A stretch of 64,000 nucleotides of DNA, from positions 496,001 to 560,000 of the forward strand of contig BCIV01000007.1 of assembly GCA_001600055.1 (NCBI GenBank), read 5' to 3'. The DNA is from Filobasidium wieringae. Its lineage: Eukaryota; Basidiomycota; Tremellomycetes; Filobasidiales; Filobasidiaceae. The stretch's first letter is position 1. Every line of letters begins with the position of its first letter. Positions 1 through 64,000 of the stretch are shown here, piece by piece. Position numbers and translations under genes: made by a program. A model generated the notes under the pieces. It did not search any database. It was given only the letters and a program-made list of their open reading frames with translations, and was not told the origin of the DNA.

Positions 1-774
1 TGTTGGATTGGAATGAATGGAAAATGGAGTGTCTTAGCAGTGTAATCTAGGTGAGCTGTGGATCTGTTGCGTGAGGGAGCTCTTATATATATCTGCTATA
101 TGGCTGATTGGACGCTGGATTGATGGCCATGACGGCATCTGATTCAGATGATTGGACTTGTGAAACGTTCTGAAGATGACATCACGCGACGCAAATCTCA
201 CTTAGCGCGCGGAACCGTCCAAAATCGTGTTTCAGGTGGCGCACACACGGCCAGAAGCGCGAGAAGCACTAAACAGATAAATATCTTGCAGTGGTCGATA
301 GGGCAGAAGTTGCATGTCATGGTATAACGTAAGGAACTCTCACGTTCAAGTGTCTCAGAGACAAAACCTGCAATTCGATAGCAACAACCGGTGCCAGTAT
401 GGAGCAAGAACGCAAGATGGAACCCATTCAGTCGTTAGTCATCATAATAACCGAGGATCCAGGCTCCAACCAATCGTCAAGAATTTGATTCCACTCGATC
501 CCCAAAAGTGGATACTCCAAGGATAGGATTTCTGGTATACTTGTTTAAATACTCCATTCTCATAGGAGGTCTATGCTTGGCGTCCACTGCTCTGTGCTGG
601 ATTGATGACAAGCATATACTAATAGGCTCTTTAAATCCTCCTTCCGACTATCAGTATCGTTGGTTTAAATGATTAGCAGGACAGATGGCTCGACTTTTGT
701 GAGAGATTGATGAGAGGAAAGTACGGATTGAATCGGTTGCATGGCATGAAACATCCTTATCCCTATGACACTAC
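1..774. other. Left-edge intergenic sequence, no gene recognised
   Basis: Only short overlapping open frames without family resemblance are present. It lies 3' of the minus-strand DPH2 gene and probably holds its 3' UTR plus flanking sequence of a gene to the left of the window. Nothing specific is supported. Confidence 0.5.
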
Positions 775-2964
775 CTATTGACCTTCCTTTCCAAGGTTGT
801 CTACCCGATATCCTCTCGCGACTCCAACACGTCCATCCACCAATTTACTTGGTGCTAAATTGCCATGCGCATCGTAACCTTCACTTGCGTCTAATCCTTG
901 GAACGCTCTCGAAGCTAGATGTACCGCTGTCATACCAAAAGGGCGATATCAGTATGTGCTTTCCGAATGGAGAAGCGGATAAACTTACCTGCGACCTGAC
1001 TCTGTTCACTTCGTTTAACGAGAGCGCCACCTTCCTCTCGCTTGATCAAAGCACCTTCCGCTCCGAGATCTCTGGTTTCCTCCTCGTCTTTCTTGCCTCC
1101 GAACCGTCGGGTCATATGGTAAGATCCATCCGCAAGGGAAAATATCGGTCGGTCATCGTCTTCCTCTTCGCCGTTACCCTCACCGTCATCCTGATTGGGG
1201 GTGACTCGATCTCGCTCGATGTCTGCTCCGCAAGGTGATTATCTAAATTCAGCAAGATCGCGCAATAGGAACCCGGACAAGTACTTACCTCGCAGCACAG
1301 AAGCCATATCGAGAGTCCATTCTTCAGGTTTCCAACTCTCCATCTCTCCCTGTAACGCCAATCGCAGTTCATGGGGCGTCACCACCGGTCGGTAATATTC
1401 TTTCCCGTCGATCAATCCCCCTTCTCGACACCCGACCAGAACCCATCCTCCAACCGCTTCGAAATTGGCCAGCTTCTCGGGCCGTACACGACCAACGGAG
1501 ATGGTATAGCTTTTCCTTCCTTTCGATCTTATCAGAGCTCTGAGGTGCTTGACCATTGTATGGGACGATCGGAGACCGACGTTATGAACGAGGATCCCAA
1601 TCGTGCTTGTCTGATACATCTTGTGCAGAGCCAGTAATCGTTTTTGGAGTAACCTAGGGGTCCGGACGTGAAGAGCTGAGGTGGACTCGGAGGAGGGATC
1701 GAACTGATAGATCTGTTACAGCGCAAAAACAAGATCAGCCTCGTATATTGTCAGATCAGCACTAAATATTCAAACATCCTCACCTTGTTCTGACTATTCT
1801 CCATCATCAAATTGACTACGCCTCTACTTTCCTCGCCAATGTAAAACACAATGCAATCTTTCATCCCCACCCCTTCCGGAAACTCAAACTCTCTCAAACT
1901 AGACCGCTCTCCCTTCTCATTCGGATCCGTCTCTGTACCGTTCACAGGCTTTGTCGAACTATGCTCTGAGATATCTTCTTGAGCTCCGTCCACATTCTGT
2001 AATCCTAGCTGTTGCAATTTGCCCTCCACTTCAAAAACAACGGGTTCACAACCACAAGCTTTTTCTTTGCCCTTCTCGCTCTGAGAAGAACCACAGCATC
2101 CTTGAGATTGGTTCGGGTTGGAACTGGAATTGCAACACGTTCCTGAGCCGGAAGAGCCGCAATTATTAGGGATTCGTGAAGAGGATGCGGTAGGGGAGAC
2201 TTGGGAGTTGATCTTGGAGAAGATTAGCTTTCTGATCTGTTGAGGTTTTGAAGAATGGGTGTTGAAGGATCGGATGATGTCGTCTAAAGCAGTATGACAA
2301 TCTCTCGAGATCAGCTAGGCCTCACACGATTTCCAGCGACAGGGACTGACCTTTCATCCAGTCATATGCTACGTCCCACATCACGACTACGTTCTCCGCA
2401 GACTCTTCAGAATCGAAAGCAATCTGGTAGAGCTGCTCTGCTACGTTGTTGCAATCAAGGTCTCGTTTAGGAAAGACATATAGCACGGGAAGCGCTTCCG
2501 TCCTATATAACAAGAGTGTATTAGTAAGACACAAGCAGCAAGAAGAACGACTTAGGCGAGGCTCACCTGGTAAGACAAGCGTGTCCGTAATGAACCAGCA
2601 AGTCGGCAGGAAGATGCAAAGCCGACAAAACGTCTGGACAACAGCTTCCGTAGGTGCTATCTCCCAAAACATAACATTGCCTCTCGACACCTTCGGTGTT
2701 CGTCTTTCGAGCATGCTCCTTGATTCCCTTCATCAGCATCCTGTAAACCAAGACACTGTCCGGCAGCAGCTCATCAGGAAATTGCAGAGCAATAGTTTTG
2801 TAACCATCGTTCGATAGGATGTGTTCCAGAGTGGATGTGATGGAGTAGCGGTCTGCTAGGGAAAGAGTGGAGGTCGATGTGGAAAGAGTCGCTTCTTCAG
2901 GGTTTGAAGGATCAGGGTCTTGCGCCTCGAAAGCATGCTCCGCTGGAGTTGAGAAGTCTGGCAT
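775..2964 (-). CDS. DPH2: Diphthamide biosynthesis protein 2 (Dph2)
   Basis: Six exons: 2567-2964, 2351-2502, 1784-2283, 1289-1712, 989-1222, 775-926, giving 619 residues. In this family Dph2 pairs with Dph1 to make the radical-SAM-like [4Fe-4S] enzyme that transfers 3-amino-3-carboxypropyl from S-adenosylmethionine to the eEF2 histidine, the first step of diphthamide synthesis in the cytosol. Visible family signatures are YGSCCPDV followed by VHYGHACL in exon 1 (the Cys pair and the third Cys typical of Dph2), VGCREGGLIDGKEYYRP in exon 4, and a conserved C-terminus with ASRAFQGLD. Exon 3 carries an odd Cys/Ser/Asn-rich insertion with seven cysteines. The start is the first ATG of the conserved N-terminal exon; PWP1 is divergent 241 bp away. 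Identification is firm; exact junctions are inferred from frame and splice consensus. Confidence 0.92.
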
Positions 2965-3205
2965 AGCGGCGTACTCGAGATTCCGACGGTGATTGATCCA
3001 GTCGAATGATTATGAACGTCCAAGAGGAGTATCAGGTTACTAAGATTCTGAACCATCTCGGTGATCTTCGAACATTTCTGAATTAAGGCGCGGATGCAAA
3101 TTTTATCAGAAATTACAAGTTCGCTTGAATTCCTCATCTCGCTCATATAATCATCCGTACCACAGCTTCACTACAGCCACATCAATCCTGCAGTCATCCA
3201 CCACG
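2965..3205. promoter_or_regulatory. Divergent promoter region DPH2 / PWP1
   Basis: This 241-bp gap separates the start codons of DPH2 (minus) and PWP1 (plus), so it must contain both 5' UTRs and core promoters. Two translation-related genes share it, which would allow co-regulation (inference). No clear TATA box is visible. Confidence 0.5.
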
Positions 3206-5267
3206 ATGTCCACACTGATATCTTCCATAGTATGGGTCCCTAGAGGAAGAGCTGCCGCTCGTCCCACCAACTACACGCTCGACGAGAACGAGCTCGAGCG
3301 TGTAGGGAAGATGGGAGGTGAGGGAGCTCTCGAAAAACTAAAGGCGGAGATGGAAAGGATGGAACTGAACGGAGCTCAGCAGGATGCTGACGGTGAAGAT
3401 GTCGACGAATGGGCCGAGTAAGTCAGAATCAGCTCGCTTCTCGACCAGATCGCTAGACTAACGGACATCATAATCGTCGTATAGCGAGTCAGAGTCTGGT
3501 GAATCATCCACCTCATCGAAGGAGGAAGAAGGAGACTCAAAATCTGCTGCTGAAGCAGACGGCATGGATGTGGAAGAGCCTACGAAATCTAATGACCCTA
3601 ACGATCTCTCCGCCTACAACTTGGACGGGTATGACGAGGAAGAAAGCAGAGGTGCTGGTGAGTTTTATAGCTAGGGACATTTCTCAATCAATCATTAATT
3701 CGAGTCGACGAATTAGCTATGGGAGCATTCTCCAATCTTGGAGGTCTCAAAGTACACCAGGATATCAATGACGACCCATACATCACCTTGAAGGAAGACG
3801 TACGTTTCTCAGAGCCCATCTTTTAGTCTGTTAACTGGCTAGATCTAATCTCTCTTCCCTTCTCTAAAGCCTGAAGAACAAAATCTCGACAGAGAAGCCC
3901 TTGAAATCCTCCCAACCGACTCCATCCTGATCACCGCTCGAACCTCCTCTGACCTCTCCTCCCTCGACTACCACGTCTACGACGAATCCAACGACAACCT
4001 TTACGTGCATCACGATCTCATGTTAGGTGGATGGCCTTTGTGTGTCGAGTGGTTGGATTTCCCTACCAACGGTGTCCAGCCTACTACGGTCATGGGTGAA
4101 GGAGAATCTTCCACAGGGTTCGGAAATTATATCGCAGTGGGAACGATGGATCCTACAATTGAGATTTGGGACATGGACATGCTCGATCCCATCTACCCTA
4201 ACGCCATGCTCGGACCTGCTCCTGGTTCGCTGACGGATCCTATTCCTAAAGCCAAAGGAACGGGGAAGAAGAAGAAAAAGTTGCTCCAGACCAACGCCGA
4301 TCATCACGTTTCAAGCGTCACCTCCCTCTCCTGGTCAGGGTTCCACCGAAATCTCTTGCTTTCGTCATCGGCTGACAGCACCGTCAAGCTCTGGGATCTC
4401 TCTCGACCTAACCCTCAGGCGGCGATCAAGTCATGGGACAACATTCACCCCAACGAGAAAGTCCTGGCTGTCGAGTGGAACAAGCACAAGGGTGGAGAGA
4501 ACAAGACGGTCGTTCTTTCTGCTGGTGAGAGGACTGTGAAGGTTTGGGATACTAGGGCTAGTGAAGAGGCTTTAGGGACCGGTAAATTGGGAAGTGATGT
4601 TGAGGCTATCAAGTGGGACCCATGGACAGGAATGGACTTCTTTGTAAGTATTGCTTACCTGTTGTCGAAACCTCGCTCAGATACTAATCGCCTACTAAAT
4701 CCATTCAGGTCTCGCTCGAGAACGGTCTGATCCTCGCTTATGATGCGCGAACCCTCTCCTCCCAAGCCAGTCAAAAATCTGGTCCCGTCCCTCAGCCAAA
4801 ATACACCATTTCAGCTCACGATGGTCCCGCTTCTGCTCTCGATGTCAACCCTCATATCAGAGGATGCATCGCTACCGGAGGTATGGACGGCAGGGTCAAG
4901 GTTTGGAACGTTAACGAGGAGGATGCAGGAAAGAGGGAAGTTTCGTTGGCTGTTAGCAGGGATTTGGGAGTAGTACGTACTCGATTGATTGGGATGGCAG
5001 TGGATTGTTTACTGAGTTGTGTTTCTATGACTGCAGGGCAAGGTCTTCACTCTCGGTTTCTCTCCCGATTCGCCTCTCACTCTTGCTGCCGCTGGTTCAG
5101 CCGCCAAGGTACAGATTTGGGACATGGGCGCCAACCAATCTGCTAGGACTGTATTTGGTTCCAAGCTGAGGGAAGCTGGCAGGGCTTTGAGAGAACGACC
5201 AGAGGGATCCAATGGAGCGGGAATTGTCGGAGTTGAGGATGATGACGAACAGAGTGATGAGGAGTAA
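3206..5267 (+). CDS. PWP1: Periodic tryptophan protein 1, WD40 ribosome-biogenesis factor
   Basis: Six exons: 3206-3417, 3485-3657, 3717-3799, 3870-4643, 4709-4972, 5037-5267, giving 578 residues. Pwp1 is a nucleolar WD-repeat protein needed for early large-subunit pre-rRNA processing. The N-terminus (SSIVWVPRGRAA followed by YTLDENELERV) matches the family, as does the stretch around NLYVHHDLMLGGWPLCVEWLDF in exon 4. WD repeats follow, with WDLS, VKVWDTR, VKVWNVN and VQIWDM endings, then an acidic tail. Between residues 70 and 130 lies an acidic linker, usual for Pwp1. The ATG at 3206 is preferred over an upstream in-frame codon because it begins the conserved block. Confidence 0.93.
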
Positions 5268-6094
5268 TGTTGTGGTTGCGCGTGTATGAGTATGTATAAT
5301 GGACCATGTGATACGTACACCTCAATGGATGGTGGTTGGCTCGCTGTTATTACCACTCCATTCTCCCTTGGCTGAGCACGGCAAAACTGCCTCGCTTTTG
5401 TTCGATCCCGAAAACAGGTGGTGCTGCCATTGCGTAGGGACTTCCCGACAGTATGCATAGAAGCTCGATCCTCGCTTAAATTCAGTGAGTTGGAGTCAGC
5501 TGTCTGATGATTGCCATTCGCCATGCTCACTCAGCGACCGGGTCATAGAACAAAAGGATCGCGAGACTCGCGTTTCATCTTCCTGCGCGCAGTTTTTCTT
5601 TTGTTTCCACCTGAAACGCGCGCCACTCGATCTCATTGTTGTTTGCGACCGTAGGAATCGATGTACCTAATTTGACTCTCGCTTGGACTAAATTACTCGG
5701 AATCCTCACGAGGTTTGAGAATTGAGATGCACAGCCGGGTACCTGATTTGCGCCACTGGTCGATGACGTCCGTGAAGAGGACAATTGGAGAAGGAAGGTC
5801 CGCGTTTCAGCTTTGACGCCCTAAAAGTGTCGCCTTTTCTTTTCTGACGCCCGGACATCTTTCACTTGTTCTATGCAGATAGGGAAACGTATAAGATGCT
5901 CCACTAGAGATGGGTTTGGTATGCTCCTCATTCTACCTCATCATCATCACCTCATACCCAAACACCACACTTTACGACCATCGGATACACCACACTCTCT
6001 TATACCTACATTCCTTTACAACAAGCCCGATATCTCTTATACTACTACACCCCTACTCAACAAATATATATATATACCATCACACAACCTCAAG
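5268..6094. promoter_or_regulatory. Intergenic; promoter and long pyrimidine-rich leader of the CPL1-like gene
   Basis: No coding frame is recognised. The last 180 bases before the next start codon are C/T- and A-rich, as in fungal leaders, and include an (AT)n run at about 6064-6076 only 20 bases before the ATG, so it is more likely leader than TATA box. Confidence 0.4.
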
Positions 6095-7336
6095 ATGCGT
6101 TTCTCCAAGATGTTCTTCGTCGCACTCTCTGCTGCCGCTAGCACCGCCTCTGTAGCCTACGCCACCATCTCCAATAACGGCCTTGTCACTAACGGAGCGT
6201 TCAACGGTATGCATCAGTTTCTACATAGAGCGAAAGCGGTTCCTGATTAAACTTTCGATATTGTAGTTGATGCTTCTGGTTGGACTATCCAGACGGATCG
6301 TAATGGCGTCGTTTCTCCAGGGCCGGAAAGATACGAGGCTAGCGGCTCGCGGTGGGAAACTCTTGGGTAGGTGTTTGCCTAACAGACCTATTGTGCTGAG
6401 ATAGCTGACATCATATCATGAACAACACAGATGGCAGTGGTATGATAGGAAAAGGATGATTGATGGGACACTCGCCCCAAACTTCGGCATCCTTTCTCAA
6501 ACCATTTCTGGACTAGTACCCAACGTCTGGTACAGTCTCAGTTTTGCTGCATACAATACAAACTCCGACCTTGATTCCGACTACTTCCTCCGAGTCAAGA
6601 TCAACGGCCAACAATTGAACGAAGGCAACTCCCTTGGCTTAACAAATCTGGTGCACACGTTCACCTTCAGATTCCAAGCTCCTCCAGATGCCGCTTCGGG
6701 TGTGACTGTCTCTTTCGAGAGCCAGAACAACGCTGCCTCCAACCTCGTATGTTCGACTTGTCGTCATTTGACATCAGAGGGAGTTAGGGACTCACCTTGC
6801 ATATTCGCAATCCAGGTCGACGAAGTTGGTATCACCGCGCTCTTGTCCGCTTCCCAAGCAGCAGTCCAGTCAAGAAAGAGGCGTCTCGATATGAGAAGCG
6901 CGGATGAGCTGTGTTCGCGTCCCGCGGAGAAAGCTTGTCCGGTTAGCAGCTGGACTTACCGAGCCGATCTTGCCTCCAACCCTGGTACGTATCCACTGTT
7001 GTTAAAGCTTCCACCCAGGTTCTGATCTTTCTGTTTGCTACTGGTAGCTGTCTTGAAGAAGGTCGGCGGTTGGGAATGCATCGAAGTCGAGCAGGACCTG
7101 GAGTCTTGTGGTGGATGCGCGAGCGTTCCAGGCGAGGGCGTGAACTGTTTGGACATTCCTGGAGTCAACACCTTGGGAGTGTCCTGTTCTGCTGGACAGT
7201 GTGTCATTGGTGCGTTTGCTTTTCTCCATCATGTGGCTCGTACGCAATTGCTCACTCGGTCCGATCGTGCGTCGCAGATTCATGTCTTGAAGACTACACT
7301 GTCTCTGACGACAGGTCGATCTGCACCCCCAAGTGA
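6095..7336 (+). CDS. Secreted protein with C-terminal CPL1-like cysteine-rich domain
   Basis: Six exons: 6095-6206, 6267-6366, 6431-6746, 6816-6984, 7048-7209, 7278-7336, giving 305 residues. An N-terminal signal peptide (about residues 1-23, hydrophobic core after MRFSK, cleavage near AYA-T) indicates secretion. Residues 25-190 form a beta-rich domain with GWTIQTD, GWQWYDR and NGQQLNEG, similar in style to fungal carbohydrate-binding/galactose-binding-like domains; no exact family is claimed. Residues 200-305 carry the basidiomycete CPL1/priA-like domain: CPVSS, WECIEV, LESCGGCAS, NCLDIPG, VSCSAGQCVI, DSCLEDY and a last Cys near the stop. Members of this family are secreted or cell-surface proteins; the function here is unknown. 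Confidence 0.85.
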
Positions 7337-8166
7337 TCGGGTAACAGCAGAACGGAAATTAGTAGTGTACCAGGCGGACTGGTACTTGACGAACTATATA
7401 ATAGTGTCTGTTCGTCGATAGAGCTAGACTGTGCCATATACAATAGACTATGAAAGATTCGCCGTGAGATACTGAAACCAGCCAGTCGAAACATGGACCG
7501 ATCTTCCCTCAGTTTCGTATCACGCTTGAGTTGCTTGGCCTACGATCTAAGATGACTGCAGTCAAGCCACACAAAAGTTGCCGGTCAGGTGTTATTGATT
7601 CCTACGGCGAGAAGTCTCAGGCTCGGACAACGTCGGCCTCCATCATGATTGATGGTGATTGTCGTCAGAGATAATCATGAGTCAACATGGTGGAGCATAT
7701 CCTGCTCACAGTATCCTCAAACTCATCAATCATACTTCAAACTAGCTCCAGTTGATTGGACAGATCCCATTCCATAGACGATCTTAGGCCTCATCGCTTG
7801 GAACTTATACGACCACCCACGACCCTTGAACTTTGATCAGCCATATCAGTTGTGCTGTGATTACATATCGACTTCTGTTTTCGCACGTACCGATCTTGTG
7901 AGATGACAACGCCCCCGGAAGACAATGTTTGTTCTCTAATCTGGTTGTGTATGGACAGATAAGACATAACGTTCTCTCAACATAATAGCGAGAGCTACGA
8001 CATACACGACTCATTCCAGCAACGCATATATCCCGATATAAACTCCTTTGTTCACGACGCAATACAATTACATTACCTGATCGCCACTACACATACCTGA
8101 AAATAATTTCAAGGCTCCCGGACATATTTCAAGCAGCTCGGCGTCACACGTTAAAGGATATCAGAA
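7337..8166. other. Intergenic between CPL1-like gene and RAC1
   Basis: No supported gene. It holds the 3' end of the upstream gene and the RAC1 promoter and leader. Short frames on both strands lack family resemblance. Confidence 0.5.
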
Positions 8167-9338
<1,172 letters not shown>

Positions 9339-10132
9339 ACCGCTGGCCTTGCTTGATGGTGTGGCTCATCTGAATCGCCGTTACGATAAACACGCCTATA
9401 CCTTCGCCTGTTCAATCTCTTCTCTAATGCTTTCCACCCGCTCGTCTCGCGATCGGGTTGAGTGGTACCTACCCTGTGATGGTGATTCCTGCTCTGTAAC
9501 GAGTTCTGTGTACGTCTGGTTATGGTTGATGACATCTTTTAATGTGGAACGGTTCTTTCTGGACTTCACGATCCATTCGTCAGTAGACGTCTCCAAGCGA
9601 GTTCTTTCGGAAACATGGTATGACGAAGGGTGTCTTCCTCTTCTTCACTCGATATCGCTACCCTTATGACATCTTTCGTTTTCCACCATCTCTAGAGCCT
9701 CCAACCAGGTCAGAGGAAATTACCTTGACGTGCCCAAAGCCCTCTTCATCATGAATGTAAGCCAAGTTCGAGATTCAATGCAGTATGGTTCATGTGTACC
9801 CTATCTTGCTCTTACCCGGTATTTTCGCCCATCCGCTCAGATCAATAGGCCCCCTAGGTGGAGAAGGAGGCGGAGAAAAACCGGAAAAGGACTTCGAGCG
9901 GGGTGGAAGCAGGGAAGTAAGGGGAAGTAATGTCAGATTAGTGGAAAGCGATTGCACGCAACGATCGTTACCAGTAAGATACGTTTCCAAGATCACCAAT
10001 TGATAGACACCATAGACAAATTACCCACACAACCACGACAATGACTATTACAAAGAGGATGATTACCAGAACAAACTCCCCTCTCAAAGCCACCTTCAGA
10101 TCACACAGAAACCAGACAGAACAATCCTCCCC
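9339..10132. other. Convergent 3' intergenic region
   Basis: It lies between the RAC1 stop and the stop of the minus-strand 7TM gene, so it should hold two 3' UTRs. No gene is supported; frames on both strands are low complexity or very short. Confidence 0.5.
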
Positions 10133-12249
10133 TCACCTCCTAGTACCTGGAGGATAGCTTGTACCTGGAATACTGGGAACGTGCTCTTCATGAGTGACTT
10201 CCACCTCCCGCGAAACCTCGATCACGACATCCGGAGCGGCTACTAGCTGATGAGGGATTCCTTGGAACGGGCCGGAGAACAGTGTAATCTAGGAAAGTAA
10301 AGGGTGCGATGGTATCAGATAGGAAAAACAAAGATCAAAAAGCCAACAGATGTCCGCTACTTACCGCTGGAGGGAGAGGCGCAGAGGACGCTTTTTCAGA
10401 ATGATCGCTCTTCCGCTTCAACGCAGCTTCAAGTTGACTCAACGGCGAGGTAATGAAGCTATCGTCTCCGAACTCTCGCCTTTCATCGTCGACGTTCAAG
10501 ACTCCAATCCTCGTCTCCCTAGGTCCGCGATGGTCAGACTCCTCGAGCGGTCCGTCCAGATCGAACAGGTCGTCTTCGGGTACGCGTTCATTCTCTTGAA
10601 TCGTTCCGCGCTCACGGAGAAGTGTAACAAGCGTTCGATGTTCGTAAGAATGATGCGAGCGTAATTGGCTTAACGGGTCCTCAAAATCGTCTTCCTGGTG
10701 TTTAGCCTTTCCAGTCTGTATCGTGCCGGGTCTCATTGACGCTCGTCGAGCATCAGGACCCACTTCGAGTCCGCCGTGGGTCACTCTCCTCTTTACGAGT
10801 CGATGAGCAGGATCTTCTTGCGCTTCCGACAGGGAAATTGGTAGGTAGAGCTGACAATGCAGATATTATAAGTGTTGACAAGCTTCGATCGCGTCTGACA
10901 TCAGGCTCACCATGACGGAAATTATATTGCTCATCCAGAAAGAGATCACCGTGACGAGATAAAGCAGATCGTTTGAAAGACTTCGAAATCGATGAAGGCA
11001 CCAAATTTGTAGCTGAACTGCAGCCGATATGTCTTTGACTTACGGATTCATTAAAAGCGCTTTTGCTTCAGTTGTCGCCGAGTACCCTTGTGCGAGCAAC
11101 GATCCCGCTAGACCTGCCCTGAAGATCGTACGGATCAAATTCAACTCTGCCATCCGTTGAGAGTTTGGTCAGGAGCGGTATAATGGCTATAGCGAATATT
11201 GGCTGACCTTCGAAGAATCGCAACTTCGATATCACGTCCTCGCTAGCTCCGTGAGCTTGTACCTGTTCAGGCGCGAGTCAGGCCGGATTTAGCGTCGATA
11301 GCGATCGAACAACGGTGAAACTTTCCTCACCTGACGAATGAATCCGGGCAGATAGTAGACGAGAATCAGACTGAAAAAGCTGTACATAATCTACCCTTTG
11401 ATGTCAGCTAAGATTTTTCCTCGAGCGCATCGATGCTTACACATTGATGACCCCAACTCCACCTTCGAACAAGAAGATCCTGATGTTCTGTTGCATCACG
11501 TCTGTTTCGCCTGCAAAGGGAACGGAAGCATGGGCGATGGTAGCCACCAAAGAGAGGACAACCCAGACCATGAAAATGTTCGAATTAAGGTACCGAGTGA
11601 TCTTGCCCGGTCTCTTTCCGCCTCTCACACGTGATTCTGAACTGCGGGAGTGTTTCATGCTCTTGAGAAGAAAAGTCCAGTAGAGCGCTTCTTCTAGGTT
11701 CACAGCATCTGATCGCGAGTAGACTCAAGATCAGTCGATCGTAAGAGAGAGACAATCAGGACTTGAACGAGGCCTACCGTAGAGACAGAATGAAATGACC
11801 AAAACGATATCCCCAACCTTGTATAGGTGTTGTTGATACTCCGACCACAAGGGGATCGGAAGCGGAACCATTCCTATCGGTGCTGGTAGCAAGACCCACC
11901 CTTGAACATACTTCTGAACGGTCAAAAGGATAGCCCAGATGGAGAACCCAGTCATAGCGAGGGCTAATAACCACTAATTTTGCCGGATAACATGAGGAGC
12001 TGAGAGTCGGAAATATGTAACGACAGGTCGCGAGCTGACTCACCACCATCCCTGTTCGAACGGCGTTCTGTCTTCTAGGGACAAGGCAACGGCAGCGATC
12101 GAATTTCCACTTTGGCGTGTCGTCAGCGGCTTCATCGTTCTCCTGTGAACGAAGACGATTACACTTACAGCATGGATCATGAGATACGTAGGGATAGAAC
12201 TTCCCAAGAGCGCAGTGATCAACATGTTAGTGGGCGTTGTGCTTGCCAT
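10133..12249 (-). CDS. Seven-helix-like (GPCR-like) membrane protein, copy 1
   Basis: Ten exons: 12169-12249, 12044-12109, 11778-11973, 11443-11708, 11331-11390, 11208-11262, 11044-11146, 10911-11017, 10365-10816, 10133-10288, giving 513 residues. Hydrophobic segments include LITALLGSSIPTYLMIH, WLLALAMTGFSIWAILLTV, VGDIVLVISFCLY, FMVWVVLSLVATIAH and VINIMYSFFSLILVYYL, followed by a hydrophilic tail of about 280 residues. It is paralogous to the gene at 46605-48643: WKFDRCRCLVPR, NLEEALYWTFLL and GASEDVISKLRFF have direct counterparts there. The start at 12249 is chosen because the paralogue begins at the same place; an in-frame ATG at 12501 would add 84 residues. I recognise no named family; a receptor or sensor role is only suggested by topology. 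The last helix of copy 2 is not evident here. Confidence 0.72.
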
Positions 12250-12501
12250 GATGCTGGAGGCTAGAAAGTCAGAGGACGAAGGGTGACCGGAGTGGAAGAG
12301 GTTTAGCTTGATCTGAATCGTACGTTGGGTAGCGTTTGTATTATGTATGCCTGTGCTCCATGCAGTAATACAAGAAGTGCTGATTGGGAAATTGACGGCC
12401 AAAAAAGCCAAGGCAGAGATTTCGAGAGAAAGGCCTTTGTTCAACCATTCACGCTCGAGAAAGGACCTTGGGAGTGATGTTGTAATGATGAAAGAAGCCA
12501 A

Positions 12502-13652
12502 AGCGGGTGATCGAATCTGAAACTGAGATTGAGCATGTCCTGTTTCATCTCAGAGCTGCGCCTGTTTCTGCACTTCCGCGCGTGTTTCCGTTCGGAAGCG
12601 AAGAACGCAGGACGATTCGCAGGCGCGTGTTCCGTTGATCGGGCCGCATGTCTCACTTCACAAGTGAGCTTCTGCACAGACGGTCGAGTTAATAGAAAGC
12701 GGATGGAATACCATCTGTGGAAAGATCGCCATTGCTGATCGTCAGTCAGTCGAAGGACGGAGTATACAAAGATCACGGTGATGATCCGCCGCCGCTAGGA
12801 GATGTCATCTAATCGTTCGAAGCCCATCGCGCCATGACACTGATCTGTAGAGGGTTGGTCATGCCTGTCAATCGAATACTGATCTCCTTGGGCTTGGCAT
12901 ACGACATACAATAAACTTCTATTATCCTTTCTTATGGCTTTTGGAAGAGTCCTTATCGGCAGAACAGAGCTCAGTTCTTGTATTGATGTTCACCTGGCTG
13001 AGACAAGCACGCAAAAATGAAGATTTGGACGATACCGACGAGATCGATGAGGAGCAGGAGCAGGAGGACGGTGACGGCAGTGATGTACAAGGCGACCAAG
13101 AAGACGCGGAGTTCAACAAACCAGACGGGGAATCAGTTTCTGCCAACGAGTAGGCCGTGTTGGAGAGACGTGTAGACGTGTAGACGTGCAGACGTGTCTC
13201 GATATTTTAGGGCCGTGGCTAGAAGTAGCACACGTCTAAGTTGGACAGTAACACTTCTGGGACCACGCGCACCACGTGATCGATTCTCCAGACACGCGAT
13301 CGATCTTCCTACTCGAGAACTCAACAAGACCGATGGGTTCGGTTCCCCGGTAGGAAACATCTTTTTGCCTGACCGACGCAACCGATTTTTACCTCGACAA
13401 AACGAAACACCGACAGTAGATGCCGTGAACAAGCATCACCTACAATACAGAGATGGTCGCCGGCGTGAACGGGTTGATCAGACGAAAGACTACAGCAAGT
13501 GGAGCGCTCGTTCAAGCGAGGAAACAGTTATCGGACGCAGTCTAAGGCTGAATATCAATCAGTACACGTCCGCACGCCTGCCTGAATGATTCATGTGTAC
13601 AAATGATGGTTGCAAGGTTGATACAATGACGACTGCAACGTCTGATGCTTCA
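12502..13652. other. Intergenic; small acidic ORF and 8-bp repeats
   Basis: It lies between the 7TM gene start and the SET1 stop. An open frame around 12941-13153 would encode an acidic C-terminal-like stretch (EEQEQEDGDGSD) but has no ATG, so it could be a last exon of an unrecognised small gene. Four tandem copies of AGACGTGT-type octamers lie at 13166-13197. No gene is claimed. Confidence 0.4.
13166..13197. repeat. Four tandem 8-bp repeats (AGACGTGT)
   Basis: Copies at 13166-13173, 13174-13181, 13182-13189 (last base C) and 13190-13197. Each has an ACGTG core, the half-site of bZIP/bHLH factors, about 0.5 kb downstream of the SET1 stop. Confidence 0.75.
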
Positions 13653-16600
13653 TTAATTCAAAAATCCACGGCATCTTGCGGATCCACAGAGACAGACGAC
13701 CTTGTTCTCAGGCGATTCAATAGGGAAATGATAGTCGTAAGTTATTTCGTCTCCCGGTCCTATACTGGTTTTAGCGTAGATCACGATCTGTCATTTCAAG
13801 TCGATAGAAACGATCAGTACTCAAGTCGAGATAGCAGTCGAGCCAGTAACTCGCCTTCTTCTCCCCGTTGATCGTAATGATCTTGGCCGTGCAATTGGGA
13901 GTGCAACAATGATTGATCAATCGAGCCATACTACCCTTTTTGGTCGCATCCACCACAGCATCATCATCCACCCTAAACAAGTAGCTGCTTCCGATACCGA
14001 TCTTCTCATACCACTTTTCTCGGATATCGGCCACTTGAGCTCGAATGACTTCTCCCACATATTCAATGACCATCTCCCCTGGTCCGATAGCTTCCGCTGC
14101 ATATAATCCCCAGTCGTGAATTGGCGAACGAGAGAACTTCAAAGCCTTTTTCCTCGTTCTCAATTGGTTGAACGCAAAGACGTCGGAATCCGCCTCGGCA
14201 GACTTCTTGCTCTGCTCGATTCCCTGTACGAACCGACGGGTCGCTACTCTCGCCGATCGGGAAGAAGCAATCACAGGTTGTCCGGTAGACTGGGAAGGAT
14301 CGATCTCGACCACCGCTCGGTTACGTTGGGGAAGGTAGGCCGATTTGGCCACTTCGGAAACTTTATAATACCCGTTTGAGCGGGCACAACCGGACGGATG
14401 GATATATTCCTCTTCCTCTTCCAGCTCGGGCTCTTCTTCAGGTGCAGCATGCATCAATCCGTCGACGCCGACCTGTGGCTTTGTTTCAGGGAGAGGGGGA
14501 AGAGGTGCATTATTTAGCTTGGCTTCTAGGACCAGTTTGAGCAGATACAAATCTTCCTCATCTCGAGCTACTCCGGCTCTGAAGGGATCGTTTTCGACCT
14601 TCTGCTCGATTTCCACCTCTTCAACGGTGATAGGGATGATAGTCTCCTTATGAATAGGAATATCGACGACTTCAACCGTATCTTTCTTCCCCTTTTTCGC
14701 CCGTTTCTTGGGCGGCAGATTCTTCTCCTCCTTGATAACGATCTTTCGCTTCTTCTCCTCCTGGACGACAACTCGCTTTTCGCCTTTTTTGGCAGGCGGT
14801 CCGAACTTCTTTTTCGTCCGTGGGGCAGGAGGAGGCGAGTCAGGTTCCGATAAAACGGATTCAATAGTCTCCATTTGAGCGATATCCTGAATAGGCTCCG
14901 GGGTGGCCACGATCTCTTTAACTGTTTCCAGTGTTACACGTACGTCGGGGACCTGCGCGACTTCTGCTACAGGTTGTTCAGCAGGACGCGGGATCGCCGT
15001 AATGGGTTCGTCCTCGATATCCATCCCCATCTCATCATCCGTCAAAGCCGGCTCCGGTTCAAGCTTAAGCGTCGATTCCGCTCGCGCCGTACTCTCGCTC
15101 TTTTTCTCCATACGAGTCGTTGGAATGGCAAAGGATGGCTCTACGCCGTCAACCTTCATCGAAGCTTGAAGGGTTTCCCCCTTAGCCTTCATTGCAGGAC
15201 GAATTTTCGGCTCAATCTTTCCGTGCTGGAAGTCCTTGAATGTGACCAACAATCTCAGACATCTTTCTGCGCCCTCTTCGTCCTTGAACAGAGTGTACCA
15301 GCCTTCGACATCTTGTAAAACCTGAGATCAAAAGATTTTTTCAGCTTGACGAAGAAAGATCTAGCGCTCTCGATTCGATTTGTTTTGTTCACTTACCTCT
15401 AAGCATCCCTTGAAGTGACGCTTCAATTCAATCAAGGGATTTTGCGCCTGGATAGAAGCTACGCGAGCAGTGAAGATGTAAGGATGTCCGTTCTTGATTA
15501 GGATATCTCGAACGCTATCTTGAGTTGTGGCACGAGGTGCGGTCGGTGGCACTTGAGTGGATTTGACTTTGGGAGGTGTGACTATCGTTTGTCCGATCAA
15601 TCGACCACGTCGCTCTTGACGCTTCCTTCGGTCGACAATGACATCTTCTTCACTGTCATTTTCCTCTGAATCGCTGTGGAGCTCAGGAACCAGAGGGTCA
15701 TTTTTCTTGACAAAGGATGAGGCTCCATTGGGCAGGTCTACATAGATTCCACTCGGCCGTTCACGCTCGAATGGCGCATCCGTAAAGCCGCTATACGAAG
15801 CTTGTGACGACAACGAATGCCTTGCTTTCTCCCTCTGAGCGTTGAATTCAGCCATCTGTTTGATATGTTGGTCCCTCAGATGTTCGTTATGAGCGCAATG
15901 TGGATTGAGGTGGTCGAAGAAACCATGTACACCGCTACGCAGGTAAAACGGCTTCTGGGGGAGCCGAATAAAAGCCTGTCGGCCATAGGCTGAAACAGAA
16001 GAGCGGTATGGGATCGAACCATGTGGAGTTGAATTATACATAGGACGGTGAGGGAGATGCGGATGCCCGGGGAATGGTGCCGGTTGTGCTTGACCATGTA
16101 CGAAGCCAGGTTGCTTCCCACCGCCAAGATAGTCGTATATAGGTAGACTATGCTGCATTGACAGCGACTGAGCCAAGGTTTGCGAATTGGAGTGTGCAGG
16201 CAAGTATGGGGGGCCATCGGGTCGCAAAGCAGGCGTATTTGCAGTCTGTGAATTATTTCGCCCTGACGGAGGTGGAGGAGGAGCACGGTTCTCAGGAGGA
16301 GGTGGAGGTGGTGGGGGTGGAGGTGGTGGCAGCAGGATAGACGGGGGTGGTGGGATAGGAGCCGTACTAGCCAGATCAAGAGAAGTGGGGATAGTAGGCG
16401 GTTCAGCCTTGGGTTTCAATCGCGGCGATTTGCCGGCTATGACCAATTTGAACAGTTCCTGAATTTTGACGCCAGTTCCGTCCAAAACTACTTGAACTCG
16501 CTCGTTTGGAACCTTATGTGCAGGTCCGATACGAGTATTGTGTAAGGTTTTTACGACGTATTGCGCGAATTTATTGGCTGCAACGACCTCGCCAGATTCG

Positions 16601-18777
16601 ATATCTGCCTTCCATTGTCTTCTCTTCTCGGTGGCATTCTGATGACTGCGGGGTGGCTCCAGGGGATACCGACCTTTAAACGTCACACGACAGAGGCCGC
16701 TCGATGCTCCGGTCAAGGTGGAGAGCTGAATTTCGACATCGGCAATATCGACAGTGCCTTTGACCTTGCCATCATCATAGACGAAACCAGATCTGATGTC
16801 CTTCAATCGAGACGCTACCTCGACCTGGCTGGTCAGATGACTGAGGTCAAATATGCATACAGCATTTGCTGGGCGGGGCGCAGTCGAGAGAATACTCCAC
16901 GGCTATGTATACGTCAGGCCATCAACAACGATTGCACTAGGCGCGACAATGGGCTTACTCACATAACTTGGTACAGGAACTAGCCCATCTTTCCTGTTTC
17001 TCTTCGACCCCGAACCTTGTATCCTTTTCTCCTGAGGTATTCTCAATCGCGCGTCCTTGACTTCAACCTCCTTCCCGTTATCTAACTGCCCATCGTACCG
17101 GCGTACGATCTCAGTAAGAACGGGCTTGTTCTTGTATTTCCGAGGATTTAGTTTTCGTTCCTCTTTGTCCAGCTGAGGATCGGCTAAGACCAGGTAATTA
17201 CCTCGGCCAATCCGTCGATGAACTACGGATGGAGGAGGCGGTACAGTGTGCCCCTCTTTCGGTGGTGTTTCGTTGTCGTGTTCCGAACCTGAAGACCGTG
17301 GTCGGACAAGAGTATCTCTCTGCCGACGAAGATCGTTCAAGTCACGTCTAAAATGAAAATCAGGCGGTTGCTCAACAAGCTCGGCGGTTGCCTCATCATT
17401 GCCTTCGCCATGAGATATTTTAACCGGCTGTATCTTCTCCGCGAATCTTGATTCAGATTTTTGTTCAACGTGTTCTCTCTCAGAGTCGCGGCGTGACCTA
17501 GATCGAGATCGAGATCGAGATCTAATTGATCTTCGGTCCCGCTTCGTATCTCTCATTATTCGATCTTCGTCGTCCGACCAGTCCGACTCGGACAGATATC
17601 GGTTCTCTCGTGTATCAGTCGATTTCCGTCTCTTCTTCTCCCACTCCATGTTTCTATCCCTATTCCGACTGCGTGAGCGGCTTCGCGGTCGATATCGAAT
17701 CGGATCCGGTGAAAAGGATGAGTCACGGTATCTCCGTCTTGGAGAAGGACTTGGACTATAACGATTTCGTCTTCTATCCCCCTCGCGAAATGAAACTCTC
17801 CTTCCGTTCGCCCCTCGCTCACGGTCCAACGAATCTTCGTAACCTCTTCTGCGCTGACGAGGTGGAGACCTGTAACCTCGGTCATCATAGAACGAATCTT
17901 CTGAAGGGGACCTGCGATGGCCACGCCGTGGGGGCGGTATATCGATATCTCTTCCGGCAGGCAAGGATCCCGTAATAGACCTAGGTGATCGATTGCTAGC
18001 TATATTTTGTTTGGATTTCTTCACAGGAGATGCGTGGAAGGAGAATTTGGTCGATCTGGAGGAATTTGGTGGGGTAGAACCTCGAGGGAAGGATTTAGAA
18101 GAGGTTGCGGATTTGAGGGAAATGGAAATAGTAGAGGCTCGCGTGGCTGGGATGTCGATTTTGGTCAGACCTAATCCGGTTCCAGTCGTCGAAGTAGCTG
18201 TGTCAATATCATCTAAACTTGGAATGAATGAAGGGACGTATTCGGAGTGTTTGCGGCCTCTCTTCCGCTCGACGGATTTAGCGATTCCACTTTGCTTTCC
18301 TGAAGAGGTGGAAGTATGATTCTCGTTTCCATTTGAGTAGCTGGATTGGCTGTTTGGGAGATCCTGTCCAGTAACTGCATGTCCGTTCGTGTTTGTCACA
18401 TTCGCTGACGGTATAAACTGTTCTGAGCTGTTGAGCACCCCACGCTGTGATTGGGAAATGTTTTTATGCTGAGGTATAATGATTGGGATTGATGATGGTT
18501 TTTTTATCGAGCGAGAACCACTGGCTTGAGAACTAGGTCCATGTTCGTTTGTTGCGAACGATCTTTCATCTCTCGATGAGATGGGTAAGAAGCTCGGACG
18601 TGCCGGAAGCCCGTTACCTATCTTTTCGAAAATGTTTCCAGGCACTGTAGTTTTGCGGACCTCTGGTTGTGAACGGCTAGTGGATGTCGAGGTCGTTGCC
18701 CTTTCATCATGTATTGACCCGTTCGGTTTACCGATGTCCAAATGGGGGGGTAGTGGACGGTTCTGCCATGGAGGCAT
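13653..18777 (-). CDS. SET1: COMPASS histone H3 lysine-4 methyltransferase Set1
   Basis: Four exons: 16963-18777, 15397-16902, 13855-15321, 13653-13787, giving 1640 residues. As the COMPASS catalytic subunit it methylates H3K4 at active genes. Residues 1-605 are disordered and Ser/Arg-rich, with RS dipeptide runs. Two RRM-like units follow: one with [17 protein letters not shown] (about 615-690), one spanning the exon 2/3 junction (FTARVASIQ to CLRLLVTF). Between them is a long poly-proline segment. After an acidic/lysine-rich linker come the N-SET region ([19 protein letters not shown]) and the C-terminal SET domain: [36 protein letters not shown], and post-[16 protein letters not shown] ending at the stop. 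The last intron (13788-13854) is GC-AG; only this junction gives the conserved INGEKKIVIYA. It is longer than yeast Set1 (1080). Confidence 0.95.
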
Positions 18778-19327
18778 AACGAGATATCTAGAAATACCCT
18801 CAGACTTGTATCATGTGGCGTCCTGATTGAGGGCTCTGATCAGTTGGATGAAACAGTCGGTGCTTGCACTAAGCGATATTTACCTGTCTTCCAAGAAGTT
18901 GGTCAGTCCAGCTTACTTTCTTTCGGCTAGCAAAAGACAGGTCGGAAGATCGATCGTGTGGGTTTGGCGCTCAGATCAGCAAGAGTGTAAGCCTTTGAGT
19001 ACCAGAGAGCCGAAGCTAGCATGATGCTGTAGGCACAAGACCGATTCTGAAGCTATCAGAAAGTATACACAACTCTCAGAAGTTGGTTGTTAGTTGGGCG
19101 CGACGTGATTCAAGCGCGCTCAATCTAAGTAGGTCGACCTCATGGCACGGCCGATCGGGGTCAGACACTTCGTCTCTCGCGGACAGTAGCCAGCTGAAAG
19201 GACTCCAACCCGACAACCTAAAGGCTAGCTGTCGGTAAGGATATCAAAGAGCGCAAGAAGCACCTCGCTTTGTCTCCTAGGGCACCGTGAACAGCCATGC
19301 CAATCGCAAAGTGATGCTGTGTTCGAA
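18778..19327. promoter_or_regulatory. Divergent promoter region SET1 / SIN1
   Basis: A 550-bp gap between opposed start codons. No coding exon is recognised; it must hold both leaders and promoters. No distinct motif was identified. Confidence 0.5.
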
Positions 19328-22300
19328 ATGGCCTTGATTACGGATAAAGCGTAAGGCTATGGCCCTCATGCTCATATCTTCGTTATGAAACTAATGTATC
19401 CTGTATGTTTTGTAGGTATCTCCTTCATTCTTTACGTCTTGCGCACCTCAGAACCACCAATGATCCTCATTCGGCACGGATCATTTCCATCTCTCCCACA
19501 ACATTATCTTCCAATGCATACGTTAAAGGGAGCGGACTGGCTGATCTTGATATCTGGCCAGAGATAGCATCGGGGTTGGACTCGCCTCCACTGGAAGTCG
19601 ATAAACTTCTCGAAGAAACAGATCGTAACAGCGAAACGAAACAAAGTGAAGATGATTACAGCAACAGACGAAGAAGGTGGAATGGGAAAGGAAAGGAATC
19701 CGATTTTACAGGTCCAATACAGCCTGTCAAGCAGGGGGACTCGCTTCTATCGGAGGAGAAGGATCCGAACGTAAAGCTGAAGTACAGTCAAACTATCGGT
19801 CGGAAGTCCTTATTCCAGCCTGGTATGCAGGTCAACGCTCGACCTGGACCTCCAGCAAGAGGAGACTCATCGGTCGCAACATCTGCAACGGTTACTCCCA
19901 GAGCTCAGAAAGTACTTCACAACGCCTTGACGGAGAATGACTGGGAAACGCCGCGTGCAGGAACGCCAGGTGCTCGGCGAGATAGAATACGTTCAGTCAC
20001 GACTGATGTTGGCCCCAATGGATTAGTGACACGATCAGAGCTGTCCTCTCCTGCAAATAGCAGTATGTTGAGGACTCCTGTCGCAAGAGCGTTAACGAGC
20101 AGAGCAACCCCAACTCAAAAGACGATCTCGCGGATAACTAGGCCCAGAGCAGATTCTGCGCCAATGGTTGTGATTTCCTCCCCCTCCGCCAATGACCGGG
20201 ATCTGTCCAGTCAACAACGCAACCAGGAGTATGACGAGAGTCACTCGCAAACTCCGCAGGTCAGATATCGACCGCCCTTTATCTCGATGAAGCCTAGGCG
20301 TATCACGAGCATGATAGCTGCTCGGAACAAGGACAGCGCGTTCTCTCCCGCAGCCATATCTTCCGTGCTCGAAACTGCCTACCGTGGACGTCCGAAAAAT
20401 GAAGGAAGATTCGATACAGATTCTGGGGAAGGAGAAATCCCTCCGCCTGGAGCGGATCCTCATACACTTGCCATGCAAGCTCAGTACGGAAGTATCTTGG
20501 AGCAAGCTATGATGAGTCAGAGCTTTGTTACCGGGATAACGGAAAATTCGGGAATGATCTCCAGCTCCGGTATGGGGACTAGTTATGGGAACGGATTTGA
20601 GGGAATATATGAAGAGGATGAAGAGGACGAAGGAGAAGAAGGGGAGAGTCAGCGAGACATGAGAGAGGTCGGGGACCGGCAGCAAGCAGCCAAATCGATG
20701 CTGATGGACATCGGATTGGGTCCCCCCGTATCGATAGGAAGTATGGGTCATTTCCCGGGGACGGATACTAGACCGAATTCAGAGGTTGGATCAGCGGAGC
20801 ATCATGCTGCCGAGCGATTTAGTGGGGAAAGCAGACGCAGCACGATCTTCCAGCCCGAGACAGAAAATGCAACAATATTCGAGAAGCGAGATGTCCAGCA
20901 TCTCAACGTTGCGTCGAGTCAGCCAAAGGTGTCCGGATTAAGCAAGTTGCTGAACCCAGATGAATCTAGCGGCGAAGTTGGATCAGCTCCAGGGAACCCA
21001 TTCGCACGTTACGCATTCGTCCCGCCCCCTACTGGAAGTTCACTTCCTACGCTCTCCTTGTCCATGTACTTCCCTTTCTCAAGCGAGCCGTTCAAACCGC
21101 TGAAGGTGGTTGTCAGGAAAGAAGTAACTGTGGAAGAGCTAATCGGGTGGTCTCTGCATCAATATCTTGAAGAGGATCGGTCACCGGGACTTGAAGAAGA
21201 TCACGATACCGGTTCTAATGCTACTCTTGATCCTGAGGTATGGTATACAACTTCAGGATGGGCTCTACGAATGGTCGAAGACGACGGAGAGGTAGATGAG
21301 GACTTCCCGGGTGAGTTCGCAAACCACAATTTCAGAATGCAAGCAGGAAAATACTGAACATCACACTGCACGTAGCTCTCGATCGCGAAAGTCAAGTCAA
21401 TAAGTTTTCTTTCGGTGGATTTGCGGTAGTAGAAGCTTCATCTGCGCAGAGTAGGTCGTTCTTTCCCTAAGCCCGTCGCATGTTACCTAACTAGCCTGAG
21501 AACGATAGTCGATCAAAACCTTGCGAAAAACCCGCTAAAACGTTCAGGAAGCGCGACGCCTCATCTGCAAACCCAGTCACGCTTAGGTGTGAACAATATG
21601 ACAGCAAGTACCTTGTCAGCGACTGGAGGAAGCACCGTCGACTCGCCGTTCGATTCACCAGGATTAGGCCCATCCTCGCGAAACGCTCTCTTGAATACGC
21701 CAGGTGCGAACGCCTATACGGGACTCAGCATGTCGACCGCCTCGGCAGCAGTAGGAGGCGTAATGGTGACTCTCAAAATTCGCGTCATCGTTGCGTCAGA
21801 TGTTCAATTTAGCACATCCCTGAAAGTGTGAGTTCGCTTGCGTGTGCTGGTTTTCACACTTGATTTCTGATATATGTACTATTTCGTTCAGTCCGTCCGA
21901 AATGTATTTTGCAGATATTACAGAAAACCTAATCCATAGACGGCATCTCAATCCCGCTGATCCATCTGAGTGGGTTTTGGTTCTGGGGGATCTGTCCATG
22001 GTCCTTCCCCTTGATCGAACGGTCGAAAGCTTGATGGGAAGCGTGGACTTGGCCCTTGTTCGAAAAGGCTGGGCGCAAAAGCATGGTTTGGCTGTTGGCA
22101 AAGCGAACGAGCGACTTGGTGGAGACCCCAGCAGTGAGCATAGCATGGGTGCCGGCCGATCCTTGAACGATTACTGATTTCACGACCCTGGCTCATTAGC
22201 GTCTATCTTCAAGCGTCGTTCGGATCTACCACGGCCCAGGCTGAGCGCGGGCAGAGCCGATTTCACTTCAACCTATAAGAAATTCATTGTTCAGCGTAAG

Positions 22301-22843
22301 ATGCCTATCGGTCGGCATGAACGTATTCTCGCGATCGATGGCGACTATATTCATGTAAGGGACTTAACATCGTTTCAGTTCCGAGTTGAGTGCTCACTGC
22401 CACCTCTGATGCCGGATAGATCATGCCGACAGACAACAAGGCCTTCTTCGATAGTATGAAGACATCCTCCTTCCACGTAACGTCTATTGTAGCTTGTAAG
22501 CAGAGTAGCCGGAGTCCTGGAAATTTCAAGATTGTCGTATGGCGGGACAATGCCGAGAAGAGATATGATTTCGAGGCTGATAGCGTTCGCCAGGCTGGTA
22601 AGTTTGTCTTTGATAGGTTCTTCCAAATCGGTTGACTGACTGGATCCGAACCTTGTAGCGGAAATCATTTCAGCCATACGTTCATTGTGAGTTGGAGTCA
22701 TACCGAAGAAACCCTTGCCGACCACTCACAAATCGTTGTGTTCGTCTAGAATGAAATTATACCAATCCGAGCGAGCGAATTTGATCCCGCCTGCGTCTTC
22801 TAGACCAGGATATCGATCCAAATTCAGAAGACCTGGAGGCTGA
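19328..22843 (+). CDS. SIN1: TORC2 subunit Sin1/Avo1
   Basis: Nine exons: 19328-19350, 19416-21310, 21376-21450, 21509-21827, 21892-22133, 22200-22354, 22420-22597, 22659-22686, 22750-22843, giving 1002 residues. Sin1 is the substrate-recruiting TORC2 subunit at the plasma membrane. The N-terminus MALITDKAYLLHSLRLAHLR is family-like and requires the 23-nt first exon. The CRIM domain starts near residue 534 (NPFARYAFVPP, LSMYFPFSSEPFKPL, EELIGWSLHQY) and continues into exon 3 (FSFGGFAVVE). A Ras-binding-like domain follows (VIVASDVQF, PSEMYFADITENL), then a C-terminal PH domain (IGRHERILAIDGDYIHIMP to AEIISAIRSLMKLY). The middle is Ser/Pro-rich with an acidic patch (EEDEEDEGEEGE). Confidence 0.94.
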
Positions 22844-23192
22844 TTGTATTAGGTCCATGCAGTTGTAATCACGTTGTACCGGTAAGATTGTTGTCGTCCT
22901 AAGACCAGTGTTGTAAAAGCAGTTTACAAGTCTTTTCAGCTGCCACTGTCCATCGACATGCATGGTCAGCTGATCGCTGTATCTTCGCGTTTCAGGTTGT
23001 TTTGGTTTTTGATCGCGTCGTTTCGCTCATCAATTGGAAAATGTAAACAAATCTAAATGATGCCGATCCATCAAAAGTCGGTCGACTGCCAACTCAGCAA
23101 CTCATGACACCTTCCAACCTTTTCGACCGAGTTCGATCATCAGTAATAATATCGCTCCGATCATTCGCATAATTAGCTAAAGCAGACCGACC
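22844..23192. other. Intergenic between SIN1 and the RhoGAP gene
   Basis: A 349-bp gap between tandem genes; it should contain the SIN1 3' UTR and the promoter and leader of the next gene. No other feature is seen. Confidence 0.5.
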
Positions 23193-26100
23193 ATGTTCAC
23201 TACGCAACGCAATCAACTAGATCTAGACGATGCATCCAGTCTTGATCAACAATTTACAGATTCTTCTTCTATCTATCCTATCTCAGAAGAGAGCGGTCCT
23301 TATTTCGAAACTGGATCACTGGTATCTCCTTCGACTCCCTTTGCTTTCTTGGATGCGCCGGAATCCCTTCCGGGCACACCTATCGCTAAACGACCCGGGC
23401 CGATCGATATTGCGTCTCTTATCGCGGGGATCGACGATGCCTCAACCTCATGGGGTGCCAACTTCTGGGTAGTCCTTTCGGATCCTATTACTGCCTGCAC
23501 CTTCTACGCATGTCCTGCCACAGGAGACTGCTCATGGGATGCGCCAGTTGGAGCGATGGTACTCCCACGAAGTGTGGATGGCGAATACTGGGAGCTGAAG
23601 GATGAAAGTAGAGGGGGAAAGAAGTATTATTATCATACCGGAACGGGAAAAGTCATGTGGAACAAGCCCAGTGCCGGAGAACTGGTGATACCACTGGGAA
23701 TGATCCAGATGAACGCTCTTCAAGATAGAACTCATCAAGATATCCAGTCTGGCACGGAAAACGATACTCCCCTGAATAATCGCGATATAAACAGAACACC
23801 GAAGAAATCCGCCTCTCATCGACAGATGACACCAACAAAGTCCGCCATCAAGATGCCTGGTACATCACCTATTCGAGGACACACTCGAATCGCACCCCGT
23901 CCGCCTTTGAACCCAGAGCAAACCGATTTGTTTTCTCCTTCTGCTGACCACAACGGTCTTGCTATATCTTCTTTGACGAAGCATCAGACAGCTCGTTCCA
24001 AATCTGACAATGAGCTTGTTTCAAACCAACAATCCGCACTCAAAGTGACATTCACTGATCCGTACCCTCTCTCTTCCTACGCTTTCTACCAATCTTCTCC
24101 ATCTTTACCTTCTTCAACGTCTCTTCCGGTTCACCAAAATCTTCCCCTACCAGAAGCTATAAAAGGATCTGAAACGGAGAAAGATAATGGCTGGATGGGC
24201 TGGGGTGGAAAGAGGAGCAGGAAAAAGAGCACGACTGTAGTCCAAACCCTTTGGGTGGACCCAGATTCGCAAGATTCCGGCGGAAAGTCTGGGCAAGATA
24301 GTGCGTGTTACCGGTATCGAGGATGAGTCTCAAAAGCATGAGTAACGGCGTTTATGCTTTGCCAGGTTTGCAGCCTCCTCAATTCCGATATCCGCTGTTG
24401 CGGAAAAAAGGAAGCGATATCAGCTTGAAGAGCACCAGCGCTCCTGCAATATTCGTCAGAGAGGCGCCTAGTATTCCTCCTCTACCGGGACAAGGAGTCG
24501 GTATGATCAAGGAGATGAAGCGACTAAGCACCGGGTAAGTCTTTACAACTCTTCGTTTCAATTGCTTCACTGAACCTGCAGGATAGATTACATCCCACTC
24601 TGGCGGAACAACTATCAAATTCCATTAAGAGCTTCACTACTGAGCAGTACACGAAGGACTACTTTGCCACTCAACGGAGAGGTGTTCTACGGCGGAAGAT
24701 ACCTGACGATCAGATAATGGTTTGGCAAGATGTAAGTCACTGACTGGCCTCACAGACGCGATATTCTCATTCATCTCCATTCAGTAGTCTGTCATCACAG
24801 GTCCACTTTTAAGCAAGACGACTTGCCCGCACGGCGAAATCTTGAAAGCTTTCAAAATCATCCAGCACATCATGGGTGATCGAGACAGACCTGTTGAAGG
24901 TATAATGACTGTCCAGTCATCTACTTCAGCATTCAGTATGGCAGACATGGCTCAGAGTCAAGAAGTTTCTGCGCTCGGTGCCGACAATACCGGTGGGATT
25001 TGGAACAAGGCAGAGAAGCGGCTAATGCTAGAGGAAGAACGATGGCTGCTTCAACTCGGTTTAAATAATATTCAGATTCGAGATGAGGTATATGCCATGT
25101 GCATGAAACAGGTCACGAAGAATCCAGTTTTGTCAGTCATTTCCCGCCGCACTCACAAAATCGCTCGAACCTAAGCTTGTCGATTTCCACAGCTCATCAA
25201 CCTTGAGGGGATACCAATTAATCTGCGTTTTAGTCGTCACTTTTGGTCCCTCAAGAGAATTCGAACCTTACGTCAGAAGCTTCCTGCAAACCAGCCAAAG
25301 TGAAGGCGATCCGACTTTTAGAACTATCGCGTTGCGTGAGTCTCGCCTCCTATCCTCGCTACTGTCAACCAGACATGTCATGAGCTGATTCGTCTACGAA
25401 GACTGTAAAAGGAAGTTAGATAAGGTGGTACGAACCGGACCTCGTACAAGAGCTCCGATGTATGGTAAGTCGCTCGGTCGTTGGTACCTTGTATTACTAG
25501 TACTTATCGTTGCATATGTCGGTCGTAGGGGAGATCGAGCATGCTTTCGTAGGCCTCTGCGCCCAAGTGCAGCTTTCAATTACTGACGTACTGTGTCAAT
25601 TATCAGAGCGCTGCTTTCCATCCATCTATCTTTGGCGAAACGATAGAGTTCATCATGCAGCAACAAGGCGAATCGGGCTCTACTTTAGCCATACCTAAGA
25701 TTCTGCCGTTCCTTGCAGAATCGATTATAGACCTGGGCGGTATGAAAACGGAAAGTGTATTCAGGCAGGCGGGCGATCCTGATTCTATCGGAGAAATGAA
25801 GGCAAGGTTGGATCGAGGAGAGTACCATCTTGTAAGCGAGCTTAGATAGTTAGATTTCAAGCCCGTTGTGCTGAAGATGAATCATTTCTCACGCAGAAAG
25901 GGGTTACCGATCCGCATGTTCTGACATCATTGCTTAAATTGTGGTTAAGAGAACTGGATGAACCGGTCATTCCGGAAGAATTATACGATGAAGGACTCAA
26001 GGCTTCTCGAGACCCATCCATTTCGTGCGAATTCTTGAAACTGCTCCCTGCTTATCCTCGACGGATAATGATCTATCTGATCGGATTCCTGCAGTCAGTC

Positions 26101-26484
26101 GTATGCAGATGGCCTACGGACGAGACGTTGACCGAACTCCATCATAGAATGTTTATGAAGCCGAAATGGGTACAACATACCAAGATGACTCCCGGGTCCC
26201 TCGGTGAGTGAACGTGGGCGTGCAGAACGTTCATCAGGGATCCGCGCTGACGCGCGATGACTTCAGCCTTGGTTATTGCTCCTAACGTCTTGAGACCTGT
26301 CTCTCGATCCTCGAATGTAGTTTTCGCCAACACCGCGTACGAAACCGCACTTATCGTCAACCTCCTCGAGACGCTGGACGTGATGAAGGTGGATCTGGAC
26401 TACGTTCCTCTCCTGCCCGAAGTCCCTCTACCCCGCGTTGCGAACTCTACCATGACGCTCTTTACGATTGGAGATCGGATATAA
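23193..26484 (+). CDS. WW-MyTH4-RhoGAP protein (ARHGAP39/Vilse type)
   Basis: Eleven exons: 23193-24300, 24366-24534, 24587-24731, 24788-25131, 25193-25335, 25402-25464, 25529-25548, 25607-25831, 25897-26093, 26148-26203, 26267-26484, giving 895 residues. RhoGAPs speed GTP hydrolysis by Rho/Rac proteins; ARHGAP39/Vilse proteins act on Rac and Cdc42. Two WW domains lie near residues 87-119 (TGDCSWDAP) and 129-160 (YYYHTGTGKVMWNKP). A MyTH4 domain spans about 455-650 (GEILKAFKIIQHIMG, LQLGLNNIQIRDEVYAMCMKQ, TLRGYQLICVL). The C-terminal RhoGAP has HPSIFGETIEFIM, arginine finger ESVFRQAG, LLKLWLRELDEPVIP, KMTPGSLALVIAPNVL. Intron 9 (26094-26147) is 54 nt, in frame and stop-free, so it hides inside an open frame; removing it restores the family alignment. 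RAC1 nearby is a plausible substrate (inference). Confidence 0.92.
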
Positions 26485-26708
26485 CAGAGCTACTATGTAC
26501 AGCAGACCAGTTCTGAGGATAGAATCAGCTTCATACATCCCTCGTTTAGTACTTGCACGGCCAAGACATGAAACGTAATGATCGAGGTCACAGCCTACGA
26601 CATTTGCTTCCGATTACCAGTGCTGACGTCATCTTCGGTTCAAATACGAATGATGATGCGAAGGCATTTCGAGCTGGAATTTCGAGCAGTAGTGAAGGAA
26701 ATTCACCC

Positions 26709-28705
26709 ATGTCGTTTCTGATAAATCGCTCCGTCAAAATCGCACTAGCACGTACACAATATCTCAGCCCCACCTGTTCTTACAGACAGACCATTCTTCT
26801 CGCCCGTACCTTTCATTCGAACATTACAGCAAAGATGCCTGACAAGGAAGAAATCGCAACCGCTTACCCTGTATGTGCTTCCTTTGCGATGTTGGAGTCC
26901 GAGCAGAACTCAACACGGTCTTTCATGCGTTATACGTTACCATCCGTAGGAGCTCTTAAACATCAAGAAGCAGAAGACCAGTCTCCCGGGGAAGGAGGGA
27001 GACATGGATCCGATAGCTCAGCACTCAAAGGTGGAGGTCTGGGACAACGAAGGTAGGGCGAAAAGCATCGCAACTCGAAGTAGCTTTTTTCCGAGACTTT
27101 GATCGCACATGCATAGGTAAACCATACCTTGCGGAATACAAGGGTAGCGGAAAGTTGCAGGGGAAGACTGCTATCATTACTGGTCAGTCCTTAAGTTGCT
27201 GTCCGTTACCAGGTAGTTTGCTGACGTCGATATGACTCAGGTGGGGACAGCGGGATCGGACGAGCTACAGCCATCTGTTTCGCGCGTGAAGGCGCCGATC
27301 TCACTATCTCTTACCTTCCCGAGGAGGAGGAAGAGTAAGCACTTGTCCTATCGATAGCACTCGCAATCAATGTTTACAGATCCGTCTCTACAGCGCTCAA
27401 AACGTCAAGAAGGCCGTCGAGGCCGAGGGTCGTCAATGTTTGACCGTACCAGGTGACTTGATGAAGGATTCCACTTGTGAGGCTGTCGTCAGCAAGCACA
27501 TGGAGAAATATGGTGAGTCAATGAGACTGCCAGCAGATTCACTTGCTAATAAATAATATCCACTCGTCACGCGGCTACAGGACACCTCGAGATCTTGATC
27601 AACAACGTACGTCTCTTTCCGTTATGGAGGATTCATCAACTTTGATTGACTAATTCTTCACGTCGTCAATACAGGCTTCTAAGCAGATCAAATGCAAGGA
27701 TATTACCGAAATTGATGTGAGCGCGAGAAGTGGACCTGAGATTCTTGCGAAACTTACTGGGTTTCCATAGATGGACAACGTCCGATCGACTTTCGACAGT
27801 AACATCATACAGATGATTTGCATGTGTAAGCATGCCGTCAAACACATGAAGGCGGGAGCTGCTATCGTCAACGATTCATCCGTGATTACTGCGCCTTCCT
27901 GATCGTCTCAAAGGAATTATACTGACGCAGTGCTGAATCTACCCTATAAAAGGTTACTACATTCAAGGGTTCGTTCTCGTCCTTTCTGCGACTTCCGCTT
28001 TCTACATGGCTTATTCCTCACTGGTATAACAGGTTCCCCTGCCATGGTCGATTACACCGCGACTAAGGGTAAGAGTGACCAAAACAATCTCGTTTCTCTT
28101 CCGCTCAATTTCTGCTGTCGATAGGAGCTATCATCGGTTTGACTCGTAGCTTGGCTGCGCAGCTAGCTCCCAAGAACATTAGGGTCAACGCCGTGGCGCC
28201 TGGTATGCAAAATTTGTTATAGGCATACTCTGACACTTACTGACACGTTTTTCTACTCGCGCATACATTTTCCGTCTTCTAAATCGATACTCCCGATCTT
28301 TGCCTTGCCAACCGGGGTTCAGGTCCTGTAAGTCTGTTGCTCCTTGCATTCGGCATACGACTGACTGTCTTACTGATCCTTGAATCCATACCATTTCCTT
28401 TAACCTTGGCATTGTACCGTTTCCGTACTCACCACCCTGACAGATCTTCACCCCGCTTCAACCCGCTTCTAGGGAAGCAGACGAGATGGAGGATTGGACC
28501 GTCGGTGCTACTCCTCTTCGTCATCGAGCTGGCCAGCCTATCGAGATTGCGCCTTCTTTCGTCAGTCCCGTCCAGTCGCACCACTACCGCACATGCTCAT
28601 GAGCACGGCTGTTTCAACCAATAGGTCTTCCTGGCTTCCAACGCTGATTCGAACTTGATCACTGGCTCGGTCATCCATGTCAACATGGGTCAGAATTTCG
28701 CCTAA
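26709..28705 (+). CDS. Short-chain dehydrogenase/reductase with probable mitochondrial presequence
   Basis: Fourteen exons: 26709-26870, 26950-27052, 27117-27182, 27241-27334, 27394-27512, 27581-27606, 27675-27716, 27771-27881, 27953-27968, 28033-28068, 28125-28202, 28323-28327, 28444-28560, 28625-28705, giving 351 residues. Classical SDR motifs are present: [10 protein letters not shown] nucleotide-binding turn, LINNA, SSV catalytic serine, YTATK (Tyr and Lys), NAVAPGPIFTPL. The N-terminal [13 protein letters not shown] extension resembles the E. coli YghA-like subgroup of NAD(P)-dependent oxidoreductases; the substrate is unknown. The first 42 residues are Arg/Ser-rich, without acidic residues, ending [13 protein letters not shown], like a mitochondrial presequence. 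The internal ATG at 26835 would give a 309-residue cytosolic form. Exon 12 is only 5 nt (GTCCT), needed to supply Gly-Pro of PGPIF. Confidence 0.88.
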
Positions 28706-30950
28706 TCTGATGGATATGTTCGACTTTGAGACCCAGAGCTTATGCGTGGTTTGGAGATATAAAGAAAGCTAAGGTAGTCTAAACAAATGTAGTGGATCTA
28801 AGCGATTGAGATGTATGCAGCAAAAGATGACGCGACATCAGCACATCTGAGTCGCGGTCAGGATCATAAGTTCAACGGAATCTATAAGAACCGATATGAA
28901 TGTGAATGTGTGAACGGATTATGTGTTTCGAGGAAGCGAGCAATCTAAGGATCAATTGAATTAATTGCAATTATTGTGAATGTCATGAAATCAGGTACAA
29001 TCTCATCTCGTCAAACGGTGCCACCGACACGCCGAGAGTCTAAACGAACCGACGCCGATGGTCACGGAAAGAGAGTGGAAAGACTGGGCCAAACAGGCGC
29101 CCAAAACAAGCAAACAAAAATAAAGGTTGAAGTTTCAAACAAGCCAAACCATTCCAAGTGGAAGGAGTGGGAAAGAGCGAAAAGAAGGAGAAAGTGAAGT
29201 AGTGAGATCCCAAGCCGGAAAATGTCCCTACATCAGTATCCGTCTCATTGGAGAAGGCTTGATCCTAGAATCGAGCCATCAGGTCTAGAATTTTAGGAAG
29301 CGTCACAAGATGAGAACGTGGTGGCGTAACTCCACTCAGCGAGAGGACTTACAGTCCCTGCCATCGACTCGATTTCTCCCTCCCTTTGTTTGACACGGTT
29401 TGCGCACATCCGGTCGTGATAGCTAACGGACATCAAATCGGCGTATCAGTTGATTGAGGCAGTCGTACATACGAGTAATACCCACCGTTGCATGACACAC
29501 CACGACTCGTAAATTGCCAAGGTCCGGATATCATGAGATCGGATTCGACGGTCCTGATCTTCGCAAGTCCCGGGATTCGCATAGCTTCGGACATACTCTG
29601 GAGGTACAGGACGGACCGACGGGTGTTTCTTTGCACACTTTATGGTAAGAGATAGCCTCTATGCCCATACGCCTACGGTCACATTGAAAGAGGCAGCAGC
29701 TTTTCGGAAGAGATCGTTTCTGTCGGCTTGCGTCGATGGTGTTCGCTCAAGACACATCCCCCTGTCTAATCAACTGTTATATATCGACGATTAACGTTGG
29801 AAAAATATAAGCGGTCGACGAGGGTGGAATCACGAACCCCTTCTTGATTCCTTTTGTGACCAGACCCCTCTCCTGAGGGAGCTTCTTGTCCGATCTGTAT
29901 ACAGTAAGCGAAGAGGATGAGATCCAGCACTACACGCACTACAATCGAAGGAACACGAACCGTTTGAGGCTAATAACCTCGTCAACCCTCATCGCTCGTC
30001 CGTAAGGCCGAGACCTTTATCCTCAGGGCTAGACACGGTTAGTGCTTAGTCCCGATAGTGGAAACAGTTTGTCAGAGTGGGGGCCAGGTTACAGCCATAC
30101 CATTAATGATCCATCGATCCCGCATGTGAACTGAAGAACAACATCAACGCTGCACTCAGTCGATCCAACAACACCTTCGAGATACGAATCAGACACTCAC
30201 AGCAACTAGAAACAGGGCTGGCCAGGAAACATGGAAGTGGCCGTTATCCAGCGGTCGTCTTTGTTCATAGTCTATACTAAAAGCAAACGTTAGGCAGCAC
30301 GGTAACTATAAGCAGTAAGGATACTGTAGTAAGTAGTAAGCAATGTTTGAGTCAAGTCGGTCGATGTGCAAGATGAAAGTAAGTGATGTTCTTTAACCTG
30401 GAACACAATCTTGAAACTAGAAATCCCATAGAAGCGCGGGTTTGAAAAGCGCATGTCTCCTTTGAAAAGCGCAACGATCGGATCTAAAGGACTGATTTGG
30501 CCGTAAGCGGGTCATTTGCATCCTTTGTGTATCACATCCAACCGAGCGACTTCGAAACACGTCTCAGAATCGTTGCGCAGAAGGGCTTGTTCTCAATTTA
30601 CCTCAATCTATCTGACAACTGATAACCGAACATGATAACCGAATATGATAAGATGTTCTGAGATCTGGAAGTGTCGCAGGATAAGAGGTTTTTCCGACAT
30701 TTTACGTATCATTCTCGTCAAGGATGAGCTCACTGAGGCGCTTACGCGCGAAACCCGAGCAAAACTAACGCGGTAGGGGCAATTCGAACCTAGCCCGCAT
30801 GCCTCCCGCCAGCCTTTAAAGGGCGATAGTCACCGGAATCGTTTACTGCCCCGTCGGAAGCTTGGCTTGAGCATGTGGAAGCATTTATTATAGATCTTAT
30901 AGATCTTATCGATTAGATGATTAGATAACCTAACCTTTCGTTCGTAATTC
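28706..30950. other. Long gene-poor stretch
   Basis: About 2.2 kb without a recognisable exon. The beginning is A/G-rich (28990-29210). A 13-bp direct repeat lies at 30441-30453 and 30461-30473. Three GATA-type motifs repeat at 30620-30652. Two TAGATCTTA copies lie near 30890-30910. It could hold a non-coding RNA or leader exons of the following gene; neither is demonstrable from sequence alone. Confidence 0.4.
30441..30473. repeat. 13-bp direct repeat TTTGAAAAGCGCA
   Basis: Two identical copies at 30441-30453 and 30461-30473, spaced 20 bp start to start (two helical turns), about 0.5 kb upstream of the next coding frame. It may be a paired protein-binding site. Confidence 0.6.
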
Positions 30951-32026
30951 GTGATCTTTGACTCGACCATAAAAAGAGCGGAAATCGAGAGATTGCTTGC
31001 AGTTCAAGTGGGGTCTGCCTTGGCGATCAAGGGATCTGAAGCTCCGACGGCGAGCGAGAAGTCCAAAGCCTCTCTTGGGTCGAAACGCCAAACGTCTGGA
31101 ACCAACGCCCCTCTCCTTCCCTCTGGAACCGCCAACGCCCCTCTCCCTCCCTCTGGAACCACCAACGCCCCTCTCCCTCCCTCTGATGCCCACGGCCTTC
31201 TGCTTTCGCCCCTCCCGGAACTCAACGTTCCTCTCCCTTCCAACGTCGACCTCCCTGGACCCAGCATTCCTCTCCCTTCGTCTCAACCTTTATCTACTGG
31301 TGCCATATCTGCGGCTGATGCTCAATTCGTTAATCAGGGTCAAGAGGCTGTCACGAGGGTCAGAGTTCTAGGAATATATGGGGATTTGATACAAGCTATC
31401 AATGGAGAGGAGTACGTAGACGACCTTGGTATACCCGACACGATTGAGTCAGCGGCAATCAAGTGAGTATGTACGCATCAATCAAGATCGATTTGGTGGT
31501 GACGCTTGTTTTAGAAACGATATCTTCTTGTTAGCACACGCAGTGATAGGTGCTGTGGACTCAAACCCAGGCTCCTATGAGAAAAGCTACAACATGTTTG
31601 CTCTTTTTGTGCGTGGAGGTAGTGTGTCATCACTGGGTTTCACAATAGAGAGGTTCATCATGTCATTCTGTCCGAGGGTAAACATTTCTGGTCCGTGTGT
31701 ACGAAGAGCTTGAAGTCGTGCGCGCCCACGAACTTACGCGCACAACGTGTACGTCGAGAACGTTGCGCTGATGGGTGTCACTCATCACTTAGGTATCTTT
31801 TGTCAATGAGGCCATGGATCGAGAGTTTGATCTGGAGAAGCCTTTGGATGGCCTACTGGAACTAGGCAAAAAACTGACAAGACTGCTGGAGAGATTGCCT
31901 GGGTTCACTGACCTATGGCTTGTTCTGAAAGCGGCTGAAGAGCTTCTGGTCTTCATCGACTCGCTAGTCCTCGATCTACCGCTCGGTGTAAAGAAGAAAG
32001 CTGGGAGGCGAATGATAGTATCGTAA
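30951..32026 (+). CDS. Unknown protein with 10-residue Pro-rich repeats; 5' end not found
   Basis: Three coding blocks join in frame: up to 31462, 31515-31677 and 31793-32026. The first has no ATG: it opens at a GTG (30951) just after a TAA, so the true start must be in an unseen upstream exon (a good acceptor, TTGCTTGCAG, ends at 31002) or the gene is broken. Block 1 holds three tandem repeats rich in NAPLPPSG at 31098-31184, then VRVLGIYGDLIQAINGEEYVDD. Block 2 has NDIFLLAHAVIGAVDSNPGSY. Block 3 has helical, leucine-rich sequence (LDGLLELGKKLTRLLERL, LVLKAAEELLVFIDSLVL). I recognise no family. The helical C-terminal half looks folded; the rest disordered. Confidence 0.45.
31098..31184 (+). 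repeat. In-frame 27/30-bp tandem repeat
   Basis: Three copies: 31098-31124 (27 bp), 31125-31154 and 31155-31184 (30 bp each). They begin GGAACC and encode GT(A/T)NAPLPPS units. Third positions are nearly identical, so the duplication is recent. Confidence 0.85.
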
Positions 32027-32044
32027 TACATTGTACAAGTCTAG

Positions 32045-33498
32045 CTAGTCTACTTTGCTCTTATCCGCTTTGTTTGCCCGTCCGCCCAACATGAACCAAT
32101 TATTACCTTGTTTACCGTCGGGATGTCCGTCTACTTGAAGACCTTCTTCGCCAATATCTTCGAAGGCAGACATGTCACCCCAACCTGATGCTGAGTCGTT
32201 CGAGGCTGATCGTGAAAGATTGCTTTCCAATGGTGGCTCGTTATTGGCGAGTGAGGAACTAGGATTTCGGCGATAGGCAGTTCTCGGATTGCCAGACCTG
32301 CTAGTCGTGTAAGAACCAGCGACTGGTGTCATTTGCGATTGTATGCTAATGGTAGGAATTAGTGTCAACGCGTAGTTCGTCAGAAAATCGACCATCGTAG
32401 ACAATCTCCAAGGACATTCACCTTGTATTAAAAGTCTCGTATCCTCTGACCGATTGTTCTTGATGAATGTCATCGCGATCAGCCACCCGAGACTGAGAAG
32501 CTTGAAGATTCTGGGCGGTCATGTTCTGCCATGCAAATGCAATAACTGGAGCGTACCTGAACGATAATAAACGGAATGATCGAGTTAGTCGAGATTATCG
32601 CGAAGAACGGGTGGAGCGAGGACATGAACCTACCCTCCGGCGTATCGGCTTGCGAACCCTAGAGCTTGCCTTACGACACCTGAAGCAGGGTCGTGAATGG
32701 TTGGTGGTTGCGGAGAGGTATCCGATGGAACATGCGAGGTTACACGCTGCGACCCGGACTGCGCGTTTGCTGAGTCAAAGGTAGAAGTCGATTGTTCAGC
32801 TGCTAGCTAATTGAGAAGTGATGAATTAGCGTGCTGAAGACAGCAGAATTACGACCGACGAAACTAACGTTCAAGTAGCCCTTGGCGTGCACCCACATCC
32901 AATTGACCAATGCGACCAATCCTGACCCAGCGCGGCCTTGCAATGAAGCCAGAAATTGATCAATATCGTACTCGTACTGGTCAAAGAGAGGTGCTAGCTG
33001 AGTTCGATAGACGTAAGTCGAGCCCTTCGTATAAGGAGATGAGAAGGCATGAATAAGCATAACGGACGAAACATCATATCCTGTTGATAAAAGAATCCCT
33101 CACCTCGGTTTGTGGAAGCGATAGCCAGAGAAAGAAACAACATTTGATCAACGAGTAGAAAGGAATACTATCAAAGCAGAGATTTAAGTCAAATTCAGTT
33201 CGAACCATACCTGAACGGTTCTATGGAGCTGAAACTTACAGATATAAAAGCCACCAAGCGATGCTCTCCATTGCTGTCCAGCATCCCACGACGGCCCAGT
33301 ACATGAGCCATCGTTCGGTTTGATAGGTCGCATCTTGACCATTGTAAGGTTTGATAGCTAGGGCTTTGTAAGACGCATAAGCTGGATACAGGTAGCATGT
33401 GATGTTGCTGCGCGAGTACAGCCAGGAATCAGCAAGACAAGACGATATATCGATGAGGTGACTTACCTGATCACTCTCGCGAGAAGGCTGATGAACAT
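32045..33498 (-). CDS. REEP/Yop1 family ER-shaping protein (TB2/DP1/HVA22)
   Basis: Seven exons: 33467-33498, 33240-33407, 33104-33167, 32869-33024, 32634-32806, 32422-32556, 32045-32345, giving 342 residues. The family inserts hairpins into the ER membrane and stabilises tubular or high-curvature ER. Signatures are ITCYLYPAYASYKAL, ERWLMYWAVVGCWTAMES, IPFYSLIKCCFFLWLSLPQTEGSTYVYRTQLAPLF (split by an intron). Residues after about 150 form a long Ser/Gln-rich C-terminal tail ending with an acidic/Lys patch, longer than yeast Yop1 (180). The start MFISLLARVIS is the usual short N-terminus. The intron at 33025-33103 ends with bases that, read in frame, spell SSPYTKG, the variant seen in REEP1-4 proteins (see findings). 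Confidence 0.9.
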
Positions 33499-34440
33499 GG
33501 TTGAGATACCTTCGTCGAAGTCTTGCGCTCTTCAGATCCACGGTAGTAGGTGGCGGTTCGAGTTGTTCAGGATGCCCTCACCACTGGTCAAAACCGAGTT
33601 CGTAGGGCTTATAGTTCTTGTGAGAGGCTTTCGAAGAGGCCGATCGAAAGTTGAACTCACGCAGTAAAGGGTGTTATCTGTTACTGGCTCGCCGGTCCGT
33701 TTATAAGTATATAATTATAAGGATCCGGACCGATCCTTTCAGAGCTTTCAGGCCTTTCACATCTGAATTGCTGAGTAGTTCCCGGCGAACTGCGATAAGG
33801 CGCAGGTTCGCACAGTTATGTGAAAAGACGCATAATCTGGCTGTCCGGATGCTTTTTAGTAATGCCGTGAGGCCTCTCAGTTTCCTGCCGTGAATGCGAT
33901 GTAGGGGGCCGAATCGAATTTGGAAGTACGGTATGGAGCATTGTTGCTATTATTGCATTGTGTATTCATATAGTGGTGATATATACCGGATATGCAGATA
34001 TGCCTGTATCTGCACGTCGAGTACAGTAGCTCATACCTGTTATATTACTAGAGGCTAGTAATACGGTTCGTCTTGGCTCGAGGGAACGTTTCAGCGTGCG
34101 ATCTGGAAGGACCCTGTCTACAAAACTCGTGTAGTATAGGGAAATAGGACACGATGGCTCGGTCAATTAAACTTCAAAGGCACATTACTACTAATTACTG
34201 GCGGGTAACATTCATTAGTAATTAGTCCCATCGTTATTATCGTTCATCGTTCTATCGCTCTATCGACTATCGAGATCGATAAGATCAAATACAAACTAAA
34301 CAAAATGAATGAGCTGAGACTGCAAGTCGACCGCTGCTGAAAGCAGCTGGATCGGACGTTCGTTTCATCATCAGCTCTATCGTTTGAATCTTACAACCAT
34401 TTACTGTAACGAGTAACGATCAGCAGAATCTGTCAACAGA
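33499..34440. promoter_or_regulatory. Divergent promoter region REEP-like / DUF423 gene
   Basis: A 942-bp gap between opposed starts. It contains a 7-bp-stem hairpin (GCAGATA/TATCTGC, 33994-34013) and a 9-bp inverted repeat ACTAATTAC/GTAATTAGT (34190-34198 and 34218-34226). No coding exon is recognised. Confidence 0.45.
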
Positions 34441-35023
34441 ATGGCTTTCATGACTTCGCCTATCATTTGGAAGGCAGGCAGCCTTTTCAGTACGTGGAAT
34501 CCTATCGACAGTCTTGTTCATTCGATCAACGACTGAACTTCACTTCCTTAGCCGCCTCCGGAATCATCACGGGTGGTGAATATCGTCCCATGCTTGACCG
34601 TAATCCTCAGCTCAGCTACTTATCCGGAACATAACTTGACAGCTTTTGGATCACACGCCTTGAAGTCGCGTTACCCAGAACTGTCCACCTTTTCCATGCA
34701 ATCATGGCAAACGGCATCTCATTACCTGATCTTCAACGGACTCTCCCTCCTCGCCATCTCTCTTCATCCTCGGTTTTCTTCTGGTAGAGGAAGACTCGCC
34801 TTTCCCGCTGCGGCCATCGGGCTCGGTACGGCGATGTTTTCGGGAAGCATCTTTCCGTTGGTTTTGGCTCGAGAGAAGGTTGGGAAATGGGCCGGACCTG
34901 TCACTCCTATTGGGGGTTCCATAATGATCCTAGGGTAAGCTGTTTTGTATGGGTATCTTTGATCGTCATCTCCTAATACGTGCTGGCACAATAATCAGCT
35001 ACTTGTCTATGGTCGTCCTATAG
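34441..35023 (+). CDS. DUF423/TMEM256-like small membrane protein
   Basis: Four exons: 34441-34489, 34552-34572, 34643-34934, 34999-35023, giving 128 residues. The family motif AFGSHALK, the mid-protein SWQTASHYLIFNGLSLLAI, MFSGSIFPLVL and the C-terminal GPVTPIGGSIMILGYLS match DUF423 proteins (bacterial YgdD, animal TMEM256). Four hydrophobic helices are expected. Eukaryotic members are reported in mitochondrial or other membranes, but the molecular function is unknown. Exon 2 is only 21 nt. Confidence 0.9.
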
Positions 35024-35158
35024 CCTATAGTAGACCATGTTTATCGTGATCGATGGAAATGTCTGCTTGTTTCATCGAGTTGAATAAAAACAATACAAAC
35101 CCATCTCATATTGATCCACGTCTATCACAAGGACATCTAGAAATAGATCGATCATTCA

Positions 35159-36858
<1,700 letters not shown>

Positions 36859-37138
36859 TTTGATTCTGTGGAGTGTGAATATCTCCGAGCTGTGGGGTAT
36901 GGGTTGGCTGATCGAGAATGGATAAGTGAGAATGATACTCACGAACGAACTGGATTATTGTGGATTGAATTGTTCGGGCCGATGCAACAAGAACGCATAG
37001 ATGGAAATTCATTTGCGCTGATGCCGATCGGCATTGCCGAGGAGTGAGTGTCGATGATCTCGCTATCTACCGCATTCACCATCATCATTATTCGCCCTTT
37101 CGACTCGACCTCAACATCGGATCCTCGCTATCCACATC
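36859..37138. promoter_or_regulatory. Divergent promoter region LYS12 / metallophosphatase
   Basis: 280 bp between opposed start codons. No coding content is seen; C/T-rich sequence lies just before the plus-strand ATG. Confidence 0.45.
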
Positions 37139-40107
37139 ATGAAGCGTCTTCAGCACCTTCTATCAGCTCTTGTAGCTCTCCCGTTGGCACGATCTCGTCT
37201 GCAGGTCGATGAGTCTACGTTACCTACTCCGAGAGGACCGTTAGTCTGGGGTGATGTCAATTTCATCCATACCACCGATATTCACGGTAGGTCGAGGCTG
37301 TGATCCAAGTGGAATGTGTTAACTGAATTCAGGCTCGATATTCTAGGATGGCTGTTGGGCCATCAGCACGTAAGCTTTATTTATTAAGCTATCGTTCGAC
37401 TCATGGAACTGATCGACACTCGTTGCGTCTCCTACGATACTCCAGGCAACCTGGCCTGAGCCTGTAAGTGCTCTATTGTTGCAAGTCATGATATTACGCT
37501 TACTAATCCTATTCGAGAACTCGATCAGAATTATTCGGCAAATACTGGCGATCTCTCCTCCTTCCTGACTCATCTACGCAGTCACGCCCTCAATCTCGGT
37601 GTTGACCTTCTCCTAGTAGACTCGGGCGATCATCATGACGGAACCGGTCTTGTTTCCTCCCCTTCTCACGCTGGAAAAAACGGTTCCCATCCCTCAAGCG
37701 GTCAATTGGTCGACAACTTCTTAAGCAAGTTGGATTACGATGCTTTAGCTATAGGGAACCACGAACTCTACCGTTACCCGGATGCATTGGAAGTAGCTCT
37801 AGCTGGACCTAGCGCCGATTACCCTTCAGATCATGAGACGGGAGAAGGATTTGGGTTATGGGATAAGGAAAACAAGACGAGGTATTTGACTAGCAATGTC
37901 AACATCACATTACCTCTTGAGGTCACAGGCGGGAGGAAGGTGGATAGGAGCATCGGAGGGAAATATGTCAAGTTCAGAACGCTGATGTGAGATGGCGAAT
38001 TTTTCTCTTCGGAAGTCACCCATCAATGAGCTGATGTTCAGCATTGTTTCTAATGCGTGATAGGGGAAGAAAGGTCACGGCGTTTGGAATCTTGTACAAC
38101 TGTAAGGATTTCTATCATCCCTTTTCGTATCTATTTTTAGCCCGTATTCATTCAGTTCTCTCTCATACAGTTCAAAGCAATGCAGAGTACGCCTTCTCTC
38201 TCGACGAGAATTTTACATGTCCTAAGACGTACGACTTACTTTATGTTGCGATGCGCGCGTATAGGAACACAACGGTCCAACCTCCTCTGGAGATGATCAA
38301 AGAGCCCTGGTTTTTGAAGGCTATCGAGGAAAGACCTGATTTCTTGTGAGAAATAGCCTCGTTCCAGTAGGTTCAAATAGACATCCAAGGCTAATCGCGC
38401 CGAACGCTCTCTGGTTGATTTGGCAGCCTCTTGGCAGGCCATATGTCAGTCAACAACGCCGATTCGCAGTGGCCTCAAGTCCTCGCTGCTATTCGGAAGG
38501 CTCACTCGGACGTACCCGTCTTCATCTTCGGGGGTCATACGCACGTGAGGAACTGCGAGAGATTAGATGACAAGAGCGTTACGTGAGTCCAGCCTGGACT
38601 TCTTGTATCAGATTAGCTGATGAATCTCGGATAACGTTGAGTAGGTTTGCGGGAGGGAGGTATATGGAGACTGTCGGGTTCCTGTCCGCTAACTTGACGA
38701 GCAATGAAGAAGGGGGAATGGACATATTCCGAAGATACTTGGATAGCAACAGAAAGACGTAAGTTTGGATCTCACCATCTATAAGAAAAAAACATATGAA
38801 CTCATCTTGTGATCGCGCGAATAGGTTCAAGTATCACTCTCAAGTACCGGATGAGGAGTTTGACACGGTAACTTCGCTTTTTGATCGATTTCCTATTCAT
38901 ATCGATGTGCAGCTCATTCCCACCCACTTATAGGAAGAAGGCCTTAGCATCAGTAAACAATTATGGGACGCCCACGCTTCCCTCAATTTGTCTCACGCCA
39001 TTGGACACGCGCCACAGGATTACTTCCTCGCGAGGTATCCTGTAACGGACGACCGGTCATTATTAAAGAAGTTGATGAACGATGTGCTTCCTACTGTTGT
39101 TTATGATGATACAGTACTTGATGGGAGTGGAAGGAGGCGGGTTTATATCGTCAATTCAGGATCGCAGCGATTCGATGTGGTACGTGAAGCTGGTCCTGTG
39201 CTGTAGCTTTGAGCATGACTGATATTGCCCCCATGATTTATGCGATCCTAGTTTAAAGGACCGTTTACTGTCGACGATCAGTACTCTATGTCGCCCTTCA
39301 CGAACGACTTCGTTCAAATCTTGTTACCGGCCCGAATTGCCATGGTACTCGGTCGGAAGATGAATGACGAAGGTGCGAGTCAGTTCGCACCTCGTCAGGC
39401 TGGCCGAGATGCGCTTGTCGGACAAGTGTATGATCAGCACCTCGCCCAGCAGCGTCGACACTACGAGATTCAGCGGGAGAAAGAGCTAAACTTTGCTCAA
39501 CTCGCGTACGGGCAAACCGTTTTCCAGAATGAACTGGATCTTGACTATGAAGAAAAGATGTACGGCTATGTGACGAAAGATAGCTGCGGTCCAGTGTAAG
39601 TTGCTGGAGTCATGCTAGAAAAAACGATAGCTGAGATCAGCCTCGCTACGTCAGAGGGAGTGGCGATGACGTCGTACACGTACCAGGTTAGTCATACCAG
39701 AAGTTCCAAGTCAATGGCCCCATGAGACTGATTCGACCGATTTCCATCCAGTACCTCATGCAGGCACACCGTAAGCACCGCCATTAGCTATACTCATGCA
39801 GGAAAGCTCACCGATGCCACCGATTATAGCGATTACGCTAGCACAACTTTCCCGGACGCTCTAGAGGACGAAGAGGAGGTGTTTGTGATCGTGTTGAGGT
39901 TCTTCCTCAACGACGTCAGTAAGTATAACTCGCATTAATAGGATCAGGCCCAGGGCTAATGACTGCTTTGTCTCAATAGTCAATGCGGTGCAGAAGCTAG
40001 ACGCGAGCTATCAGAAGCTGACTCGTGAAGATTTCAAATTGTGCGGAGATTCGACGATGACTATCAACAACGTTTGGGGGAAGTACGCCCTGCAGTGCTG
40101 GAACTAG
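37139..40107 (+). CDS. Secreted/vacuolar metallophosphatase, YHR202W-like
   Basis: Fifteen exons: 37139-37286, 37347-37369, 37446-37463, 37529-37986, 38064-38101, 38156-38186, 38265-38345, 38427-38582, 38645-38758, 38825-38867, 38934-39179, 39252-39595, 39655-39686, 39802-39918, 39980-40107, giving 658 residues. A signal peptide (MKRLQHLLSALVALPLARS) indicates entry to the secretory pathway. Calcineurin-like metal sites are visible: TTDIHGW, LVDSGDHHDG, AIGNHELY, LLAGHMSV, FGGHTHVR. A 5'-nucleotidase-like C-terminal domain follows (FKGPFTVDDQYSMSPFTNDF). The whole resembles yeast YHR202W, an uncharacterised vacuolar metallophosphatase; the substrate is unknown. The exon 13/14 junction is the least certain: a single 115-nt intron keeps frame, but a small alternative exon cannot be excluded. 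Confidence 0.87.
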
Positions 40108-40195
40108 GCGCGTGACATTAGACTGGTTGTATCTATAGCATCGCATAGTCAAAGGATACAAAAGCATGAGTGTACTAAATCAGAATGCCATCCTG

Positions 40196-42894
40196 TTATT
40201 GCGACATCCCATTTGCCATTGCAGGATTGGTACCAGTGCCCATTTGCCCTTGCATCGTGTTTTGAGGTTGTCCGTTCTGCATCCCTTGTGGCTGACCTTG
40301 ATTTATACCGCCTCCCATCCTCTGATTGGCATACATTCCCATCGGAATTCGGCCAGACATCATTTGTTGTATTTGAGCGGGATGCAAACCTGCTGGGAAT
40401 TCTGCCCCAGGCGGCAGGCCTGCTCGCATAGCCTGAGCCATGTTTTGCATAGCCTGCGGATTGCTATTCATCATCTGGCCAGACCCTTGAGGCTGCGATT
40501 GCTGCATCGCTGAACTCCTAGCCTGCATGGCGAGTATCTGCTGCATATGAGCCAGATTCTGTTGCTGCTGCATTCTTTGTTGCAACATCGCTTGAGCTTG
40601 AGGATTGGTCATATCCATCATAAGTTGGTTCTGGCCCGGTTGATGCGATAACGCTGCATGCTGCTGCTCCTGCTGTTGTCGTTGTTGCTGTTGTTGCTGC
40701 TGTTGCTGTTGTTGTTGTTGATGCTGTTGCTGCTGCTGGTGTTGTACTCTCAAATGCTCAATCTCACGTTGACGCGCGATCTGCGCCTGCATCAACATCA
40801 ACTGCGGTGTCACCTGACCCGTACCGCCCATTTGAGGTGTGGTACTGACAGGCCTCATCCCTCCACCAGGAGGAGGCTGATGTTGTCTGTTCTGAACGTA
40901 TTGCTGCATGGTAGAGTTCTGCTGTAGGTATCCTGGATGAGAAGGTGTCCCTGCTCCGATCTGCGACAAGCTCGGTGACGACCTCATCTGTTGAGCGGCG
41001 ATTTGAGATTGCTGATTCGCTGCGGGAGACATGGACATGTTCGGTACAGGGGATGGTTGGTGATGAAGGACAGGTGTAGCCGAAGCTCTTGATCCTATAC
41101 TTCTTCTGTGCATCTGTCCGTCCGAGACCTGTCTATGACCGGGAGGAATTGAAGGTGGCCCCATTTGTCCTGAAGACGACATTGGCCGTACGTCATGACC
41201 CGATGGGCTCGGTCCTGGTACACTCATGCTATACCCATGAGGGGGAATCAGTCCCGGTCCAGGAGTTCCTAGAGGTAATCCAGTATTTGAATTGGTCGTG
41301 GGAGTCAGACCGTTCATAAGTAGAGAAGGCGGAGGGCCGGGAATTTCCGGGTTGGTCAACTCTGGTTCAGGCTCAAAGGTTTCTGGTAGGACAAGGGGCG
41401 TTTTCGGAGGTGATTTTGTGGATTGGTAGTACAGGGCCGAGCCTTTATCAACTTGCCACCTGATCGTGCGTACTCAAGTGTCAGCATGATTGCAGAAGGA
41501 GGTTTGAATCATCTAAAACATACGATTGAGTATTTACGTCCCACTGAGGCCCCCTCTCTCTTCTCGCATCGATCAACAGGTGATTCCTTAGGAAGAAGGC
41601 AAAACGTTAATCCTGACTCGACTCGTCCCATCTGGGATCGCAGGGTGGATACTCACCACCAACCACACCTCCCCACACCTGCCCAGACCTCCTTCTCTTT
41701 CTTCTGTCTCACTCCCTCGGCCCACTCCTCCTTTGCCTGCTGATCCATGACCTTCGTTCCAGGTGGAACCAACCCATCGAGTTCCCCCGACTGGCTTGCC
41801 GGCTCTTTAGACGCTGGGCTAGATTTCGTAGGGGACTCGTTGGAAGAAGAGGAACGAGCGAGTGATTTGATCTGGTTCAAGCGACCTTTCCCTCTTTTCC
41901 TGTTGTTCCATGATCGACCCGTTCCTGTGCTCGAGGACGGTGTAGGTGGCGGTGGTGGAGTAGGTGCCTGGACGGGCGACACATCCATCATTCTAGTCCC
42001 TTCCGTCTCCCCCGTCCCAGGAACAGCTGCAGCATCTTTACGCTGAGAAACGTGTCCGTCAAGAAACTTGATCAAGACCGCTCGTTGAGCTCCTTCTTTG
42101 CCTTCATCTATCAAGAGTTTCATCCCTCTCTGTTCCGCCAGTTTTTTCGCTAGGGCAAGTACTTTGGGGTGCGGATGTGTTTTGGAAGAGCGGGCTTTCA
42201 TGGAGGGTTCGTTCGTTGCACTGATAGGGGGATGTGAGGAATGACGCTGAGAGAAAGTTCTAGGTTGGTGTGTTGGGTGTGTTGATGGCGATAGCAACAG
42301 ATTATCATGTGGTGGTTGCGGTTGCGATAAGTATGGTTGGGGAGGTTGTTCTGATTTTGCGCCGTATGAGACGACTGCCGCCGAGTTGGGAATAGAATCG
42401 ATCTTCGGGGAATCTAAACCAGTTTCGACCTCCATCCCGATTCCCGTTTCTGGAGGAAGCGTGGGTTCTTCCCTAATCTCTCCTTCTTCCAGTATTCGTG
42501 GTTCTAACTTTGCGTACGAATCCTTATTCGTGTCTAGCCCCTGGGGTTCTCCCGTTGTAGAGGTTGATTGAGCTTGGCCGGCTTGGAGAATGGGATCAGA
42601 ACGAGCGGATTCCTGGTCCTGTTCTTTCATATCGTCATCGAAAATAGCTTTTCCTTTCCCCTTCTTATCATTCCCCTTATTGAGCTCATCAGCTGCATGC
42701 TCTTGCCTGTATTGCTTTAGGAAATCCGTGACGAGATCCTTTTCGTAAGGAAACAGAGACACATTCGCCTGTCTAGGCGAAGGGAAGTCTTCAGGGTTCC
42801 ATTGTCCTGAGACTGCATCGATATGGGCAGGAGGAGGCAAGAGTAGAGTAAGAGTTGGGATAGAGGGCGTAGGTGCAGGGTAGAGGTAGACCAT
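40196..42894 (-). CDS. Glutamine-rich protein of unknown function
   Basis: Two exons: 41657-42894 and 40196-41459, giving 833 residues, with a 197-nt intron. The N-terminus (MVYLYPAPTPSIPTLTLLLP) precedes FLKQYRQEHAADELNKG, basic KTHPHPKVLALAKKLAEQRG, a Pro run and KKEKEVWAGVGRCGWWWQVDKGSALYY across the intron. The C-terminal 400 residues are Met/Gln/Pro-rich with a poly-Gln tract coded mostly by CAG/CAA at about 40655-40740 and a long coiled-coil-like Q stretch. Composition is like transcriptional co-activators (Mediator, SAGA, SWI/SNF subunits), but I cannot assign a family. The short tryptophan-rich core around the intron may be the conserved part. Confidence 0.75.
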
Positions 42895-43445
42895 GTTGAT
42901 TGCCTGAAACTTTCAGATCCCAAAGGAGCAAGATGAGAGAGAAGGATTAGGGGATTAGCGATCCGAATGATCGACCGGGGAGGGCCGGTTCCGACAAGAC
43001 TTTGATTAGAGTTCAACGATCACTGCTGGTTGATTGAGGAGGGCTGATGGCGCAGGATGGAGTGGGAGTGGTCGACCTGTGTTGACTCGAACCAAAGAGG
43101 TCAAAACAGGTTGAATGAGGATCCAATGCGATTCAACGCGATGTTGACAACGCGATATTTCATATTCGACCTTCATCTTGGCCAACAGCCATAGCTCAGA
43201 ATGCCCAATCCCATCCTATTCAGGACAGGCAGCGACGACATTTACCACTGGTCGTGAGAAGTACTTTCATCAAACCAAGATACGACATGTCGCTAATCCC
43301 ATAAATTCCGGTCGACTGCTACTAACCCGAACGAACCCCGAAGTTGCTGAGCCGAAGCAGTGAGCTATATATGTCCGGGACTTTTCCGATCCATACGCTA
43401 ATCAGGATCGTTGTACTGCATCACAACCTCAATCAGCAAGGAAAG
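42895..43445. promoter_or_regulatory. Divergent promoter region Q-rich gene / COG7
   Basis: 551 bp between opposed starts; no exon recognised. It should contain both leaders. A repeated GCGAT/GATGTTGACAACGCGAT motif lies near 43135-43157. Confidence 0.4.
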
Positions 43446-46424
43446 ATGTCGAATTCGAATGAAATCTCTAATGGCGAAACAAGTCGTCCGTCGACCTCGA
43501 AGACGGACCTGCAGTCGCTCGCTTCTTCTCTCGATGCATCTGCCTCCATCTCGGAATTCATCAACCATGCTCTTTCCTCCTCTCCCTCCGACCTAGATCT
43601 GACTACTTTAGATCGGTCCGTCTCCGACTTGCTAGCTCAATTGAGTATCCTCACTCAAGATACATCAGGGCAATTGGAGAGGAGCATTCACGAAATATCG
43701 CGAACGGTTCCGAGGTTGACGTACGACCTGCAGTATATGAGGGAAAGCGCTGAAGGTGTCCGTAGATCATTGGAGGGTGTGGAAACAACGATCAAGGGGA
43801 AAGATTCTAGTCACCTCGTCAACCCGCAAGCGGCTCGGGAGCAAGATTCGACCAACTCAATCCTTGATCGACTCACTCATTTGGATACGCTCAAATCCAA
43901 CCTCTCTGACGCCCGCTCAGTACTTCGGGAAGCAGAATCATGGTCGACTCTCGAATCAGAAACTCTCACTTCGCTGTCCCAAGGCCGCTATAGACAAGCC
44001 GCAAACAGACTAGCAGAAGCCAGCGAGAGTATACATATGTTCCAAAGGAGCCCGAAGGAATACGATCTACGGAAAACCCTGCTGGTCAGCTTGCAGAATC
44101 AGCTAGAGGCTGAACTCGATGGGGTCTTGGCTAGCATGGCATCTGGTGTACCGGTTTCGCGTCGACCCAGTCAGGCTCAGAACGAAAAGCAGGAAGAAGA
44201 AGGGGAGAAGGAGAAAATGACGCTTCCTGAGTTACTCAAGATTTTCGGGTTGATCGAGCGTGAAGGAGAATACCGGTCGATCTACTTCAATGCTAGACGG
44301 AAAGGAGTGCTGGATGCGTGGAACAACGTGGATCTCGTAGAGAGTCAAGGGCAAGGAAGTGAAGGCCGATCTGCGGATATAACCACCCTCAACGAATGGT
44401 TAACGACCTTCTACGAGACGTTCCACAACACAATCCAGACGGAATCGGCTTCCATGAAGACCATCTTCCTTGACCCCGTGCCTTCCCTCGTCGCTTTCTT
44501 TCAGACGACTTTCGAGGCTCTCCAACCTAGCTTCAGTCAGCGACTCGCCCTGGGCGTAGAGTATCATAGTAAGCAAGGAGGTGATGGGGAGTTGAACCTT
44601 CTCCTGGGTGTTTGGAAGAGCACCACGGTTTTCGGGAAACAGATCCAGGCCATCCTGGATAAACTTTTCTTTGAGACTCAGCCGGCTATCTTGAGCGCTT
44701 CGCCGGGGCAACAACAAAACACTTCGCCTGGAATCATCACGGGAACGAAATCGGGCCGCTCTAGGTCAGGTAGCGTTTCAACACTGAATGAACCGAGCAA
44801 ACGATCCACCAGACGGTTCTCTCGATCTTTCGGCAACGGGGGCATATCCGCGACCTCTTTATCAAACGCATTAGCAAAGCCCGATCTAGACGCGGTTCCC
44901 ACGGGTATGAGTACGGTAGAATCTATCACGGGGCAGTGGGATGCGGTTCTCTATGAACCTTTCTTGCAATACCAAAACGATTACATGAACTTGGAAAAGC
45001 GATACATGCTCAACTTGCTTCGTACGGAGGGAGTATTCGTCGAGCCTGCTTCCCTTGCAGGTCGGACGCCGGGGGAACGATTGTTGACTAAGGGACTGAG
45101 GTTGATGAAGATTGCCGAAGATGGGTTGGAAAGGTGCATGACGTTTACTCTCGGATTCGGGCTAGCGGATTTATTGGAGGCATTTGGTTATGCTATGGAA
45201 AGCTTTGTTGGGGATAACAAGGGACTGCTCGAGCTCAAAGGGGGAGTAGGAGCGGTCCAAACCGAGAGTGAGAGGAATAGGCAGACGGCCGGAGGCAGGG
45301 ACAGTTTCGATGAGTTTGACGATCTGGAAGGGTTGGATGGAGTCGCGATGGACAGCACAAGCGACGAGCTCGCCACATTCAAGCTCGGACTCGGCGTTCT
45401 CAGGAGCTGCGCTAGATTGAAAACGTGCGTGGATGAATACAGCGTCAAGGTGGACCAGGCGATCGTAATCACTTCAAATGGGTTGAATGCTCTCGCACAG
45501 TCGATCGCGTTGCCGATAGACACTCCTTTAGCGGGGGTAACCAAAGGAGCTCCTGCACTGCTCAAGCAATCCGGACTGAACCAGCTGGCTTTCGTTCGTC
45601 TTGTCGATGGCCAGTCCTCGATTGATGGTCTGAGGCCCGCACAGAAGGCAGTATATGAATACGCTAAAGACGCTCAAATTGCTACCCAGAAAGCGATCCT
45701 CAAACCGATTTTGGCCCAGCTGGAAGGATATCCTGGACTTTCGGCTTGGGCTCAACCGGATAAGGTGGCAAGACGCGGAGAGCTGCACGTCCCGACGTTC
45801 TCGCTGTCTCCTACGGATATCATCTCTGCGGTCACCGAAGGACTACTTGACCTTCTGAGACTGTTTGAAGGGTTCGCAACCGACGGTGGTCTTGCGTTTT
45901 CGCTCGGAACTTTGCCATTTGTAGATGTCGAGATGTTGTCAACCATGGCGCAGGCAGCTCAAGATGAGGTCAATTCAAGGCCTCAACATCATCGAACGAT
46001 ATCTAACGTTGGATCGTTCGCTTCGATGAATGACAAGCTCAACCTGAACAAGCCGAACACCTCGCCTTCGACGGTGGAACCGGTCTTTCCGAGCGATGCC
46101 GTTCTGTCAACTTGGGTCTCGTCGACGACATCGGCGCTTTTGGACCAATTCACAGCCAAGATACTTCCTGAAATTACGAAACCGTTGACCAAGCACGGAG
46201 CGTCTCAATTGGCAACGGATTTATCTTACTTGTCCAACGCGATGCGCGCGATGGATGTGAAGTCGCAGCACCTGGAATGCTGGCGCGAGAGCTGCGAGGC
46301 GAAAGACGTTTCTGAACTCAAAGAGATTATGCGCCAGGAAAAGTTCATATCCAGGTGTTCCGAAGCGGTGGATATCGCGCGGTACGTCGGCTGGTTACGG
46401 GGATGGAACATGGATCAATTATGA
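43446..46424 (+). CDS. COG7: Conserved oligomeric Golgi complex subunit 7
   Basis: Intronless frame of 992 residues, unusual in this intron-rich window. COG tethers retrograde vesicles at the Golgi; COG7 belongs to lobe B. Family features are the N-terminal helical region ISEFINHAL and LDRSVSDLLAQLSILTQDTS, VPRLTYDLQYMRESAEGVR, then DTLKSNLSDARSVLREAESW, and a C-terminal region with LATDLSYLSNAMRAMDV and CSEAVDIARYVGWLRGWNMDQL. The start at 43446 (MSNSNEISNGE) is chosen because the upstream in-frame ATGs lie in leader-like sequence before it. A Ser-rich insertion (about residues 430-480) is probably disordered. Confidence 0.92.
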   Translation: MSNSNEISNGETSRPSTSKTDLQSLASSLDASASISEFINHALSSSPSDLDLTTLDRSVSDLLAQLSILTQDTSGQLERSIHEISRTVPRLTYDLQYMRESAEGVRRSLEGVETTIKGKDSSHLVNPQAAREQDSTNSILDRLTHLDTLKSNLSDARSVLREAESWSTLESETLTSLSQGRYRQAANRLAEASESIHMFQRSPKEYDLRKTLLVSLQNQLEAELDGVLASMASGVPVSRRPSQAQNEKQEEEGEKEKMTLPELLKIFGLIEREGEYRSIYFNARRKGVLDAWNNVDLVESQGQGSEGRSADITTLNEWLTTFYETFHNTIQTESASMKTIFLDPVPSLVAFFQTTFEALQPSFSQRLALGVEYHSKQGGDGELNLLLGVWKSTTVFGKQIQAILDKLFFETQPAILSASPGQQQNTSPGIITGTKSGRSRSGSVSTLNEPSKRSTRRFSRSFGNGGISATSLSNALAKPDLDAVPTGMSTVESITGQWDAVLYEPFLQYQNDYMNLEKRYMLNLLRTEGVFVEPASLAGRTPGERLLTKGLRLMKIAEDGLERCMTFTLGFGLADLLEAFGYAMESFVGDNKGLLELKGGVGAVQTESERNRQTAGGRDSFDEFDDLEGLDGVAMDSTSDELATFKLGLGVLRSCARLKTCVDEYSVKVDQAIVITSNGLNALAQSIALPIDTPLAGVTKGAPALLKQSGLNQLAFVRLVDGQSSIDGLRPAQKAVYEYAKDAQIATQKAILKPILAQLEGYPGLSAWAQPDKVARRGELHVPTFSLSPTDIISAVTEGLLDLLRLFEGFATDGGLAFSLGTLPFVDVEMLSTMAQAAQDEVNSRPQHHRTISNVGSFASMNDKLNLNKPNTSPSTVEPVFPSDAVLSTWVSSTTSALLDQFTAKILPEITKPLTKHGASQLATDLSYLSNAMRAMDVKSQHLECWRESCEAKDVSELKEIMRQEKFISRCSEAVDIARYVGWLRGWNMDQL

Positions 46425-46604
46425 GAGAAGAGAAGAGGCGCGAGGTTGTAAATCGAGAAATAGCCGACATGAGCATTATGTATAGATGTATACCCTAGGG
46501 TTGTCGTACAACCATGACCTCGATTGCGATCACGAACCCGGAAAGAGAAATCGAACGAGGGGGAAAGAAAGGGGTGTTTCAAGGACATTCAAACGACGGG
46601 GCGC

Positions 46605-48643
46605 TCAATCCTGCTTGGCAACGGTAACGGTGTTCATGACGATTCTCAAATCCGGTGGCAAGTCCGAGTTGCCGACGTCCAAGGGGCTACGGAACTCCTG
46701 CAACTGTTACGCGATGAGGCGATCAGCTCAGGCTACTGAAAAAAACGTGAGTACTCGCATCGGGACTCACGATCCTGGGAGGCGCAAGGGCGTGTTCCTG
46801 AGGTCTAGCATGATGATCCATCGAATCGGCTTCACCCTTCCAACTACCCTCAGGCTCAGACGGCTGTCGGTTGGCGAAAGGCAGATCGATCTCGCTCTGA
46901 TTATGCCTCGCGGCCAATTCCTGGACGTCTTGTTTCTCGAGGTTGAGACGGTCCCCGAGCACACTCCATGGATCCCCACGAGCCATGGTAGGGGAATGAT
47001 AAGAAGGTAGGGAGGAGGTGGAGTTGGGAGGGAAGAGCGAATCGATAGGGTGAGGTTCTTGAGCTGCGACGTAGACGTGGTTCATCCCTTGCGAACGTCG
47101 GCCGGCTCCTCTAGGAAGAAGCACCTGTATCCTTCTGCGGTATCAGCTCCTGACCAATACACTGCTCACGAATCCTGAAGACTCACAAAGAGGGAAGCGA
47201 TCATACTAGTAAAGATCCCAAAGATCGCCAACACGTAGAACGCGTCCACCCAGAACACATGATGATTGATCGAAGCGTGTTTCGTAAACCCATCCGCCGA
47301 TAGGATCAGCAGCACGACGGCATAGAGTAGACGGAACGAGGTCCTTTTATAGCACAACGAGGTGAAATCGATAAGCAACGAACGGTCGGATATGAGGAGG
47401 AAGGATGTACCTTGCATTGTTCATGGTCCTAAAGTAATTTAATTTCCCGATAACTTCGGAACTAGCTCCTTGCCTCCTCTACGCGATCGGAAAGTAGTCA
47501 GGATACCGTCCACTAGTACTGTAAGATTCAGACTGATAGCATGAACCGAGGACTCACCGACTCAGCGATGAAGCCAGGAAATTTTACACTAAGACGCAGC
47601 GCTCGAATGAGTGATGGTCTTTGACTGGCCGAGTGATACGGAACCTTACCAGACCCAGAGCGAACCGGCTGTCATTCTGTAAAACCACCCATAAGGGTAT
47701 CAGTTCGATTGAGGTTCGTCCTCTCGAACGGAAACGAAAATACTTACATGAGAGAGATGATACTCCCGGTAAAGAAGATGTTCGTCTCCATCTACCCATT
47801 CAAACGCGTCACACCTCAATTTCTACGTTACAGACGTTACGAACGGAAACCCAACCCAGAACTCACCCTAGTCAAAGTGCCCAGATCGATACAAGCCGCT
47901 CCGAACATGATCGCGCTACCCCCCAAACACCCAACCAACCAGATCTTGAAATACACGCTCCCCACCCACCCCTTCTCCGCCCGACCACCTCCATTGGGAT
48001 GCCCCTGGTGAGAGGGTTTCGAACTGACGATCTGTAATAACCAAGCCCAGAAGAGGAATTCCTCGAGATGGACGGAGAGGAGGAGTGACCAGCCGACGGT
48101 GATGATGTAGTATGAGATGTGGAAGAGGAGCTTGTTGTGCGGGGAATAGAGTTGGTTGGGTTTGATCGTCTGGTTCAAGGGGGGCCAAGAAGAGGGTCAA
48201 GCGGGGCAGTCGCGTTGACGGAAGAGAAGGACTTACGACGCCGGCGACGGGTAGGTAGATGTAGTATTCGGTGTACTTGACATAAGACGCCAACGTATCC
48301 GCCGTCGCAAACTTGATCGAAAACGGGGAGGGGGGGCTAGATCAGTTTCACACGTCCTTTCGGCATCCTTTACCCCGTTAACTCTTGGCCTCCTGCCCGG
48401 TGTACTCACATAGAAAGCACTCCCCAATAAGGCCCAGACGATGAAGGCTCGGAAGAACTCTTTTCGCTCACGAGGGATGAGACAGGCGAATTTATCGTAC
48501 TTCCACATGTGCCAGAGGATCATGATCGTTCCTATCACCGCGATCACGGAGGAGAAGAGCTGGGCGGTCGGTCTGTCGAGACCAGGTGAGCGAGCGTCAG
48601 GAAGAGACGGAGAGGATAAGGATACCTACGAATTGTGACACAT
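46605..48643 (-). CDS. Seven-helix (GPCR-like) membrane protein, copy 2
   Basis: Eleven exons: 48630-48643, 48410-48572, 48237-48311, 47867-48169, 47748-47791, 47650-47676, 47558-47588, 47411-47478, 47187-47343, 46771-47124, 46605-46703, giving 444 residues. Seven hydrophobic helices are visible: SSVIAVIGTIMILWHMW, FFRAFIVWALLGSAFY, ISYYIITVGWSLLLSV, WLVGCLGGSAIMFGAA, IFFTGSIISLIMTAGSLWV, FRLLYAVVLLILSADGF and FYVLAIFGIFTSMIASLF, then a hydrophilic tail of about 150 residues. The very short N-terminus (MCHNSPTAQ) and Arg/Lys distribution suggest outside N-terminus and cytoplasmic tail, as in GPCRs. It aligns over most of its length with the protein at 10133-12249 (WKYDKFACLIPR, HLEEFLFWAWLL, GASSEVIGKLNYF). 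No named family recognised. The first coding exon is 14 nt. Confidence 0.8.
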
Positions 48644-50526
48644 GGTATAGGAATCGCTGGCTCGTCTGAGGATCCGAGTGTGAAGTATCAAGAATGAGAA
48701 AGCTGAAGATGACCGTCGAGTGTCGTGTTGCCAGTCATTCGAGTGTGATTTCTTATATGCTCGCGTCGAGTCCTTTGGAAGACAAGCAGCGCTCCACCCG
48801 ATCAACGAAACGACCCCCTTTTCTCTTTTCCACTCGTCGACCTTTCCAATCTGATCCGAGTCATTTTTACGCCTTTTCCATGTTTTCCACCAAAGGAACA
48901 CCTTTCCCTTTCCAAACAACAACCTGAAACAAGTCGACTCGTCGCGTACATCAGTCATGACTGATGTACGCTTTGATGCTCGGTCCGAATCGATCCGTCC
49001 CGCTGATCCCCGGTGATCAAGCTGAAACGCGTCGTCAATGCTTCCATCGGTCTCCATGGTGGAACCGCGCATCACAGGATGACTTTGATCGATCACTCCA
49101 CGTTTGCGATTGGGCCGAGCTTATCGCTGCTCTCTGACGAGCTCAAAACGTGAAACTCGCGAATCATTGTACGGCCATAAGTCACGTTCTATCTCATCAG
49201 GGAGATGATGGCCAAGCACTATCAACCGCTGACCCAACGTTCCTTCCGAGTTCACTAGGCGCCGGACCCACTCCTCTTTCCCCTGCTCTCCACTGCATAT
49301 ACAGATAGCCGACATCGTGGACCGCAGGAAGCTACTAAATAAGGAACGAGGGGGATTGTCGATAGCTAGCGGTAATTCCTTGCCAGAGAGAGAAAAGAGG
49401 GAGGGCGGATGCTTGGCGATAATTAGGGATTCATCAGAGCAGGACCGGGATGTATCACTGGAAGGGTTGAAGATGTCAAGTCCCTCGTACGAGTACGGTA
49501 GATTTCGTACTCCACCATCGCTCGATTCATTCGGGAAAAGAAAATCGCAAGACACCTTGGCTGACAGGCTACCGGCACGGACGTCCAGCTCCTGTTGTAC
49601 TCCAACGCCAGCCAAACATCACCCAATTATACCCTTGCACGCAAGTTCAACTCGTCGAGGGTCACTGGACTCGATCGCGCGGGTGCTTATAACCAGGGTA
49701 TGCTTGCCGACACCTTCCACACAGTCACCGCGATCGTCAGGTACGCCATCGCTCTCGTCCTCTACTGCAAGGCCAATGGGTCACCAGCACTGGTCACCGA
49801 CGTGAAACTGAGTCGAAAGTTCAGACGCCCAACCGAGTCCGAGGCGGCGGTATTGCAGAACAGACGCCTCCTCTCAGCTTCCGATTGTGTGCTGTCAGTG
49901 CCAGATGTCATCCCAAGCTATCCTACAGACCAAGAGGACCTGCCATGTCCCACCGCATAGCGAGCTTGGGCAAAAGCAGCCCCCCGCCGTTCACCAAAGA
50001 TCTGACCAAAACCCTGCTCGTGCTGATCCCGCCACAAAGAGTCTTGTTGCCTCCTACGGACTTGGAACTCCTCCTTGAACAAGTTTGCACTCACAAAGCA
50101 CTCGTCACATGCAACAATCAAATGACGTACATCATCCCCGATCGCACCGGGTACTTCTTATCCGACCTGACCATGGGCATTCAGCTCGGAAAACACATCG
50201 CACATCGATGGGTCCTGGATCAAAGGTTGCATACCGTCCTTTTCGATCGAACCTTTGCAAAGAAAACCGTCGAACTGCAACTCTGGGTGCTATTGACAAT
50301 CAACTATCAGATCATAAATTGCCCAGAAACCGACTGGAGGCACTGTTCATTCGAACACGAATCATCATAAGTAGTGTATGATTATAGTTTCGAAATACAT
50401 CCAACCTCCTGGTCCCATGCATCAAATCAAACCTTCTCGTCTCACCCGATGAAACGCACATAGCATACCTATTCCCTTGTAGCTCCAACTCCCCCCACCC
50501 AGGCCACGCGCGCGTGTGAACTCCGC
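48644..50526. other. Unresolved 1.9-kb region with overlapping ORFs
   Basis: No recognised gene. Open frames overlap on both strands: minus 49121-49615 and plus 49317-49805, 49595-49960 and 49885-50370. The clearest ATG-started frame is plus 49945-50370 (141 residues, beginning MSHRIASLGKSS). None shows a known domain, so they may be a lineage-specific spliced gene or chance. A perfect 28-bp palindrome lies at 48944-48971. Confidence 0.4.
48944..48971. repeat. Perfect 28-bp palindrome
   Basis: The left half is GCGTACATCAGTCA and the right half is its exact reverse complement with no spacer. It sits about 300 bp upstream of the start codon of the minus-strand 7TM gene, so it may be a binding site for a dimeric regulator or a cruciform-forming element. 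Confidence 0.85.
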
Positions 50527-52025
50527 TCATCTCTTCCCCACCTCGACCTCCCGTTGATCCTTGACCTCCTGCTGAACCTTTTCCTTCTCCTGCATCAGTT
50601 TCACCTGCATGATGGCCCGCGTGAGATCGACGACTTCCGCATCGCTAAAGTGGTACTTTTCCTTGAGGAGCGCGAGATTGGCGGTGGTCAAGATGGGTTC
50701 GGACGAGGCGGATTCCGAGCTTGTCAGGTCTGTCGAGCTTGAGCTGGAGGTGGAGGTGGAGGAGGTGGGGTGGTAGATGAGGGATTCGGGGGTGGCGGTG
50801 GAATCGGGAGCTTCATCTTCCTTGCCTTCCGCCTCGGTCGCACTGTCGACGACCTGTTGCGAGGGAGCGGTCGATCGCGTAGACGACGAGGATGGGGGGG
50901 AAGACGACGAAGCGGCACCCTTGGTGACCTCCTCCGCCTTCAAGGTGGAATTCTCCGCTCCATTGGGATCAGAACCGTAAATCAATCCCGCAGGGGTAGT
51001 CGTCTCATCCGGTGCCCGCTCCTCTGCCCGCTTCTCTTCCCCAAAAGCCGCGCTACTGAGCAAAACATCCCCCAACTCCCTATCCTCCTTCACCTCCACC
51101 TTGTCCTCCTTCAAAAGCCTCTCGACCCACTCGGCACCTTTCCAAGCCCGATAATTACTCCAGGCCCTCCAAGTCAACCAGAACGCGGGGAAATTGGGAA
51201 TGACGGGGAGGAGACCAAAGGGAAGGACGGCGGGGATCCCGATGACGGATCGGACAAAGTATTTCTTATGCAGAGGGGTTCGGTGGGAAAGGTATTCGGA
51301 GATGGCTGAAAGAGGTGGGGTAGGTAGCGAGAGAGTTTTGGGTATATAGAGTGGGATCTAGAAAGGTGGTGTGAATGTTTAGGTCAGCGCTCTTCTTCCA
51401 TATTCGTAGCTGCCTAAGAAGACCGGACTCACTTTATCCGCATCATCGTGTATATGATCATGAGTCTCGACGCCCATCGCATCCTTTTCTACTACTCCGT
51501 CCGACTTGAGTTGGAGTGATGGGTTGATAGACTTCATTGCCCATCTAGGACGAAAGATCAGTTTTCGAAATGGATGGTGGGTCATGATAGCGAGGAGAAA
51601 GGAGGGGGAGAAAGACAGTCAGACTGGCTCGTACTGCTTCATTCTTGCGTTCTTCTCTCGCCTTCCCAGAATAAGACGTTCACTTACTCGTTGTAATCAT
51701 ACAGATCCATAACTCCCTCTCCCTTAGTCCATACCCAATACTTCCACTCCCCCGCCTTCTCCTGTACCTTCTCCTTCAACCCCTTCTCTCCCTGTTTGAA
51801 CTCCGGCTTCTTACTCCAACTCAACCATGCCGCAGTAGCTTTTGCTACACCTCCAGGGATCCAAGTGGCCGGTTGGGTGTAGACGAGGTCATCGGCTTTT
51901 GTCACGCTCGAGGAGGAGGTGGGTGCGTTTTGAGAGATGTGCCAGTAGATCAAGGGAGGGGAGGTAGGGGTTCGGCGAGTCAGGGGGAGCGCGAATATAC
52001 GGACTGGTGGTATTGATGGGGGCAT
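50527..52025 (-). CDS. Mitochondrial K+/H+ exchange-related protein (Mit_KHE1/MRX19-like)
   Basis: Three exons: 51688-52025, 51433-51544, 50527-51357, giving 426 residues. The N-terminal VRIFALPLT, the Trp-rich WLSWSKKPEFKQGEKGLKEKVQEKAGEWKYWVW, and the hydrophobic KKYFVRSVIGIPAVLPFGLLPVIPNFPAFWLTWRAWSNYRAWKG region match the fungal mitochondrial K+-H+ exchange-related family (Pfam Mit_KHE1, yeast YDL183C), inner-membrane proteins linked to potassium homeostasis. The C-terminal 180 residues are Ser/Thr/acidic and disordered, ending in a charged helix (IMQVKLMQEKEKVQQEV). The start is the ATG directly before the conserved N-terminus. Confidence 0.85.
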
Positions 52026-52341
52026 GGTTGAGTGATGGTGGCGGTGTGAGGAGGTCGATTTCTGTGTGGGCTCGTCGCAAGTCGAGATTGTCTTATTCTG
52101 GATTGAAATGAATCGAGGAGACGTTGCGTCATAACGGGTGATAACCTCGTGCTTATATCCACCTCGAACAAGCAACACCCCGCCTTAAGTCGATTGTCAA
52201 ATTGGTCAACGCGCGAGACCTGGTTGGTTCGTATCCAACTAACTCTCACCCACTCGATATCGATAGAACCCACCGCTCTCACCTCGTTCCATCCAGTCAA
52301 CTAAAGTTCAGGCTAGTGGTCTCACAGGGAAAACGCAAGAA
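52026..52341. promoter_or_regulatory. Divergent promoter, MRX19-like / NDUFA9
   Basis: 316 bp between opposed starts of two predicted mitochondrial protein genes; shared regulation is possible (inference). No specific element is recognised. Confidence 0.45.
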
Positions 52342-54113
52342 ATGGCTTCTTTCAGGAGTGGTAAGCCGACTTTCCGGAGAAAAAGGAGCTGCCACAGAGG
52401 ATCAGGGAGCTGAATGCAACGACATTGCGTTCACCTATCATAATTAGCTACAACGATCCGAGCGGGACTTCCCGTGCCCTCTCTCAACCCTACTAGGGTT
52501 TCCAAAAGAGTGATTATCTCTTGATCTTATAGCCCCGGCGCTCTGGAACTAATCCATCCCACTCGACAGTTCTCCCACGATCTCCTCATCTCGGGTCATA
52601 AATCTCACGGAACCCCCAACCCTATCCTCAAACATGGACCCCCTACTGGAGGTCGATCTGCCGCTTCAGGACACACTGTGACGGTTTTCGGATGCACTGG
52701 GTTTTTGGGAAGATATTTGGTTCATAAGCTCGGTTAGTCATGGACCAGCGGATGGGTTCACGAGCGAAGGATGAAGCTGATTTTAGGAACTATGTGATTA
52801 TTCTTCGATACGCTATCTTCTACCTTGTAGGGAAATCCGGATCGAGAGTGATCGTTCCTTACCGAGATGAAGATGACAAGCGACACCTCAAGATTATGGG
52901 AGATCTGGGTCAGATCATTCCCCTCGTACGCCCACCGCTCCCTTCCCCATTCCTCATTTACTTTCACTACTAATCCACCTTCCTTACATGACTCAGGAAT
53001 GGGATCTCCGAAACCCTACTCAGATCGAAGAGTGTATTAGGCATTCGGATACCGTCTACAACTTGACCGGAAGAGATTACGAGACTAGGAATTACAAGTA
53101 TGAGGATGTCAACGTCACGTACGTCCATTTTTTCCTGATTTCATCTCGAACAGAGGTCTCTGATCAAACTCGTTCTTGATCCCGCAGCGGAGCAGGCCTT
53201 ATCGCTCGTCTCGCTAAAGAACTCGATGTTCCTCGACTAGTACACGTCTCTCACCTCAACGCCGACCCCAACTCTGAATCCGCTCTTTACCGAACCAAGT
53301 ACGAGGGAGAGGTCGCAGTGAGGGAGGCTTATAGCGATGCTACCATTGTCAGGCCTGGACCTCTGTTCGGGGGTGAAGATTGGTTGTTGAATGCTATCGC
53401 TTGTGAGTCCGGCATGGTGGACTTAGAGCGAGGGGAGTTGAGGAATTCACGTTGCTTCGTGCGATCCTACAGCCTACCCTACTTTGTTCCACTTGAACAA
53501 CGGAAAGACCCGAACCAGACCCGCCCACGTACTGGATGTCGCCGAAGCCCTCGCGGTCATCTGTGGAGCACCCAAAACTTCCATCGGAGCCACCTTTGCT
53601 CTTCCCGGACCAAGGACGTACACCTACTCCAACCTCATCAAACTGGTCGAAGCCTTCACCTTGAAATCCCACGCCGCTCCTATCCTTCCTAAACCCATCG
53701 CGACCCTCATCGCTAGCGTACTGAACCGAGCGCTTTGGTGGCCTACCGTCAGCCCAGACGAGGTCATCAGGAAGTACATTGATGACGCTTCCGCTTCCCC
53801 CCGCGTGGCCGCACAGGACGTGCCGGCAGGATGGGAAGAACCAGTGGCCACTGGGTTGGAAGCTATGCGAGGAGTCAACGGGGAGGCCGTCAAGAGTTGG
53901 GCGGATTTAAACATCGAGCCCGAGACTATCGAGGAGCACGCCATCAAGTATTTGAGGAGGTACAGGACTGCGTGAGTCTCGGTCGTCTTTCTTTGCCAGG
54001 TGGAGTGTATGGAGACTGATGCTGGTTTTTTTCGGATCGATAGTGCCACCTTCGATGCTCCCGTAGAGATGGGTCAGTTCAAGAACCCTTCGACTTACCA
54101 CGTCGTAGAATAG
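52342..54113 (+). CDS. Complex I 39/40-kDa subunit NDUFA9
   Basis: Eight exons: 52342-52360, 52448-52497, 52570-52732, 52831-52925, 52997-53118, 53188-53402, 53473-53971, 54044-54113, giving 410 residues. NDUFA9 (Neurospora nuo-40) is an atypical short-chain dehydrogenase-like accessory subunit of NADH:ubiquinone oxidoreductase that binds NADPH in the matrix arm. The N-terminus MASFRSGATTIRAGLPVP is Arg-rich like a presequence and needs the two small leader exons. Then come GGRSAASGHTVTVFG, nucleotide-binding GCTGFLGRYLVHKLG, VYNLTGRDYETRNYKYEDVN, LVHVSHLNAD, TIVRPGPLFGGEDWLLN and RPAHVLDVAEAL. An apparent start at 52634 is out of frame and discarded. Confidence 0.92.
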
Positions 54114-54448
54114 ATAGCGGAGAGGGTCGAATGAGAGTGGAGTGAGATGTATTTTCGTCATGTTATGGTGCGAGTGTTATAAGATCTAGCATTTTCTCAA
54201 GTAGTCTGTCGTCCGGTCGTGAGGTGATCTGAACTTGTCGGAAATGAAGGGGGTGGATGTACTTCAGGATGACGTCACGCTTTGTTTTGCTAAGGAACTC
54301 GCATCTGGAATCACATGTCCTAGCATACCCAGAGATCCAGAGAGCAACGGTGATCATTCCACCAATTCCACTCGATACAGCTGCACAAGATTCGATCCCA
54401 ACATCATCTACATCCCAAGGGACTCGACCAGATACACGAGCTACAATC
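54114..54448. other. Intergenic between NDUFA9 and membrane protein gene
   Basis: 335 bp holding the NDUFA9 3' UTR and the next promoter and leader. An in-frame open leader precedes the chosen ATG of the next gene. Nothing else is recognised. Confidence 0.45.
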
Positions 54449-56012
54449 ATGCAGATGAATCAACCTCATTCCGCACTCAAGGGTAATTCGTATTCCGCTC
54501 TCAAGGATCCTACAAAGAGTTGACTGACATCGATTTTTCCCTGGTTCTGATTGACTAGACTTCCAGAATGGTATCTTCTCTAACGATCCGTAAGTATATC
54601 TTATCAATTTGGTGCTGTAGGGTGATTTTCGATAGCTTGTCCGGTTATGCTTCCAGGGTCGAATATAACGCAGCGGTCAATCTTTATGTCGAGGTAAGTT
54701 CAGACTCATCGCCTCGTGTCATATCTATGAGCGACTCCTTATCCATTGTTTATATGAATCAGCCGAACGCCAGCTACTCCTCTGCTTTGATCTCCACACA
54801 TGGAGCTTCTAAAATCAAGAATATATTGGCTTTCAAGAAGCTGTTCGTCAGGGAGGTTGTAGCCGATAAGAAACGGACCGGAAAGGATAACGGAGAATGG
54901 GACGAAGAGTAAGCTGTGACGTTGAAAACATGCATTGATGTTTCATGATCAGGACTGACGTTTGATTGTGATGGAACAGCTCACAGATCTACTCTGCTTC
55001 GCTTCTCACGACGGTCGGCTTCCCTTTCACGATTCCCTTCATCGACGTTTCCTTTACCTTCCCAACCACTTTGATTCTTCATCTCAACGTCAACGAAGAT
55101 CCAGATATTCAGGAGGTCAATGACAATCCTCCCTCGGTAGACGGGAACCTAACGACCGGGGAAGGAGGTGTTGACGGAGAAAGGGAGAGACAATACGTTG
55201 TGACCAAATGGGAGGAAAGGGGTCCATTGGATACTGTATTGTCTTTGGGTGGAGACTTTGTTGACAAGCTGTGCGTACTCTCCGTTCTCCTCTTGATCTG
55301 TACCCTGGCTGACTATACGACCCCTATTTTCGATGGCTTCAGCCACCAATCCCTCTTGCGACCCCTCACTACCATCGTTCTTCTCCTTCTCGCTGGTGCC
55401 CAACACTTTGTCCATACCCATCCTCTATCCAACGGGATACTCAATTTCCTCGTGGCCGCCATTGTAACCTTTTTGACCGAAGCGAGAGATGTCATCTTAG
55501 CTGAATTGAGCGCGAAACACCCCAAGATGGTTTATCATACCGGAAAGTGAGTCATCATAGGTCATACATACGCTATCCGCGAGTCAAACTAAGCCATGAT
55601 CTCTAACAGTGCTTATGAGAAGACCAAAAAGACTGGTCATGCGGTCCAACAATCCACATCCACCATGTACACTGAGACGACCAGCCACTCTCGTTCTTCC
55701 TCTATCATGTCCAAAAACTCCCACTCCACCCCCAGATTCCGCCCCACCACCGGATCAGCCGCTACTACTTCCCGCTCGATGATCAATGCTACTGGAACCA
55801 CGGGTCTTGGTAACCCTGGACCTGAAGCTGGGTCTGGACAACACACGGGGTTGAAAGATTTGGACGAGGGGGCGACGAGTTATGCTGGTGCCGTTGCCGA
55901 TGGCACAAGGCATGAACACGTTCACCCTACTGAAGTCGGGACTGAGTCCCATACTGGAAGTAAAGGTGAGGCGGGTGGGGTGCCTAGTTATGCCGAGGTT
56001 GTCGCGGAGTGA
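54449..56012 (+). CDS. Multi-pass membrane protein of unknown function
   Basis: Six exons: 54449-54482, 54559-54589, 54657-54693, 54763-54908, 54980-55546, 55610-56012, giving 405 residues. The N-terminal domain contains YNAAVNLYVE and KIKNILAFKKLFVREVVADKK. Hydrophobic stretches follow: TVGFPFTIPFIDVSFTFP, LCVLSVLLLICTLADY, LTTIVLLLLAGAQHF and ILNFLVAAIVTFL. The last 130 residues are Ser/Thr/Gly-rich and disordered, with a degenerate repeat (SYAGAVADG, SYAEVVAE at the stop). I recognise no family. It sits between two complex I subunit genes, but mitochondrial location is not shown by the N-terminus. The second ATG (54455) is an equally possible start. Confidence 0.72.
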
Positions 56013-56306
56013 AAGATTTCGTGCGAAAAGATGAAGAAAGCTGGAGCTAGACTGAACTGTGTACGCCGACTGGCGAGCCCGAATAATAGCCGAGATTATG
56101 TTTTGTATGAATAACAAGAACCACCTAGATAGATAGACACAGACATTTCTATGCTTCGAAATTGAGAGTAATCATGCTTTTTTCTGCACATCATCGACCC
56201 TTCCAACGATGTCTCACTGGTATTACAACACGCCCGTCCTCTTTATGGCGACCATCCCATCTCACCGCAGTCCTCCCAATCGCATCATCATATTAGCGTT
56301 TGCAGC

Positions 56307-57207
56307 TTAGATGACAACCTCAGCGTCCCCGTCCCCGACTACCTTCTTGGGCTTCTTGAAAAACTCCAATCGACGAGCTTCTCGCTCAGGACGGGGAAGA
56401 GAGAGTCTGTCGGTTCCGGTGAAAGACTGTGTTTCGAAACACGCGACAATAAGATGTGCAATATCGATTAGCTTCAGATTAGATTATAGCCAGAATAGTA
56501 GACTGACTTTTCCAGCAGCGTCAAATGTCCCCAGGAGGGTACCGATTGCGGCACAGGAAGCGAAAGCGATAGGGAATGAACCGGCTTTGATTCGCACAAT
56601 GCAATTCAAGGTCAGTAATTCGCTCGTATTTCTTGCCATAACTATAGATCAGGAATCACCTCGCGCTCCTGCAAAGAATCCGGCAGCACATCCTCCAGCT
56701 GCGGAGTTGAGAGCATCATCGGTCTGGTAGGTGAAGGGAGGTAAACGTCAAGCTTCGCTGTAGCACAACATGCGAAATAGATGTACCTCTCGGATGTTGG
56801 CCGTTACCGCTTGCGAGAAGGCATAGGTGAATCCCATTCCGGCTGTCAAACGTCGCATATTGAGGGGAAGAGGTTGACATGTCAGCATGGGCTGGGCTGG
56901 AGCAAGCTAAATTCCTATACTAACCGAAGAAACTGATCGTTCCTCCAGTCCTCGTGAAGATTCCCATAGCTCCCTTGTCGTGCTTGTCTAAAGCGTTTTG
57001 AACGGCACTAACGAGCAAACCGACACCCGCGCTTGTCACGGTCACCTTGGCTGCTGTAGAAAGAGCTGGGTGGGAGTGGAAAGTGGCCTCGTTGGGGGCA
57101 TGGATGAAGAAGGCTGATGGGTTGTAGGCTCGGGTGGAGGGGGCTGAGCTAGAGCTCGAGGAAGCTTGAGGGTTGGGGAGGGGAGGGAGGAGAGGACTAG
57201 GAGCCAT
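56307..57207 (-). CDS. Complex I NDUFA11-like subunit (Tim17-family fold)
   Basis: Five exons: 56925-57207, 56787-56842, 56660-56723, 56508-56584, 56307-56426, giving 199 residues. It matches fungal complex I 21.3-kDa-type/NDUFA11 accessory membrane subunits: AAKVTVTSAGVGLLVSAVQNALDKH, GIFTRTGGTISFF, GMGFTYAFSQAVTANIRE, DDALNSAAGGCAAGFFAGAR and a last glycine-rich helix (IAFASCAAIGTLLGTF). Four helices with small-residue motifs resemble Tim17/22/23 proteins. The soluble tail ends FFKKPKKVVGDGDAEVVI. The N-terminal 40 residues are Pro/Ser-rich. Confidence 0.9.
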
Positions 57208-57477
57208 TTTTAGTGATATCTATCTATAATGAGAGCTGATGAAAAGGATGAGATAGAGCAAGAGCCAGCCCAAACGAGGTCAGATAGCGTTGAATTATGC
57301 TGTTGAGCATTGGAGAGATCCCCTGTCTGGCTCTGAACGCGTGAGAAAGCGTGATTCGTAGGCTGCAGGTCGCTAGCTACCAGCGTCAGCTACAGCTACG
57401 AAGGACGTCAAAGCATCTTACTCCCAACGAACCAACTCATCTCGGTGTCTATACACAGAATCAGAACAGCTTCGAAG

Positions 57478-58890
57478 ATGGTATGTGCTGTTCTTGTGCC
57501 AGACTGACCTTACGACTTATACTGCGACCTTTTTAGTCCAACTACGACGCTTCTTACAACGGTGCCGCCCCTCCTGCCGGAGCTCCTGAACGTATGTAAA
57601 CTTTCTCCTTAATCCATTTTTCACTTCACTGATAGGATGCCTTTGTAGCGTTTTCAGCTAGGTACAGCGACTCTGGTCGAGATGCTCCTGTTGGCTACCC
57701 TGACCAGCCCGAGGCGCGTGAATACCCTGAAGCCGGACGTGATGCTGGACGAGCAGCATACCCTGAAGGTGGACGAGAGGAAGGCGGTAGGGGAGGTTAC
57801 AGGGAGTCCCGTGGAGGCGGCGGAGGTGGCAGATCTTTCGGAGGGTAAGTTGTGAGATGGTCGATATCCGATCCATGTGGTCTACTAAGACGCTTCTTAC
57901 CGCATGACAGTCCTCGTGGAGCTGGAGGAAACGCCCCTAGGCCTGAGCCATCTAACACTTTGGGAGTGTTTGGTTTGTCTCTAAGGACCAGAGAGAGGGA
58001 CTTGGATGACGAGTTCCAGCGTTACGGAGTTGTCCAGAGCGTTACCATCGTCTACGACCAGAAGGTGAGCAAAGGCTTCGCTTCGTTGCATCATTCGCTC
58101 GTAGCCAATCTGACATGCCGACTCCGCTATAGACCGGCCGATCGAGATGCTTCGGATTCATCCAGATGTCTTCCACCGAAGAGGCCACCGCCTGTATCGA
58201 GAAGCTGAACGGAGTTGAATTGCACGGACGTCAGATGCGTGTCGATTACTCTACTACTCAGAAGCCGCACGATCCTACTCCTGGTGCTTATATGGGTCAC
58301 AAGAGGCCTGGTACGTGCATATTGCTCCTCTCCTCACACAATCCAGCTGACATTATACGGGGACATGCAGAACGTGAGGGTGGAGGTTACTCGAGACCTC
58401 GCTACGACGACCGTGAGGACCGCAGGCGAGACTATCACCACGACCGCCGAGATTACGATGACCGACGAGGTGGATATGGAGGTCGTGATGAAAGGTACGA
58501 CAGCTACTACGATCGATACGACGATCGAGACCGTTATTATTACGATGATCGCAGGTGGGGAGACTAGTATTGAGAGTTTAGGAATTGGTTGAATGGACTG
58601 TGCTGATCGTCTTGTTCATTCTCCGCTCTTGCTTGTTACAGGGACAGGTATGACCGTCGTGAGCGAAGCCCACCTAGGAGGAGGGAGTACTACGAGTGGG
58701 TGTCTTTAGCGATTACCAAACAACCTCTTGAGGAAGAAGCTGATCGACTCTTTCTCTCAACAGCTCGGATGCACAGAGGGCTCCTCGTCGATACTCTCCT
58801 TCCCCTGACGGTCGAAGGGACCGAGACCCTAGGGCTGGCAGCCGTGCTGCTTACGATGATCTCGCTCCTCCCATCGATGCCAAATACTAG
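57478..58890 (+). CDS. TRA2-like SR splicing regulator with one RRM
   Basis: Eight exons: 57478-57480, 57537-57591, 57649-57844, 57911-58064, 58133-58310, 58371-58554, 58642-58695, 58764-58890, giving 316 residues. The RRM has RNP2 LGVFGLSL and RNP1 RCFGFIQM with TEEATACIEKLNGVELHGRQMRVDYS, as in Transformer-2. It is flanked by a Gly/Arg/Pro-rich N-terminus and a C-terminus rich in RD, RR and DR pairs (DDREDRRRDYHHDRRDYDDRR) ending APPIDAKY. Such proteins bind exonic enhancers and recruit the spliceosome. The first coding exon is just ATG. If the intron at 58555-58641 is kept, the protein ends 4 residues later (WGD stop), so two C-terminal forms are possible. Confidence 0.88.
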
Positions 58891-59663
58891 GTGACTTGCG
58901 CTATCTAGACTCGCGTCCTCGAGCCATGACCACGATGAGAATGGACATGAAGAGGCGGAAGAATCTTGGAAATGTGTCTCCGCAAAATATCTGTCAACCC
59001 TCTACAAGCTTCCATGCAAAAAAGAACGAACGCTTCCATTGTCATATATGATTCATCGGATCCTGTCAGAAGACCAAGACCAAGATTTCAACGTTATGAA
59101 GCTCACTCACCTTAGGTCAAGTCAAAGAAACGCAACAAATTAGTCCAAGGTCATGCAGATCCCGTCCGTTTCAGGACAAGGAGTTTACCCGGAACCTAAG
59201 AAGGCTAACCCAGAAGGAAAAGCCCAGTCACAACCCTAACTTGTGTGCTCACTGAAGCGTGTAAGCAGCACATGTTGGATCAGCTGGATCAGGTGAGTGA
59301 AATTTGAGCAGATGGCAGGACTTATAGCTCAGCCGCGATCGCTGGCAACATTGCTATTTGATGTAAAATCATTCTGTATGATCTGACAACCAGTAATATC
59401 GTATGGTAGCAGCGATAGAGATCAGCCATGCTCATGAGGTCTGACAACTGATAAAGACGTCACGGATCGCTGTTGTTGTTTTTTACGTAAACGGTGCAGT
59501 CGCTTATTTCTGAATTTCGACCATATATGAGCTGGGTCCAAACAACTCTTCCTCGTTAGCAATTAGCATATTAATACTTATATCACACCTGACTGATCAA
59601 GAAACAATTTGCTGTGTCATAGCACTGCATTCAATCCACGCTGTTTGACGGAAAGAGGACAGC
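58891..59663. other. Intergenic between TRA2-like gene and NDC1
   Basis: 773 bp with no recognised gene; A/T-rich toward the NDC1 start. It should hold a 3' UTR and a promoter. Confidence 0.5.
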
Positions 59664-62434
59664 ATGGCCACCGTGAGTCAATCATTCGTGGGGATCAATT
59701 GTCTTCTTCAAAGAGCTCACAATGCTGCAAATGTAGCCCCCAGAGATAGATCAGCATTACAAAGTAAGCCAATCTGAGGATTATAATGGTTCGATAATGT
59801 TATTGAGGAGATGGACTATTCCAGAATTATCTGCAAGCTAGATATAACCATGTCGGTAATGGATTCTTCGCTCGAACAGCTCGTTACCTATTCTTGTGGC
59901 TTGGAGTGGTGATCGGCTCCTCAAGCTTCACGGATCTACGTAAGTCTCCGGAATGTTCCCAAGCAAATGAAGGGAAATGCTGAGATGATATGGCTTCAGT
60001 AACGATTCCTACATGGGATTTTGCCTGGACCCTTGTGGGAGCTGTGGTAATTGGCTTGACATGTATTTGGCCAATTCTACAATTGCGGGAACGTTCCATG
60101 CGTAGTGCGTAGGATCGACTTGGATCAGATGGCAGATTCGTTGCTGATTCTTCTTGCATACAGCTGCTTACAACTCTCGGCAGTCAGCCGTATCAGGAAC
60201 GCTATTCAGCTCTATACTTCGTCCCTTCTCCGGACCCTTGACGAAACGAATTCTAATCTGGTATGCAGCTATCTCCGTCATCTCGACCGCAACTTTCGCA
60301 TCACTATGGGAAGTACGTCACCACAATATGAATCTAGGGCCTTTGCACAGTACCATGTAAGTCTATTTTATAGAATCTATGGGAAGATGCTGATGTGTGC
60401 GATCGTTCATAGTCTCTCGCCATATCAGCTGAACGAGCGACTCCTCTTCTTACTTGCTGGTAATCTGACTTTTTCTGGGCTCCTTGGACTCTGGGACATC
60501 TATAGCGGGAGGTGGAACCAGCCTCAGTGGGCCCTCGATGGGGTAAGTAGAATAGTGAGATCTTGCCAAAGCGTTGCGCTAGAGCTCACAAGTGACGATT
60601 ACAGGAAACCCGTGGAATGCGTTTCGAGCGGGATGTCAAGAAAGTCGTATCTACTGTTACACCTCTCGCTTCCCTATGCGGAGTCGTATACACTTTGAGC
60701 TGGCTGTCGATGCGAGTTACTTTTAGTAGATGGACCATCCAGCTCTCCGGGGGTCTACTAAGGTAAGCTTCGTATTGGTCCAGGCACAGGCAGAGGACGC
60801 TTACTTGAAGGATTTCACGATAGCCCTTTCATCGGCCGATTCGCTCACTTTCAGTTCAGCCATCTGGATCTAACTCTTCCCCTTCGTTTGATCGCTTTGA
60901 TGATCATTACAGCTCTCATCCTGCGAGTGCCCAAGGTGTTCTTCGATGTCAATGCTACTCAGGTCAGTCCCGCTCCTTTGAGTATTCGCGTATTGTACTG
61001 ACGTTGGCAACCTACATGATCAGCCGTTCGATTTCTCTCCTCTCACTAGCAAGATGAAGGGAACGGACGCTGAGAAGTATTTGATCTCGGCACTTAACAC
61101 CAATGATGATTATCTCTTGGTGAGTCAATTGTGCTTCGATTCCGCTGAGGAAGAGTATCTGATGGTTTCATGTAAAGAACTTCACGGCACTGGAATGGAC
61201 CGAACGTTCGCACCAGGCTTCTCGGCGACGAGCTCTTTTGGAGGATATCAGCGTCAAACCCACCCCCTGGACTCTTCTTTGGAGCAACTTAATCAATCAA
61301 CTGAATCGATCGTACAACACTCTATCTTCCCGCGGGGGGCGATTGACAAGTACCCCTGCTCCTGCTCCGGTCCAGATTCCCGCATATATTCCTTCGCTAG
61401 GTGTCCAGCAGAGAGATACGCCTACCTTGATCGGGCAGGGTCCTAAGGGTACCTTGGCCAACATCTCTGTAGTAGCTGAACAAGCCGAAGTGGTCGTCAC
61501 GGGCGTCAATAAACTCGTTCAAACCGGTTGGGGATTCGCTAAACCTTCCTTGTCACAATTAGTACGAAGGACGAAGGGGACGATCGAGCCGATAAAACAA
61601 GACCTGGTTCAGACTAACTCTACCGCCAAGGCTGTTGCGGATGGGGCGGGCAGGGTGGTCGCTACCGCGAACGAATTCAACTCTACCATCCAGTCCATCC
61701 CGCAGAAAGCAAAGGAGGCCAATGAGAAGGCTCACGAGAAGGCTAAACAGACGATCGAGAACAAGGTCTGGTGGAATGCTCAGTGGAACGCTTTGAAGGT
61801 GAAGGTAGCGGAGAAGGGGGTTGTAGGGAGAGGATTCGTAAAGTTGGGAGAAGGGGTGGAGAGGGGTTTGGCTAGGCGATGGGTCGGAGGAGAAGTCGAG
61901 GGATGTTTGCCTAGAAGGATGGTCGATCTGAATTTCATCAAAAGTAGGTCGTCTGCCAGATCCTTTGTCAATCTTACGCTGATTGTGATGGTATATCTTC
62001 CATTCTGATAGCCCTGACGGCGTTCATTGCGGGATCATACAATGAAGATGCCTACGGTCAGGTTCAGACCAACGTACCATCTACGATTCAAACGTTCGCG
62101 GCATTACATTCTTCTTTGCTTAACTTCAGAGGGGAGACCGTGGCGGCCGCCGAGAAAACCGGAAGCGCGATTTGGGTGGAGATGGTCGAGGAGGTCATGA
62201 AAAGGGAGGTCGATCCGCTGAAAATCGGTAAGTAAATTGGTGATCATGGCGTGAGAAAGGAATGCAAGCTGATTATACACCTTGTGATCTGTGACGTATG
62301 GTCCACGATTAGCTATCGAGGATTCAGCCAAGATGATCAAGGGAACCTTTGGCAAGAGTATGAAGGCTTTTGAACTGTCACCCGGGATTAGTCAGTGGAT
62401 GGAGGCCGTCTGTCAAAAGCAGGACGAGCAGTAG
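59664..62434 (+). CDS. NDC1: Transmembrane nucleoporin Ndc1
   Basis: Twelve exons: 59664-59672, 59737-59763, 59825-59939, 60000-60101, 60164-60356, 60413-60542, 60605-60762, 60824-60962, 61024-61119, 61178-61943, 62012-62227, 62313-62434, giving 690 residues. Ndc1 anchors the nuclear pore complex and, in fungi, the spindle pole body in the nuclear envelope. Predicted helices include YLFLWLGVVIGSS, FAWTLVGAVVIGLTCIW, ILIWYAAISVISTATF, LLFLLAGNLTFSGLLGL, VSTVTPLASLCGVVYTLSW and LRLIALMIITALIL. The soluble half has the family-like AEKYLISALNTNDDYLLNFTALEW and a C-terminal ALTAFIAGSYNEDAYGQVQ block. The first coding exon is 9 nt. Confidence 0.85.
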
Positions 62435-62815
62435 GTGGCCGGTAGCGACGGTCAAGAAAAGGAAGGATTTGCGTGGATAGTAGAACAGGCCGGTAGTTGT
62501 TTCAGAAGCGGGGTCTGATATCTGATGAAGTATGAGATGCATTGACAATGCAGTGTTGGGTGGTGGGACATGGAAGGAAGCAGTCGATGGGCGATGAAGC
62601 GTGTGATCTACTTTACGTAAAGGTAGATGTTGATAAATCATGTGAACGGTTGTGAATCCAAGTTACGGATGCAAATATAGGAAACAATAGCACAGAAAGC
62701 GATCGAGCACTTGCTCTTATAAGCTCGAGCAATCACTGATATCGCTCCCAGTGATCAGTTGTGACATCACTTGCATCCCATACACTCAATCCCTACTTTC
62801 CGATCCACTACCACA
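62435..62815. other. Intergenic between NDC1 and the flavoprotein gene
   Basis: 381 bp without recognised gene; the promoter of the following gene is expected here. Confidence 0.5.
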
Positions 62816-64000
62816 ATGCTCAACGTCGTCATCATAGGAGGCAAGCCACGCTTATCAGACCACCTCGCACGCGTGCTAACTTGCCGTATTGCTATCAGCT
62901 TCCAGCGCAGGGCATGGAATTGCCTCAAAGCTCACGGACAAGCTCCCAGCTACCCACCGAGTTCTCATCATCGACCCCGCTCCTACTGCTTACTGGCCTA
63001 TTGCCTCTCTCAGAGCTGCCGTCCAGCCAGGCTGGGAGAACAAGGTTTACCATACCCTTGAGCAGGAGAAGCTTTTCCCCAAAGGTAGTAGGCACTTGTT
63101 GTTGAAGCACAAGGTTACGAGCTTGGAGAAGGGGAGCGTGGTCATCGATGGAGAGTTTGAGGGATCTTCTTCCATCGCTTTCGACGTGAGTTCATTCTAT
63201 GTTTCAGCTTGAAAGCCTTGTAATCTCATCATTCGGTCGACATTCCTTTACAATCAGTCCTTGATCTTTGCGACTGGATCCTCTCAACCTTTCCCTCAAC
63301 GACCCAAGCAGGAATGGTCCGCTTCTACCATCGAGGAACATTTCCGAGTCATGCAGGGAGAGATCAAGGAGGCTAAGAATATTGTTATCCTCGGAGGAGG
63401 ACCTACGGGAGTTGAGTTTGCGGGGGTGAGTCCTTTATGCGCTGATATGAATGAACTCTTTCTAACACTTTCGTGGTAAATAGGAAGTCCTCAATCACTT
63501 CAAGGGAGCTGAAGCGAAGAAGATCACCATTGTCCACCGCAACCCTGCCTTGATCGACTCCCGAGCCTACCCCAAGTTCGCTCAGACACTGGAAAACAAG
63601 CTCCGTGCTCTCAAAGTAGATCTCGTACTGGGGGATGAACACGTCGCCTCCCCCGAGTTCAAGACTGGTAAACAAGCACCTGGAAGTGTTGTGAAGACTA
63701 AGGGAGGGAAGGAATTGGAGGCGGATTGGGTGTTCTTGGCGGTTGGTAACACACCTAACACGGGACTCTTAAGGGAGGTCGATTCTGCTGCCCTTACTGC
63801 TCAGAGCTTGATCAAGGTCAACGATTACTTACAAGTATGTGTCATTACCTCATCTGTCTGATCGATTCCCGCCGCTCACTGACCCATTTTAACCGCATTC
63901 TGCTGCATAGGTCCAGTCGTCCTTCTTCACCAGCAAGAACATCTTCGCTGCCGGTGATTGTGCCGACTCTCCCGGATGGAGGTCTGCCGTCTCCGTCGAT
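62816..64000 (+). CDS. AIFM2/FSP1-like FAD-dependent NAD(P)H oxidoreductase, 3' truncated by window
   Basis: Exons seen: 62816-62840, 62899-63185, 63258-63425, 63484-63834, 63911 to the window end. The first 307 residues show the FAD Rossmann motif VVIIGASSAGHGIA, APTAYWPIASLRAAV, IFATGSSQPFP, the NAD(P)H Rossmann motif NIVILGGGPTGVEFAGE, IVHRNPAL, DWVFLAVGNTPNT and KNIFAAGDCAD, the order expected in apoptosis-inducing-factor-like/type II NADH dehydrogenase-like flavoproteins that reduce quinones. The C-terminal part lies outside the window. Intron 1 (62841-62898) must use a GC donor (GGAG/GCAAGC) to give the glycine motif. Confidence 0.88.

Follow-up and report, generated by a model that had tools for sequence, protein, structure and literature searches.

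An unnamed family of putative seven-helix surface receptors in Filobasidium wieringae and related yeasts

Two loci of Filobasidium wieringae, gene A and gene B, encode proteins of one seven-helix family for which no name was found. They are located 34 kb apart on contig 7, within the window (the whole stretch of 64,000 nucleotides analyzed, positions 496,001–560,000 of GenBank contig BCIV01000007.1). Based on the loops and the predicted fold, the family is proposed to consist of orphan surface receptors that may couple to G-alpha subunits, a reading given about an even chance of being correct.

A recent survey lists 17 classes of fungal G-protein-coupled receptors (GPCRs) and one candidate class, DUF6534, with many classes absent or reduced in Basidiomycota according to its available text (PMC12842992), and the accessible part of a 2026 review gives only 6 of the 17 classes as characterized (PMC13308352). 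The family described here matches no class profile that was checked, its nearest fold in weak structure models is that of Ste2, and it is present in several copies across separate yeast lineages. It may represent either a branch of class D that has gone unseen or a lineage related to the pH sensor of the phylum. If the Ste2-like reading is true, such receptors would be present in Basidiomycota, a phylum reported to be without Ste2-type receptors.

Structure of the two gene loci

Gene A (46605..48643, minus strand) is a divergent member of the family, with a spliced model of 11 exons and 444 aa. Exon 1 (48630..48643) carries the start codon and the predicted extracellular N-terminus, and exon 2 (48410..48572) encodes helix 1, the loop motif WKYDKFACLIPR and the start of helix 2. 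Exon 3 (48237..48311) completes helix 2 and encodes a portion of the first extracellular loop, and exon 4 (47867..48169) covers helix 3 with HLEEFLFWAWLL, the second inner loop and helix 4. Helix 5 is spread over three small exons: exon 5 (47748..47791) has its start, exon 6 (47650..47676) its continuation, and exon 7 (47558..47588) its end with FPGFIAES. Exon 8 (47411..47478) encodes the third inner loop, GASSEVIGKLNYF, and exon 9 (47187..47343) helices 6 and 7. LLPRG and most of the cytoplasmic tail are encoded by exon 10 (46771..47124), and the end of the tail by exon 11 (46605..46703). All exons are on the minus strand.

Gene B (10133..12249, minus strand) has 10 exons and 509 aa, and has two close paralogs, C and D, on other contigs. 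Comparison with two further copies in the genome settled its splice model. The N-terminus and helix 1 are in exon 1 (12169..12249), the loop motif WKFDRCRCLVPR in exon 2 (12044..12109), and helix 2, the first extracellular loop and the start of helix 3 in exon 3 (11778..11973). Exon 4 (11441..11708) encodes helix 3 with NLEEALYWTFLL and helix 4, exon 5 (11331..11379) helix 5 with LPGFIRQ, exon 6 (11208..11262) the third inner loop GASEDVISKLRFF, exon 7 (11044..11146) helix 6, and exon 8 (10911..10980) helix 7. LYLPIS and most of the cytoplasmic tail are found in exon 9 (10365..10850) and the end of the tail in exon 10 (10133..10288), all on the minus strand. Every intron in the models of both genes has GT..AG borders, and the frames of A, B and C are intact.

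Three motifs that an earlier note on this DNA had quoted as common to the two proteins are present in both: WKYDKFACLIPR, HLEEFLFWAWLL and FPGFIAESRRQGASSEVIGKLNYF in A, and WKFDRCRCLVPR, NLEEALYWTFLL and LPGFIRQVQAHGASEDVISKLRFF in B. The relatedness is real, as shown by a profile score, an hhalign comparison and shared introns. The A sequence scores 162.9 bits over positions 1–298 of a hidden Markov model (HMM) of eight B-type proteins; with the same HMM, the best of 1000 shuffles of A in ten-residue blocks gives 15.6 bits, the best of 1000 full shuffles 4.9 bits, and reversed A −2.3 bits. Alignment of A with the B-type proteins by hhalign has a probability of 99.9 (E-value = 1.9e-31, 298 columns), at an aa identity of 21%–24% between A and the other eight members. 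Two introns are located at the identical alignment column and in the same phase in A, B, C and D: the one before the LYLP/LLPRG exon and the one before the last exon. Two further introns of A and B have the same phase and lie 1–2 alignment columns apart.

All nine introns of gene B are common to B, C and D. Synonymous sites are saturated in comparisons among these three, with dN of 0.22–0.38, and the few amino acid changes beside saturated silent sites indicate that the B-type proteins have been kept.

Members of the family

A and B had been described as a pair. They are indeed relatives, but a pair is too small a number: the genome (19.76 Mb, 33 contigs) holds at least four members, the count being a lower bound taken from the best-scoring candidates. 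Paralog C is on contig 1 and paralog D on contig 12 (787580–789735). Just after helix 1, D reads TGA in frame where a tryptophan codon is otherwise conserved; the rest of its sequence is intact and conserved, and the TGA may represent decay or an assembly error.

Profile searches outside the genome yielded six related proteins. Four are from Naganishia, namely QFC21_005249 from Naganishia friedmannii and three from N. vaughanmartiniae (P0003–P0005, QFC22_005745 to 005747); the other two are FFLO_01867 from Filobasidium floriforme and an unnamed fragment of 209 aa (P0006). The order Filobasidiales includes both F. floriforme and N. vaughanmartiniae. The three N. vaughanmartiniae loci have consecutive locus tags and are likely a tandem array.

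Some of the public annotations look incomplete. Helix 1 and the inner loop that follows it are largely missing from P0003 and P0004, the model of P0005 begins even further downstream, and that of P0001 is interrupted by a gap in its first outer loop.

In a tree of nine sequences, the Naganishia copies form one group (96/95) and B, C, D and the Filobasidium protein another (95/99), inside which B, C and D come together (83/90). A forms a very long branch. Because the grouping follows lineage, gene copies seem to have been gained independently in each, as far as the sequences indicate.

Searches with A, with alignment A1 and with alignment A2 gave no named protein outside Filobasidium and Naganishia, in a protein search that needs shared five-residue words, that scored the best 7997 candidates by words for A1, and that was length-limited for A2. 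The search with A alone gave no match among 6079 candidates, although P0002, present in the same database, aligns with A at a pairwise E-value of 1.6e-22; a missing match in that search is therefore weak evidence of absence. The family as seen so far is one of Filobasidiales yeasts, and it may be wider than found, including basidiomycete members below about 30% identity.

Predicted topology and fold

The earlier note had proposed a receptor topology with a short N-terminus outside. In the six members analyzed, eight uncharged residues precede helix 1. Lysine and arginine residues number 4–7, 3–12 and 4–5 in the first, second and third loops placed inside, and 1–2, 1–2 and 1–4 in the corresponding loops placed outside, with loop limits set from the structure model of P0002. 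These charges, together with seven helices in two AlphaFold models, fit the proposed topology with the N-terminus outside and the C-terminus inside, and none of the results points to a different one. About seven helices, with the N-terminus outside and the C-terminus inside, is what the available text of the fungal survey gives as the mark of a candidate GPCR (PMC12842992); the family has this arrangement on loop charges and on the two models.

A simple hydropathy scan displays the seven expected segments in only one of six members (P0001). The scan overlooked helix 6 in A, helix 3 in D and P0002, and both of these helices in B and C. False segments appeared in the first outer loop of four members (B, C, D and P0002), of which B and C also had false segments in the tail. 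Hydropathy alone thus settles no helix number, and it is the structure models, predictions themselves, that decide for seven.

The P0002 model has helices at aa positions 6–30, 43–73, 93–146, 182–218, 224–262, 267–302 and 312–337, and a hairpin at positions 75–85 in the first outer loop. The P0001 model shows seven helices at matching places, without the hairpin. The helices of the family fall within about 300 residues. Both models are weak, with six sequences in the alignment, a mean pLDDT of 50 and 47, and a pTM of 0.42 and 0.39.

Comparison of the models with GPCR folds gave a divided answer: receptor structures head the lists and the nearest structures mostly have receptor folds, but the Foldseek E-value is never below 0.001 and the models are weak. 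Ste2, the class I (class D1) pheromone receptor of fungi, is the first solved fold by VIA-align for both models, with scores of 18.2 against 16.0 in one and a tie of 13.4 against 13.3 in the other. A library of viral folds gave no match at an E-value of 0.001 or below. A receptor fold is probable for the family, as judged from these models.

Comparison with known protein families

The earlier statement that no named family has this signature held up. There is no convincing Pfam match, all named relatives are annotated as hypothetical proteins, and no PDB sequence matches with an E-value below 0.3. Pfam searches with 2, 3, 6 and 10 members gave scattered matches only; with 10 members seven families were hit, each by one of the ten, the best being the Rv2743c family (E-value = 0.0026, one member). 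NCBIfam gave four matches for the 10 members, each in one member, with a best E-value of 0.004. PDB searches by sequence yielded none for A alone, a best E-value of 0.31 for A1 and of 0.61 for A6. A confident match to a known non-receptor family was thus not found in Pfam, NCBIfam or PDB. Among viral contigs, none of 38 pattern matches was confirmed. No name for the family was found in a literature search mostly outside subscription papers, nor, within the same scope, were the locus tags FFLO_01867, QFC21_005249 and QFC22_005747.

Receptor families were considered individually. The class A GPCR motifs [DE]RY and NPxxY are absent from all nine proteins scanned, and 7tm_1 is not among the Pfam matches of the 10 members. 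Neither STE2 (PF02116) nor PalH (PF08733) is among the matches of the 10 members up to an E-value of 10. Scans of the genome with the PalH, Git3 and STE2 models gave no match, but the controls gave none either, and these scans therefore carry little weight.

Ste3, the class II pheromone receptor, has a short N-terminus, seven helices and a long tail, as does the family. The STE3 model (PF02076) however matches two other loci, contig 9:680458–681447 and contig 5:736536–737167, which are the STE3-type receptor loci of the genome, and none of the A–D loci; it is absent among the Pfam matches, and hhalign against pieces of the genome's own Ste3 gives a probability of 0.1. Ste3 was therefore rejected.

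Microbial opsins (class IX) carry a retinal-binding lysine in helix 7; in none of the four proteins A–D does helix 7 contain a lysine, and this class was also set aside. The DUF6534 proteins, basidiomycete seven-helix proteins without a proven ligand, are comparable to the family in this respect, and the available text of the survey proposes them as a new basidiomycete GPCR class (PMC12842992). The DUF6534 model (PF20152), however, falls at one other locus of the genome, on contig 6, and not at A–D, and is absent among the matches of the 10 members. This excludes it as well.

The C-terminal tail

The tail had been called large and disordered. Much of it is modeled at a pLDDT below 50, but B, C, D and their relatives have two conserved stretches in it. 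The first, B361–380 (SHHSYEHRTLVTLLRERGTI; 10599..10658, minus strand), has a mean majority fraction of 0.85 over eight proteins, and no other 20-residue window of the B-type protein is as well conserved. The second, B473–492 (PDVVIEVSREVEVTH; 10187..10246, minus strand), has a mean majority fraction of 0.67. Coordinates of both are derived from the exon table.

The B361–380 pattern is present in all eight B-type proteins and not in A. It is mostly inside a helix predicted in both models, at aa positions 406–436 of P0002 and 334–360 of P0001, with a block pLDDT of 53–64. A search of PDB by sequence with the B tail gave no match. A conserved helix in an otherwise loose tail is what a docking site for a regulator would look like, and B361–380 may be such a site. 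B, C and D also have VKRR/VRRR blocks after helix 7.

Proposed function and alternative interpretations

The suggestion of an undescribed receptor-like family stands in part. The family appears to be undescribed, its predicted topology is that of receptors and its fold is probably so, but DRY, NPxxY and the full Ste2 motif are absent and the structure models are weak. In the proposed mechanism, the proteins would sit in the plasma membrane and bind their signal either within the bundle of helices or at the first outer loop. The signal would be small or lipid-like, since only about eight residues are outside at the N-terminus and no extracellular domain is present. Binding would move the helices, and the basic inner loops would relay the signal to a G-alpha subunit of the cell. 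Potential signaling partners exist, as the genome has three G-alpha loci, besides one weak match that fell short of the cut-off. The tail helix at B361–380 would probably serve to dock a partner controlling the timing or the end of the signal.

The helix 3 motif EExL(Y/F)W has two glutamates that are invariant in 10 of 10 sequences, and in alignment A2, which has four sequences, helix 6 opens with two conserved arginines. In class A receptors a helix 3 arginine forms an ionic lock with helix 6, as given in the available text of PMC8942848. The glutamate and arginine pairs could form a reversed version of this lock, which is offered as a proposal only.

The strongest alternative, though clearly the less favored, is that of a seven-helix sensor independent of G-proteins, like PalH/Rim21 or Rra1, in which the bundle would sense pH or lipid asymmetry and the tail would recruit linker and ESCRT proteins. 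In the accessible text on Rra1, this seven-helix protein is reported only from Basidiomycota, and basidiomycetes are described as without PalH/Rim21 homologs (PMC4393102). It has 7–8 predicted helices in a transmembrane region of residues 1–290 (PMC4393102; PMC10421798), and an R/K-rich block right after its last helix is needed for localization and function (PMC10421798). Its authors point to glutamates as possible pH sensors; in the same available text, none of the three G-alpha proteins of Cryptococcus is required for the pathway, and a gpa2 mutant is slightly pH- and salt-sensitive (PMC4393102).

The family shares with Rra1 the predicted seven helices, the basidiomycete origin and the charged stretch after the last helix (PMC4393102; PMC10421798). 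The helices within about 300 residues, the VKRR/VRRR blocks of B, C and D, the invariant glutamate pair, and the location of the most conserved stretch in the tail all favor a sensor of this type. The family is nevertheless set apart from Rra1 by description: Rra1 homologs are highly homologous even in Ustilago and Puccinia in the available text (PMC4393102), yet the searches, limited in candidates and length as described above, named only Filobasidium and Naganishia. Orthologs so widely homologous would be expected to surface in the A, A1 or A2 searches, and their absence argues against A or B being an Rra1 ortholog, not against a distant tie. The absence of PF08733 among the matches of the 10 members speaks against PalH.

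A bolder form of the receptor reading, considered rather doubtful, is that the family is a new fungal GPCR class of Basidiomycota whose helices are arranged as in Ste2 (class D), with duplications within Filobasidiales and a tail docking helix of its own. In addition to the VIA-align result, which is clear in only one of the two models, nine of nine family proteins keep Leu-Pro where helix 7 reaches the inner side, and four of nine LP-(I/V)-Ser. The corresponding motif of Ste2 is LPLSSMWA in the available text of PMC8942848; the rest of it is absent in the nine proteins. The hairpin in the first outer loop of the P0002 model is also reminiscent of Ste2, whose own loop takes part in the dimer interface. 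The family differs from Ste2 in having no sequence match to it in Pfam or PDB, and in having about eight outer residues, whereas the structural match of the Ste2 chain begins at its residue 41. Furthermore, in the accessible parts of two sources Ste2 is reported from Ascomycota only (PMC12842992; PMC13308352).

Seven helices with the N-terminus outside also fit lipid-handling and transport families such as RTA1. That A and B are seven-helix membrane proteins of such a kind and no receptors is unlikely, and less likely than a sensor of the Rra1 type. RTA1 genes are present in the genome, one of the 10 members matches NCBIfam TIGR00704 (Na/Pi-cotransporter related, E-value = 0.004), and the A6 profile matches a PDB chain of a Na/dicarboxylate cotransporter (E-value = 0.61). 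These weak matches are however single and are not repeated in other members, and a long tail with conserved motifs, such as that of the B-type proteins, is more often seen in sensors. The RTA1-like model (PF04479) matches six other places (contig 6, contig 7:784438, contig 9, contig 12:607030, contig 16 and contig 21), none of them A, B, C or D, and is absent among the matches of the 10 members; RTA1 itself is thus rejected.

That the likeness of A and B is due to chance, or that the genes have decayed, is almost certainly wrong: the in-frame stop of D is in its favor, but the shuffle controls, the hhalign result, the shared introns, the saturated silent sites beside few amino acid changes and the intact frames refute it for A, B and C.

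Neighboring loci

Near gene B, on the minus strand, a frame of the Set1/COMPASS type, carrying N-SET and SET domains, is found at window positions 13771–15327, with a frame rich in Arg/Ser repeats upstream on the same strand (16903–18810). A CRIM-domain frame on the plus strand (19348–21357) probably encodes the Sin1/Avo1 subunit of TORC2. Converging on gene A, 180 bases away, is an uninterrupted frame of 1032 aa with similarity to COG7 (43326–46424, plus strand).
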